Assembly: GCA_013368315.1 (NCBI GenBank)
Contig: JAACJM010000157.1
Location: forward strand, 62,001-126,000
Length of the DNA stretch: 64,000 nucleotides
Direction of reading: 5' to 3'
DNA from: Tetrapyrgos nigripes
Taxonomy: Eukaryota; Basidiomycota; Agaricomycetes; Agaricales; Campanellaceae
Shown: positions 1 through 64,000 of the stretch, one piece after another
Position numbering within the stretch: the first letter of the stretch is position 1
Layout: the number at the start of each line of letters is the position of its first letter
The notes under the pieces: generated by a model
Database searches by the model: none
What the model was told of the DNA's origin: nothing
Seen by the model: the letters and a program-made list of their open reading frames with translations, nothing else
Position numbers and translations under genes: made by a program

Positions 1-504
1 GGTAGGGTTTGTTTGTAGTAACTATTGAGGTATGTTTTCTGTTCGCTGTCTTGTAGGCTCGTGCTTGTCATTAACTTCCATTGCTCACCAGGATTTTGTC
101 ACTGTGCATCGTACCTGTTCAGGACCCCGATAAGTATGTGCATTTTTTTTTTTGCGTTGACACATGCTGACCCTCGTCAATGTTTTGGTACAGTGGTAAG
201 TGTTCTTGGTTGACACATCATATTTGTTCAGGCCCTCGTTGGGCTATGGTAGTCAAGTTGTGTGAATACCGTTGTGGGATATGTAGGTGTAGGATAGATA
301 TTATAGCTAGGAACTATCATTGTGCGCAGTAGCCCTTGCCAATATATGACTTTTTACTTGTTCATATTGCTTTGCTTGTGTCAATTGTGACCACTATGTG
401 ATTGTCTGGGTATGAATATCACTGGAATATTGTGAGTAACGGAGTATAACCTATGCCTTCTGTTGCATAATTGTGTATAACTTATGTATCTCATCGGGGG
501 ACTT

Positions 505-620
505 GCATGAGGTGCATAATTTGCATAATCACACAATTTTACGTGTTTTCATGCAAATTTCAGCATCTTTTATGCTACTAATGCATGAAAGTGCCTTTGA
601 GGATTTCCCTGATGTGGTTG
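505..620. repeat. Dispersed repeat end, copy 1
   Basis: Shares with 4320-4425 an ACACAATT-TTTTCATGC core, a TGCATGAA-TGCCT stretch and the terminal string ATTTCCCTGATG. In the second copy the similarity stops exactly where the F-box-like coding sequence begins, which suggests the repeat truncated that gene. The family is unidentified. Confidence 0.45.
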
Positions 621-968
621 TTGTGTCCGCTGTCCAAGTTCGTTTTTGCTGTTGTATTCGCTGTACTCGCTGTAGCTGTCGTCATCGTCGTTGCCAGTGG
701 AGTGGAAGGCGGAGATGAAGCAGGGGTGGGGGGTACAACGACATCATACAGCGTGCAATGCTGACTCGGTAAAATAGGTCACGGGAATCTGCAAACATCC
801 CTATTCGCCAACGTCCCTTCAGTCTTCCAGATGCTGATGGATTAAGATCCTGGAGTATTCCGCGTTGAGGATATGAGGACTGAAAATGACATTATCCCAA
901 CTCCTACCTGTCTGCACTACAGAATCAGACAAAAAAGAGCTAAAGAAGACGTATGTACTGCCATGTAT

Positions 969-1128
969 GTGTGCTAAGTTTAGTAGGCCCACAATGACTA
1001 GTATGATAATAGTCTACAAGCCTCTCAACACATCAGTCGGTACATGCACTGTCCACTCATGTGCTAAGTTAACAGGCCCCAACGACTATGATGATAGTCT
1101 ACCAGCCCCTTAACACATGAACCGACAC
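969..1128. repeat. Diverged tandem duplication, two units of about 70-75 bp
   Basis: Unit 1 (about 969-1042) and unit 2 (about 1058-1128) both start TGTGCTAAGTT and both run through AGGCCC, a TGATAATAGTCTAC-like core and an AACACAT end. They differ at many positions, so the duplication is not recent. Confidence 0.6.
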
Positions 1129-1791
1129 ATCATCCTCATCGACTCCAAGGGGCTCCGAAAAAAAAAGTTACATACCAGGGGTCAGAAAAAAAATTAAGGA
1201 CCTGGTGGAGGGAACCTACCTACCTAACCTTCCATATATAGTAATTTCACATGTACTTACCTGCCTAATATAGTATCTTCACATGACCTCTGTCATGTGC
1301 ACTTTCCCAAGCAGTGAGAACCTTTGGTCAATCCTGACTGGCTTGTGCTTAGAGCCTAAAATTATTGTGGTCACAGTTGGAAAACCTTCAATAACTCTGC
1401 TGAGGTGTGGTTTTCAGAACAAAATTGCTTCTGGAAGGGTTTTGAAGCATGTTGTAGAGGGGGTCAAAAAAAAATTTTAGACCCCCTCTGGGGGAACCTA
1501 CCTACCTACCCCCGGTCTGGGATTTCTCGGTCCAGGCACCCTTGGTCGACTCCTGTATCTCCCTTCGTGAGCGTAGCAGAGTAGGACGAGTAGGAATAAC
1601 ATGAAAATCATCCCATAAGATTTTTACACGGCCAAGTCAGAGTATGAAGGAAAACCTATCGTCGCTCACAATGAGTATCATGAGCAAACGCGGAATAGCA
1701 ATGAAACAAAGGGAAGCTTCAGGGCATTAGACGGTCATCCTAAAATAAAGATCCATACAAAAATTAAGCGGTCGAATCCTCTAGCTAAAGA

Positions 1792-2881
1792 TTAAGAATG
1801 GTAGGGAAAGGGAACAGTAGTGTTGTTGAACCACTGTACAATAGGCGCCGACCAACTCTGCACCCATTGTTGACTGAAGGCGTCCCAAACCCACTGCATA
1901 AATCCTTGAGGAAGACACATGACTGGAAAGAAGGTAGGAACGGCGATTGGGACATGAATGAATTTCATAATACTCCATCTTCTCCGTCGTTTTCCCTGAT
2001 CGATGTCATTTGCACACTGGTTATTGCAACAGTCCGAATTAGAATTGTTATTGTGCGAGTCGGTCGTGATATTGATGTGGACGTTGTGAGAATTGGTCGT
2101 CGTTGAATTGTCGTTGGTGGTAGAATGATGAGCATCGCCGGATACGTTGGTGATGCTCAATTTGTCAAAATCGTCTTGGCTGGGTGACGATAGGGGAAGT
2201 GGAGATGGAGGACTGTCTTTTTGTTCACGAACTTTAGGCAAATTCACGCCGGGGACGCCAGTTTTGACAAGAAGTTCGTCCAAACGGCCGAAATCAATGA
2301 AATCATTCCAGGCAGACACCAATACTCTCCTCGTAGTCTCCATTGTCCCTGTAATGACGCCCAAGCCGTCATAAGGATCACTGAGAGCGACCGCTGGTGT
2401 CTCATTGAGGTTTTCTAATTCCTGCAGACGGGCTTCCAGCCTCGCGAGCGTGTCTTCCAATTGTCTCGTCCTCGACTTTCCCATTCCATAAGCGTATTCG
2501 CATCGATCATCCTTGTTGTGATGTTGGTAAAGTCCGCATATTCTTCCACCGTCGCATTTCTGTGATGAAAACGATCTCGTCAATAATATCATCAATGACA
2601 GATGGCAGACAACGCGCACGATTTTCAGGAATCTGGAAGGCGCGCAGCTCTTTTGTCAGGAAGTTTCGTAATTCCAGCAGGTTCATACTACGCACCTGCA
2701 AGTAAGACAAGCTTTGTGGCGTCTCAAGGCTTCGTTGGAAGTATCCTGGGCGAATGCAGTTTCTGGACGGCGTTTCAGAAGATGAACCAGACGCGTAAGC
2801 AAAAAAACGACATACGGGAGTATTCTGGAGGGCACCGGTACTCCCGACTGGGGCTGAAAGGATATTCTTGATGGATTCCAT
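1792..2881 (-). pseudogene. Decayed Zn2Cys6-type regulator with Asn/His/Ser-rich tail
   Basis: Reads on the minus strand from a Met at 2879-2881 to a stop at 1792. Exon 1 (MESIKNILSAPVG...) ends at a plausible GTATGT donor. The second half of a fungal binuclear zinc cluster is clear (KCDGGRIC, then DDRCEYAYG), followed by the usual linker and coiled coil (SRTRQLEDTLARLEARLQ). The first CxxC half is not intact: in a shifted frame near 2666-2690 only Cys-Trp-Asn-Tyr remains. After the coiled coil comes a Ser/Thr/Asn/His-rich tract with NSHNVHINI, then a basic patch and a Trp-rich end finishing PFPYHS. The family binds DNA in the nucleus; this copy probably does not. Its tail recurs at 30.8 kb and 50.4 kb, so it belongs to a small local family. 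It could also be a live gene with an unusual intron across the cluster. Confidence 0.6.
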
Positions 2882-2908
2882 GGCGAACGGTTGGAAAGGA
2901 GAAATCAA

Positions 2909-4242
2909 GCGGAAGAAGATACATGCGGTCTTATAAGGATGTGATTTGGGTGGCCTCGTGACGTAGGAAGCAGGGTAGTGCCTTTACTCGCATTTATTCT
3001 GCGATTCATATATCACTCAACAGTCCATTTCATTCTTAGTCCAAATTTTACAATAGGCGCGTTGGAAAGTGTATACATATAATTGCCTCAAGCTATGATT
3101 TCTTCAATCCGTTGACCATAATTTAAGCGAAGAAGGATGCTGCGAACATTGGCATGAACAGGGCTGCAGGGTGGAGCTCAACTTGAAGTAATGATCTGGT
3201 TGGACGATATCCTCCCGCTAGTTTACGGTATGTTCACACCTTTTCATGTCTGTGCTGACGCTTGGCAGATTAGCGCTAGTGTTGAAGTCGATGCATATAT
3301 CGATTTCAATGTCAGCGAGGAGTAAACCAATAGGCTACTAGGACGTCCCTTCAGACCAACTCATCAACCGTCCTAGAACAGGGGAAGGCCTCGACACTCG
3401 CGGCTCAGGTCGATCAAACTTTTCCCCTACCGACGGATGTCTCAAATGTCCTCCGGCTACGAGATGTCATGCATCTAATTGCTGCACCTTCTAACTCGAG
3501 TCAAGAAAAATCGGGCGAGAAAAGATATAGGCGGATTCGCGACGACCCCGAGAGGCCGCCCGTACAATAAATGACATTAGGATGAAAGGAAAGAGCTACT
3601 ACGACATTTCAGTAGATTAAGTACTACAAAGGCCGTAGTAGGGTAACGGTAAAAACCTGCGGGGGAAAACCACTTTGGGGGGAAACTGGGGAAGGTTGTT
3701 CGAGGTTGAAGCTGGTTGAAGTTCAACGTTGGAAAGTCAACATGTGTCAAGTGACCGTTTGATGACACGTCTATTGTGGCAACTGTACAGTTCTGCAGCG
3801 GAGTTTCAATAACTCTATTCGGAAGAGCGTGCGGCTTCTTCCTTCAGGTTAGGGTTAAATTACTTCAAAGTTCGCGAACGCGAATAAAGAACTGTCCGGA
3901 CTAGTGCAGCCCTCTTCACGTCTAATGAGCTGTTATGTATGCACTCCCTATTCTTGTTCACTGGTCATTTTTGTTGTCGGCTGGCTATTTTCTCAAGCTG
4001 TTTGAAGGAATTTTTGTCGTTGCGCAATGTTGGTAGTATACGCTTGCTTCAAGAAGATTTCTTTTCTACATTCTCAGGCTTGCAGTTGTCTCGTCCACTT
4101 GTTCTCTTTGCTTACGTTTATCTTGAAGGATATCTTAATTCTGATTAGTTGTGTCTCAATGTTATATGCTCAAAACCATGATTGAGGCTGATTTTGACCA
4201 ACCACCTGTGAGCAATATTTCATGACTTTTTGAGACAACATT
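2909..4242. other. Intergenic, no gene seen
   Basis: About 1.3 kb with no supported coding region. The first part would hold the promoter of the minus-strand Zn2Cys6-like gene. Base composition is CpG-normal. I see no repeat with another copy in the window. Confidence 0.4.
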
Positions 4243-4319
4243 GTGCATCTATTATTCAAGAGAGTGCATGAGGATTCACTAGGTGAATTAGTTATACATC
4301 AGTCTACAAAAGCTATGCA

Positions 4320-4425
4320 GTATGTGGTATGGATTTTACACAATTATACATTTTCATGCCAACATTGCATAATTATGCTCTTTTTGCATGAAGATGCCTC
4401 TAAGCATTTCCCTGATGCAGTACCA
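4320..4425. repeat. Dispersed repeat end, copy 2
   Basis: Second copy of the repeat at 505-620 (same TTTTCATGC core, TGCATGAA and terminal ATTTCCCTGATG). It abuts the F-box-like coding sequence directly and supplies a spurious in-frame upstream extension to it. Confidence 0.45.
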
Positions 4426-6560
4426 CCCAACCCGACCTCTCCTCCATCTTCCATCCTTCCTACTCTTCCCCTAGATGACTTGTTCAAGATATCCGAAGCT
4501 CTAGGGGCTCATAATCCCAATCAACATCACCGTACCGCCGCGGATTTTCTATCTACGCTCCCATCCGAAGTCTTCCTTCACATTCTCTCCTTTCTATCCG
4601 ATGCAAGAGATATCATAAATGTGGGGTTGAGTGGAATGAGATGAGTAGAGATGAGGGGTTGTTTGGGGGGGGGGTTGGATTTTATTCCTTATTGGCCTTA
4701 TCTGATCCCCTTGGCCTCCTCTCCTCCCAAACTTATATGATGGTCCTGGCGACAACACTGCCAACGAAGTACGCGTTCTACGAAACTGGCACCAAAGTGG
4801 ACATTTAATACGTGCTCATCGGGTTCCGTTTTACGCTGAGCTTGAGCCCAGACGTCCAAGGCCTTCTTCGTCTTCGTCTACCCACGTCACCACTCTACCT
4901 CGACCTCAAGCTCTAGAGCTTCTACTCCCTTCTCATCAACCGAGTCTTCATCGACTACCGGTGCGACAATCATCACCTCCGTAATGTTCTCGTCCCACTG
5001 AACTGTCTGTGGCCTCCCTAATTCGCGTATACATGTCTTCTCGGCGAAAACGGGGTGTTACATGGGACACTAGTTCATCGGATTTCCGTCAATGTGGGAG
5101 ATGGGGAGAAAAAGCGTGAGGGAAAGAGTAAAAATGGAGAAGGGAGAGGGGGGGCATTGGGTGTATGGTGTCTTGGGTTGATTGAAGGGTGGGAGGAGGT
5201 GGTTGAGGATACGCCTGGGGAGGATTTAGACAAAGTCTCAGACTCGGACTCAGACTCGATGTTTGAGGGTTCTGCATGGATGGGAACCCAATTGGGTGAT
5301 AGGGAGGGCGGTTGCGGTGTCTGAAAGTCGAGATGGGACGCTGAGGGTCTGGGATTTGAGGAGGGGGAAGGCGGTAAGCGGGGAGAAGGAGGTCTTGAGT
5401 GAGTGGCTTTTTTCTGACCTCGTTCTTGCGTGCTTCCTTTCTTTTCTGATTATCCTCTGGTGTACCGTTTGACGGTATTTTCCCACTTTCATTGGTCACA
5501 TTTCTCTTTCTTTCTCCCTATGTGCGTGCTATCATCGTTACTAACCAACCCTTCCCTTCCTCCTCCCTCCTCCTCCTTCAAACCCTCCCTTCATCTCTCC
5601 TACACCCTACATTCTTTCCCCCCTCGTTCTTCAAACTCGCTCGCAGTCGGCCAAACATCCCCCATCCGCGTCCTCGACACATGCGGCCATGTAGTAGTGA
5701 GTGGGCGTGACGATGGGGAAGTTGTTAGGACCATTGACCCTTCTTTCATCTCGTCCTCTTCGGCGTCTGCGTCTACTTGTGGTACTCGACCTGAAGCTCT
5801 CGGCAGGGCTGACATAGTAGGTGGGAACAAAGAAAGTGGCAGTAGGACAAGGGAAGATGCAAGTGGGGGATGAAAGAAACGAAGAGAGGGTGTGTAAATA
5901 TATCCTCACAGGCCATCATGCCCCTATCTATTCCCTCGCCTTTGACAGTGTGACGGTTGTTAGTGGGAGTTTGGATATGACGGTTCAGGTTTGGGATGTG
6001 GCGAGTGAGGTTTCATACATAAATTTCCTTCTTTATTTCTTTTCTTTATTTCTCTTGTGTCTTTTTTCGATTTGTACGTGTGCTGATGTTGACCCCCGTC
6101 TTTTTGTTTTGTTTTTTGGGTGGGAACAGAACGTGTATAAGCATTCTCTCAAACCACACCTCCCTCGTATGTCAGGTCCAGCTCTCGCTTGGGAGTGAGA
6201 CGTAGGGGAATCTACCTCTGCCTACTTATCCGTTCCATTCCCATTCCTCTCGTTCCTCACATTATCCATATTCCTATTCGGACCTCTAGGTAGAGAGGCT
6301 CGGAAGGAAACAGCTACAGTTACGATGCCCACTACCATCCCCGTTACTCGCAACAGCCTCCTCCAACGGACAGGTTATCGTATGACATACGCACCACCTT
6401 CTCCTTCTCCTTCTCCTTCTCTCTCCCATCCTTATTCCTTTGCTCCCAGTTTAAACACCTACGCTAATCAAAACCCGAATAATCAACATCAGCAAGGAAG
6501 ACACAAAGGATTCGAAGTCATCGCCAGCATTTACGCACACGCCGCCGCCTCTGTGACGGG
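4426..6560 (+). pseudogene. F-box/WD40 protein, decayed
   Basis: An F-box is readable at about 4535-4610 (ADFLSTLPSEVFLHILSFL), preceded by a Pro-rich leader. WD40 pieces follow in changing frames: a fragment with PNSRIHVF near 5015, a repeat at about 5300-5375 (SRDGTLRVWDL), one near 5650-5710 (SPIRVLDTCGHVVVSG) and a well preserved one at 5900-6010 (ILTGHHAPIYSLAFDS to TVQVWDV). Proteins of this Cdc4/Pop1 type are substrate receptors of SCF ubiquitin ligases: the F-box binds Skp1 and the propeller binds phosphorylated targets. Stops, frame changes and the repeat at its 5' edge make it a pseudogene, though some breaks could be introns. The stretch 6120-6560 is Ser/Pro/Asn-rich and less certain. 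Two shorter pieces of the same gene lie at 23.3 and 53.5 kb. Confidence 0.65.
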
Positions 6561-8135
6561 ATTACAGCTTGTTTAGGGGCCGGGGTTGAGCGAGGTGTTT
6601 CCACTTCGTACAGGTACTGCGCGCAACCCTTATCATCATAATGGGGAAGAAGGGAGGATGTGGAAGAAGACGTAGAGGAAGAAGAAGCTCATGCACCAAT
6701 GCCGATGTTTCTGACCTCGGGAAACGATGGGGGTTAGTTTGTGGGATTTGGGTATGGGTACCCAGAGGGAGGTGATAGGTAATATCCGAGGTTGACGTTG
6801 CCCGCGATAGCGATGATTGGGACCTCACCGAGATGGGGTGTGGAAATTTGCTACAGGGCCTTCTTTCCCATCTACATGCGGCAGTGGGTTGAGGGTGTCC
6901 TTGGGTCTACGCTGGTTTTGTTGTCAATCCGGGCTCAGATGAGTTTAATGACCACGCCGACGACGTCGAAGTAGAGAAGGCGAAATATGACAAGGATTGG
7001 ACGAAAAGATATTGGGGTAGAATAGGTAGACTTAGAGATCGGAAAGACAGTGATGGAGATTTGGTGGATGGGGGGAGCGAGGGGCAAGCTGGATGATCAA
7101 TACTGGATGATGAGGATGAGCAGTTTGGGGTGATCTAAACCTCCGGTTAATGCATTGAGAGGTCCTGGTTTCCTTGGGTTTTCATTTTTTGGGAACTGGA
7201 GTCGAGTCCTCCGTTTCGTTTGGATACACAGGCTTGCGACGGAGAGTTCCTATTTCGTTGGGCAACAGTCGGGACTCTTCGTCAGGAGGTCCAGATTGAG
7301 AGCGAGGATCCCTTCTACGACCCCGACAGCAGAACATTGCGAAAAAGATGGGAAGCGGTAGCAGTACACGCCGCTGTAGAGGGTACTGTCGAAAACGTGG
7401 ACGAGGAGAGGAAACCCAAATTTGAAAAAAAAAAAATGAAAAGATGGTGCCGAGCTATGTCAGCCTCTACGTCAACGTGCCTTTTTGGGTTCTTTGCGTT
7501 TGCTTGCCTATGCCTTCCTTGTGCCTTCCCCTTATACGCGCCCGTTGTTAGAAATGTTTGAGAAATGTCGACGCTAAGGTTTCTATAATGTTGCGAGTCT
7601 GCACCCGACTTAAAATCTAACAAAGTGATGAAGCCCCAAAAGGAACATCCGGTCCGACCTGTCATTCATAACCGGCTGCACACCCCTTGGCAAATGACGC
7701 TAGCTATGCAAGTCTGTATCTAACAATAGATAGCGGGTCCGGGACCAGTAGGGTGATTAATTAACAGCGCCCATTTTTGCGGTCCCGGAATTCTCCCGAC
7801 GCAGATCGACTAAGTTCTAAATGCCGTCATCTGGGTCGAAGGCTCGCACTGTGTTATCCCTCCTACACTCTTGAGGGATTCATGAAGTGTGGAGGCATAT
7901 CAAAAATTGTCGGCAATTTGTCTTAGTAAGCACCACAGAAATCACCGCTACATTTCGGAGATAAAAAAAGGGCGCTGCTACACTTCTAATGCACAGTAAC
8001 ATATGACCGCCACCATCATAGAAGTCTGAATGGATCAAACCTTTAGTTGATAGCAATCATAGAACCTGATATAAGTTACAGGAAACTGATCTCCCACCAA
8101 CGATATCATCCCTCCTCTTCCTTCAATCCATCTTA
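6561..8135. other. Decayed downstream region with one coding-like stretch
   Basis: Probably includes the tail of the F-box/WD40 relic. At about 7220-7440 (+) there is a coding-like stretch (MDTQACDGEFLFRWATVGT and a Lys-rich end) that I do not recognise; it may be part of the same relic or a separate broken gene. 7570-8135 shows nothing identifiable apart from the presumed promoter of the membrane-protein gene. Confidence 0.35.
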
Positions 8136-9520
8136 ATGTCCTCTACCACACTCCAAGGACAACCACAGTCTCTTCCCCTTAGCAGCTCTGATCTCTATAT
8201 CATCAAAACATGGATGCTACAAGTATCCATATCATGGGTGCTTTGTGGTATTAATGTTACACTTGTGCTCACAATTCTTTATGCTATTTTGTAAGGACTT
8301 ATAAACTCATATATGTGTTGTGGTGCACCAGTGATGAATGCATGTATTATCAGATCACAACCAAAGCCCCGTTCGAAACCAAAGCTCATCATTTTTGCGC
8401 TCGTTGCCTTGATGCTCATCCTCACAATTGGATCTGAGGTCCTTCATACACAATACCTCCTGGTTAACATTCCAGAACTTGGTTACAATGTTCCTAACAT
8501 TGCGGAAATTGAACAACAGTTAATGGACTTGGGTATTACAATAGCAATATTTCAAAGATTAGACGTCAGTAGCCTTCTCGAGATTTATTGAATTAATTTA
8601 TATACAGTACTTATACCCTTGCATTTCCGACAATCTAGTATGCCATTGGAGATGTGATTGTAATTTGGAGAGCCTGGATCCTATTTCCTGGTAATCGAGT
8701 TGTCAAGGGTATTCTGACCATGGCGTTCATTGCATCTTTTGGTGAGCCAAGAATTTACATATTTTCCAAGGTTTGGGTCTATCATCTCACTTTGACCAAT
8801 TATACCAGTTGGTGCAGGTACAGATGCAGGATTTGCCATTACCGCAGTCCTACACCCTGGATCTCCTGATCATGAGAGAAGGGACATATTAGCATTGATT
8901 GTGCCTTTGCTGGCTACAAACATTATTGCTACAGGTCTTATAGGATACAAAGCTTGGTAAAATTTCTACTATTCAGGTAACTGTTTTCCCACTGACTCAA
9001 ATTCAAAAATTACACATGTCAAGGTTTCACCATCAGCATATTAGAAAAAACCTCAGCCAGTGTGTAAACACAGTTTCCCAAGTCCAAAAGGTTCTATTGC
9101 TGCTGGTAGAATCTGGGATTATTTATTGTATGCTTTGGGTTGGTGCTGATTGGTCTGGCTGCATCTCTCACTTGGAAAATGCTGAAATATTACACCATAA
9201 TCATCACAGGTCACCTACATGATAATCTCACAGTTGAATAATAATCAAACATTGGCATTCCAGACTTTTGCCAGTGCTATGCCTCCTTTAGCAGTAAGTG
9301 TTTATGACTTGACTCTTGAGTGTATACTTCATTGACTGGGTCTTCAAATAAGGCTCTATATCCTATCCTTCTCATTCTGGTTGTAGCTGTTGGATGGGAT
9401 AAAGGGAACAAATCTGCCTATGAGATTTCTCTTTCTCAATCTATCAGGTTTGCCTCAGCCCAAGCTGCAGCATCTCAAGTGGAGGAGAGTCAAGCAGAAA
9501 GTCAGAATCAGGAAGAATAA
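8136..9520 (+). CDS. Seven-helix basidiomycete membrane protein
   Basis: Seven exons join in frame to a 327-residue protein: 8136-8290, 8354-8564, 8639-8741, 8819-8956 counted from its acceptor at 8809, 9024-9138, 9210-9293 and 9353-9520; the fourth exon is therefore 8809-8956. All introns are GT-AG. The product has about seven hydrophobic segments: WVLCGINVTLVLTILYAI, IFALVALMLILTI, the block ending DVIVIWRAWILFP, ILTMAFIASF, ILALIVPLLATNIIATG, VLLLLVESGIIYCMLW and ALYPILLILVVAVGW. It ends in a polar Ser/Gln/Glu-rich tail. This layout, with the VIWRAW and GYKAW landmarks, is common in an expanded family of Agaricomycete integral membrane proteins; its function is unknown, and GPCR-like sensing is only a guess. 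The gene looks intact although it sits in a CpG-poor block. Confidence 0.8.
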
Positions 9521-9849
9521 ACATTTGGTCAAGGAAGAGAGACCAGAGCTGCACATTCAGGAAATAGAATCAACCCTGTGTTTTCCCTTTCTTGCCTTCC
9601 TTCAGTATTCTGCCTTAGCACTTGGCACTTGCCTGTGTTTTCCTTGTAATTACTCATTTGAAGTCATTGGTTGATCACTGTCAGTGCTACAATAAATTGT
9701 ATATTGTGAACTAATTGCATGTGACAGGTAGTCTAGTTTTCTTTTGTTAGGCAGGGCTGTGCCAGGTGTCATTACATAAGCTAACAGTGCTCCCACAGTT
9801 CTGCTCACTCATTAAGCCACTGAATCACAGCTTTTGGAAACATCAGTGA

Positions 9850-10110
9850 AAATGATGCTATGTTCCACCCCTGTTGCAACCCTAGAACTGCTCAGAATGT
9901 CGGGAACTGTTCCAGTAGGATGTATTGGTAGTGGAACTGCAGCAGAACAGATCACTATTGATGCAACAACATTGGAACTATGTTCTAAGCACTAGAACAG
10001 TTCCAGCTGTTACATCAACTGGAATAGTTCTGGCCATTCCACCATATTCCAATGGCACTGGAACAACAATGCAACATAGAGCATCCCACATGGAACAGCA
10101 TTGAGGAAGG
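9850..10110. repeat. GGAAC/GTTCC-rich repetitive stretch
   Basis: A short interval in which GGAAC, GTTCC, GAACAG and GTTCTA recur at least ten times in both orientations. Dense short inverted motifs of this kind are typical of subterminal regions of small non-autonomous DNA transposons, but I see no clear ends. Confidence 0.4.
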
Positions 10111-10652
10111 GGTAGAATAGACACTGGCTGGTAGCCAGCTTTTTGACACCTTCACAGCCAAAAGGATCATATAAAATGAACAAATCACATATAGATATTC
10201 ATTCGCTACACTATTACAATAACACACAGTATCTAGCTACTCTACGAGACCAACCTTAAGTATCATGAAGCAAACTGTCCTCACCACAACAGAAATAGTG
10301 TATTGAGAAGCTGTATACATTCATCAGTACTAAGTAATGGTTGTGGAAGCAAGCATATACTCTGTGTACTGTGAAGTGGCCATGTAAATGTCAAAAAAGG
10401 CGCATATATGAGGCAGAAGGACTCACTGACAATGCAAAGGGGCCATATGTATGTGTTGCTTGGATGATGAAAGTCTACCAGCGAGATCATAAGGGAAGAA
10501 ATGAGTGGGGTGAGGAAGTGAAGCAGGGTTTTGAGGGTCAAAGGAAACACAAGTGGAGTAACAGCTGTTGATGACAGGCAGGAAGACTTATGAACAGTGT
10601 ATGCTGGCCATAAGTCTTCGTCAAAGAATCTGCGTATACAACATGTCAGTCA
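10111..10652. other. CpG-poor sequence, no gene seen
   Basis: Open frames on both strands are short and low in information. No splice pattern or family resemblance. Probably degraded repeat DNA. Confidence 0.4.
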
Positions 10653-10863
10653 GTCACTGTGGACAGTGATGCATATTTGGGCCATTGAAAAACACAAACT
10701 TAAATTACTGATTTTTCAAAGCAGCTTTTGCTTGCCGGGCCTACTCCATATGGGACCAATTTGAGGCCGATATTCCATATGGAGTATTCTCAGGGCTGAG
10801 CAAAAATCTGTCATTTAAGTTTAGATTTTTCCATGCTTCAAATATGCATTGCTGTTGGTGGTG
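10653..10863. mobile_element. Palindromic MITE, family M, diverged copy
   Basis: Carries the family signature: AACTTAAATT near the left, then CTACTCCATATGGGACC, GAGGCCGA, CCATATGGAGTA and a right arm ending near CAAATATGCATTGC. The ends are imperfect inverted repeats around TGCATATTT. The closest relatives are at 13588-13788 and 24162-24366. Confidence 0.55.
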
Positions 10864-11317
10864 AGTGGAACAGAGAGTGAGGAGAGTGAGTATGCACATC
10901 TTGACATCTTCATACTATTCCTGGTATCACCACACTTGCTATTGACATCCTGAATGGCAACAGTGCAAATCGCTGCATGTAAAAGGATGAGAGCAGTGAA
11001 CATAACCCCACCATGTGTTTGGAGTGAAGGTTGGGCACTGGGTGAGTTGTTGAGGAGGCAGAGCCATGAGACTTGAAAGCCAGGGAGGGAGTAGAAGAAC
11101 TGAGGAGGACATAGTGGTACAAGTTGAAATTACCACATCACCCAGTTTTGGTGTGGTTTATTGCGGAGTTTGAAAATTTGTCATCAATCAATGAGAGCTA
11201 CATTATCAGCCTCCATCTTCGACAAACATCAGTTTATTACACTGCTGAATGAGTGCCCATACCTGGGATTAGCAGTTGATTGGTTATCTCCTGGTTTACT
11301 CACATTCCAATTACTAT

Positions 11318-11413
11318 TTATAGTTATCAGTTTTTTTTTCAAGCACTCGCCGCGAGCTTTTCCGATTACTATTTATAGTATCGGTTTTTTTCAAGCACTC
11401 GCCGCGAGCTTTT
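11318..11413. repeat. Tandem pair of about 45-50 bp
   Basis: Two adjacent near-identical units, each running TTACTATTTATAGT, then a T-tract, then TCAAGCACTCGCCGCGAGCTT. A recent local duplication, since identity is high. Confidence 0.75.
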
Positions 11414-11482
11414 TCTAACGCAGATCTCTTCCCCGCGGGAAAGTGTAACCATATTTAGGTCAAATTTCACGTGACCTATTTC
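11413..11482. repeat. Dispersed repeat with CACGTGACC, copy 1
   Basis: Starts TTTCTAACGC, continues GATCTCTTCCC, then ACCATATTTAGGT and TCACGTGACC. The same ordered motifs occur at 13494-13563, in both cases just upstream of a family M element, so the repeat and the MITE may form one longer unit. Confidence 0.55.
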
Positions 11483-11520
11483 GCTGTGGATTTTATTCAT
11501 AGCTTACATTTTGTTCACAT

Positions 11521-12220
11521 CGGGGCATGGAGCATATTTCCCAGCCATTTTTGTGCACTCTTAAATGACGGATAGTTCACATGATTTTGGGTAAGATAAA
11601 ATTGATCATATTAACTGCCAAAAAACCGGGTCGCAAAAGCTCAAATTATGCGCTTAAGTTTTTCTGTGCTAAACCTTTTGTTCATTTGTGACCAAAAAGG
11701 GAAGCAAATAGTATCCGAATTTTGATTTGTGAGAAAATGCGCAAAAGGTATGATCAGTATTGTGTGCCGGATTCGGGCAAGTAAAAGGAAAAGCACTGCG
11801 GACGGAATTTAAATGACGGATTTTTGCTCGGCACCGAGCATACTCCATATGGAATATCGGCCTCGAATCTGTGCCATATGGAGTCGGCCCGGCTGCTGAG
11901 AAAAATTGGTAATTTAAGTTTGTGTTTTTTTCAAGTGCCCCCATGAATTCCTTTTACTCGCCAGAATCCGGCACGCAATTACTGGTTATATCATTTTTGC
12001 GCATTTTCTCACAAATCAAAATTCGAATACTATTTGCTTCCCTTTTTTGGTTGCAAATGAATAAAAGGTTTGGCACAGAAAAACTTGAGCGCATAATTTG
12101 AGCTTTTGTGACCCGGTTTTTGGCAGCAAATACGACGGATTTTATCTCAACCAAAATTGTGTGAACTATCCGTCATTCAAGAGTGCACAAAAATGGCTGG
12201 TAAATATGCTCCACGCCCCG
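11521..12220. mobile_element. 700-bp foldback element
   Basis: Two arms of about 270 bp (11521-11790 and 11946-12220) are inverted copies of one another. Examples are GGGGCATGGAGCATATTT at the left edge against AAATATGCTCCACGCCCC at the right, and matching blocks around the A/T-rich CTCACAAATCAAAATTC. The 155-bp centre holds the CTCCATATGG/CCATATGGAG palindrome of family M, so this is probably a larger relative. No coding capacity, so it would depend on a transposase elsewhere. Confidence 0.75.
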
Positions 12221-12333
12221 CTGTGGTTCCCGCGCGAGTGCACTGCCACTGCCTCAGGGTCTGGCAAGCACACACACTTTATGACGCAATAACGGAAGAC
12301 CGGGATTAGTGGGTTGTAGGTCATTGCGTCATC

Positions 12334-13493
12334 TAATTATCTTCTCGCTGCGTTTGATGAAATTTCGTGCGAGATTGAGTAGGAAGATCACGGGGAGCCC
12401 TGAAACAGCGACTCCCCTGCGTACGATTGTATTTTTTTGAGTACATGCGACTGGGCAAAGGCTAACATACAAAAGATGTAAATAAATGGGAGTGGAGGGC
12501 GGGTAACGCAAAAACAACTGAGTAATACTGTGAGAATACTAGTGGGTGACAAATGAGGAAAGAATGAATGATAAGAGATGTCTCGTGAGTGGCAAATGGG
12601 GAAAGAAAGAATAAGATGGGGAAAACAAGTCTCTCGGGGCTATAAGTACATGGTAAGTCATTAATGGTGAGATCAAGTCTTAGACATAGAGTGGAGAAAA
12701 ACGAATATCACAGGAAAAAGACGGAAAAAAGATTCTGGAAAATTTTGTGGAAAGGAGAATAAGGTAAAACGGGGGTCAAATTTCGATGAAGGCCAATGCC
12801 TAAGCCATGGAGGCAAGGTATACGTTGAGCCGCTGAGGCTAGGCCACAGAGGCGACATGATGGCCATGAAGGCTTGGCCACGGAGGCACGACGATGAGGA
12901 CGGCGAGTCCTACACACAGAGCATTGAGACGAATGATAAGCAAAATTATAAGGAGTACTAAGTTTTCAGACTCTGATGCTCCATCGAGATTTTGGCCCAT
13001 CATATCAGGCAGTTGCTCCTGCTTATTCAAACCCCTTTGATAGCAATCAAATGCACAGGAATAGGATAAGGGTAGAGTCACATACCCTCTGGATATGGAA
13101 TCTTGGAAAACTGGATGGGCAGAGGACAGGCATCCCAGATATGAGATGCTCTCAACAGGACAAGATGGATCAGAAACACTTCATATTGTGCCACTAAATA
13201 CAATTTGGCAGCCCCAGGCTAAGCATTGTACTTGATGGACAGGCTTCTTTTATCTGCATCCAGTACATTATCTTTGGCTTATTAAAATCTCAACTTCTGT
13301 TGGTGTGATTCAGAGAAAGTCATGAACATGAACATGTAAATTAAATGGTATTATGAAACATGTACCTGACACAAAAGGAAGAGAGCGGAGCATTGTTTCT
13401 TTGTAGATGCAAAACAATAATGTAGTTCTGGATTGAAACCTGCTAAAATAGTAATTGGGCTTGCCAGCTGGGCCTGGCCTCTTCTCACCAAGT
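12334..13493. repeat. Segmental duplication, copy A
   Basis: Matches 26751-28402 over nearly its whole length. Both copies start TAATTATCTT and CGCTGCGTTTGATGAAATTT, and both end CTTCTCACCAAGT. Copy A has a private GC-rich minisatellite (12804-12887) and lacks three insertions present in copy B. No supported gene. The right half is CpG-poor, the left half is not. Confidence 0.8.
12804..12887. repeat. Minisatellite of five GCCNNNNAGGC units
   Basis: Units begin at 12804, 12829, 12843, 12863 and 12877 (GCCATGGAGGC, GCCGCTGAGGC, GCCACAGAGGC, GCCATGAAGGC, GCCACGGAGGC). They are absent from copy B of the duplication, so they arose or were lost after it. Confidence 0.7.
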
Positions 13494-13563
13494 TTCTAAC
13501 GCGGATCTCTTCCCATGAGAAAACGTCACCATATTTAGGTTATATGTCACGTGACCCATTCTC
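13494..13563. repeat. Dispersed repeat with CACGTGACC, copy 2
   Basis: Second copy of the repeat at 11413-11482 (TTTCTAACGC, GATCTCTTCCC, ACCATATTTAGGT, CACGTGACCC). It is followed by a (CT)n tract and then a family M element. Confidence 0.55.
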
Positions 13564-13587
13564 TCTCTCTCTCTCTCTGTGTTCACA

Positions 13588-13788
13588 CCTTGGGCGGCAT
13601 TGCATATTTCCAGAGATCTCTGTGCAAACTTAAATTTCTGATTTTTCACTGCCATTTTTGCTTCCCGGGTCTACTCCATATGGGACTGATTTGAGGCCGA
13701 ACCGCCATATGGAGCAGCTCTGGCGCCGAGCATAAATTTGATATTTATTTTGCCCAAAAATCTTTCCAAATATGCATTGCCGCCCAAG
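13588..13788. mobile_element. Palindromic MITE, family M, about 200 bp
   Basis: Ends are inverted copies: CTTGGGCGGCATTGCATATT at the left and AATATGCATTGCCGCCCAAG at the right. The interior has CTACTCCATATGGGAC, GAGGCCGA and CCATATGGAG. It matches 24162-24366 over its full length. Confidence 0.8.
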
Positions 13789-14089
13789 TTGTCTGCAGCC
13801 CGCTCGTATCAAGCTCGTACTCAACTTGTACTCGAACATTTCTATTACTTGTAGACTAAACTATGTCAATGGCAATACAGATTTTAGCTTCCCACTTGGT
13901 CCTCAAGATGTATTGATTTTTTAAAGGCTACTTGACAATGGACTAATCATCGCGGTAAGCCACCGCTGGTGATCATGATGCTAGTGCTTCTTCGAAAGTC
14001 TCAATTTCTAACAATCATTTCCGAGTCCTCACATCTTGAAGTACTTACACTCAGCCACTTGGCCCTTCCCCAATCCTCGTCGGCATCCG

Positions 14090-14474
14090 AGTCTGTTTGT
14101 CGTCACTTGGCAACTGTCCTAACCAGTACTAACAAGAAGGTCCAATTCCGCATCCTAACCACGAGGTGCAAGGCAGTGTCTCGCCTTGAACGCGATAGGG
14201 ATGAATGGATCCGATCCAAGTGATTCAGGCCAAAAGTGAAAAAGCCACGAGAAAGGCGCTGGCGTTGGGGTTATTACCGATAGGGGATAGATCTTCTTAC
14301 GCGCGAAGGATTATGCATTATCTCGGCGGTCTCTTTGGTGTCCGAGTCAAGCTCATATGTCCATCCCCGGGCCCGACTAGAGAGTCTGAAATTCGACGAC
14401 GGTCGAGTGAGCTTGATGCGAAGGAGAAACGCGGGTTGACGGAGGATGAAGAGCTGAACAAGGAGGTGTTATGA
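14090..14474 (+). pseudogene. Unrecognised coding remnant
   Basis: A coding-like stretch (RHLATVLTSTNKKVQFRIL, then SYARRIMHYLGGLFG and an acidic end LDAKEKRGLTEDEEL) changes frame at about 14205-14221, where one frame stops and the other continues the sense. It is Lys/Arg/Glu-rich with one short hydrophobic patch. I do not recognise the family. The frame change suggests a broken gene or a missed intron. Confidence 0.4.
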
Positions 14475-14864
14475 GAAGTGGCTTTGGGTGGTTGGACAGC
14501 ACGAGAAGAGGTGTATGTTATATGATATGATATTCCGCTCGTTCACTCGCCAGCCTGTACCCCTTATCCTGGATCCTTCACAGATCCACAGAGTCGTGTC
14601 GTTTGATGCCTCACATTGGCAGTCGCTCACATCGATATCGACTGTATCAAGAGTCTCTTCTGCACCATTACACTACTGAATTGACTACTAATACATCGCA
14701 AGTCCAGACTACTACTAGCTATGTACCGTTGCTTAGAAAAGTTTGCAAATATTCAAGTATTAAGTACAATGGATTCGAGTTCAAGTTCACGCGCACATAG
14801 AGTCCGAGTCCACTCCAATTCGCACTGGTAGCTTCAAGCCCTTTATATGAATGATATTAAGCCT

Positions 14865-15413
14865 TTACATCGACGTTTTAGCCTCCTCCTCCCCCTCTTC
14901 CCCTGTGGCCACAACTGCAATCTCCGCCAGAGGAATGGATATGTTATCCGAAGCACCAGCAGTCGTATTCGTATTCATTGTTCCACGTCCGCGTCCAAGT
15001 CGATTGCTGAACCGAATAGCGGAGATGGTACCGCTCCCACTCCCACTCCCACTCCTCGTACCAAACCTAAACCCAATACTGGTAGTTTCCCCCGGGCCCG
15101 TTTGCAGACTCTCAATGTTCTTTCCAAGTTTTGCGCGGACCATGATTAAGGTAGGTGCGACTCCCTGTAGGGGTTAAACATTTAGCGTTCAGTCACGGTC
15201 GTTAATGATTGTTATACGTAGTGGGAAAATAGATATAGTAGGAGTCAGAAAGAAGGGAGAGAAGGAGTAATAGACGTACGGCCATAAGAGCAGCGACAGA
15301 TAAAAAATCAAACGGAATCGTAGATGGATTTCCCACACTGTTTTCGATAGCGTTGGCTATCTGGAAGAGTGGGTAGAGCATTCCGGATTCGAGAGTAGAT
15401 AGATGTAACGGGT
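14865..15413 (-). pseudogene. C-terminal part of a split seven-helix membrane protein
   Basis: On the minus strand this reads STLESGMLYPLFQIANAIE, then DFLSVAALMA, a GT-AG intron, then GVAPTLIMVRAKLGKNIESL and a long Gly/Ser/Thr tail rich in GSGSG. The ESGMLYPL and TLIMVRAKLG landmarks are the sixth and seventh helices of the common Agaricomycete membrane-protein family. The N-terminal five helices of what looks like the same gene lie at 18683-19905 in the same orientation. The junction falls between ...DKLVQSVS and STLESG..., exactly where a complete family member would continue, so I read this as one gene split by inserted DNA. Confidence 0.65.
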
Positions 15414-15546
15414 CATCGGATAGTCTCGGGATTACGGAGTTATATTATTCCGGACTATAAGTACCTACACAGTCGGTTACGCTTTCCTTAGTCTTTTTAC
15501 CTCTTACCATTTGCTTCACGCGCCTACTTTGTCTCCGGTATAGGTA

Positions 15547-17142
15547 AATCTGCAGACACCCCGTGCAGACACCCTTCGCATAGCATTGTAGATTACTGTA
15601 TAGGACTATATGTACCATGCCATATATATATGTGACCTACAGGATGATTTTAAAGTTGTGTATTAGCTGTACACAGAGTGTAAAAATCTTCAAAAAAAGG
15701 ACTATAAGCACAGCCACAGATTTTTTCCTGAAACATTCTTACAGATTTTCTCTATTCAAGATATCAGGAGAGTATCTATACATTCTCATGGGTGTATATC
15801 AGTGTGAATCTGTAAAGCAAGGACACTCAAGATGTCTCATAATGCTTTGAGATGCTTGCTACCTGCATTTCACTACTCATCTTTGAATATCTTATTATAT
15901 CAGACAATTGGTAGTATTTGGCTCATGTCTGAGCATGTTTCTACAAGATAATACATTATAATAACTTCAAGATAATTTGTACTCATTGTAATTTTTGGGA
16001 AGGGTGTCTGCAGACACCTTGCAGACACCTTAAGTAAAGGTAGATAGTCACATCAGACACCTGCTTGTGGCAGTTAATGATGTAGTAAAAATAATACCAA
16101 GTTATTGCCGTTTTCGAAAAAGTTCGCGTGCGCGTCACTTTGGTTGATTTTCGAGTTTTTGGGCTCAATTTTGTGAGAGCTGCAGCTCACTCATTTCCCC
16201 ACCTTTTGCCTTCATTTTTAGCACAAAACAACATTATTTCAGCGTCTCTAGGGTATGGTGTACATAGCTAGACCTGTAATACACTTGTTGTCATACTCAC
16301 TTTTCGGGCTCCCTCTACTGTATCTAAGCAAATGCGTGATATCTGCGGGGAGTACAGGCAAGCTAAGGCTGTCTAGAACCTATAGAAAGAATGATAAAGT
16401 TCATGGCATATTCATTCAGAACTGACTGAAATAGTAAATGCCCTACCTTCACCATAGATTTGGACCTGTAACATTTCTGCATTGGTAGCATTAAGATCTA
16501 TGTGCATTTGTTTTTTATCATTCACTCTAGTACTGGCATCTTTTGGCAGAGCAAGTTGGCAAGGCGGGCCTTTTAACATGGCTTAGATCTGCAATGTTCA
16601 GATATGATAGAAAAATTCTACGCACTGCTGTTGGCTACACTATGTTCTGGAACTTGAACTGAAGAGTTTGTGTGTTCTATGTCTGGTATTCAGAAATAGA
16701 CATTAGTGCAAACTGCATGATTATTGTAACATCAACAAAATACACACTGTTGAAGTCAGCAGTAACAGATTTGCATGTTTTATGAGGTGGTTCCTCATCT
16801 CTTTGAAGTCTCTCAGTCTCCAAATTTGGGTACAGAAATATGGCCAGCTGTTTGCGCCAGCCTCGCTATTTGAAATTACATTACATACTGGAACTGTGCA
16901 TATTGTAAAGTGATACTCACAAACAAGCCCATTTTGACAAAGCGGGCCACCAAAATGTAGAAAGTGTCAGAGTCACAAGTCTGAGACTTAGGTACATGCA
17001 CGAATGGCCATCATTCTTGTTATTCATAGTAGGTAGAAGAAATGTGTGTACTATACAAGAAACTAACAAGAGCAATGATTTTGACAAGGTATGAGTCAGT
17101 AGTGCTAAGAATCAGGGTGTCTGCAGGGGGTGTTTGCAGATT
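15547..17142. mobile_element. Element bounded by double-motif inverted repeats
   Basis: The left edge reads ATCTGCAGACACCCCGTGCA and the right edge is its near-perfect inverse (TGCAGGGGGTGTTTGCAGAT). Each end carries two copies of TGCAGACACC. A third such site sits inside at about 16003-16027, where GGTGTCTGCAGACACC forms a perfect palindrome, so the unit may be two elements joined end to end or one nested in another. Interior sequence is CpG-poor with no convincing gene. Superfamily unknown; I could not define a target duplication. Confidence 0.55.
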
Positions 17143-17357
17143 TCTGATACCCGCTTTGTCTCTACCTCATATTCTCTGTTATAGAACGGGTTTATTTGGA
17201 GATTTGGGCACGAAGCAAGAAGAGATTGACTCACCACCCCTCACGGCTATTTTAGAGCCGTTACAATAGATCAGAGAATTGTGGAATGCATGAGTTGAAC
17301 ATTGAGCATTGACTCGGAACACCTACATAATCCTGCAGACACTGTGAAACCAATAAA

Positions 17358-18690
17358 GGTTGATACTCACCTTTTTCTCGGGTGTCGGTCACCCATCACC
17401 CAAAAACTGGTTTAACCTTGGTTTAATCTCACCCTGCCCTCACCCTCAGCTTCACCCTTTTGAAGTTTCAACCGTTGGTGAAGGTGAAAATCACCCTTCA
17501 CCCTGCGCGCACTGGCATAGTCCGACCATCCAAATGTGTCACGATGATGCAATATGGTCACGTTATGTTCGTTTTTTCTTCCTCAACCACAACCGTCGAC
17601 ACATACGTCCTAAGCCTGCTCACACTGGTCGTCACTACCGTCGTCTCTGACTGCCAATTTATGTTCCTGGTATCTTACAATGACCTCAACGCTTCAAGTG
17701 TGTTCTCCTTGAGGCTGTTACAGCCCTTTTATCAACAGCCAGCTCTATTCAATACGAAGTAATGCCGGTCGCTCCTCAACCAAACTCGAGATTTCTTGCA
17801 GTCTTTCTGGGCCCATGGACACTAGAGCTCACCTCCATGAACTTCAAGACTATCTCCCTCATTATCTCATCTCGATCGAACCAGCTCATGAGGTCTAACC
17901 TTTTATTTATGCTTCAGATCCCACTCCGAAGGTCATTATTATATGGGGTAGGAAACAGTAATAATTGGACCTGTTTACAGGATGACTGAGCTTGGTGAGT
18001 TGTTATAGTGAGCTTTTCTCACTCACAATTTACTAACCTCTTTGCCTAGTGACGAGCCTGCACGGCGACGGCGACAGCGACGACAAGCCTCCGACATGCA
18101 TCAAATGAAGCTCTATGATGTGGCCGGAACCGGGTGCGTATTTTCCGCATGCCTGTCTACTTGTTGCTGAAATTTATGCATCATTGGTCCCTTTGCCTGG
18201 TCTTGGTGTGTCTCTTCACTTCGAAACATGCTTTTTGCTGACTTTTTTTTGCTGGATCTTATCACATTACAGCTACATATTAGTCCCTCTTCCTCCCACC
18301 ACTTTTTCCTATGCTGTTCTTTATTGCATCCTACATATGCCATCTGACTAGTGTAGCATACGCATGTCATTTGTATCTTCATACTTGCCAAAATGATCTT
18401 ATTTCTGTGCAGCAAAGTTGACTGGATGGGCAAGCGTGTAACAAAACCAAAGGTGAAAAGTGGTCACCCATTGCTCATCCCTTGAACGGTGCAGGGGTGA
18501 CATGGATTATTTGCGGAAATATACGGGGTAAATGTCAACCTTATGTTGGGTCAAAATCACCTATCGGTTTTATCCTGTGATCACCCACTAGGTGGTTGAT
18601 ACTCAACCGTTCTTCGGGTAATTCTCAACCAGCCATTGGTTTATCTGCTCGGGTGACATTCACCCTTTCCTGGGCGCACAGTGAGACTGA
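17358..18690. repeat. GGTGA/TCACC-rich element with similar ends
   Basis: About 17358-17519 and 18465-18690 share, in direct order, TGATACTCA(A/C)C, dense TCACCC/GGGTGA motifs and a GCGCAC end. The centre (17520-18464) has only short open frames and no recognisable product. It lies inside the split membrane-protein gene and its right edge abuts the remaining N-terminal coding sequence. Confidence 0.45.
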
Positions 18691-19905
18691 TTGAACCAGC
18701 TTATCACTTGCATGAACACCATGGACATGAATGCTTCGATGAATCCACCAGATGCATCCGGCTATATCACACGCGTGCCAATAGATGTTGAGATGTGAGG
18801 AGAAAGCGCAATTGACAAGTGAGGGAAGGAGTCGAACGTACCAGTGAGCAGCGTCAGAATAACATTGATAGAAACACTTCCGACATAATATACAAAATTA
18901 GAGTTGTCCCCCAAATGATAAAGCTGCCCTCCCATTTTCTTGAGGCCGATAAAGTGCTTGATGTTGGTGGTGAGGCCTATAGCTAATTGAATGTTATTAG
19001 TACCTTACAATTACGACTGGATTGTTCGCATATGAAGACACTAGTCCCGGCCGCTACACATAGAGAAAGAGAAACTGATGCCTACCGTTCATGACGACTG
19101 AAACTGTGGCCAAAGGGATGCCGATGTGTTTATCGCAGCCCCAGATTGTATAGCAGCGATGGATCTGTGATCAGTCAGGAAAGTCGATTATTTATAAGAC
19201 TTGGATGTGAACAAAAGGGAAAAGTACTCACGAGCATCCAATCTGCCGTGATACTCTCTGACTGTCAGCTTGTTTTTAAATGGGAAGAAAAAAGAAAGGC
19301 CATACGTACTTGATAAAAACAGGAACCAGCTCGACGAGGAAGCTAGCCCAAGGAAAAGCAACAGAGAAACAATCAGATTGAAATGAATACCCAGGACGGA
19401 ATATGTCAACTGTACTCGAGCTTCACCATCTTGAAATTCTCTACAGGATCCAAATATCTGACGACAGTGTCATAATCCCCAGTCTTGACTGTGTTGAAAA
19501 ACATGACAGAGTCGCTGACGTAGATGATGGTATATCCTGCAGCAAATATCGTAGACAGTATGAATAGGGCTATCGTCAATCCTAGGTAGAGCTTGTATAC
19601 AGTGGTGATACCGCTGAGCCTCTGCTCACGGCTTCCTAGTATCATGTAGAGATATGTTCCGAAGAGAAGGACGTAAATCCCTGAAAAGGGAATGGCGTTA
19701 ACACGACCAGGGAGATTTCGATGCTTATCACGACGTACCGTAGGCAAAGAACATAGCCTGGGCGCCACTAGAATATCAGTTTGACAGTACACTGTATAGT
19801 AGAGAAAGATCTGAGGCGTACTGATAAAGTGGCTATAGGATAGACGACTGTTAATTGAAGGGAGAGATAGAACGCGAGCTCATCAGGTATTGAAGTTGAA
19901 GCCAT
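18683..19905 (-). pseudogene. N-terminal part of a split seven-helix membrane protein
   Basis: Starts at the Met at 19903-19905 (MASTSIPDELAFYLSLQL) and reads through GT-AG introns into GIYVLLFGTYLYMILGSREQ, YLGLTIALFILSTIFAAG, ITADWMLIHRCYTIWGCDK, IGIPLATVSVVMN, then YYVGSVSINVILTLLTG and IWWIHRSIHVHGVHASDKL. That is five helices with the MLIHRCY-IWG and IWWIHR landmarks of the family. Similarity stops after VQSVS and the sequence runs into GGTGA-rich repeat DNA. The missing sixth and seventh helices are at 14865-15413. An alternative start lies 23 codons upstream. As it stands the product would lack two helices. Confidence 0.7.
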
Positions 19906-20284
19906 GGTCGCCGTGAAGAACCTAAAGCTGTGGGTTTCGTACAAGTTGAAGTTCCATCCTCGCCATCCCATATAACACGACTATAAGTAACCAAAGGCTG
20001 TCGTGCGACTTGATGTGATTCTAAACCAGGCATTGATCTGGGGTTGATGCAACAGCAGTGACTCTCCATAAAAATCCACGAAATGATACCTAAAGGAGCC
20101 AGTATAGTTTAGTCGTTGCCTGTGAAGCTATATCCAGCTTTGGCACAATCAAAAAATTTGAATCATTTGGGCTTGGGCGTCATGAAACCTCGAATGTTCT
20201 CAAACCCACAACGACCCAGACCCGGGTGCTATCAATGGAAAGTCAAAAACAGAATTTAAACATGCAATTCATACTTTTTAAATA
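19906..20284. other. Short intergenic stretch
   Basis: Presumed promoter of the minus-strand membrane-protein gene. No repeat or gene recognised. Confidence 0.35.
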
Positions 20285-20462
20285 TCAGCCGAATGCATCG
20301 ACATCAGTCCAGGTTCCAGGAAGAAGCTTAAGGTTGTCTTGAGGAATTGACCCAAGAGCTGTTCTTTGCATCAACCAGTCACCAAGATCACTGATGAGAA
20401 AAGGACGACTAGGGGATTCAAGAGGAGTGAGGCATAATTCGTCGTAACTTCTTGTAAGTACC
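20285..20462 (-). pseudogene. Last exon of an unrecognised gene
   Basis: After a good acceptor (TTCCTCAG) the minus strand reads VLTRSYDELCLTPLESPSRP, FLISDLGDWLMQRTALGSIP and ends LLPGTWTDVDAFG before a stop at 20285. The Pro/Leu/Trp content and clean end look like real protein. I could not find confident upstream exons in the CpG-normal sequence to the right, so it may be a remnant. Confidence 0.4.
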
Positions 20463-21658
20463 TGAGGAATACCATTTGATCAGCGTACTTTACCAGTCAA
20501 TGTAGATGTAGAGATCCTTCCTCAGGTTATCATGTAGTGTGGTAAGCCATACTCACAGTCCATCTTCTCTCTTTCTTATCCAAGCTCCGTACATTCACTC
20601 CATGCACTCAGGTTGTCTTATCTCTCTGTGTTGATAAGTCTGTCTTTTTTTATCCCTCCGTGCGCTCAGACCGACTTATTGGCCTGTGCACATAAATATG
20701 CCTTCTTTTATCATGCGTTTACCTCTAGGCTCTTGTGGGCCAACTGATACTTTTCTCATAGAGTCATATGACCTCCATACTTTGGACAATGTCCTGCAAG
20801 ACTACCCATGACAATTGTCATTTACTTGGTATCCTTGAATGCGTTGCACTCTGGAGGATCTGTTTCCAGGTATGGCTGTTATCATTTCATGTGGACGCTG
20901 ACTGAACCTTAGCCCTAAGGTCTCTTTGCATAGTTCCTCAACATATGCTCAGGTATGTGTTCAGCACTCCCTATCCTTCCTTCTGCTAATAATTCTTATG
21001 GCCAGGCTTTTGTTCGATCTGGTGTTCAAGCTGTGTTGAGGCTGTTATATAGTTGCTCATCGTCATCGACGTATGCTCAGGTATGTGTTCGGCACTTGCT
21101 ACCTTCCTTCCATAAAAATTCTTATGTTTAGGTTGCGTTGAGGCTGTCATATAGTTTTATGATCCTTCTTGTAGATATTGTGTAGCTACTACGATTGTAC
21201 GAAGTACTGCCTGCCAATACATAACTTGTTTGCCTTCATATTGTTCTTGCTGCGTGGAATATGGTAAAGTGAAGGAATTATCGAACTGCAACCAACGAAT
21301 AGTACTACTACCCCCAAACTAAAGACCTTAGTACTCATGCAGGAAACCCTGCATGTTCTTTTATTTATGCACAATGAGATCTTCATCAAATGGCTCTATA
21401 AGAACTTTGAAATAACTATTTGTAATATATAACAATAATCAGTAAAGGCCAAATTACTACCTGACTCTGCAAAAATAGTAATTGGTCCCAGCCAGCAAAG
21501 CATGGCCTATTCTCCTGAAGTCAGTTATTTGACTCAGTCTGCAGACTGCATTTTGGTTTTGGGTGGTTTATCAAATTGGTATGTTGAAGTCGTGTTGAAA
21601 AGCTGTGGTGCATGAGTTTGGAATGTGCATTAAGCTGTGACAGAAGGATGGTAGGTTA
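20463..21658. other. Intergenic with one imperfect tandem pair
   Basis: No gene supported. Between about 20946 and 21157 two units share ATGCTCAGGTATGTGTTC, CCTTCCTTC, AATTCTTATG and GTTGAGGCTGT-ATATAGTT in the same order, a diverged tandem duplication of roughly 110-125 bp. Confidence 0.5.
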
Positions 21659-23283
21659 CAGTGGGCAAAAAAATTGTCCGCATGTTTCATACTTTTGCAG
21701 AGATTGTCAATTATAGAGCTACTGAATAGAGATGAGACAAAATGGTCAATGATGGCCTGAAAGCCCTTGATAAGTGCTATGATAATCTTCTTGTTTTGTG
21801 TTATTTGGTCAAATACCCATGGAGATATACTCAATTTAAAATGGTAAGTCATTTGGACAATTTTTTGACATATACCTTAAAATACAGAAAGTGCTTGCTC
21901 AGTACTTGGTATGCCCTCCTTTAGCCTTCAAAACAGCTTTGATCCTTCTAGGCATACTCCTGATCAATTTCTGACAATCCTCTTCTGTGATTTCCACCTA
22001 CTTTTCTGCTGCTCTATCCCATATTTCCCAAACTCCAGATGGTGCTGTATCATACTTGTTGAGTTTGCGTTTGAGGGTTGTCCAGAGGTGTTCAATGGGG
22101 TTTATGTCAGGAGACTGAGAAGGCCAGCTCATGCAATGGATTTTGTTGTCCTCAAACCATTTGGTGGCTAGTTTTGACTTGTGTTTTGGATCGTTATCCT
22201 GCTGAAAAATGGCCATCTCCAGATCAACACCCAAACGATCCATGCTCTCCAGAAGATTGTTCTCCAAAATGTCCACATACTGCTCTGCATCCATCCTTCC
22301 CTCAACCTCTGCCATGTTTCCAGGTCCATCCCATCCCATACACCCCCACACCATGATATTTCCTCCTCCAAATTTGACTGTTTCCACCACATCTCTCTCT
22401 CCCATGGATTCACCTGTCCTACCCCACACAAACTGCTGCCCATCTGACCCAAACCGATTGATTTTAGTCTCATCTGACCATATAACCCGTTTCCAGTCAT
22501 CCACAGTCCAGTCCTTGTACTTCTCTGCAAATTTTAAACAAGCCTTCCTGTGAGCTGCAGTGAGTTTGGGCTTTTTCTGTGGTTTCTTGGTGTCTACACC
22601 ATGTTTGTGAAGGGAATTTTGCATGGTTTGGGTGGAGATAGCTTGGTCAAGAAGGGGATTGATGTTTCTGGCCACCTCTGCAGTGTTCCTGGCTTTCCCA
22701 GTGTTGATTTGTTTGATAGCAGCCCGTTCATCAGTGGTAGAGAGCTTCTTAGGGCGCCCTGCCTTATGGTTCTCCTTGTCATGATACATCTCTTTGGCCA
22801 GAGAGGCAACCGTTGACTTGGATACTCCAGTTTTAGCAGATTTCCCTGGATGAAGTGCCAGTTTGGAGATGAGAGAGGACATTGTCTTTCTGAGTGGAGG
22901 TGATGGGTCTCATGATTTTATGGGGGCAATAGATGATCTGGATGTCCTTATATATGGTCTAGCTGACAGCTATGACATCATTATGATGTATACATTGCAT
23001 CACTGTACAGCTCCACTTATGATGTCATCTATGAGGCATCACATTGTGCCAATAGTATTGATAAAGTAGCAACTCAAAAAATTGTCCAAATGACTTACCA
23101 TTTTAAATTGGGTATATCTCCATGGGTATTTGACCAAATAACACAAAACAAGAAGATTATCATAGCACTTATCAAGGGCTTTCATGCCATCACTGACTAT
23201 TTTGTCTCATCTCTATTCAGTAGCTCTATAATTGACAATCTTTGCAAAGGTGTGAAACATGCGGACAATTTTTTTGCCCACTG
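21659..23283 (-). mobile_element. Complete Tc1/mariner element
   Basis: 1625 bp, flanked on each side by TA (21657-21658 and 23284-23285). Terminal inverted repeats are about 210 bp each (21659-21868 and 23074-23283) and begin CAGTGGGCAAAAAAATTGTC. One transposase gene lies on the minus strand between them. Long inverted repeats with a DD34E enzyme fit the Tc1 group, which moves by cut and paste into TA. Confidence 0.93.
21899..22882 (-). pseudogene. Tc1-type transposase with one in-frame stop
   Basis: From Met at 22880-22882 the frame runs 294 codons to a TAG at 21998-22000, then continues open for 32 more codons (VEITEEDCQKLIRSMPRRIK...) to TGA at 21899-21901. The N-terminus has the helix-turn-helix region (STVASLAKEMY, then GRPKKLS), followed by the DDE domain: first Asp in VIWSDETKINRFG, second in FQQDNDPKH, Glu in SPDINPIEHLW, spacing DD34E. 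WGRTGE and MVWGCM are family landmarks. The only visible defect is the stop, which removes the conserved SMPRRI-AV-KAKGG end. It cuts both strands of the inverted repeats and joins them to TA. The enzyme is probably inactive unless the stop is read through or is a sequencing error. Confidence 0.9.
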
Positions 23284-23285
23284 TA

Positions 23286-23587
23286 TGTCGATGGTCCTGG
23301 CAACAATACTTCACCAACAAAGTACACATACTATGGAACTGGCACCAAGGTGGACATCAAATATGTGCTCATCAGGTTCCGTTTTACGCTGAGCCTGAGC
23401 CCAGACATCCAAGGCCCTCTTTGTCTTTGTCTACCTCCACATCTGCTTCCCATACCCACTCAAGGTCTTCCACATTAACAGACTCCTCAACCATAGGTGC
23501 AATAATCATAACCTACCTTACCTCTCTTCACATTGGATCATCTGGGGTTGGCCAACTCGCGAATACATGTGTTTTCAGCAAAGACGG
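23286..23587 (+). pseudogene. F-box/WD40 gene shard, copy 2
   Basis: Aligns with 4737-5052 of the F-box/WD40 relic: GATGGTCCTGGC, CAAAGT, GAAACTGGCACCAA-like and CGTTTTACGCTGAGC strings in the same order, ending at AAAACGG/AAGACGG. Most differences replace CG with TG or CA. The shard begins directly at the right TA of the Tc1 element and ends abruptly, so it is a fragment, not a gene. Confidence 0.7.
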
Positions 23588-23881
23588 CTGAACCTATCAG
23601 TCATTCTTCCTCCACAGCTACATCTACATCCAACTCTCCTCAACCACAACCTCAAACCTCTCAGTATGACCCACCATGCTACCCAAGCTTTCAAAGTCTC
23701 CATTCCACCCTACCCATACCTCCCTCTCATTTGGGAACCCACGTGCTCTTGTCTCATTCTCGTTTCTGTGCCTTAATCATGTATTAACTACAAGTGTGAC
23801 AGTGATAGTAATATTGTCTTGAAGGATGGTACCTTGACCTGCTGAAGCTCCACATTGCAGCCTCTCAAAGTGTATTCTGAA

Positions 23882-23965
23882 TAGTGAACAAAAAGTCCAG
23901 TTCAGTCCAGTTCAGCACCAAATTTCTTGAATGCTGAACTGGACCTTGTGTCCAGTTCTGATTAC
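23882..23965. repeat. GTCCAGTTC-rich repeat, end fragment
   Basis: Begins AGTGAACAAAAAGTCC and contains GTCCAGTTC or its inverse several times. The same end, inverted, closes the repeat at 28430-28999 (GGACTTTTTGTTCACT). The dense short motif suggests subterminal transposase sites of a non-autonomous hAT-like element. Confidence 0.5.
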
Positions 23966-23967
23966 TA

Positions 23968-25099
23968 TTTACGAGGCCTCTTAAAGGCCGAGTTAACTTA
24001 TGTCGACCTCGAAAATTTTACCACGACCTCAAACTCCCACCCCTTTTCGTTGCCACAGCCGATCTTTGCCCTTCCCGACAACCAGAATGTCCAGACTCGG
24101 TCTGGACCAGATCCAATCACTGTGACTGTTGACGTTGATAACCACGATGTCATGCCAGTCACCTTGGGCAGCGTTGCATACTTCCAAAGATCTCTGTGCA
24201 AACTTAAATTTCGGATTTTTCAGTGCCATTTTTGCTTGCCCAGGTCTACTCCATATGGGACCGATTTGAGGCCAAACATCCATATGGAGTAGCTCCGGCG
24301 CCAAGCATAAATTCGTCATTTATGTTTGCCCAAAAGATCTTTCCAAATATGCATTGCCGCCCAAGGTGGGTGTGTCAAATCGGTCTGCTTAACACCCTTC
24401 TTGAAGTTCTTCCCTCCCACTTCCACCGATGTTTAAATTCCCTCCCTTCTGCAATCTCCATTTGGAATACTTCCCGTTAACTGAAATCATGGGATAGGGA
24501 TGTCTTTTCGGATCTATTACTAGGATTGGCATCAAAGAAGGTAAGATTTACGGTGGTGTATTATAACCTTCCTTCCTTTACACATCGTCCTGATCCAACT
24601 GATAGCATCGCAAGTACAATAAGTATACAAAGCCTTACCAGTTACTTATTCATATCCGGGATCTTCGCACTTTGCGACTAAAATATCCTCTTCAGCGTCC
24701 TTCTTTCAACATCTGTCTGTGATTGATATCATCCTTCTACCTCTGCAGAGCCTACAGCAGTCTCATGTCCCACTTTATCTTGCCAAAAATGGCATCAGCA
24801 CGGGCATCATTACTCGTAGAACTCAAGCTGCGTTGACGTGATCTCTTCAAGTCCCTTTTATACCTACTACAATACATTTTAGAATGTTCCACTTCTACAA
24901 CTATGTATGAGTAAGTATCTACGAGTATGAGTAAGATAGCTCCAAGAGGTGAGTAAGATATTACTGAGCGCTTGAAGAGTCACTCATGGAATAGTGTCAA
25001 AGACACCAGGAAGTTCAACACAGTTTACCTGCATAACCTGAGAAATTAGACTACGTGAAAGGCCTCATAACTTGCCACGCGAAGCGATGGCCCTTTGCC
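23968..25099. mobile_element. Small element, family R, interrupted copy
   Basis: Left end TTTACGAGGCCTCTTAAAGG with GAGTTAACTTATGTCGACC. The body continues at 24367 (GTGTCAAATCGGTCTGCTTA) and the right end is at 25027-25099 (CTGCATAACCTGAG, then TTGCCACGCGAAGCGATGG and CCCCAGT). Compared with the compact copy at 26886-27163 it is interrupted by a family M MITE (24162-24366) and by a further segment about 24465-25026. Confidence 0.6.
24162..24366. mobile_element. Palindromic MITE, family M, 205 bp
   Basis: Starts CCTTGGGCAGCGTTGCATA and ends TATGCATTGCCGCCCAAGG; the inverted repeats extend about 45 bp. The interior has CTACTCCATATGGGACC and CCATATGGAGTAG. It is inserted inside a family R element. 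Confidence 0.8.
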
Positions 25100-26750
25100 C
25101 CAGTTTGGAACTCGGTAAGGTTGTTCCGGGCCTCAGAAAGTTGTCATTGAGTCTTACTAATCGTACCCCTGAAGTGATGCGCAAGTAGTGGTCTGAGAAT
25201 TTGTCCATATCGTCGCCCCTCCCTCATGTCCCTTCACAGAACCTTAACAGTAGCAATTTTCATACATTATCTGCATTTATTTGTAATAAGATTCACCAGA
25301 TTTGTATTGAGACGTTTGCCATGGGCTGAAAACAATGAAAAAAACGAGTTGCCGCGAGCGTGAAAATAGATTGCTGGTAATTGCTCTGAAGAAAATGTTC
25401 AAAGCTTTGTATAGTACATGATTGTATAAGCAGTATGCTTATGTAGCCAAAAAAAAATAGCAGGGTTCTGTACTGTTGTTAGCAGGAGATGAAGAGGACT
25501 TACGAGTTAGTGAATAAGTTGCGCACTCGGCCGTATGATTTGTACTACTTATGCTGCGTACACTTGGCGTACACTTGGCGTACACGGCCCGCTGCTCTCG
25601 GCAACTCCCATAATTGAACTGGAGACCTTGCCGAATTTAAGAAAACCACGCTCATAATGCTGAGCTCAATGTATACGGCGTCCTTACTGGCGGAGCTTGC
25701 TGACCGATCACGCCGAGACACCGTCACAGTTCATGAACACGTAGAGTACTCTTGGCCACCTTGGAGTACTGGAGGCTTGGAACATTCCGCTTCCCGTCGC
25801 TCGATGACTTAGTTATTCGTCATATAAAACACCGAAAACAAGCTTGTACATACTCATACCCTGAGCTGCCTCCGGCCTCGTTAAGGGTGTACTAGGAAAC
25901 AATGAGAAACATCTGATCTTTGTCTGATTTCTTGTGAATTTCAATCTAAATAGATCTAAATGCCTAAAATTTCCTGATTTCCCTTGGTTTTCTTCGGGGT
26001 TTACTGATTACTACAGTGGAATACAGTGTACTTAACAATTATTGGTACCAGGCAGTTTGTACGAGACTTTACATATATAGTAGAACAAATTACCAAGTTC
26101 TGAATTGATCAGCAAAAGTTGGGATTAAAAAAATTTGAACCTCGACCAACCGGCCTACTCTAAACATCTCAGGAAGATCTTGCAGGCCAGGGGAAGGAAA
26201 GAGATAGAATATATGAAAAAGGAAGTAGGAGATCTAGGGTGAGATTATAAAGAAGTGTGCTTTGAAGAGTGAGGCAGAATATTGGCCAAGAAGATTATAT
26301 GAAATGAGTAAGGAGAGAACTCGAAAGAGGTAGAATTTTGATATCAAGGAGAGTAGTGAGAAGAAAATGAAATGATTCCATGAGAATCAGAGAGAGAGTT
26401 TAGGAACCCTCAACTATCTGAGACTAGGTGGAGGGAAGGAACCATGACCTCACCACCCTCGTCAAAGTGGATCATGGATGTACAAGGGAGAGGGTAAGGT
26501 GAATGGGGAAGGTGGCGGGTGAGTGAAAAAACAAGAACAAAAGGAAAAATTGAAAGGCTCGAGCGTCCTCGAGGGAAGAAAGGTGAGAGCAAGGACGTTT
26601 AACCTCGCTGCTTAAAGGAGATCACCGTATGAAACGAGTAGCAAAGTTTGATCATCGAAACGTGTGGTACAACGCTTCTCCTAAGCTTCCGGAAACAGAT
26701 TTCGGGGTCCATTCTGCACGATTAGACTACAATAAACGAATTTTAACCAC
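25100..26750. other. Intergenic, degraded repeat DNA
   Basis: No supported gene. 25556-25590 has a short direct repeat of GCGTACACTTG. 26145-26600 is A/G-rich on the plus strand and resembles the untranslated or LTR parts of retroelements, but I could not find paired ends. Confidence 0.35.
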
Positions 26751-28402
26751 TAATTATCTTGTCGCTGCGTTTGATGAAATTTCGTGCGAGATTGAGTAGG
26801 AGCCCTGAAACAGCGACTCCCCTGCGTACGATTGTATTTTTAGTACATACGACTCGGCAAAGGCTAACATACATAAGATGTAAATACTGGGGCAAAGGGC
26901 CATCGCTTCGCGCGGCAAATTACGAGGCCCTTTCACGTTCTAACTCAGGTTATGCAGAAGGGAGGGAGAATCAGTGGAAAGTGAGAGGGAAGAAGGGCAT
27001 TAAGCAGACCGATTTGACATCAACAGTCCTTAGATCTGGTCCAGACGGTTGTTGGGAAGGGCAAAGACTGGCTGTGGCAATGAAAAGGGGTGGGAGTTTG
27101 AGGTCGTGGTAAAATTTTCGAGGTCAACATAAGTTAACTCAGCCTTTAAGAGGCCTCGTAAAATGGGAGTGGAGAGCAGGTAACGCAAAAACAACTGAGT
27201 AATACTGTGAATGAAGAAAGAAAGAATGATAAGAGACGTACCTGAGAGACTCGTGAGTGGCAAATGGGGAAAGAAAGAATGAGATGGGAAAAACGAGTCT
27301 CGGGGCTATAAGTACATGGTAAGTCGTTAACGGCGAGATCAAGTCTTACTAGTAGACATAGAGTGGAGAAAAACGAATATCACAGGAAAAAGACAAATCA
27401 AAGAATTTAATCAAGTAAGGAGACAAGATTCTGGAAAATTTTGTGGAAAGGAGAATAAGTAAAACGGGGGTCAAATTTCGATGAAGCGCAACAATGAGGA
27501 CGGTGAGTCCTACGCACGGAGCGTTGAGACGAATGATAAGCGAAATTATAAGTAGTACTTACGATGATAATTAGACCTTTGTAAAGCAGTCTTTAAAACA
27601 CGGACTATTTTGACACTAGAAGTGAACTACACGCCATATTCTTTTTGTATCTCTTTCAAATAATTGTCAACAGCCTTCATATTTTCCAAAACATGGTATT
27701 ATTCATTATCTAGGTGACTGTACTCAAAATTGCACGTCGAAAAACAGTGCTTTTTGAGGGTGTGACACTTGAAGTTCATTATTGTTTACATTGAGAATTT
27801 TATGTGACATATATAGGAGTTCATGATAAAGGATATAAGCAACATAAACCAGAGAGAAAGTGTTCATCAAGCTACTTACCAAGTAGCTGTTGAGAAAGTT
27901 TTCAGACTCTGATGCTCCATCGAGATTTTGGCCCATCATATCTGGCAGTTGCTCCTGCTCATTCAAACCCTTTTGATAGCAATCAAATGAACAGGAATAG
28001 GATAAGGATAGAGTCACATACCCTCTAGATATGGAATCTTGGAAAACTGGATGGGCAGAGGACAGGCATCCCAGATATGAGATGCTCTCAACAGGACAAG
28101 ATGGATTAGAAACACTTCATATTGTGCCACTAAATACAATTTGGCAGCCCCAGACTAAGCATTGTACTTGATGGACAGGCTTCTGTTATCTGCATCCAGT
28201 ACATTATCTTTGGCTTATTAAAATCTCAACTTCTGTTTTGTGATTCAGAGAAAGTCATGAACATGAACATGTACCTGACACAAAAGGAAGAGAGAGGAGC
28301 ATTGTTTCTTTGTAGATGCAAAACAATAATGTAGTTCTGGATTGAAACCTGCTAAAATAGTAATTGGGCTTGCCAGCCAGGCCTGGCCTCTTCTCACCAA
28401 GT
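26751..28402. repeat. Segmental duplication, copy B
   Basis: Second copy of 12334-13493, same orientation. It carries extra DNA relative to copy A: a family R element at 26886-27163, a short extra segment near 27392-27425 and about 330 bp at 27562-27893. The shared right part (27894-28402) is CpG-poor in both copies, so this base bias existed before the duplication or arose in both. Confidence 0.8.
26886..27163 (-). mobile_element. Family R element, compact copy
   Basis: An insertion defined by comparison with copy A of the duplication: flanks GATGTAAATA and AATGGGAGTGG are contiguous there. It reads on the minus strand from TTTACGAGGCCTCTTAAAGG to GCGAAGCGATGGCCCTTTGC. There is no coding capacity, so it is non-autonomous. 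Confidence 0.75.
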
Positions 28403-28429
28403 CCAGAAATTCTCTGATCTTCAGACCAG

Positions 28430-28999
28430 ACTTCATGTCTGCTGAACTTCAGTCCAGTTCAAGTCCAAGTAAGGTTCAGACATGTCCAAACCTTTTCTGT
28501 CTCTGAGATAACCAAATGGATTTCTCTTACTAAGGTAGCAATGAGTTAGGTAGTTATCTGTATGTGAGTTAATGCTTCAAAGCCCATTGATGACAAAAGA
28601 CCAGCCAAAGCATGGAAAAGGAAGTATACAGAAACTGCTCTGCACTCCAGCCCAGAGAGGGATGTTTCTGCATCCATTACGTGCCCAAGTGTTCTACTAA
28701 AATACTTAGATTCAGAATGTAATTCTGCAGACATGAATATAGAGTGCGTATACATTGTGAGTGGTCATCAAACATTGAAAAAATCAAACTCTGACAACCA
28801 AAATCTGGTCAGAAATGCAGCACGTTTGGACACATTCAGACGCATCCAGATGCGTCCAGTAAATTCCATAATTTGCTGGACTGCAGACTGAACCTATGGT
28901 CCAGTTCACAAAATTCTTGAACTTTGAACCAGATTTTCCATCCAGTCCAGTAATGTTCAGTTTGGACCAAAGTCCAGGACCGGACTTTTTGTTCACTAA
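28430..28999. repeat. GTCCAGTTC-rich non-autonomous element
   Basis: Both ends hold clusters of CCAGTTC, GTCCAG, GAACTT and their inverses (28440-28495 and 28875-28985). The right edge GGACTTTTTGTTCACT is the inverse of the fragment edge at 23882. The middle has only short frames. Probably a hAT-like MITE; strongly CpG-poor. Confidence 0.5.
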
Positions 29000-29382
29000 T
29001 TCTGAAGTCTGGCTGCTACATGTGTGGAATTCATCAAAAGCGCATTTTACTCCACCTCCCAACTGTCTCCATGATGCCCCCTCTAAACAGCACATTGGAT
29101 GGCTAGCAGTCAAAAGTCACATTATTAGGTCACCTTTGAAGTTGTTGGGCATCACATCTCCATTCCCCTTGATACTGGTAGCTTGTATCTATGTACATAT
29201 CGTTATGAGGCCCTTTTGAGACTCGTTCTTATAAACAAAGATAAAACAATGGCCTCATTAATGCCACATGAAGCAGTGGCCCACAAAGCCTTCATTGACA
29301 TGCCAGCTCTGCGATGAGCAATTTATCTCAGCAAATGGCACTATGAACACTGATGATGAGTATAAACACTTGCTAGTGAATT

Positions 29383-29812
29383 GATTACGAGGCCCTTTAG
29401 GCCGAGTTAACTTATGTCGACCCCCTAATTGAGTACCAAAGGTTCTCATGGGTTCTAACTTTTACACGCCACCTCAGCGCTCCGAAGTGCCCGAACACTG
29501 CCATTTCAACTGACACTTGATATGATGTGAGTACGTCACAAGTCCTTTCCGCTGTCGACGACTACAGGCCCAACCACAATGAGCTTCACATGTGTTTTCC
29601 TTCCCTCAGTAGCTGTCGAAAGTCACCAAGAGCCGCTCTCTGAATCACTATGGCTTCCTCCACCCAATCCAAGGTCATTTATAATTGAAGGCGTTGTTAC
29701 ATTGAGATATTGGGCTCTATCTTATTTTTTACTGCATACGAAACCATTTTATTTATCCAATAATGGGCCTCGTAATTTGCCATGCGAAGCAGTGGCACCT
29801 TTCCCCAGTGAG
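29383..29812. mobile_element. Family R element, diverged copy
   Basis: Left end TTACGAGGCCCTTTAGGCC with GAGTTAACTTATGTCGACC; right end at 29763-29812 GGGCCTCGTAATTTGCCATG and TTTCCCCAGTG. The body between is not alignable by eye with the compact copy. A further end-like motif sits at 29250-29280 just to the left. Confidence 0.5.
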
Positions 29813-30274
29813 GACTGTTAATGAATCTTAGGGTTACTAACCCTAACCCTTTATCAATCCATATCCTAGGTTCTGCCATCTGGAGGAAGACTTCATAAAT
29901 AGCAGATACTGCCTATGTAAGTACATCCATCCTTCTAAATTTCATCAACTGCTGCCTCTCTCTCTAATCCCTTATGGACGGAAAAGTAGAAATCCAGGAT
30001 GCGATGAAATGTATCTGAACGAGCTAATGCTAAGATACAGTAGTAAGCATTCGGTCTACATACTATTTCCATCTGCTCAGACAGTCTTCTATCCCTACTC
30101 AACAGGAAAGGCCAAAGCCTTGAAGGTGGAATGCACAAAGACATAATGAAAAATCTAAATAGCATTGGAGGGACTGATCTGTGTGTTGAAGGTTGGTCAA
30201 AGATCTTTTGATTCACCAAGCCTGGGATCATTTAGGAATGGTTCTTTTTAGGTGTTGCTACACAAATAACACCA

Positions 30275-31294
30275 ATGAAAGCGAGACTTTCAAGCTTATG
30301 GAGACCATTAGCGAAAATTAAAACCTTTAGTGATTACCAGAAAGTATTGGTGACATACACTAGTGTTAACAAGAACCTTGGTAGTCTGCAAGATGCTTGG
30401 ACTTTGGGCAGTGAGCTCAGGCTTGAGCCTTGTGACCACAGTGAACAGCAGGACATGAGTGGTCACACACCATGAATTTGTATCAGAGAATGATTCATTG
30501 ATGGAGGAAGAGGTGAAAATAGACAGGAAAGACTCTAAGCAGGAAGAGGAGTTGAAGGGATATTCAGTGCCCTCCTCCTCCTCCAACAGAGGGGAAACAC
30601 CATCAAGGGATTCTGCTTGGAGTTTGATCAAAGATGTCCTTGGATGGGTGAAGAAGGCTTTCAAGCAGTTGAAAGACACATGCGACAATAGCCCAAAAAT
30701 GCTAGACATCAGATCAGATTCAACATACAAAGACTCAAAGTCTCAGGACTCTGATCCCCTTGCCATGGCCTTGATCCCACTTGGATCCAATTTGAATAGC
30801 AACTTTAGCCTCACTGGAGGCAATGTTCATTTCTCTACAACAAATGACAGCTGTTCCGCCACCAATTCTCACAATGTTCACATCCACATCATGTCCAACT
30901 CGCACAATGTCAGTACCAAAGGAAATCCACTGTGTTCTCAATATCCTATACCACCAGTGCAGGGTGTAAGGTGGAATTGGCAAAGGAGAAAGTTCAATTA
31001 AGCCCCTGTTACAAGTTCTATTTATAGGACAAGTCTTATCGTGGGCTCAAATGGCTGCATTTTTCGTACCCCAGGAAAATATATCCTATTCTGTCAGCTT
31101 GGCAGACTCAGCACCAAGCTTCTCTGCAAATTCTCTGTCAACTTTTGTCAAGCAACAAACCAGGGACCAGTGACCAGTGCCCAGTCCATGACCCACATCT
31201 ACCTCTTCAGATTCTATTGCATTTTGTGCAATGGGATGAGTACTTGTACCTGCTGCTGTATACAGTGGCCTGCACCAACATATTTCAAGTGAGG
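30275..31294 (+). pseudogene. Paralog of the Zn2Cys6-like gene, 3' end lost
   Basis: An open frame 30459-31001 contains an acidic part (SLMEEEVKIDRKDSKQEEEL), DVLGWVKKAFKQLKD and then a Ser/Asn/His tract with STTND and TNSHNVHIHI, matching the tail of the protein at 1.8-2.9 kb. A second frame upstream (30275-30475, LSSLWRPLAKIKTFSDY) may be an earlier exon. 31056-31294 aligns with 43070-43116 plus 50123-50303, the third family member, but similarity ends at 31294, before the Trp-rich C-terminus. Nearly all changes against that copy turn CG into TG or CA. Function unknown; no zinc cluster is visible here. Confidence 0.55.
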
Positions 31295-31404
31295 AATGAG
31301 AAGAAAATTTAATGCTAAGCTTTGCTTTGCATGGGTTGTTTAAACTTATGATTCTTTCAGAACACTTTTTATGAGCTACTTGATCAGCGTGTAGCCCTGC
31401 CATC

Positions 31405-31853
31405 TGTCAAGGTTATCAATACACTTGAATAACCACCCAAGTCACACAGTTTGAGGACAGATACAAAGCGATTGATTGAGAGATAGAAATAGAGAAAGAG
31501 AAATGAGTAAGCTGACTATGCTCTACACTGCATAGTACTAGTACGGAGCAGAGACGAAGCGAATGAACTAAAGGACTAGCTAGAGTGTCTAGTGGTTTAT
31601 ATAGAAGAACAATGAATAAGTGATAGGAGAAAGATAGGAGAAAGTGGAGAAATGTAGGTTAAAGATGGGATCGATGGAATGGAAGATTGATTGACAGTTA
31701 TTATAGAGTTTGACAGGTTCTATAAGGTTCGAAGTCAGTAATATAAGGTTTAAAAGGTTTATCGAGGAAATGCAAGAGACGAATGATCAGAAAACAGGTT
31801 TGATAATGTAGTAGAAGAGGAAGGAGGACAAAGAACTGTAGCAGTTCGTGACA
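31405..31853 (-). repeat. 3' LTR of Ty3 element 1
   Basis: Bounded by TGTCAAGG and GTGACA on the plus strand (TGTCAC...TTGACA in element orientation). It differs from the 5' LTR mainly at CpG sites and by small indels. Confidence 0.92.
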
Positions 31854-31867
31854 TTACCCCCTCTTTA
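31854..31867 (-). other. Polypurine tract of Ty3 element 1
   Basis: In element orientation AAAGAGGGGGTAA sits immediately before the 3' LTR, the expected place for the plus-strand primer. Confidence 0.7.
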
Positions 31868-31984
31868 AGCTGTGCTTTCACCTGGAGCACACGTGTACTT
31901 CTCCAAATATCCTCCATGCTAATTCCCATTGAACGTACTGTAGATCCTGCTCATACCAGGTTTGGTGGACGATATGCATCTGGG

Positions 31985-32166
31985 TGATTTCAATGGAAAG
32001 CTTCGATCATCTCCTTTAATTTCGTCAACCCTGATGCTGGTTCCCATGAATTCCCTGAGTCTGAGTAGTCTAACCACTTGACCAAGTACTGCACTCCTTG
32101 ATGATTTCTAGTTGGTTTTGAATCTAGAATTGCTTCAACATCATACTCGTTATCCTCTGGTAGTAA
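31985..32166 (-). pseudogene. Chromodomain end of pol
   Basis: Reads EYDVEAILDSKPTRNHQGVQ, YLVKWLDYSDSGNSWEP and LTKLKEMIEAFH. The Y-V-E-IL-S-R, YLVKW and WEP landmarks are those of chromodomains at the C-terminus of chromoviral integrases. It is joined directly to the connection region after reverse transcriptase. Confidence 0.85.
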
Positions 32167-32950
32167 GTCGAGCGACCTTAGAGAAATCATGTATAAAACG
32201 ATGATAGAAGTTTCCGAATCCCAAGAATGATTGAACATCTTTCACATTTCATGGTGTTGGCCATTCAGTGACACCTTTGACTTTGATGGGATCCATCGCC
32301 AATGCGTTGTGAGAGATGATGAGACCTAGGAATTCTACTGAGCTAGCTTCAAAGGTACACTTCTCTGGTTTGGCATAAAGGTCATTCTCCTGAAGTCATG
32401 CAAGCACTTGTTTGACCATTTGTTGATGTTCTTCCAAAGTTTCTGTGAAGATCAAGATGTTGTCCATATAGATAACCACTTTTCCTGAATCAATGAGGTC
32501 CTTAAAAAGAGTATTCATCATTGCCTGAAATGTTGCAGGAGAGTTTATAAGACCAAAGAACATCACTGTTGGTTCAAAAAGTCCTCTATTTGTCTTGAAC
32601 ACTGCTTTCCACTCATCTCCTTCTTTTATCTGCACATTATTATATCCCCATCAAAGATCAATTTTTGAAAAGACTCATGCTCCCTTGAGTTTGTCTACCA
32701 GCTCTGATATAAGTGGTAAAGGGTATTTGTTCTTTATGGTCCCTTTTTTTCAATGTTCAGTAGTCCTGTATGGGGCCTAGCTTTCTGTCTTTCTTTTTAA
32801 CAAAGAAGAAGGGACTTGCCATAGGAGACTTTGACAGTCTTATGTATTCCTTTTCTAAGTTCTCATCAATGAAATTGTCGAGTTCTTGTTGTTCATTAGG
32901 AGATAAGGGGTAGGTTTTGCAAGGACAAGGTTCAAAGTCCAGCTTCAACT
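32167..32950 (-). pseudogene. Reverse transcriptase of Ty3 element 1
   Basis: Recognisable in order: [37 protein letters not shown], then after breaks QIKEGDEWKAVFKTNRGLFE, MFFGLINSPATFQAMMN, the active-site loop VVIYMDNILIF, KPEKCTFEASSVEFLGLIIS and [15 protein letters not shown]. The usual YMDD is YMDN here, which by family knowledge would abolish catalysis. The frame ends at FSKVARLT, where the internal deletion begins. Confidence 0.88.
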
Positions 32951-33067
32951 CAATAGCATGATCCCATTTGCCACGTTTCAGTAGTCATTCTGAAGTTTGT
33001 TTGTCAAAAACTGGTAAAAATGGATGATATTGGGATGGAATCTTATCTGTAAGTGATACGTCCTCTT

Positions 33068-33901
33068 TCATCTTCTGAGCTGCTTCTGGTAAACCCTGCA
33101 CAGATAGGTAATTCCAAATCTGATGTTGGGTACTCCTCTTCCTTCCCAAAAAGACTCTAACGCCTCCTGTTCCCATTGATTTGAAATGTCTTTCTGATCA
33201 AAGTCTTCTTCAGTAAAAATAGCTGCAGATTCTGAAGAACGATGAAAGGATCGAATAGGAATCCCACAATGTCGACCTGCAACCTTTGACTGTGCAATTG
33301 GTTTAAACCGTCCAATTGGTTCTAACCATTTCACTTGGTAATCCTTGTGGTTGGTTTGTGGGCCGATAACAGTCGATTTGGGAGATTTAGGTTTAGTGTG
33401 TAGGTTAAGGACAGGAGGTTGTTTCAAAGTGCATGTTTCAGGATGTCTAACCATATCCACCCTAGAAAACGACCAATCCACCTCTGGATTATGCTCCTCT
33501 AACCAATCGGTACCAAGGATTATATTGTGATCTCCGATGTCCGTAACATGAAATTTGGCTGTTTCTTTGTGATACAATTTTCCGTCCTGAGAATAGATTT
33601 GGAGTTTTTGAATGGTGTAATGGTGTACCCATCCCATAGTGTTTTTGGAACTGTCGATGTTGCATACAGGGAAAGGGTTTTTGATAGGAAGGAGGGTTAA
33701 ATGATTTTCTCATGTGAAATGGCTGTTGATGATAATGCCTTCTGCACCACTGTCTATTAGAGCTTCTGCATTGATTTTTCTACTGGTGATTTTACCAATA
33801 AGTTCGGTTTTAAGTGTTATTGAGGGTACCTGCCAGTTACAAGTGACTGTCAACATTCTTAATTCTGAAGGAACAGTATGCTCACAAACAGGGTTTAACA
33901 C
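33068..33901 (-). pseudogene. Aspartic protease region of Ty3 element 1
   Basis: EALIDSGAEGIIINSHFT carries the retropepsin DSGA active-site motif, preceded by ITLKTELIGKITSRKINA. Downstream in a shifted frame is the second half with ILGTDWLEEHNPEVDWS, typical of the protease-RT linker. The enzyme would cleave the Gag-Pol precursor. Confidence 0.85.
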
Positions 33902-34197
33902 ATGGTATCAATTGTTCTTATACTGTCCGGTGTACTGTACAACTCCTCCTGACAACGTAGCAGGGGAGTATTTCAAAAATCCATCATCTTTGCCATGACA
34001 TCCTTCAAATATACACTAGCCTGTTCCTTTTCTTCTCCTTCCAAACCCTTGACTTTGTTCATCATATCCAAAATATCTTTGATTACATTATGAGAGGAAG
34101 ACGACGATGATGTTTGAGCCACTGTTACCAATGGTGAACTAGATGATGATGATGGAGCTGAAGTTTCAGCTGTCCTAACAGCACGAGGAGGGAAGTT

Positions 34198-35574
34198 TCA
34201 AGAGGTATTCTGAGCTGTCGAAGTCTTCAGAGTATTGTTTGGGAACATTGGACATTCATTGCTCATGTGTCTGGGTTGCCTACATGCGAAGCATGCTCCT
34301 AGTTTTCGGAGTTGGTCCCTTTCTTCAGGCATTAGTTTAGGTAAAAGAGTAAAGGACAAGTTGGCACCTGGTCCCATATTCATAAGCACATTTATGCTTG
34401 CTACTGTCCATCCCTGAGAAGGACTCGAATTCGTTCTTGGCATAGAGAATGGTCTCGAACGTCCTTCTTTCTCTCTCTCATTTATCCATTCCAAATGGAG
34501 ATCCATCACCCTCTCCCTATATTCGTTGAAGTCCTTCCACTTCAGCCACATTCTGGCCACTGACTTCCAAAGATCCCTCAGAAGACCTGCTTTATAGAAA
34601 TCCAGAAGAGCTGTTTCTCTGTAGTCTGACTCTTCTCCATATGTATCGAAGATGCTATTATAGCTACTAATGTCCATTCCCTTCATCCTAGCATTCTTGA
34701 TTTTATTTCTCGCAACCTCATCAGCAGCAAGAGCTTTGAAGTCCCTTTTGAACCTATCCTTTATCTCCTTTAACATTGTCCATCACCTTTCTTCTGGTTT
34801 GAGTTTTGTATCTTCCTCATCTTCTTCTCGCTCTGTGATTCATTGGGTTGCCCAATCTCCTCCTTTTTCTTCTGTGAAGAATGAGAGGAATAAGGACACC
34901 TTGGAGTCCTCGGTTGAGTATCTGGCCTTCTTCTGACATAGGTAATTGTTGAACGAAGCTAGCCATTGCTTTGCTTCATCACGTTCTCCATTAAAGGCAT
35001 CAGGTTTCCTTCCTCATTTGGAAGTACTGTTAGAGTCGTTAGGTGCTACGTCAGACATGGCTGGATCGGCTGGATCTGATGGATCTGGACAACGAGGGGC
35101 TATGGATGGTCCTTTGTTAGATGGAATTACAGGAGAAGAAGGGTCGTCTGGATCTGATGGATTGGGAGAAGGATCTCAGGGAGGGGTTGATGGGCTATTA
35201 GAAGATGGATCTGGTAATGGATCTGATGCAGAAGTTGGATCAGGTGGTACAAGAGAAGAGGGTTCTGGATTCAGTTGAGTGTTTGTAGGGGTAGATGATC
35301 CTTGTTCTGGTTCAGTTTCAGAGTCAATAATAGGATGAGCTTTTCAAATAGTGAGTTCTTGGTTATGCATTACAACTTCACACTCAATAGGAAGGGGTTC
35401 AGGAAGCATTTGAGTGTTGTACCTGCTAATACAGGGCTGGTTTTCGCAAAAGATATAAGGCTTCAAACTTTCTGAGTTATAATTGCAGTCAAGAGTCCTT
35501 GGTTTGAAGAAGACGTGTGGATGATCTGCACAGGGAAGATTTGGATCTGCAGATGCGAACCATTGGCTTGTCAT
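34198..35574 (-). pseudogene. Gag of Ty3 element 1
   Basis: The capsid part (DISSYNSIFDTYGEESDYRE, LWKSVARMWLKWKDFNEYR) is followed by a zinc knuckle CFACRQPRHMSNEC, spacing CX2CX4HX4C. Upstream is a Pro/Ser/Asp-rich stretch (SSLVPPDPTSASDPLPD) and a frame starting MTSQWFASADPNLPCADHP. Several in-frame stops. It would form the virus-like particle. The same gag is at 61.6-63.2 kb with different stops. Confidence 0.85.
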
Positions 35575-36197
35575 ATACTCTTTCTACAATCTCTTAGGGC
35601 CTTCTTTTCTGCCCTTTAAATCACCACGAGGATTCGAAGATAAAGGAAGTAGGTGTGCTGTAGTCTGTAAGAAATGGAGTAGGTGTATTGTACTCTCTAA
35701 GGAATAGAGGTCCCATAATCCTAACAACAGTTTCCTCAGCATCGAGGTCGAGGGTGACTCATATGTACAAATAGGTGGAAAGGATCATGTCACCTGGTCC
35801 CAATTTCCAAACCCAACGATGTGTACAGATGAAGTTTCGATTGTAACTCCAAGGATCTGCCCAAATGCCTACTGCGTGGCTGCACCAGTACTCAGTGTGT
35901 GGTAGATAGAGTGGAAGGGGAAGAGGAGGTTGTTCATAGTCAGGTGGGCTCTCAGGCAGTTCGAAGTGAATCTGAGTGAAAGGGATATACGAAAAGGGGG
36001 ACAATTGTTGCTACACTGTTACTTGAAGTAGTGTCTGCTTAGCAATCGAAACGTATTTGAATTGCAGGGAGGGAGAACGACACTTGCAATATAGATGAAA
36101 TCGTGGTAAAAGATAAAAGGAGTTGAGAACAGAGATAAACGAGATAGAAGAGAAAAAGACTCAAATAGTGAGGTGGGTGTATGGGAGTTTGTTCAAG

Positions 36198-36647
36198 TGT
36201 CAAGGTTGTCAATACACTCAAATAACCACCCAAGTCACACAGTTTGAGGACAGATACAAAGCGATTGATTGAGAGATAGAAATAGAGAAAGAGAAATGAG
36301 TAAGCTGACTATGCTCTACACTGCATAGTACTAGTACAGAGCAGAGACGAAGTGAATGAACTAAAGGACTAGCTAGAATGTCTAGTGGTTTATATAGAAG
36401 AACAATGAATAAGTGATAGCAGAAACATAGGAGAAATAGGAGAAACATAGGAGAAAGTGGAGAAATGTAGGTTAAAGATAGGATCGATGGAATGGAAGAT
36501 TGATTGACAGGTTCTATAAGGTTCGAAGTCAGTAATATAAGGTTTAAAAGGTTTATTGAGGAAATGCAATAGACAAATGATCAGAAAACAGGTTCAATAA
36601 TGTAGTAGAAGAGGAAGGAGGACAAAAAACTGTAGCAGTTTGTGACA
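36198..36647 (-). repeat. 5' LTR of Ty3 element 1
   Basis: Holds a TATATAA box in element orientation, followed about 30 bases later by AGTTCATTCA. The primer-site candidate AGTTTGTTCA (plus strand) lies just outside at 36187-36196. Compared with the 3' LTR this copy has lost more CpG sites. Confidence 0.9.
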
Positions 36648-36652
36648 CCATC

Positions 36653-37379
36653 AGTACATGTCAGTTATTATGTTTCTACTAACGTGTCTTGTTCACATTG
36701 TAACACTTACACATCATTTTGGTTTGCATCATAACAAGTGCCTTCTGTCAATTCACATGGTCAAGACAAATGTTTGACTTTCACAAAGCCATCAATCCTT
36801 TATTGACTCTTTTGTTGCTTCTTCACTTGAACCACATCTCCCATCAGCAGGCAATGGGGAACATTAGTTCTAAAGTTGCCTGTTGAATTTGGTATGTTAA
36901 TTTCTTGTCTGACTGTTTACACTGTTACAGCTATTGGCATATTTCATGTGTCATACTTACTTAAGGATAACTTGGGTTACATAGGGTGACTCTACCATTA
37001 CCTGTGACAGCATCACTGTCTGGTGGATTCTCATCTTATTTGAACAGGCTATCTAGAATGAAGGAGTCACACTCTCGAAGATCAAGAACAGTTCAATTTG
37101 AATCAGCACTGGGCTCTAATGTTCCAGAGCAAGATAATTTGACCAACAACACTATTGGTGGAATGGGGAGTCAGAAGTCAGCAAATTTTTCTTGATGGCT
37201 TTGAAATAACTTTTATTCAAGTAGTTTAATACTAATCACTGTGTAAAGATTCATGTCAGATAATTCTACCAAGAACACTACTGCTAGATCAGGGGATCAT
37301 AGGTGAGCAAATGTTCTTTAATTCCTTTGGAATAGCACTGAAGAGTCTACACTCAATTTGAAGCATTCTGCAAAATGCT
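36653..37379. other. CpG-poor sequence between retroelement and NACHT remnant
   Basis: No confident gene. 36986-37195 (+) has an open frame with TVQFESALGSNVPEQDN and an Asn/Gly-rich end (NLTNNTIGGMGSQKS); the latter style resembles the leader of fungal NACHT proteins and may be a decayed duplicate of the leader at 37380. Confidence 0.35.
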
Positions 37380-37817
37380 TCCAATTTTACTATCAAGAAT
37401 ACCACTTTCAATGATATAGCCGGAGGTCAGCACAACTATTATGTGACAAGTCCTTCTCAGAATCCTTTGCAGAATGGGATTATCAAGAATATGCCAATTG
37501 CATATAAAGCACTATATAATGCTGATTCTGGTACAGAGAATACTCAAAGGGAGTGCACAAAGGGAACAAGAGAAGTCATTCTCAGGGAGATTGAAGATTG
37601 GGCAACTGGAGAATCACCTATCAAAACTGTTGCATATTGGATCTGGAGAATGGCAGGAACAGGCAAAAGTACCATTGCAATGTCATTTTCCAAGAAGCTA
37701 GAAGAGAAGAACTTGCTTGGTGCCATATTCTTCTGCTCTCGACAAATTCCAGAATGCAGAGGTCACAGCCTGATTATTCCCACTATTGCATATGAAGGGG
37801 TTGTGGGACATCGCTGA
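37380..37817 (+). pseudogene. NACHT NTPase (NLR-like), N-terminal remnant
   Basis: Begins with the Asn-rich leader seen in many Agaricomycete NLR-like proteins (NTTFNDIAGGQHNYY), continues ALYNADSGTENTQRECTKGT and REVILREIEDWATG, then the P-loop WRMAGTGKSTIAMSF and LLGAIFFCSRQIPECRGHS. It stops at 37815-37817 soon after the P-loop, so the sensor/Walker B half and any repeats are gone. NACHT proteins of fungi act in allorecognition and immune-type signalling in the cytoplasm. The neighbourhood is CpG-poor, in keeping with decay. The canonical GxxGxGKS first Gly is Arg-preceded here (RMAGTGKST), still a valid P-loop. Confidence 0.8.
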
Positions 37818-38931
37818 AGTGTGGTGAGTATGAGGCCATCATTTGCCAGAATTATAAAGTACATATTATTTATTCTAGAACTTCTTTTTTCCTCCCTCCC
37901 TGTCACAAACCTTTGTATACTAAAACCTCATTCATAGGATCTGCCTGTTCTCTCTGGGTCACCATATTCACGAGGCAAGCTGTCTAACACAGTTGGAAAA
38001 CTCTAGCTAAGACTTGCACAAAACAAGACTGCAATTTTAAAGTGTATGTACTTGACTCTGTAGAAGCTAAACCAATTTGCAATGAGGTGTGTAGTGTGTA
38101 AAATATACATCTCCTTGATGAATGGCCCTTCAAATGTGAGTAACTTATTATGAAATAAAGTGTAGTGAAGTTGATTACAGTAGCATAAGCACAGTCACAC
38201 CCAAAAAAGAGAGTCAAGCTACACTCAAGCTACTCAAGCTCAGGTAGTTTGAGTAGTAGCCTGAAAAACCAGATGCCCCCAGAGACGTGTTCACCCAAAT
38301 ATTTTCTTTTTCTTTCTCAGAGAGAGGAGCAAGCATAGAAGCTTGAGTTCGGGAGAGATCAATAGGTGTGATTTCGGTAGAGACGAAAAAGTGTGAATTC
38401 GGTTCAATTAATTTTTTCCACGATATCACAGGATATGGATGCGTGGTATTGTGATCGCTTTTACTCCAACCTTCACTCAGAGGCCACTTGTATCGGTGAC
38501 TGTGTACTTCGTCCGCAACTCAATACAGAAGAGGTATGAACAAATGTGACTCGGACTGAAGTAGAGCTTCCGTCGGCTGTCAAATTGTGTCTTGACCACC
38601 ACGACAACGACAACAATCTTCGACTGGCTATATGGGCTGCACATCACCCCATTATCAACATGTGATGATTCATGAACTTCATCCTCAGGTTCAGGTGATC
38701 AACGCGAATTTGGCCGCATATCAAACGTGTACAGTAGATGAGATCCAGCGAGGGAAGGATTGTATGTGAAGCTGTTGAAGTGCTGAAGGCTGTGTCATAA
38801 GTACGTGAGTGCCAAAACCTTTTATTCTCTCTAAGGTTTTTCAAACCAACACCTCTTCCCTTAATTCTTTCCCTCTCCTCTCCCATAGCTTTTTTTTGAA
38901 AAAGCTCCTTAGTGCACTTTCCGAGGTCTAA
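37818..38931. other. Upstream region of the Ras gene
   Basis: The left part is CpG-poor and empty. 38435-38661 (+) is one frame with a single TGA in it (MDAWYCDRFYSNLHSEATCI, stop, then TEVELPSAVKLCLDHHDNDN to HPIINM), possibly a small broken gene. The rest would be the Ras promoter. Confidence 0.35.
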
Positions 38932-40103
38932 ATGCCCGTTCAGAACAGTAAAGAAGTACATATTATTCGCTGTTCACCTTGCTGCCCGTAACGTGGCCCT
39001 ATAGACCCAATCTTCACGGGAATACAAGCTCGTCATATTTGGAAATGGTGGTACGTGGGTACGCCTCCCTTCAGTGGAATTAACTCATTTATCTGCTATC
39101 GTACTCGTTGTCCATATCATGAAAAAGGCGTAGGCAAAAGTGCTTTAACGATCCGATTTACCCTAGACCTATATGTGGACGAATATGATCCTACAGTTGA
39201 GGGTGGGCTACTACCTGGCTGTCCTATGCTTCAAAATGATTCTGATTGTAATCTGGATCCCAGATTCATACAGAAAACAATGTGTTCTAGACGACGAAAT
39301 CGCTGTACTAGATATACTAGATACAGCGGGTCAGGAAGATTCACCCTATTACACGTACGTCCATCTGTATTCAGCTTTTTGTTTTTAGTACTGGTATTGA
39401 CTCAGACTGGACTTTCAGTGTCCGAGACTCAGGTATTCACTCAGGCGAAGGCTTTCTCCTCGTCTATGCTATCACATCCCGAACATCGTTCGAGTTTCTC
39501 AATTGGGTTCATTCGCAAATCATGCGAGCGAAGAGCTCCATGTCAAGCAGTCCAGAGAACATACCGATTCTGATAGTCGGAAACAAGTGCGATTTGGAAG
39601 ATAAACGTCAAGTGGGCAAGGACGGTTCGTAGACAAGTTTCTCTTTCCTTTCAGTTCTTTCACCCTTTCAATGGGCACGTCTTCAGAGGGTCAAGAATTA
39701 GCTCGCCGAATCGGGTGTCAATTTCTCGAGACATCTGCTAAAGAAGATATCAACGTGGATGAGGCTTTCTACGCTGTTGTACGAGAGATTAAGAAACATA
39801 ATCAGACTCAGAAGGTCCGTTTGTGTTGTGATACCAAATTCTGATGTTCTTTCCCGGTCTGGAGGATTCCTCGGCTAATCTCACCTACTATCTAATCTAC
39901 TTTTCTACCAGGCTCAGAAGCATATTGACTCAACAGAGTCAGCGTCACGACCAACAGCTGCGCAGAAAAGACACTCCAAAGGATTGAGGAAAGTTTACCG
40001 GTGCCCTCGGAGAGAAAACAGACCTGGAGATATCGGTCGCAATGAGGAGCCAGGGCATGAGAGTAACTCGGAGGGCTGCTGTGGGGAATGCGTGATATTA
40101 TGA
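38932..40103 (+). CDS. Ras-family small GTPase
   Basis: Seven exons (38932-38955, 39005-39050, 39128-39202, 39264-39354, 39419-39624, 39687-39814, 39912-40103) join to 253 residues. Motifs: G1 GNGGVGKSA, G2 YDPTVE, G3 DTAGQE, G4 GNKCDLED, G5 ETSAKED. The end is GCCGECVIL, a CaaX box whose final Leu predicts geranylgeranylation, with two more Cys nearby for palmitoylation, so a membrane-bound switch is expected. The start is chosen because the small first exon (MPVQNSKE) joins in phase across a GTACAT...TAG intron to [13 protein letters not shown]. Oddities: after DTAGQE the switch II sequence [17 protein letters not shown] is two residues longer than in classical Ras and lacks the usual EEYSAMR core; the tail is long and basic. 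I place it in Ras proper or a Ras-like branch, not Rho or Rab. Confidence 0.9.
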
Positions 40104-40387
40104 TCATGTTTCGATGTTCGTAGAAACGTAACACGTAGAGAATTTTATTCTGTTTACATCTTGATTACAAGTCTAATCTGGATTACCGTCTGCTCAAAAA
40201 AAATACAAACCAACAGCGAATTCATGAAAGCCAGAAAGCCACAGGAGGATGGAGATCAGCATGAATAGGAACGTGCCACAGGGTATTTACCTCTGCGTCT
40301 ATGTAGCATAGATATTTTGTAGAAAGGAAGGAAAACATTGTGAAAAGCCTTTGAATCGAACAAGGGCCACGCCATTGGTAACTTCAA

Positions 40388-42499
40388 TCACCCATCTGTA
40401 GGTTTCACTTCGACAGTAGACAGCCCTTTAGAGCTCTTTGGCTGCGTGCTGATATCATGTGAATCCCTATGCAAGCCGGTTTCAGGTTGGCCATGACGAT
40501 CACCCGCAGTAAACTGCATATGGTGGTCTCCTTGTGCAGGTGCGAAGCCGTCCGTAAAGTCACGATGGAGTTCGATGTAATCTGTTGCGAATTCACCGAT
40601 CTAGAATGTGAAAAGGGAGAAAGAGGGATGAGACAAGATGCCCGGAGCCAAAATAACGCTCAAACGTACCTCAACCTCGTCCATACCAAGTCTCTCGCTC
40701 TCTGGTGATCCCCTCAAATGCAGTCCAGGAATCATATCAATCCCTTTGGCAATCAGAGCGGTGACGACGAAACTATAGGCACTCGTCGCAACGACATACG
40801 TGAATTGAATGTATAGCTGTTTCCAGTTGTGGTCCATGAAACCACCAGGGACCGCGCTGACGCCGTCGAGAGAAATGATGTCTGCATCCCCAAAGAACCC
40901 TATCAGGAAAAGTCCAATCATCCCACCAACGGCGTGTTCAGCGAACAAATCCAGGGCATCGTCTATGCGCAGAAGGAACTTGACTAGAGAAGGCCTGAGT
41001 GAACAGTCCGTTTAAGAGAAGTATGAAAGCGTACCTTTTGTTGCAAAGTTACATAACGCCCCAGACAAAATCCCAATAATGACTGATGCCCAAGGATGGA
41101 CAAAACCAGACGAAGGTGTGGCTGGAAAGAATATACCAGCTCAGGCAGATATCCAGGAATAAAAGCCAATCAACTCGGAATTCACCTGCAACCAGTCCAG
41201 CAATAGTACCAGAACAGAAGCCGACCATCGTCCAACGCCTCTCATATCGATAATCAAGCAGGCACCAAACGATTCCTGCGAAAGCAGCTGCGAGCATGGT
41301 GTTCCAAATAGCCATGATGGCACGCAAATTTGCACCGAAAGCACTTCCACCGTTGAATCCCAACCATCCGAACCAAAGTATGAATGTGCCCAAGCTGACC
41401 AGAGAGACGTTGTGAGGTCTGAAGTTGATCAGTTCCTTCTCATGCCTCCGACCGAGCACCCATGCGTAAGCAAGTCCGCTGACACCACCTCCTATTTCAA
41501 CAGGTCCACCACCTGAAAATTTAAGTAAGTAGTCAGGCTGCTAGTCTCCTAAAAAATGGATCAACGGCCAGAACGCAGCTCACCTGCAAAATCGAGAACG
41601 CCCCATTTGAACTGAAGGAAAGTTAGATGGAACGTCAATATGGTGCAAAGAATGACTTACAGCCCAACCGTTCACGTTCCAGGCCCAACAAGCCAATGGA
41701 CAGTAGACTATTGTCATCCATACGAAGGTAAATACCATGGCTGGCAATACCCGTCCCCTTTCCGCAATGCCTCCCAGGAGGAGACACATTGTCACACAAG
41801 CAAATTCCATCTGCATAGATGTGAATCAGTTCTTAGTTACTTCAATAGATAATAAACCGCTTGCGAACCCACCTGGAAGAAGCTATAGAGTAATTCTGGA
41901 ATCAAAGGGGAGCCAGGGGATACATTTCCTAGCACGTTCATGAGACCAAAATTCCGAAGATTTCCAATGTATCCGTTGGTGGCAGAAGATGAGAACGCTA
42001 ACGAGTATCTTGTAGTATGAAAGTGAGGTGCTGAAAATTCTGCATTACGAGCGCAACATACCCCCAGAAGTACCATTGGAAGATGGTGACAGCGTTTCCG
42101 GCAGCGGCGACCCAAATCAACGAAACTAAATAGGTAGTGTGTGAGGACCAATGGAAGTCTTGTGTAAAGGTGTAAAGTGCTTACGAGCACTCTTCCTACG
42201 CGCCAAACCAGAGTAAAGGAAAGCTAAGAGACGCTAAGCATTTTTAACGATAGTGAATGGGGCATGAACGCACCTAGACCAGGTACCATGAACAATACCA
42301 TTGCACCTGCGATTATAATAAAAGCTAGATCTCCTCGATCATACCTGTTGCAAATTTCAGGCTGGTGAATGTACAGTAAGGTTCTGGTACGAACTCAGGG
42401 TCAGCACCTGAAGAATTCGTGAGTAGTAAGTATAATGGAATGTAGGAGTAGCGAAAGCTACTGACGACGAATAAGCTGGGTCTTTGCGAGACTGTCCAT
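40388..42499 (-). CDS. Ammonium transporter, Mep/Amt family (Mep1/3 type)
   Basis: Minus-strand, many short introns; about 11 helices. In order: YDRGDLAFIIIAGAMVLFMV, GLARRKSALVSLIWVAAAGN, AVTIFQWYFWGYSLAF, FACVTMCLLLGGIAERGRVL, WNVNGWA, LDFAGGGPVEIGGGVSGLA, VSLVSLGTFILWFGWLGFNG, AGIVWCLLDYRYERRW, HPWASVIIGILSGALC, IDDALDLFAEHAVGGMIGLF. The cytosolic tail (LGMDEVEIGEFATDYIEL onward) ends at a TGA at 40388-40390. The first twin-His position is Glu (GGGPVEI), as in yeast Mep1/Mep3 rather than Mep2; the second (FAEHAVGG) is His. It imports ammonium across the plasma membrane. The first exon is unresolved: the Met at 42497-42499 (MDSLAKTQLIR) does not splice cleanly in phase to YDRGD, so the true start may differ. 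GATA motifs upstream fit nitrogen control. Confidence 0.88.
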
Positions 42500-43069
42500 G
42501 AAGGAAGAAGGAGAAGAGTCGCGGAATATCAGCGTCAGTGGGCTAGTTATGTCGGTATGGAGGGTGAACGGTCAGACAAGTCAAAGATCAGGGGCCCCGT
42601 TTAAGAGGAAAACCATTTGTATTCCATGCAATGTTTCCAGATTTGAAATCACTGCTAAATGTATCGAGGGGACCGAGACTTGGGCATTTCCGCAGCCTTC
42701 ATCTTCACCAAATGTAGCATTGGCGCGCAGGGTTGGCCAAGGGGTCTTGGGCGTATTATAGGTCAAAATGGCTTGATTGTATCTATGTAGTGAATGTTTG
42801 GATACTTAAATATGTTTTGGCATCGGATAGATAGCAAGTGAAAAGAGTACCTTATCTCTGTAGTAGTCAACGATAAGGACTATAGAATTCGGCAAACCGG
42901 CAGGGGTTGCGTTTTCTTGTGTCTTATCTGTGAGCGACCAATCCAAAAGGATGAAAAGAAGATATATTGCAGCATTGCTATCTACATACGCTCAAAGTAA
43001 CTAAGATAAGGCCTCGACATTCTAAACTCGTCATCGGGCCTTCTCTGTTACGAGTCTTATTTTACTGAG
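42500..43069. other. Promoter region of the ammonium transporter
   Basis: No gene seen. Holds the GATA cluster listed separately; CpG-normal. Confidence 0.45.
42851..43020 (-). promoter_or_regulatory. Cluster of four HGATAR motifs
   Basis: AGATAA or CGATAA, on one strand or the other, at about 42851-42857 (CTTATCT), 42871-42877 (CGATAAG), 42923-42929 (CTTATCT) and 43014-43020 (AGATAAG), 350-520 bp upstream of the transporter start. GATA factors of the AreA/Nit2 type use such sites for nitrogen-source control of ammonium transporters in fungi. Binding here is inference. Confidence 0.5.
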
Positions 43070-43116
43070 CTCAAATGGCCGCATTTTTCGTATCCCGGGA
43101 AAATATATCCTATTCC
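43070..43116 (+). pseudogene. Left part of the third paralog, before the transposon
   Basis: GCTCAAATGGCCGCATTTTT and the following bases match 31048-31094 of the paralog. Interrupted at 43117 by the 7-kb element; the sequence resumes at 50123 after a duplicated CTATTCC. Confidence 0.7.
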
Positions 43117-43142
43117 TATGGAAACCCGGAAGGCCTCGCTCG
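43117..43142 (+). repeat. Left terminal inverted repeat
   Basis: Starts TATGGAAACCCGGAAGGC and is the exact inverse complement of 50097-50122. Confidence 0.9.
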
Positions 43143-43463
43143 CTCCGGAGAGCCTCGCAGACCATAAGCGATCATGCCGGCAATACGGCACCTCCGATAT
43201 GGAAATCAGACCCCAGACACTTCGGTGTATAGAGAGTTATGTAAGTATGTAAGCTGTTATTCAAAAGACTGGAGATATTGCGAGCATCGTGTATGGGTAT
43301 CTCACCTCGTTCTCAGGCTTCAAATCAGCTGCATTTTTTGAACTGTATATGGATGCGTTCAAAGTGCTCAAAGGACTGGAGACTTTGATAGATTTTACGA
43401 GATTTTACATGCTGGTACATAGACTGAGAGAAGATATGATTTGTAAATAGATTGTAGTTTGTT

Positions 43464-45667
43464 TTACTCTTCATCTGACTGTGCTTCGTCAGATGTGAAA
43501 TCAACAATGCCATCGACCAAATCACCATCTTCAATATCAGCTCCCAGACCACCTCTCACACCACCCATATAGCCACCTTCTGAATCATGATGTAAAGGTA
43601 AGAGATCATCGAGAATAGGCTCAGATGCATCTTCCGGAAGTGGAGGCCTAGGCGCCCAGGCATTGTCACCATAGCCTGAAAGACCCATTGTCTCAAATAT
43701 GGCAGGGTCCACTTCAAACATAGCCAATAAATCCTCATAAACATTCCACACATTGTCCCTTGTTACAGCGGGAGATCCAAGTTGCTCATAATACACAGAA
43801 GCCCAATGATTGAACTCTGATGGCACAAGATCAAAAACGGGATGATCAGGAGGAGCATAAAGTTTCTCAGCGTCGTGGATATAATCAGCGTCAGCATTAA
43901 TCACAATCTGTCAATAAATAGTGATATAATAAGTATACAAGCAAATGAAATTTAGAGTATATGCTGTTGCTTACTTTGAAGTTGAGTGAATTGTAGCGCT
44001 CAGGATGTTCGTCAATGTCATCTGGAGGCCCATGAGGGAGAATCTTGTGCTTCTGAGCACGTTTCAGTGAGTTGTTGACCCGGTGAACATAAGCATCAAT
44101 TTCGAGTTGTAGCCATGGAATGAAAACCCATTTGAATACATTGCTAGGATTAAGGATATGAGAGACAGATCAAGTGTGATCAGTAAAGGAAATGCTCACT
44201 ACTGGAGAGGATGGTGGGGGTCATATTGCACAGAGGCACTTGATAAAATGTTCTCAAAGCCTGGCATGAAATTGCGGCGTAAATTTGACCAGGTAATCTC
44301 GGGAGGAATATTGCTTTTCTCCCGCATGAAACGATGCTGTAAAGTACCGATCAATTGGGGGTCCAGGCACTGGCGGATGTATGAATGTCCCTTAGCCAAG
44401 TGAAAGTTCTCGGTGCCTGGGTCGCTTTGAGTTACAAGAGATGTGTCTGCAAAATATTCCATCAGAAAGAGAGAAGATATTTATTTGTTAGTGCACCTCA
44501 CATCCATCCTTCTTGATAGTATCAAGGTAATACCTAAAGATCAGCCGTGGATTGGAGTTGTTATGCCAGACCTTCATCCACTTTATTTTGCCAGAGAAAG
44601 GATCAATTCCTGCATTGCAGAATAAATTCATAAGCATACAATAATTAGAAACAAGTTGATACCTGTATGCAAAGCTAGACCATATTTCTTGAGCTTATCA
44701 TGCTGGTCAACGCAAAGCATGTCATTGACGCCAGCTGCCCAAAATCTCCGACGCTTGAGTCTTCTTCTTCGACGTGCCCTCACCAAATCTGGCTCATAGC
44801 GACGGAAGTATTCCTCGATAACTGATCTGTGTGTCATACGTTGTTAATCTTGATTGATAGTGACATAGATCAGAAAACTTGCCTCTTCACTTCCTTCTTC
44901 AGATCATGGTGGAAAATCCTCTTGATACCTCTTGCGCCGGCCACAGGATAGTATTTACGTAGTGATATCATGTCTTCTATAATATCTTCGACTTGTAAAT
45001 CTGAAAGCACTGGTTAGTAGATATCAAATTGTGAATGTAAAGGCATGCAGACTAGAAGAGCGTGATCGGTATAGCCCCAAGCTTGTACGTATTTGGCGGA
45101 GTTTCTTAATCCTGGTAGACTCATATCAGCTTTTCGTACGAGGATTTTACAAGCTTTGAATAATGACTGACGCAATTCCATATTGTTCTGTATCAAAAAG
45201 TTTGTCTTCATAAAGATATGCCAAAATCTTCACGTCACTGAAACCTCGATCCCAGTACTTTCGAATGCTGGGTTCGATGAGTTCAATAGGGGCTGCATGT
45301 AATCAATCAGTCAATGAAATGTCTAGATGTGTACACGTACGAGTAGGTTTGTTTCTTCCCATTCAAGCTGAGCAAGGAATAAAAAGGACAAGATGAGGAC
45401 CAGCAATGGCTCGATGAATAACTTCGAAGTCAAGGATGGAGTACTTATAGTCTCCAGTCTAGTAGACAATGCTGCGGGCAGCGTGCAGCATTTGATATGC
45501 ATTTCTGTTGCCCGTGTGGCGGTTGAGGCCTCCATTTGAACGGTCGAACTTGCGTTGTATTTGTCACTCGAAATTTCCAACGGATTTTTCAGCGGTGAAG
45601 ATCTTAAAAACTTGCGTCCGTATAATGCCTGTATAACGGTTTTTGTGTTGCTTGCAGGGGACCACAT
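43464..45667 (-). CDS. DDE integrase-like protein of the 7-kb element
   Basis: Minus strand, about six exons. Readable in order: VEDIIEDMISLRKYYPVAGA and GIKRIFHHDLKKEVKR; SVIEEYFRRYEPDLVRARRR; RRFWAAGVNDMLCVDQHDK; FSGKIKWMKVWHNNSNPRL and IFRYYLDTIKKDG; LVTQSDPGTENFHLAKGHSY; IGTLQHRFMREKSNIPPEIT; VFKWVFIPWLQLEIDAYVHR; LYAPPDHPVFDLVPSEFNHW; and an acidic tail ending SDEAQSDEE at 43464. Candidate catalytic residues are Asp in VDQHD, Asp in QSDPG and Glu in PPEITW. The family is the basidiomycete integrase-core-domain proteins related to retroviral integrases. It would bind the inverted repeats, cut and join. The N-terminal exons (45.0-45.7 kb, with NAYQMLHAARSIV and LDFEVIHRAIAGPH in one frame) are uncertain and contain stops. 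The catalytic part looks intact. Confidence 0.82.
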
Positions 45668-46023
45668 ATCAGAATCAACATGAGGCTCCTCGGTTGTCTT
45701 CGGAGGACCACATGCCAGATGTGAACTTACCCGTCATATAGGTTCGAGTCTAATAGTGGATTTGTGGCGCGCTGAGTCTGAAAATTGTTGTTGTTGTACT
45801 TGCATCCGATCCGAGTCTGATTTGTGGATTTGTGGCGTGCTGAGTCTGGAATTTTCAGCGGTTGAACTTGTGTCTCGTCAAAAACTTGCGTCCGTATAAC
45901 ATCTCATGGGCTGCTTGTGGTCAAACTTGTGTCCGATTGAGTCTGATCTGAGTTCAGAATTTCCAGGATTTTTTTGCAGCGGTCAAACTTTGAAAAACTT
46001 GCGTCCGTATAATGCCCGTATAG
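45590..46023. repeat. Three-copy motif between the divergent genes
   Basis: AAAACTTGCGTCCGTATAA occurs with its core at 45611, 45885 and 45998, all in one orientation. Each is preceded by TTT(T)CAGCGGT or TTTGCAGCGGT and followed by GCC(T/C)GTATA in two of the three. A second motif, GATTTGTGGCG(C/T)GCTGAGTCTG, occurs twice between them. They could be operator or enhancer repeats of a shared bidirectional promoter, or internal binding sites for the element's own enzyme. Confidence 0.7.
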
Positions 46024-46230
46024 CATTTCATCGGTTACTTGCAAAGGACCATATGCCATGAGGCTCAACACAAGATTTCTACCGCACACGATTGACTGGT
46101 GGCAAAAAATCAAGTGAATCACTGTCAGATTAAGAAAAGACTATGGCTCGTATAAATACCTGAAGCTTATTTCTGGAATCCATCATCCTTACTAGCAATC
46201 CTCGATTGAACCTGCCTGCCTCTGATCTCA

Positions 46231-49027
46231 ATGACCTCCCTCCCTCCGGCCCAAGAAGTCAATGCTTTTACGAGCGATGATCGTGCTCCAGAATCATTCA
46301 ACTGTGAGCGGTGTGGAGTGTTTGTGAAGAAGGGTAATGAATGGGGTTACTTCAAGAATCCTGCTGGCCGTGATAAACGGACCTGCAAGGACTGTAAGAG
46401 GTACTATAGCAAGGGTGTAGCCCAGCGTCAAGGTGCATTGTTTTTATTTATCCGATACATTTTCATTTATCCAATCATTTTTTATTTCTATTTAGATACC
46501 TTAAGTCGAAGTCGTTCCACCAGCTCTTCCACTCATTCAGGAATGATTGAACCACTTCCAAATCCTGACATGATAGCATCGAGGGTAAATGCAGCTCAAC
46601 GTGCCAGTGAGGATTTCTTATTTTTTATTACAACGAACGGCTCACCTAACTTCGATTAATAGATGCTAGCCGGGAAATGAGCCATGTCACTCCTATGAGC
46701 AATTCAGGTAGAATCAATCCATTTTTACTTTTGTGATTATTTCTCATTAATTTTTGAAGGTCCTTATGTCAGTCTGCCCAACCTGAGTCGCAGTTCTGCA
46801 GTATTGAGTGGACCGCATGGATATGTCTCGAGGCCAAGAGCAACTGGTTATTCTCCCGCTCACCAACATCACTCTGCACAAACCGATCTGTGGCGATCCA
46901 AAGCTTATGCACCTAGTGGCGAGACTGTGGCGGTGAACATCACTGTCGGTCATGCTACTGAAGGTAAAACAGGTCATGAACTGTTGAATGTTGGTATTTC
47001 TGCATTCTTAAACTTGTTATGCTGCTCACCACCATCCACAGGGATTTCAGATTCCATTCGAGACCTTGATGTGAATCTTACTGTGCCTGAAGTCCGCCAC
47101 GCAGTTCTGGACCTCATGAAGCCCAAAATCAATCAGTTCTCAGCTGAAATCATGGATTCTGTTTCAAATTCGATGAATTCAATTTAAGGGAAATCTCCAA
47201 GTCACTGAATGTTGACATGGACGGACCAACATTAGATCGCCGTACACCATACTTTCGACCTCAGTGCATGAAAGCTGATAAGAAAACCAATCAACTGAAA
47301 TTTCACCGGCCATCAACACCATTTCGTCTTCTCTTGCTCATCTCCGCAAAAGAATGGGATCGTTACGAGTCTTTATTGGAGGCGCAGGCACATGCAAACG
47401 TGAGGGATTTTATTTGGTATTACTATTCCGTATTTCTGACTGACTTATATTGTTTTCTAGGACTTACCAATTATCCGTACCACTTCCACGAGCTCTTCTC
47501 ATTCATCATGGCAAAAGGTTTACAAAGTGTGCGTACTCAATGTAAGTTATGGTTATGAATGTTCTATACTTACACATCTGTTTGTAGATTCCCTCAACAG
47601 CGACTTCGTCAGCTTTAAATACAGCTAGCCCCAAGACTTCCGCTGCTATCTCTTCAGTATCAATGGACTGACTTGATTGGGATGACAGTGATACTGCACG
47701 TACCTCTGCCAAACGACCTCGCAGCGTATGTACACTTCTACTTCCCATATCAATATTCTCTGAAGCGCCCATATACTTTTAGACTTCCAGTGTGACACCA
47801 ACGACTCCTCCACGAGCCAAAAGAGCTCCAGCACCATTCCTTTCACCAACGGAAAATCGGATCACTAGTGCTTTGATAGCAGGCGGATTGAATTCTGACC
47901 AACACTCAGACATTAGCTCACTCACCACCATGCAGGGCCTCGTTGCTCCCATACCAACGGTCTCCTTTCTTGACATCATCAACCTCGACAATGTTCATAC
48001 CAGGTTCATATTTGACAATGCTGTGCTTTCCTCCGTCGCACATTTGCAGGCTGATTTGCGCTTTGAGTCAGAACTTGGCGTTGGGGCTTTCAAAACTTGT
48101 CACCCGGCCAAGCTGATCTGTTCAGAACAAGTAATGACTGCCAACTCTGTTGTGATGAAGGAACTTTATAAAAAACAAGGGCCTTAGAGAGAACAGCAAA
48201 GTGTACGCATTATTTTTTCTATACTATAAGACAAAACTAATTCTCTTAACACTTCGTCAGAGTCAATCGAGGCAGATATAGCGGAGTGGTTGAATTTGAC
48301 GGAATCATGATTGAAGCCAACGTTCATTATTATGCCGTTGCCTTAATGGAGTTTGCATATGCATATATTGAGCGACAAAAGCTTGAGAAAGGTATCTATC
48401 CTTTTACTCATTGTTTAACTTACTGATCATTTGATGCTAACAGGTCTCCCTGACCTCCCTATTCCAAATTTGAGATATGTTGAGGCTGCAGTGTTCATGG
48501 TGCAGAACAATGAGATCAGACATTCAAGATCAAGTACTGCTGGGCCAAAGCGTACATATTTACTGGAGGAACGGATCGCTCTGCCACCAGGCCAGGACTT
48601 TATCAAATACATCCATAACTCGAGCCCCTTACCAGCCATTCCTCCCGAGCATCCTGAATACAACACTGCATTATTCCTAGCAGCAGTGCAACATCTTCAG
48701 TATGAGAAAACATATCAGAGCGCATATGTCTCTGATTTCCAAGGTTATGGTGGACTGCTTTCTGACCCGCAAATAATGACCTCTCCGTTAGTTTTCCTTA
48801 TCCTTGGTATGTGGTGGTATACTAAGAATATTTCCAGTAAACTCTTACAGGTGATTTTCAGAGAAGGAGCTGAAGCTGCTGCTCTAGACCCAAAAACCTC
48901 ACTTTTCGGGGATGGAAATGTTCAGAGCGGGTTTGAAAAGTTTCCCCTAAATCATCAGTGTGAGGGTAATCCTTTTTGCGCATGGATGGAATTGAAGCCA
49001 CTTCAGAATGAGCTTCAGGATGAGTGA
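46231..49027 (+). CDS. Alpha-type protein kinase with Zn-binding N-terminus
   Basis: Starts MTSLPPAQEVNAFTSDD. A Zn-ribbon-like module follows (NCERCG...RTCKDCKRYYSKG). A Ser/Pro/Thr-rich middle leads to the kinase domain: ELGVGAFKTCHPAKL, the nucleotide-binding Lys in SVVMKELY, GVVEFDGIMIEANVHYYAVA and LMEFAYAYIE, RTYLLEERI, DFIKYIHNSS, then AYVSDFQGYGGLLSDPQIMT (catalytic and metal Asp), SLFGDGNVQSGFEKF and the Zn site NHQCEGNPFCAWMEL. These are hallmarks of alpha kinases, which phosphorylate Ser/Thr within helices. Introns carry good GT-AG ends, but I could not join every exon: there is a frame problem near 47190 and an in-frame TAG near 48185, so it may be slightly damaged. The kinase is unlike any transposition enzyme I know; its role for the element or host is open. 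Confidence 0.82.
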
Positions 49028-49298
49028 GTGCAGACTCGGTAGATGTTGCTAGCCTATAGCCACACTCTATTTCCTGTACATATCTTCAATTTCTATATAC
49101 ACATTTCGAATTCTATGGCCGTACGAGTGTACACTTGCCAGAAGGATTATTTTACTTTGAAAGAAATGTGCAGATGGCATCATTCCTGGTATCACAAAGA
49201 GCAAAGAAAGATACAACAAGCTTGTATCGAGGAGGTAGTTGCACATTTCTCGCTTCATCTGGTTGCTTATACTATGACAAAAGATCAGTCAATAGACT

Positions 49299-49730
49299 GA
49301 TGGTACCTCTGATTCTCGTTACTGTACCTTCGTTTTCCATCAGCAACTCTTAATTTTTTTCTATTTAACTACCATCTTATACTAATTAAACAAAGATACC
49401 TACTACAGAGCTTAGTAGTAGAACCATCTGTTGCTAGAGCTGGGTGAAAGCCACCCTACGACGCCAGAAGAAGCGTGGGACATCCGCCCTTCCAAATTGG
49501 TACTAGTCATTAGTCATCCAAGGATTGACCGACGATGCCTCTGATTTTCATTACTGTACCTTCGTTCTTCATTAGCAACTCTTTATTTTCTGTATTTAGC
49601 TACCCTATGATATTAATCAATGAAAGGTACCTACTACAGAGCTTAGTAGTAGATCTATCTGTTCAAAACGACGCCACCGGAAGAAGCGCCCTTCTAAATT
49701 GGGGAGTCGGTTAGTCATCCAGCGATTGAA
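49299..49730. repeat. Tandem duplication downstream of the kinase
   Basis: Two units of about 200-230 bp (49299-49530 and 49532-49730). Both contain CTCTGATT-TC-TTACTGTACCTTC, TACCTACTACAGAGCTTAGT and the end TTAGTCATCCA. They lie between the kinase stop and the right end of the element. The inner CTACTACAGAGCTTAGTAGTAG is a near-palindrome of interest as a protein site; only part is quoted here: ACTACAGAGCTTAGTAGT. Confidence 0.75.
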
Positions 49731-50096
49731 TCCCTATTGTTTCTTGGCCATAGCTTTTTCTATGACCTCCCCATTATGGAAAAAATGAGGAGGACTCCTA
49801 GAATCGCTACATGTATATCGACACCCTTATATTGTGAGAAAAGTGTAATGAATACCCGGAGACAGCGAACGCAGTCATGGATAGTGGCTTGACTTATTGT
49901 GTGTCGATTCCTAAGGCAGTGAGTCATGTATTTATTGCAGAGAATGTACTGCCTCGGACTGAAGCAATGTCGCTCTCACAAAAACCTCTTGGATTTCGAT
50001 ACTTAATAAATACAAATTAATACACAAATCAGGGACAGAGAGTGCTCGAGAGTGCTCGGGGTCCGAAACCTCGCCAATCAAAAATGAATCGCTTAA

Positions 50097-50122
50097 CGAG
50101 CGAGGCCTTCCGGGTTTCCATA
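50097..50122 (-). repeat. Right terminal inverted repeat
   Basis: Ends GGCCTTCCGGGTTTCCATA, the exact inverse of the left end. Confidence 0.9.
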
Positions 50123-50443
50123 CTATTCCGTCAGCTCGGCAGAGTCGGCACCAAACTTCTCCGCAAATTCTCCGTCAACTTTCGTCGAGCAACGAACCAG
50201 TGACCAGTTCATGACCCACACCTACCCTCTTCAGAGTCTATTGCATTTTGTGCAATGGGATGAGGACTCGTACCTGCCGCTGTATACAGTGGCCCCACCG
50301 ACATATTACCAACGTTGCGTTCTTCGCCGGTTCCATGCGTATACATGCAATGGTTTTGGGAAGCCATTAACTCATGCTGGTTACAATTACCTGTCGTGCA
50401 CTGGTTTCATGGACCTACAGCTCCATTCCCCTATCATTCGTAA
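50123..50443 (+). pseudogene. Right part of the third paralog, C-terminal exon
   Basis: After the transposon the paralog sequence resumes (CTATTCCGTCAGCTCGG). The last exon reads VPAAVYSGPTDILPTLRSSP, then MQWFWEAINSCWLQLPVVHW and ends TAPFPYHS, stop at 50441-50443. The first family member ends FMQWVWDAFSQQWVQSWSAP, IVQWFNNTTVPFPYHS, so the two share the Trp-rich terminus. Its upstream exons are not found left of 43070 in this window. The transposon lies in a part that is probably intronic, so splicing in principle could remove it, but the missing 5' exons argue for a relic. CpG sites are intact here, unlike the copy at 31 kb. Confidence 0.7.
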
Positions 50444-51228
50444 TCTCGATTGAAATCAGGACCAAGTTCATTTTCATTTTCATTTCTAAACATGTTCGCG
50501 ATATCGCATTCTTTATTCAAAAGTTCGTTTTCATATTATTCCGCGTTGGCTCATGCTATTCACTCAAAACCTCATAAATGTAGATATTTTTTCATACGAG
50601 TGACGATTGGTTGTCTACCTCTTACATATACTTAGCACCATGTTATATACTTCCGTTGTGTAGTAGCTCGGTAGCATACTTTTAACACCATTATTGTCGT
50701 CGTTTCCTCAACGCAGAATATTCCAGCATCCTAATCTAGAGTGAGTGAGATAATACGCCGCTACCTAGTACTAGCTACTGAAGGCTTTACATCTGTATAT
50801 AGACGTGCGAAGCAACTATCTACAGTCTAAAATATACGGGCAGAACTCTCTACCACCGAGATAAGCGGCAAATAAGCCTCTTTCCATGACTATACAGAAG
50901 ACCGTGAATAGGGGTTTTTGGCTCCCCGTGACCACTTTTTTTGCAGAATTTCGCCTTTGATGCGTTGTATGATGTCGCTGTATTTCCGAGTCTCTTCTCC
51001 CCCCACTCCACCGACGACTACATCGAGTACTGCGAATACGACGACAACGACAGGTACCACTCAACCCGACTCCCGACTGCGCCTATATCCTCCCCACCCA
51101 AATCCTCAGCCGCGGCGCCTCCTCCCATCCCTCAATCAAACCTAAACACCGACTCCCTAGACGACCCATCAAGAAGGCTACCGCCCGAGTTGACGGTCAA
51201 GTTGGAACACAGTGAACAAAATTAAGTA
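50444..51228. other. Intergenic with a doubtful open frame
   Basis: 50918-51225 (+) holds two overlapping open frames, Pro/Ser-rich (SSPPKSSAAAPPPIPQS) or Thr-rich. A stretch AGGGGTTTTTGGCTCC...GTATGATGTCGC at about 50910-50980 is similar to one at 51637-51690 beyond the MITE, so a local duplication precedes it. No recognised gene. Confidence 0.4.
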
Positions 51229-51603
51229 CTGTACCATTTCGAAGAGGTTGCTCGCATCACGCATCACAGAGGCTTTCGAACAGTTCATTTTCGATGCTCG
51301 TCACGCATCACAGGCTGAACTGAACTGCGTGAGTCAAAAACGGTAATTTTGATATGTAAAAAGCAAAATAAATCTCCTGTCCCCCCAAATAGCTGTTTTT
51401 GCACTCAGTAAGGCCAAAATCAGCCACGAATCTGCTATAAAGTCGCAATTTACATTGAAAGAAGCCCATAAAAGCACTTTGTGGCAAGCAAAATGAACCG
51501 AACTGTTCGTTGTCGCACGTCATTTTGTCTTTCGAACCGACTGAACTGGAGCTTGAAAACATCACAGCCCAAAGTGACCAAATACCTCTTCGAAATGGTA
51601 CAG
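51229..51603. mobile_element. Mariner-like MITE with TA duplication
   Basis: 375 bp. The ends CTGTACCATTTCGAAGAGGT and ACCTCTTCGAAATGGTACAG are perfect inverses, flanked by TA on both sides. No coding capacity. The inverted repeats differ from those of the Tc1 element at 21.7 kb, so a different transposase would move it. Confidence 0.85.
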
Positions 51604-53079
51604 TATCCGCACACGCAGACGCGTTTCGGCGATAGGGGTCTTTGGCTCCGGGACAGTCGGCAATCGGACCTACTTGGCCTTTTACACGTGGTATGATGTC
51701 ATCCAAGTCTCCTCACGACACTGCGGGCAGCCATTGATATTTGCAGGCATTTTTGTGGAGACTTAAATTACGAAATTTTCACACGATTTCCGGGATGATA
51801 AAAGCTGATAAAGTCAAAGCATTTGCCGCCGAAATTCGGCTCCCAATTGGGAAATTCCCATCTGATACTCGGCTAGATTTGCTAGATTTCTACATCCGTC
51901 GTCGTTCAGAGTGAGTTCTTCCCAAGTTCTCCACCTCCACCTCGAATAATTGAAGCGGTATCACGTTCAAATATGAGATAGCCCCGTCGACAGTCCTGCA
52001 GCCTTCTGAATCTATAAGATTAGTACACAACACATGCATTTTTTATCGCCTTCCAAATATGTATGTACGTACCAATATTCTTCTCGGAGAAGGAATTACT
52101 TCGTATCATCCTTTTTTCTAACAGATACGCATGCACAGTACTGTAAAATCTTCAATCAATGCCTGAACTCTGAGGAAGACTTCACAGGAGCAGCGTCGTA
52201 CTTACATGTTCAGGGTGGAACTATATTGACAATACAATCCATAAGCGAAGATACAGATCAGTAGGACATGTACTGATACTCTTTGTTCAAGGAAAAATCC
52301 ATGACGATGACAACAATGAGCACCTCTGCATGATGATCTTCTCATTTGGCGCAGGATCCAGCTTGAAGGTGGCTCATATGCGTAGTAGGTAGAATGAATC
52401 TGAGCAGACAACTTATCGGATCATCTTCGCTTGGAGGTACGTACCTAAGCGATTGTCATTATCATTATCATTATCATTATCATCCCCAGCGGCCTAGGTG
52501 CTCTCTAAGCTTGCCCATCCCGAGTGCGCTACCCCGGAAGAGAACCTAAGAATAGAAACACATATGCTCGGGCTCCAAGCCACCGCCACAGATACACTAT
52601 CCGTTTGCGTCCGCAATTATGTACATATTCATCTTTTACTTTAATTCATTGGACATGTATACAAGTACAGTAGATGTAGATATGTAGACATACAACCCGC
52701 CCCTGTTAGACACTAGAGACCTCGTCTTTCAGGTGATAGAAAAAGAGAATTAGAGTTTATTCTGATCAGGGGAATCCCACCTGCGGAATCTCAGTTATTG
52801 AATAGGGGAATTCCAACCTGCGGACTCGCAGTACTACGGAGGAATCTCCGTCTGATTGAATACACTTTACCCAACTGCCCACCCTCCGAGATAATCCTAG
52901 AGAGTGTTGATCTTACCTCCTCAATACTCTTATCATTCGAGACCCCTTCGAAACTTAAGGAGTCTTGCTGAGTGTTTTATTGTGGATTTAGTGGTTTTCT
53001 ATTGAAAGCACATTTCTATCTATACAATCACCAGCCCTATCATTACTGGCTATGTAACCTCTTATAACTTTTGACTCCC
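51604..53079. other. Intergenic, possible LTR-like segment, microsatellite
   Basis: No supported gene. 52452-52484 is a perfect (ATTATC)n-type microsatellite. 52704-53070 starts TGTTAGACACTAGAG and contains paired motifs (GGGGAATCCCACCTGCGGA and GGGGAATTCCAACCTGCGGA) reminiscent of a solo LTR, but I could not find its matching end or target duplication. Confidence 0.4.
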
Positions 53080-53345
53080 ACCGGCGGACTTCCTTTACAG
53101 TGCTGTACGTCAATTTCATATCAATCAACGACTCCTCCCAGCCGGTATCTCCACATTCTCGTACTTATTCGCGGATCCGGACGCTGTTCCTGTAGAAGAC
53201 TTTGCAAATGGGAATCCCGCTCCTGGATCATTGGGGTGTAAGCCGTTCAAATAGTCATCTTTTCCATCTTCAATTGCTCATGATACCATACTTATGCTTT
53301 GAAAGGAACACACTCCTCCGAGATATTCTACGTCTTTGGCATGCT
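53080..53345 (+). pseudogene. Carboxylesterase shard
   Basis: Aligns with 56660-56895 of the intact carboxylesterase, including the intron between SLG and HSSEIFYVFG. CTCCCAGCCGGTATCTCCAC and TTCTCGTACTTATTCGCGGA are shared exactly. It stops just after the catalytic-His segment (HSSEIFYVFGM). It is followed directly by a shard of the F-box/WD40 gene. Confidence 0.8.
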
Positions 53346-53499
53346 CATTCTTAACTTTTCCTTCCGGCCGCGTACTCGCCACGCTTGGGCGCTGGCCCAC
53401 ACCTCTTTCATACTAGTGGATACCAGCGGCCGCGTTCGCTTCTCCTCCTTCATCTGGGTCTTCCTCCCTGCTCTCGTTCTTTGAAGCTACAGCTACAAC

Positions 53500-53800
53500 A
53501 ATAGGGACAGAGAACGGAGATGCAAGTGGAGAAGGAGCTGAAGATGGCAAAGGAGGAAGGCCCTGTCGCTACATCCTCACAGGCTACCACTTCCCCATCG
53601 GAGTCTGGATACGACGGTTAGAGTTTGGGATGTGCTAACGGGGTGAGTGGGTTTCCCAAACTTCTATTCTGGATTTTCTTCGGGTTTTTAAAGGTTTAGT
53701 ATAGGACGTGTATAAACATCCTCTCAAACCACACCTCACTCGTGTGTCAGGTCCAGCTTTCACCTGGGAGTGAGGTGCGGGGGAATCCTACTTCTGATCT
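53500..53800 (+). pseudogene. F-box/WD40 gene shard, copy 3
   Basis: Aligns with 5820-6215: AGATGCAAGTGG, TACATCCTCACAGGC, TTTGGGATGTG, CTCTCAAACCACACCTC, GTGTCAGGTCCAGCT and CTGGGAGTGAG occur in the same order. A WD repeat end (TVRVWDVLTG) is readable. It has lost internal sequence and has no F-box. Confidence 0.7.
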
Positions 53801-53989
53801 ACCTTCCCATTTGTCTATACCGATCTCGAGGAAAACGAGCTCGGACATCTATCTCACTCATCTCTAAGTTAATTCTTTCAAGTTTAGCAGTGCTGGCCAG
53901 TTCTCCCTGTATTCAACCTTACTTTCCCCTACACCCAATTGGCGCTCGTGGGCCAATCGGGTCTGTTGGGAGATTACGGTTACAGTAAA

Positions 53990-54994
53990 GGCAGAACCCG
54001 TAGTTGCTCTGCCTAGTAGTAATCAATCATTACAGTCCCATATATCCATCCACGTGTCGCAAGGATCATTATTAGGGTGGTCTGTTATTACTTGTTCAGA
54101 GGTATCCACAGTGACTGACCCATGCACCTCAGGCTGTAGAACGAATGCATCCTGCACAGCATGTACATATTCGACATTCTGTTTTACCTGTAACAAGATA
54201 GAAATATCATGGGGAGTATCTGTACCCTGATTCCCTGTACAGACTATAATTAGCATGTATTGACCTGAACCAGGTACTCTACATTCTGTATTGTACATGT
54301 ACTTGTACTAACATGCTGTAGAGTCATTCCCACCTGGGTGACTATGTGAAAGGGCCTCGTAACTTGCCACGCGAAGCGATGGCCCTTTACCCCAGTACTA
54401 ACATGCTGTAGGGTCATTCCCAAGTGTTCCCATGCCTGCAACGGTCTCCGGGCTTTTGCTGATGCATCTGTGATTTTTATGCTGTGAGTTTGGCCGGCTG
54501 GGTCATTCCCAAGTGTTCCCATGTCTGCGACGGTCTCCGGGCTTTTGCTGATGCATCTGTGACTCTTATAGTATCGTTCTTTTCTGCGCGGCAGCTGTGA
54601 GTTTGGCCGGGAGGTTTTTCGGAATATGAGAGATGTCTCACTAAACGAAGACCCAGACAAATCTAGACAGAAGCCGAAGCTTGTGGCTCGTCTCGACGGC
54701 GGACGCACGTCATTATTGTCTCGAGGGCGTCCGGGAACTCAGGATCGCAGGACATATGATGGGACATTGTAGCGGGACATTGTAGCGAGACAGTGTATAC
54801 TACAGGACACAGGCGCAGTGAAATATGCAGTGTCCGGCGATCCTCGGATAGGTGGGTAGGTTCCCGTGGCATGGGAAGGAGCATAGTACCGTTCAGTAGC
54901 CATGACGCGATTCGTTGAGTCAGCAATAGGGTACACTTAGCCATGACTATTTAAACTGACCAAGTCATTCGTCCCCAAACAACATTCTTCCACT
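53990..54994. other. Intergenic with local duplications
   Basis: 54305-54331 and 54397-54423 share TACTAACATGCTGTAG; 54411-54474 and 54500-54562 share GGGTCATTCCCAAGTGTTCC and TTTTGCTGATGCATCTGTGA. Between the first pair lies a 50-bp family R end (54349-54397). A minus-strand frame at 54023-54298 is open but unrecognised. The last 200 bp are the esterase promoter. Confidence 0.5.
54349..54397. repeat. Isolated end of a family R element
   Basis: GTGAAAGGGCCTCGTAACTT, then GCCACGCGAAGCGATGGCCC and TTTACCCCAGT. Identical in layout to the right ends at 25050-25099 and 29763-29812, but no body or left end is present. AAAGGGCC and GGCCCTTT can pair around a CGCGAAGCG hairpin. Confidence 0.65.
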
Positions 54995-57277
54995 ATGCCA
55001 CTTGTCCTGCTTCTGCTCTTGGCATTCTCAACATGTACTTCTGTCTTTGGCACAGGCCCAAGCGTTTCGATTGGAGATTTCACTTTTGTTGGACGGCAAA
55101 CCTCAGAAAACGTTGAATTTTTTGGAGGTGAGTAAAGCAGTCAAAGTGGAGTCAAATGTTAACGATATCCGATATTCGAACCAAACTGGAACTATACGCA
55201 GGTATTCCTTTTGCAGAACCTCCGATTGGTAACCTGCGCCTCAAACCGCCGATCCTCAAGACCTTCTCATCTGGACGACACACCGTGTTCAATGCAACCC
55301 AATTTGGTCCTTCTTGTATTCAAACTCTGATTCCTGTGGGCGAAGTATCGGAGGATTGTCTCAGCCTGAGTATCTTTCGTCCAGCAAATCTCGAATTAGA
55401 CCAGGCTAAGGGTGACGGTCTATCAGTCATGGTATGGTTCTTTGGGGGTGGGTTCATCGTAGGATCTTCTTCGATGTACGACGGAACACCGCTAGTCAAC
55501 CGTAGCGTTTTCAGGGTACGAGACACAGATTAATAGAGAGAATGTCATATCTGATCCAGACTCTGACCTCTACAGGGGACACCTACCATCTTCGTCGCTG
55601 TCAATTACCGCCTAGGACCGTTGGGGTTTCCACGCGGAGACGACGTTGCAAGGGAGGTCGCTGCTGGATCTCGTATTCTGAATCTTGGATTACAGGATAA
55701 TATTGCAGCTCTGCAGTGGATCCAGAAACACATCGTTTCCTTTGGTGGTGATCCGTCAAAGGTAGTTCCAAGAGTTTGTTGCACGGTTACATCTTTTCAA
55801 CGACACAATTGTAGGTTACCGTATTTGGTGAAAGCGCTGGGGCCCGTGCCATCGAACTCTTACTGTTGAGCAACCAGATTCAGGGTCTGGCAAGAGGGGC
55901 GGTAAGCAAATCACACATTTACCTCTTGGCTCCTCCTATTTCTTAATGTGAGATCCAGATCATGGAATCAACGGACGGAGTAGCGCACATATCTTCCACG
56001 TCTTCCACCGCGAATACAGTATGGGATAATTTCATGACTGCTCTACCTCAATGCGCAAATACTTCTATGACCGATGTCGAGTGCATCCGAAACCTGAAAA
56101 CCTCGGAGTTAATCGAAGGGTTCGGTCGTTTATTTTCCAATTCTACAGGAAAAAATTGGCTGCCAACTCTCGATGACGATATAATTCCTAGCTTTCCATC
56201 CACACTAAAGCCTGACCATGGAGTCCTCGAAGCTGTTATAATTGGATGCAACAAAGACGAAGGTAATAGCCTCGCAGCCTTCAATCTAAAATCCCTTTGA
56301 ATTCATCAATGCATTTCCAGTAACGCTTGTCACCGACCAAACGATAAACTCAACACAGGCGATAAGCGATACGATTCTCGGATCACCTCCATCTCCACCG
56401 AACGCTTCACCATCCCAAAGAAAAGTGCAGCTTCAGGAGCTTCAATATATTTTCGAACAAACGCTGGCTCTATACCCAAATATCCCTTCCTTGGGATCTC
56501 CTTTCGACACTGGCAACGAGACCTTTGGATTAGATCCAGAGTACAAACGTTCTGCAGCCGTATGTGAGTATTCTAGTTCTTTCGTTCGTTCACTCCATCT
56601 AATTGGAAGCTAACCTCTTTGGATTCTTACCTGCTTGCACAGCAACGGATAAAGGATTCCAGGCTGAGCGTCGATTCCACATCAATCACCAACTCCTCCC
56701 AGCCGGTATCTCCACATTCTCGTACTTATTCGCGGATCCAGATGCTGTTCCTGTACAAGACTTCGTGATTGGGACTCATGTGCCCGGATCGTTGGGAGGT
56801 AATTGCTTCAATTTTGATTTTCTTTTCCATATCATTTAACGTACTTTTGAAAGTAACGCACTCCTCCGAGATTTTCTATGTCTTTGGCACGCTCGCTGAA
56901 CGTCCGGAGGTGAAAGAAGTGACACCAACAGCAGCTAAGCTCAGCGAGATGATGATGGATTATTGGATTTCGTTCGCAAATACGTTGAATCCGAATGATG
57001 GTAAAGGCTCTACTCGTGAGTGGCAGTCTACTCCATTCTGAATGATAAATTCCTAAAAAGATTTCATAAGGTCCAAACTGGCCGGAGTACACAGCTAATC
57101 TGCAGGTAGGTGTATGATATCATTCTCCTGTGAGCCCCAAACCATTTATTATTGGAATAATACCACTTCTAGGAACTGATGCAGCTAAATGGCCACAACA
57201 CCACTGTTATCAAGGATGATTTCCGCGAGAAACAAATCGCCCTTTTCAACCGAGATCCAGCGGTTTTTGGGCATTAA
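54995..57277 (+). CDS. Secreted carboxylesterase type B (lipase/cholinesterase family)
   Basis: Ten exons (54995-55127, 55202-55515, 55576-55761, 55815-55901, 55959-56262, 56321-56563, 56643-56798, 56854-57015, 57071-57105, 57173-57277) join to 574 residues. A signal peptide is clear (MPLVLLLLLAFSTCTSVFG). Family landmarks: GIPFAEPPIGNLRLKPP, EDCLSLSIFRP, oxyanion-hole region WFFGGGFIVGSS, nucleophile elbow TVFGESAGARAIELL (Ser), acid residue region IIGCNKDEV and catalytic His in VTHSSEIFYVFGT. The triad is complete, length is normal and every splice joins in phase, so the gene looks functional. It should hydrolyse ester bonds outside the cell; the substrate cannot be told. Several NxS/T sites suggest glycosylation. 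It is alone in a repeat-rich stretch, and a broken copy of its 3' half lies 2 kb upstream. Confidence 0.93.
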
Positions 57278-57477
57278 AAGAAGAGAGGGCAGTATTAATA
57301 CTGTAATAAGTATGCGTGTCTAATTGAATCTGTGTCAAATACTTATGATGCATCAGGAAATCTACAGATTTCTGGCAAGCTGGAACGGCTGTTTTCAGCT
57401 TTTCTCCTGGTCTGCAAGTTAACCAGCTCACAAGTAGAACTGCTTAAATCGATTTTTTTTGTATTCAACGCTACAAT

Positions 57478-58330
57478 CTAATTTGATCGAAACTCGTGTA
57501 CATGAATTGAGGCATAATGATTCACAAAATATGCACGAAAGGATGTCAAAGAGTGGTGATATGTAAACTCCTCTGGAAGAGCATGGGTACCATAGACGGG
57601 AAGAAGATGACAAGCACGCGCAATTGAGTCCAAGCTAATGACCTCCAGTGTGCGATGGTTTCTGGTGTCATATTCTGGCTGTACAACCCACATACCAGTG
57701 TCTTTATCTGGTACATCAGCATCAGATACTCGCCTGAACCAATGAACGAGTGCACACTCCTGCCGTTCCCCATCAAACATAAAGGAAAAGAAAAGAAGAA
57801 CGCAAGCAACTGTGAGACCACTCATCTCCGCTGCTTCCTCCGTAACAACAAAGACAGTGTCTCGACGAGGATGACTACCTTGCCAATGAGGTGTCGAGCG
57901 TATACGTTCAGAATGCGTACCACCCAACCCGCAAACCTCACTTGGTGCATAAAACCAACAGACAGTGGAATGATATACCTTGACATTTCTCGTAAAGTCT
58001 GGGCAGTCTCAGACATCACCAGGTTGCTCCACATCTCCCATCACCACCAACCACAAATATCGATGGATAGCTTGATGAAAACCGGGTTGTTTGATGTGAT
58101 CTGCTAATGCACAGACTCGACGTGGATATCCTCGTGCTAAAGAACAGTCGTCAATAAAATTGCGCATCAAAGTAGTCAAGTCACAAATACCTTCCACAGC
58201 TGCCAGATGAACAGAGTTCATCGTTGCGGGTCCCAATGCAGGTCTGAGATCCAAGTCCTCATGAAGGACATTGTCATCAGGATCTACTGGTGGCGGCTCA
58301 GGGTAAACACCAGCGAGGATCATTGCCTCC
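57478..58330 (-). pseudogene. Plavaka-type (CACTA-like) transposase, C-terminal fragment
   Basis: Minus strand: VDPDDNVLHEDLDLRPALG, then SLARGYPRRVCALADHIKQP, FHQAIHRYLWLV, VYHSTVCWFYAPSEVCGLGG, THSERIRSTPHW, TVFVVTEEAAEMSGLTVA, LLFFSFMFDGERQECALVHW, DKDTGMWVVQPEYD, VISLDSIARACHLLPVYGTH and FRAYFVNHYASIHVHEF. This is the C-terminal region I associate with Plavaka transposases common in Agaricomycetes. Two reading frames and a GT-AG-like junction near 57990-58030 are involved. The catalytic N-terminal two thirds are absent to the right, where unrelated tandem repeats begin. Confidence 0.65.
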
Positions 58331-58697
58331 TACGAGGAGGTTGATCCATACATCATACCCAAACTCCGAACCCTGAGCATCATGGATTTTAGCTTGTCCA
58401 AACGGAGAATGGTCTTCACCATTTGGTATAGTGCCTTCCAGCAGTTGGATCATCGCCATGGTTCCTTGACAGCTTTGATGTGCTTGGACTTGGGGGGAAG
58501 AGGCCAAGCTAGGCTGGCAAGGACAATTACTATCTTTTTTATCTTATAATTACTTTCAGCTGTACCTTTTCAAATATTGTATAATTTTTTGATAATTTTG
58601 AACAAAACTTCTGTAACATGTAACAGGATCACCCTCTGAACTTGGCCCAAAAATGAGTTTGTAGCTTGTAAAAAGCTGATTCTGGGGTGCAACACAT
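58331..58697. other. Boundary between transposase fragment and repeats
   Basis: Includes a further short minus-strand frame (MAMIQLLEGTIPNGEDHSPF, IHDAQGSEFGYDVWINLL) that may be an upstream piece of the Plavaka relic. Then AT-rich, CpG-poor sequence with no gene. Confidence 0.4.
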
Positions 58698-59160
58698 AAA
58701 TGAGGCCAGAATTGGCCTATAACAAAAATACATCCATGGAAAACTCCCCTGCACTCACATACCCTCCCTCTCACCCCCAACAAACTCATATCTCCACAAG
58801 GAGGCCACCTACCATTGTGGGGTCACTTTCCCTTTCATTATGGATTTAAATGAGCCCAGAATGCTCCCACAACAAGGATGAATCCTGGGTAAACTTCCCT
58901 CCACTCAGATACCCTCCCCTCAATCCCCCACAAACTCATATCTCCACAAGCAGACCACCTATCATTGTGGGGTCACTTTCCCTTTGATTCTGGATTTAAA
59001 TGAGCCCAGAATGCTCCCACAACAAGGATGAATTCTGGGTAAAGTTCCCCTCAACCCCCCCACAAACTCATATCTCCATATGCAGGCCGCCTATCATTGT
59101 GGGGTAGCTTTACCTTTGATTCTGGATTTAAATGAGCCCAGAATGCTCCCACAACAAGGA
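58698..59160. repeat. Tandem repeat, three to four units of 130-150 bp
   Basis: Units begin at about 58698, 58848, 58999 and 59130 with AAATGAG(C/G)CCAGAAT. Each full unit carries CCCACAA(C)AAACTCATATCTCC, ATTGTGGGGT and ends TTTGATTCTGGATTTAA. The first unit is the most diverged and the last is cut short. Confidence 0.85.
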
Positions 59161-59345
59161 TAAATGCTCCCATACCCTCACCTCACTAGTGCCCTGCATG
59201 GGTATACCATGGCTAACTTTGAGCCCACCTGTACCCATACCCATTAAAACCCATACCCTTCCAGCAGGTATGGGTTTTTGGCAGGTTTGGCAGTAAGGGT
59301 ATGGGTCTGTACCCTTTGCAGATAGCCCATCTGTTCTCATATTTA
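59161..59345. repeat. CCCATACCC-rich inverted repeat
   Basis: ACCCATACCC and GGGTATGGGT occur repeatedly in both orientations, with AAAACCCATACC facing GGTATGGGTTTT across a short loop (about 59245-59280). Such ends are common in non-autonomous hAT elements of basidiomycetes; family assignment is inference. Confidence 0.5.
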
Positions 59346-59379
59346 TTCTACACACCTATAGCTTCCCTGTGCAGAGTAT

Positions 59380-60450
59380 GCCCCCCAGAAAGGCTATAGA
59401 CTTGTGTTTGAGGTTTATCAGTATGACCTTGACAGGATCAGAGACGTTTTCGATGTGAGTGATCGCTACATTCTTTCCATTCTTGTACAAGACACTAATG
59501 TCTAATTATGTCTTTCTAGTATCCCAGTTCTGACATCAACTATTACAGTTTCATTGAAAAGAAACCATTCTGTACACAGAGTATTGAATGGTGTCATTCA
59601 ACTATCACCCAAGACCTTGGAGGTACAACCACCATTGACCCTTCGAAGATTTTTCTTGGAGAATTCTGCCTGGAGGGATTGATTGAATTCATCAAGTGTT
59701 TCCACCAGGAGCCTTCCTTGCCTATGACTGATAGGATTGAAGAGCTCTATAATCTCTTCAATACTGTCTGTGAGGCACTGGCAACTACAATCACGCAGGC
59801 CCTAACTGTATGTTTTGGGGCTGTCCATCCTATTTTGTTTTTGCACTGACTTTCACTTGCTAGGGTAAGGGCAAAGCAAAGGCTAGTGCTGGTCCAGATA
59901 TCATTGACGTCAATGAAGATGATCACAAAGAAACTGGTAAGAAAATGTCTTGTTGATACAAAGGCCTCCTCATACTAACCAGTGAAACAGGTGGTGGTGC
60001 TCACTCCTCTTCATTGTCAACACATCATGCCAAGCCCTCTAGAACCTCTTACTCATACTCTTATACCTCTTCATTGTCTGGCCCCCAACCCTCTACATTG
60101 ACTTCCACCAATGGCAGCTCAGCGTTGCATCACACCACATCATCCCACAGGCCACAGTGACTGGAGCTCAGTGCTGGAGAAAATCAGGGATGCCTATCAC
60201 AGCAGGGTAGCTGGCAATGATAGAGTCATGTGAGCCTTCAAGAGTGTCCATACCTGTTTCAGAACTTATGGGAGGAATGGGAGATGGTAGCTAAACAATG
60301 GAAAACTCTCTGCTCAGTATGTTCTGCTTCAGTGCTCACTCTCACTCCTCCACAGAACTCAACCATTTGTTACAGGCCTTTCACCCAGATCATGCCCCAG
60401 CCACAGACAGAGATGCCTGCAATGCTATCACTGCTTTCATTAATGAGGTG
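59380..60450 (+). pseudogene. Unrecognised spliced gene, cut by a retrotransposon
   Basis: A coding stretch with good introns: GYRLVFEVYQYDLDRIRDVF (intron 59457-59520), YPSSDINYYSFIEKKPFCTQ, IEWCHSTITQDLGGTTTIDP, SKIFLGEFCLEGLIEFIKCF, RIEELYNLFNTVCEALATTI (intron), GKGKAKASAGPDIIDVNEDD (intron), then a Ser/Thr-rich tail. A later stretch (60340-60450, ELNHLLQAFHPDHAPATDRD, then NAITAFINEV) is cut by the LTR at 60451. I do not recognise the family. It is polar with no membrane segments. CpG-poor, with some frame breaks, so likely a relic. Confidence 0.45.
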
Positions 60451-60955
60451 TGTCACAAACTGCTACAGTTCTTTGTCCTCCTTCCTTTTCTACTTTATTA
60501 TCAAACCTTTTCTCTGATCATTTGTCCATTGCATTTCCTTGATAAACCCTTCAACCTTATACTTCTGACTTTGAACTTTATAAAACCTGTCAAACTCTAT
60601 AATAACTGTCGATAAATCTTCCCATCTTTCTTATCTTGTATCCATTCTTCCTATCTTTAACTGGATTGATCCGATCTTCCTATCTTTCGCAACCATATGG
60701 TACCATTCTATTTTTATTTACTTTTCCCATCTCTTTGCATTTCTCATATATACTCGAGATTTCTTGTAACTGATTCCCCAGTTTGTTCACTTCATCTCCG
60801 CTCTGTACTACTACTACGCAGTGTAGAGCCTAGTCAGCCTACTCATCTCTCTTCCTCTCTACATCTCATTTACATCTCTCTCAATCTATTTGTCTGTATC
60901 TGTTCTCTTAGTGTGTGACTTGGGTGGTTATTTGAGTGTATCGATGACCTTAACA
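60451..60955 (+). repeat. 5' LTR of Ty3 element 2
   Basis: Starts TGTCACAAACTGCTACAG and ends ATGACCTTAACA. TATATA lies at 60747-60752. It is about 55 bp longer than the LTRs of element 1. Confidence 0.88.
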
Positions 60956-60957
60956 CT

Positions 60958-60967
60958 TGAACAAACT
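60958..60967 (+). other. Candidate self-priming primer-binding site
   Basis: TGAACAAACT, two bases after the LTR, is the exact inverse of AGTTTGTTCA at 60780-60789 in the LTR, which sits about 30 bases after the TATA box, where the transcript should start. This is the arrangement known from self-priming Tf1/sushi-type elements. Confidence 0.6.
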
Positions 60968-61277
60968 CCCATACACCCACCTCACTATCTTGAGTCTCTT
61001 CCTCGTCTATCTCGTTCATCTTTATTCTCAAAATCCTGTCCCTCTTCTATTCCCATTCCACTTATACTGCAAGTGTTGTTTCCCTTCATTGTAATTCGAT
61101 TTCGCATCAATTACTAGCAGACACTACTTCGAGTAGACTGCATACCCACTGAATACTTCGAGTATCAGTGTAGCAACAATTGTCTTCCCTCTTGTGTACA
61201 TCATCTACCCTGGCTACCCTGTGGTCTATACTGCTGAAGACCGTCATTGACCCCCATACCCATTTCCACCACAATTA

Positions 61278-63172
61278 GTGGACGTCCATAGTCACTACAA
61301 TCACTCACAAGGTATCAGGGAATGCCTGTGGCTCTACAATGACAGTTTTATCTGTACTGAATGTTGGGTTTGGAAGTTTAGACCAGGTGAAGTAGCCCTG
61401 TCTAGATATTCACACATACAAACCACTTATAACCACAAATCTGAGGAATACACTGTCAGGATCTCTGGTCCCTTTTACATCAGAGACCATAACGAGGAAC
61501 ACCTTCCCCTCTTCCTCAATCCAGAGCAAGACGACCCTCTCCCTTTCCCACCCACCTAGTATATGACAAGTCAATGATCCGCATCTGCAGACCCAAGTCT
61601 TCCCTGTGCAGACCTTCCACACATCTTCTTTAAGCCAAGAATCCTTGACTGTAATTATAACTTGGAAAGCAAAAAACCCTATCAATTCTGTGAAAACCAA
61701 CCCTGTATTAACAGGTATAACACCCAAACCCTTCCTGAAAACGAAATCCTTCCTATTGAGTGTCAAATAATAACACACAACCAAGAACTCGTTATTCGAA
61801 AAGCCCATCCTATAATCGACTCCGAAACCGAACCAGATCAGGGATCATCTACCCCTACAAACACTCAACCGAATCCAGAATCCTCTTCCCTTGTACCACC
61901 TGACCCGTCTTCGGCATCAAATCCGTTACCAGATCTACCTTCTAACAATCCATCAACCCCTCCCTGTGATCCTTCTCCCAATCCATCAAATCCAAGGGAA
62001 CCTTCTTCACCCATAATTCCATCCACTGAAGGACCATCTGTAGCCCCTCGTTGACCAGCCCCTAATCCATCCCCTGAACCATCAGATCCAGACAAACCAG
62101 TCATGTCAGACATAGCACCCAACGACTCGAACAGCACTTCTGAACGAGGAAGAAAACCAGATGCTTTCAGTGGAGAACATGATGAGGCGAAACGATGGCT
62201 AGCCTTGTTCAACAATTACCTGTGTCAGAATAAGACCAGATACGCCACTGAGGACTCCAAGGTGTCTTTGTTCCTCTCGTTCTTAACAGGAGAAAAGGGG
62301 GGAGATTGGGCAACCCAACGAATTACAGAGTGGGAAGAAGACGATGAGGATACAAAGGTTGGAGTAAATGAAAGGCAGTGGACAACGCTGAAAGAGATCC
62401 GAGATAGGTTAAAAGGGATTTCAAGGCACTTGCTTCTGATGAGGTCGCAAGGATGAACTCAAGAATGCTAAGATGAAGGGAACGGACATCAGTAGTTATA
62501 ATAGTATCTTTGACATGTATGGGGAAGAGTCAGATTTTGGAGAAACGGCCCTTTTGGATTATTACAAAGCAGGTCTCCCGGAGAAGCTTCAGAAGACAGT
62601 AGGAATGACCTGGCCAAAGTGGAAAGATTTCGACGAGTATAGGGAGAGAACGATGGATCTTCATTTGGAATGGGTAAACAAGAGGGAAAGGGAAGGATGA
62701 TCAAGGCCATTCTCTACACCAAGAATGAGTGCAGGTCCTTCTCAAGGAAGGACAGTAGCAAGCGTGAATGTGCTTATAAACATGAGACCAGGTGCTAACC
62801 CATCCTTCACTCTGTTACCTAAGCTGACACCTGAAGAAGTTAGGGGCTTGTTTCGCATGTAGACAACCTGGACATATGAGCAACAAATGTCCAACATTCC
62901 TGAATAATGCTCTGAGGTCTTCAATGGCTCAAAACGCGTCCCAAAACTTCCCCCCTCATGCTGTTAGGGCAGCCGAAACTGCAGCTCCATCGTCATCGTC
63001 TAGTTCGCCACCAGTAACTGTAGCCCAAACATTGTCATCTTCTTCCTCTTGTAATGTAATCAAGGACATCTCTGATATGGTTAACAAGGTTAAGGGTTTG
63101 GAAGGAGAAGAGAAGGAGCAGGCAGCTGTATATTTGAAGGACATTATGTCAAAGTTGGATTTTTGAAACACT
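61278..63172 (+). pseudogene. Gag of Ty3 element 2
   Basis: Leader frame (VHSHYNHSQGIRECLWLYND, FICTECWVWKFRPGEVALSR) then CENQPCINRYNTQTLPENE, a Pro/Ser-rich region (SSLVPPDPSSASNPLPDLPS), KPDAFSGEHDEAKRWLALFN, VSLFLSFLTGEKGGDWATQ, SSYNSIFDMYGEESDFGETA, the knuckle CFACRQPGHMSNKC-type sequence near 62850-62890 (in a shifted frame) and a Ser-rich end with VKGLEGEEKEQAAVYLKD. At least one stop (after SVAPR near 62054) and one frameshift (about 62456). It corresponds residue for residue to element 1. Confidence 0.83.
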
Positions 63173-63872
63173 CCTCTGCTACATCGTCAGAAGGAATTGT
63201 AGAGTACACCAGACAATTTTTGAACAATCAATATAGTGTGTTATACCCCTCTAGTGAGCGTACCTTCCCTTCAGAATTAAGAATGTCAACAATCACTCGT
63301 AACCGACAGGTACCTTCGATAACACTCAAAACTGAACTTATTGGAAAATTTACTGGCAGAAAAATCGACGCAAATGCCCTAATAGATAGCAGTGCGGAAG
63401 GCATAATTATCAGTAGCCGTTTGACACAAGAAAATCAATTAACCCTTCTCCCCATCAAAAATCCATTTCCGGTATGAAACGTTGACAGCTCCGAAAATAC
63501 CATGGGATGGGTACATCATTACACTACTCAAAAACTCTGGATCTATTCCCAGAACAATAAATCGTAAAAGAGACGGCCAAATTCTACATTACGGACATTG
63601 GAGATCATGATATAATACTCGGCACTGATTGGCTGGAGTAGCACAATCCAGAAATAGACTGGTCATTCTCTAGAATGAATATGGTTAGATGTCCTGAAAC
63701 GTGTACCCTAAAACAACCCCCTGTTCTCAATCTGCAAACTAAACCAGTGACTTCAAAATCGAGTGTTGTCAATCCAAGAACCAATCACAAGGATTATCAA
63801 GTAACATGGTCGGAACCAATCAGACAATTTAAGCCAATTATACAGTCGAAGGTTGCGGGCCGACGTCGCTGA
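63163..63872 (+). pseudogene. Protease and linker of Ty3 element 2
   Basis: ANALIDSSAEGIIISSRLT is the retropepsin active site, with Ser in place of Gly (DSSA instead of DSGA of element 1), a change expected to harm the enzyme. Further on, HDIILGTDWLE-like sequence is broken by frame changes, then MVRCPETCTLKQPPVLNLQT matches element 1. Confidence 0.8.
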
Positions 63873-64000
63873 ATCCCTATACAATCATTTCATCACTCTT
63901 CAGAATCTACAGCCATTTTTACTGAAGAAGACTTCGGTTGAGACAAGATTCAGAATCAGTGGGAGAAGGAAGTGTTAGAAAAGCTGTTTGGAAAAGAAGG

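What the first reader, a model, noticed from the sequence alone, without database searches (positions are those of the whole stretch)
43117..50122. A DNA transposon that pairs a DDE integrase with an alpha-type protein kinase
Seen directly: 26-bp perfect inverted repeats, a 7-bp target duplication, a divergent gene pair filling the interior, and no LTR or reverse transcriptase. By family knowledge, the minus-strand product is the basidiomycete integrase-core-domain type with Asp, Asp, Glu candidates, and the plus-strand product has the SDFQG, SDPQIMT and C-terminal His/Cys zinc site of alpha kinases. Both families are expanded in mushroom genomes. Inference: they may travel together, with the kinase as a standing component rather than chance cargo, for example a regulator of transposition or a protein that benefits or manipulates the host. 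I know of no named superfamily with this pairing and a 7-bp duplication.
Basis: partly seen in the sequence, partly recalled or inferred. Interest (0 to 1): 0.92.

Follow-up and report, generated by a model that had tools for sequence, protein, structure and literature searches.

The report
Mushroom jumping gene with kinase partner
This is a recently active cut-and-paste transposon of the IS3EU type in a mushroom genome that carries its own protein kinase beside its transposase; the pairing had already been mentioned in print, but here it occurs without the demethylating enzyme it was reported with, and the kinase appears to be kept by selection.

Summary
The element is real: window 43117-50122 has 26-bp perfect inverted repeats, a divergent transposase/alpha-kinase pair, and five complete sibling copies in the genome, very probably Tetrapyrgos nigripes. 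The 7-bp duplication is peculiar to this copy: 10 of 14 elements read at both ends have perfect 6-bp duplications. Ends (TATGG..CCATA), 6-bp duplications and integrase fold fit a named superfamily, IS3EU, and Kojima 2025 (PMC12730594) states that its TET-bearing fungal families carry transposase and alpha-kinase in opposite orientation. So 'no named superfamily with this pairing' is wrong. Added here: pairing without TET; 22 of 32 related transposase loci have kinase-family sequence within 12 kb (about 0.4 expected), all in opposite orientation; consecutive gene numbers in two other genera; purifying selection on both genes (dN/dS about 0.08 and 0.12, dS saturated). Against an obligatory kinase: 9 of the 22 match only the kinase tail, and the one of these read through between its genes, a complete element with a 6-bp duplication, lacks the catalytic domain; 9 loci show no kinase. 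The kinase is a recurrent, selected, not strictly required partner; its substrate is unknown. This window's kinase copy is frameshifted.

The parts
43117..43142 (+). left terminal inverted repeat, starts TATGG
   Evidence: same ends in the 6 complete copies
50097..50122 (-). right terminal inverted repeat, ends CCATA
43110..43116 (.). left target-site duplication CTATTCC (7 bp in this copy; 6 bp is the rule in the family)
50123..50129 (.). right target-site duplication CTATTCC
43464..45362 (-). DDE (IS3EU-type) transposase gene, about 484 codons, predicted start MGRNKPT at 45362; predicted exons (edges approximate) 45172-45292, 45053-45111, 44891-45000, 44663-44813, 44502-44609, 44200-44446, 43975-44143, 43464-43907 plus a short first exon
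   Evidence: exon model by own script, Pfam rva_4, homologues; splice sites not verified by RNA
46231..49027 (+). alpha-kinase gene: N-terminal C-x2-C..C-x2-C motif, VNAAQ motif, C-terminal alpha-kinase domain; frameshifted in this copy, open in the exon models of the five sibling copies
47040..48170 (+). stretch holding the seven 1-base indels private to the window copy
48731..49008 (+). SDFQG / SDPQIMT catalytic motifs and H-x-C..C tail of the kinase (approximate span)
49306..49670 (+). subterminal non-coding stretch with two near-copies, 81-82% alike to places on C142, C5, C300 and C3 that hold relatives
31042..31284 (+). diverged repeat paralogue of the insertion site without the element (empty-site proxy)

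Best explanation
A cut-and-paste DNA transposon family of the IS3EU superfamily, in a genome that is very probably Tetrapyrgos nigripes. The minus-strand gene encodes a DDE transposase with an integrase-like core that would act on the TATGG..CCATA ends and join them to target DNA with a 6-bp stagger. The plus-strand gene encodes an alpha-kinase that travels with it, divergently transcribed, and has been kept by purifying selection. SHOWN by sequence: ends, duplications, several near-identical copies, both protein families, pairing in several diverged lineages, purifying selection, CpG-directed C-to-T decay of the copies. INFERRED: the kinase is a helper that acts on a host or transposon protein to favour expression or transposition; my first guess is relief of chromatin or methylation silencing, because the copies decay as CpG-methylated DNA does and because rust and truffle relatives carry a TET dioxygenase between the same two genes. 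A complete element without the catalytic domain exists, so the kinase, if needed, can act in trans or is only a facilitator.
Against: No Repbase sequence could be compared, so IS3EU membership rests on ends, duplication length, fold and gene content. This copy has a 7-bp duplication, C51 and C243 show none, C142 one with a mismatch. Of 32 transposase loci 9 show no kinase match within 12 kb and 9 match only its tail; the complete element C86:322448-330163 has a 6-bp duplication yet lacks the catalytic domain; 4 of 14 elements read at both ends match neither gene. 32 of 54 alpha-kinase loci in the genome are not near such a transposase. dS is saturated (1.8-2.2), so dN/dS is only approximate. 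Foldseek alone gave the transposase no match at E <= 0.001. No expression, phosphorylation or transposition data; the anti-silencing role has no direct evidence.
Confidence: 0.85

Rival explanations
1. Same transposon, but the kinase acts on the transposition machinery itself: it phosphorylates the transposase or a repair factor and so times or limits transposition, rather than countering silencing.
For: Linkage in opposite orientation in 22 of 32 loci and selection on both genes fit a regulator of the partner protein equally well; the transposase has an Arg-rich stretch before the core and an acidic, Ser-bearing C-terminus (read from the alignment).
Against: No substrate data. Copies of the C86/C89 type, one of them shown to lack the catalytic domain, have spread, which a cis-acting regulator would not obviously allow.
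Confidence: 0.3
2. The kinase is passive cargo: a host alpha-kinase gene captured by chance and carried along.
For: Alpha-kinases are numerous in this genome (54 loci), so capture is easy; at least one lineage has lost the catalytic domain and several elements with these ends carry neither gene.
Against: Pairing in lineages whose transposases and kinases are both strongly diverged, and in other genera, low dN/dS across lineages whose kinase exons are about 60-75% identical, and the same pairing reported in rusts and truffle (PMC12730594).
Confidence: 0.1
3. A new superfamily defined by a 7-bp duplication and this gene pair.
For: The window copy does show CTATTCC on both sides.
Against: 6-bp duplications in 10 of 14 elements with both ends read; IS3EU already has these termini, this duplication length and this gene pair.
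Confidence: 0.03

Closest known systems
TET-bearing IS3EU families of rusts and of Tuber (Kojima 2025, PMC12730594; abstract, passages, sections 25 and 34 seen)
   Same: 6-bp duplications, TAYGG..CCRTA ends (stated for the rust families), transposase and alpha-kinase genes in opposite orientation
   Different: those families carry a TET/JBP gene between the two; here none is seen, and TET-family hits lie on none of the contigs of the 32 loci; host is an Agaricales mushroom
IS3EU/GingerRoot superfamily in general (PMC10045372, passages seen)
   Same: TA..TA ends, usually 6-bp duplications, DDE transposase, no HHCC motif before the core
   Different: the passages seen do not mention a kinase
Styx of Zymoseptoria (PMC10853768, passages seen)
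   Same: IS3EU-related transposase, 6-bp duplications, recent activity, extra genes
   Different: passages seen list a transposase, GATA- and CCHC-motif proteins and a DUF3577 protein, no alpha-kinase
Alpha-kinases ChaK/TRPM7, eEF2K, MHCK A
   Same: fold, D-x-Q-G and D-P-Q motifs, His/Cys tail

Membership tests
IS3EU superfamily | TA..TA termini, in rust families TAYGG..CCRTA | tested here: met
   TATGG..CCATA in all 6 complete copies and in 8 related elements read at both ends
IS3EU superfamily | usually 6-bp target-site duplications | tested here: met
   perfect in 10 of 14 elements with both ends read; the window copy shows 7, C142 one mismatch, C51 and C243 none
IS3EU superfamily | DDE transposase with integrase-like (IS3-like) core | tested here: met
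IS3EU superfamily | no HHCC motif upstream of the core | tested here: met
   the window transposase row has no Cys before the core (first Cys next to the first D); read by eye
IS3EU superfamily | groups with Repbase IS3EU transposases in a tree | not testable with these tools
   Repbase is not held
TET-bearing IS3EU subgroup | TET/JBP gene between transposase and kinase | tested here: not met
   PF12851 and PF20515 hits (3 and 3) lie on contigs C284, C404, C155, C71, C13, C352 only (exon-wise search, so weak exons could be missed; that PF20515 is a TET-like family is recalled); the gap between the genes in the window is about 0.9 kb
Alpha-kinase family | alpha-kinase domain | tested here: met
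Alpha-kinase family | catalytic activity | not testable with these tools
   catalytic motifs present in the window and in C20 and conserved in relatives; no assay
Alpha-kinase family | C-terminal zinc site (H, H-x-C-x3-C; spacing as in the 1ia9 row) | tested here: inconclusive
   H652 invariant and tail aligned to 1ia9, but this family has two extra residues in the tail

The most novel reading that the evidence does not exclude
The alpha-kinase, not TET, is the ancestral second gene of fungal IS3EU transposons: a dedicated, selected enzyme that modifies a host silencing or chromatin protein so that methylated copies can be expressed and move, with TET added later in some lineages as a second counter-silencing tool.
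Probability: 0.35. Interest if true: 0.7.

Novelty: new member of a known kind. Interest (0 to 1): 0.42.

Why it matters
It turns a single sentence in the literature into a testable proposal: a eukaryotic DNA transposon superfamily keeps its own protein kinase. This family offers near-identical copies with both genes open, an apparent empty allele, kinase-deleted relatives and a CpG-decay signature, so the kinase's role can be tested in a mushroom or in yeast. It may also explain part of the alpha-kinase expansion in some fungi: 22 of the 54 kinase-family loci counted here (9 of them tail matches only) sit beside such a transposase, and a published comparison calls the family highly expanded in the rusts and absent from the Microbotryomycetes (PMC4469406, one passage).

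Tried and rejected

Literature: searches (0 papers) and 63. Besides the three papers cited for IS3EU, I saw single passages of PMC5295586 (alpha-kinase listed as enriched in wheat-rust genomes), PMC4469406, PMC8955403 (IS3EU counted in Ganoderma) and PMC12411881 (IS3EU counted in Phlebopus); none of these passages links the kinase to a transposon. All other papers were seen as listings only. I cannot say that TET-free IS3EU with alpha-kinase is absent from Repbase or from journals not held.

Counting choices: the 32 transposase loci are my hand grouping of the 150 matches (91 of 136 candidates scored, so a lower bound); coordinates were retyped into. In one search, aligned codons with a stop in the relative (1-5 per pair) were dropped before the count; C3, C142 and C65 were the only relatives compared. 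In one search columns without a 4-of-6 majority were dropped. Of the 9 loci with only a tail match, C86 was read through between the genes, C205 only in part (140600-147600; 137411-140600 not read); the other seven rest. Of the loci with catalytic matches, C300, C197, C139 and C151 were not read and their ends are unknown; C65 was read without its ends. In one search I compared a typed subset of the transposase list (15 of the 120 rows shown, of 215 found) with all 15 kinase rows. In the 40-sequence alignment D148 is only nearly invariant.

Full report
Observation. The window lies in an unnamed 98.46-Mb assembly in 587 contigs. Kinase proteins recorded for Tetrapyrgos nigripes (P0121, P0122, P0136) sit on contigs of 815878, 211523 and 200499 bases, the lengths of C20, C142 and the window's C154, and P0121 matches the C20 copy, so the host is very probably that mushroom (Agaricales, Campanellaceae). 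The element 43117-50122 (7006 bp) has 26-bp perfect inverted repeats, flanked by CTATTCC. Searches with the two ends found six complete copies, the window's included, of 7006-7010 bp and 0.11-0.47% apart, and one on C401 whose right part is not reached before the contig ends, plus diverged ends elsewhere.

Duplication length. Four of the five other complete copies have perfect 6-bp duplications (CGCAAC, CTTAAA, CTTGGG, GTAACA). The fifth, C243, has a left flank equal to C279, where the element is absent, but a right flank equal to the window's locus: an assembly chimera or recombination between copies, with C279 looking like the empty allele. Related elements have GGTTAC, CATTGT, TTATTG, CACATA, CTATCT (C3) and GACTAC (C86); C142 has GGCATT/GGCATG, the C51 element none. 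In all 14 read at both ends: 10 perfect 6-bp, 1 of 7 bp (the window), 1 with a mismatch, 2 without. The window's 7 bp is the exception.

Is the kinase a standing component? The transposase protein finds 32 loci in the genome (my grouping); the kinase C-terminus and Pfam give 54 alpha-kinase loci. 22 of 32 transposase loci have a kinase-family match within 12 kb, about 0.42 expected for random placement; all 22 are in opposite orientation, 20 divergent and 2 convergent (C139, C151). The count includes six near-identical copies. Thirteen of the 22 match the catalytic part (the six copies, C3, C142, C300, C65, C197, C139, C151); nine match only the tail (C63, C86, C97, C89, C205, C41, C64 and two on C6). 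In C86 the whole stretch between the genes was read: a weak N-terminal match (33%, 7e-5), the VNAAQ motif and the tail, but no catalytic match to any of seven kinase proteins. C205, read in part, carries the tail and LTR-retrotransposon-like reading frames. C86 is a complete element, C86:322448-330163, with TATGGAAAGCAGG.. ends and a GACTAC duplication; C86 and C89 are 99.1-99.8% identical over the compared parts but have different left flanks. So a kinase-deleted derivative has multiplied. Nine loci show no kinase match and one (C401) is cut off. Of the 8 related elements read at both ends, C3 and C142 carry both genes, C86 the transposase with the kinase remnant, C51:301408-304074 kinase but no transposase match, and C109, C150, C18 and C53 neither.

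Other genera. P0005/P0126 of Paramarasmius palmivorus (VNI00_008426, _008427) and P0111/P0131 of Marasmius crinis-equi (V5O48_013733, _013732) have consecutive gene numbers on contigs of the same length. This is 2 pairs among 15 kinase relatives; most others could not be judged.

Selection and decay. C20 against C3, C142 and C65: transposase dN/dS 0.085, 0.079, 0.073 (444, 425, 390 codons); kinase 0.128, 0.108, 0.117 (633, 626, 587 codons); dS 1.8-2.2 is saturated, raw pN/pS is about 0.2 and 0.3. Both genes were therefore kept by selection over the divergence of these lineages. Among the six copies 47 of 58 substitutions from the majority are C-to-T type, 37 of the 47 at CpG, although CpG makes up 228 of 1532 C in the element: the pattern of methylated CpG decay, not of CpA-directed RIP (that RIP favours CpA is recalled). 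The seven indels private to the window copy all lie in the kinase gene.

Comparison with what is known, set out after the above. Kojima 2025 (PMC12730594; abstract, passages, sections 25 and 34 seen) describes IS3EU families of rusts with 6-bp duplications and TAYGG..CCRTA ends and says that all TET-bearing IS3EU families have TET between transposase and alpha-kinase genes in opposite orientation. PMC10045372 (passages) gives IS3EU's TA..TA ends, usual 6-bp duplications and lack of HHCC. The element meets each of these that could be tested; comparison with Repbase could not be made. TET families (3 + 3 hits) lie on no contig that holds one of the 32 loci. So the superfamily and the pairing are known; the TET-free pairing here, its recurrence, selection and partial loss are what this work adds. 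Styx (PMC10853768, passages) is an IS3EU relative without an alpha-kinase in the passages seen. Rust genomes are reported as enriched in alpha-kinases (PMC5295586, PMC4469406, one passage each), which such transposons might explain; this is inference.

Mechanism. Transposition by the DDE enzyme with a 6-bp stagger is well supported by anatomy. The kinase's role is inferred. The anti-silencing reading rests on the CpG decay here, on TET in sister families, and on recalled knowledge, from no call, that TRPM7 kinase fragments can phosphorylate histone H3. A regulator of the transposase is nearly as likely. The spread of a kinase-deleted relative says that the kinase is not needed in cis.

Noticed in passing
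window 43117-50122 and its five complete sibling copies: Substitutions among copies are 47 of 58 C-to-T type and 37 of these 47 at CpG, a sign of CpG methylation of the transposon.
   Followed up: partly
L032 (C243), L059 (C279), window 50123-50700: C243 joins the left flank of one locus to the right flank of the window's locus, and C279 carries the same left flank without the element: assembly chimera or recombination, and an apparent empty allele.
   Followed up: partly
L039+L049 (C142:59913-71173): The 11.26-kb relative holds extra reading frames between transposase and kinase that look by eye like another, nested DDE-type element.
   Followed up: no
L052 (C205:140600-147600): LTR-retrotransposon-like gag-pol reading frames (by eye) lie inside a relative beside the kinase tail; similar 9.6-9.8 kb gaps on C6 and C41 suggest the same nested arrangement in three loci.
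   Followed up: partly
L043 (C51:301408-304074): A 2667-bp element with these ends carries kinase sequence but no transposase match and has no duplication.
   Followed up: partly
window 49306-49670: A subterminal non-coding stretch in two near-copies is more conserved between relatives (about 82%) than the coding DNA (about 70%) and has 43 matches in the genome.
   Followed up: partly
L048 (C53, 176 bp), L036 (C150, 1788 bp), L035 (C109, 3065 bp), L045 (C18, 7506 bp): Derivatives with the same ends and perfect 6-bp duplications but no match to either gene; the 176-bp one resembles a MITE.
   Followed up: no
G000 C51:438084, C27:451905, C143:13020, C179:30731: Alpha-kinases 53-60% alike to this one in their best stretch, without a detected transposase within 12 kb.
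   Followed up: no
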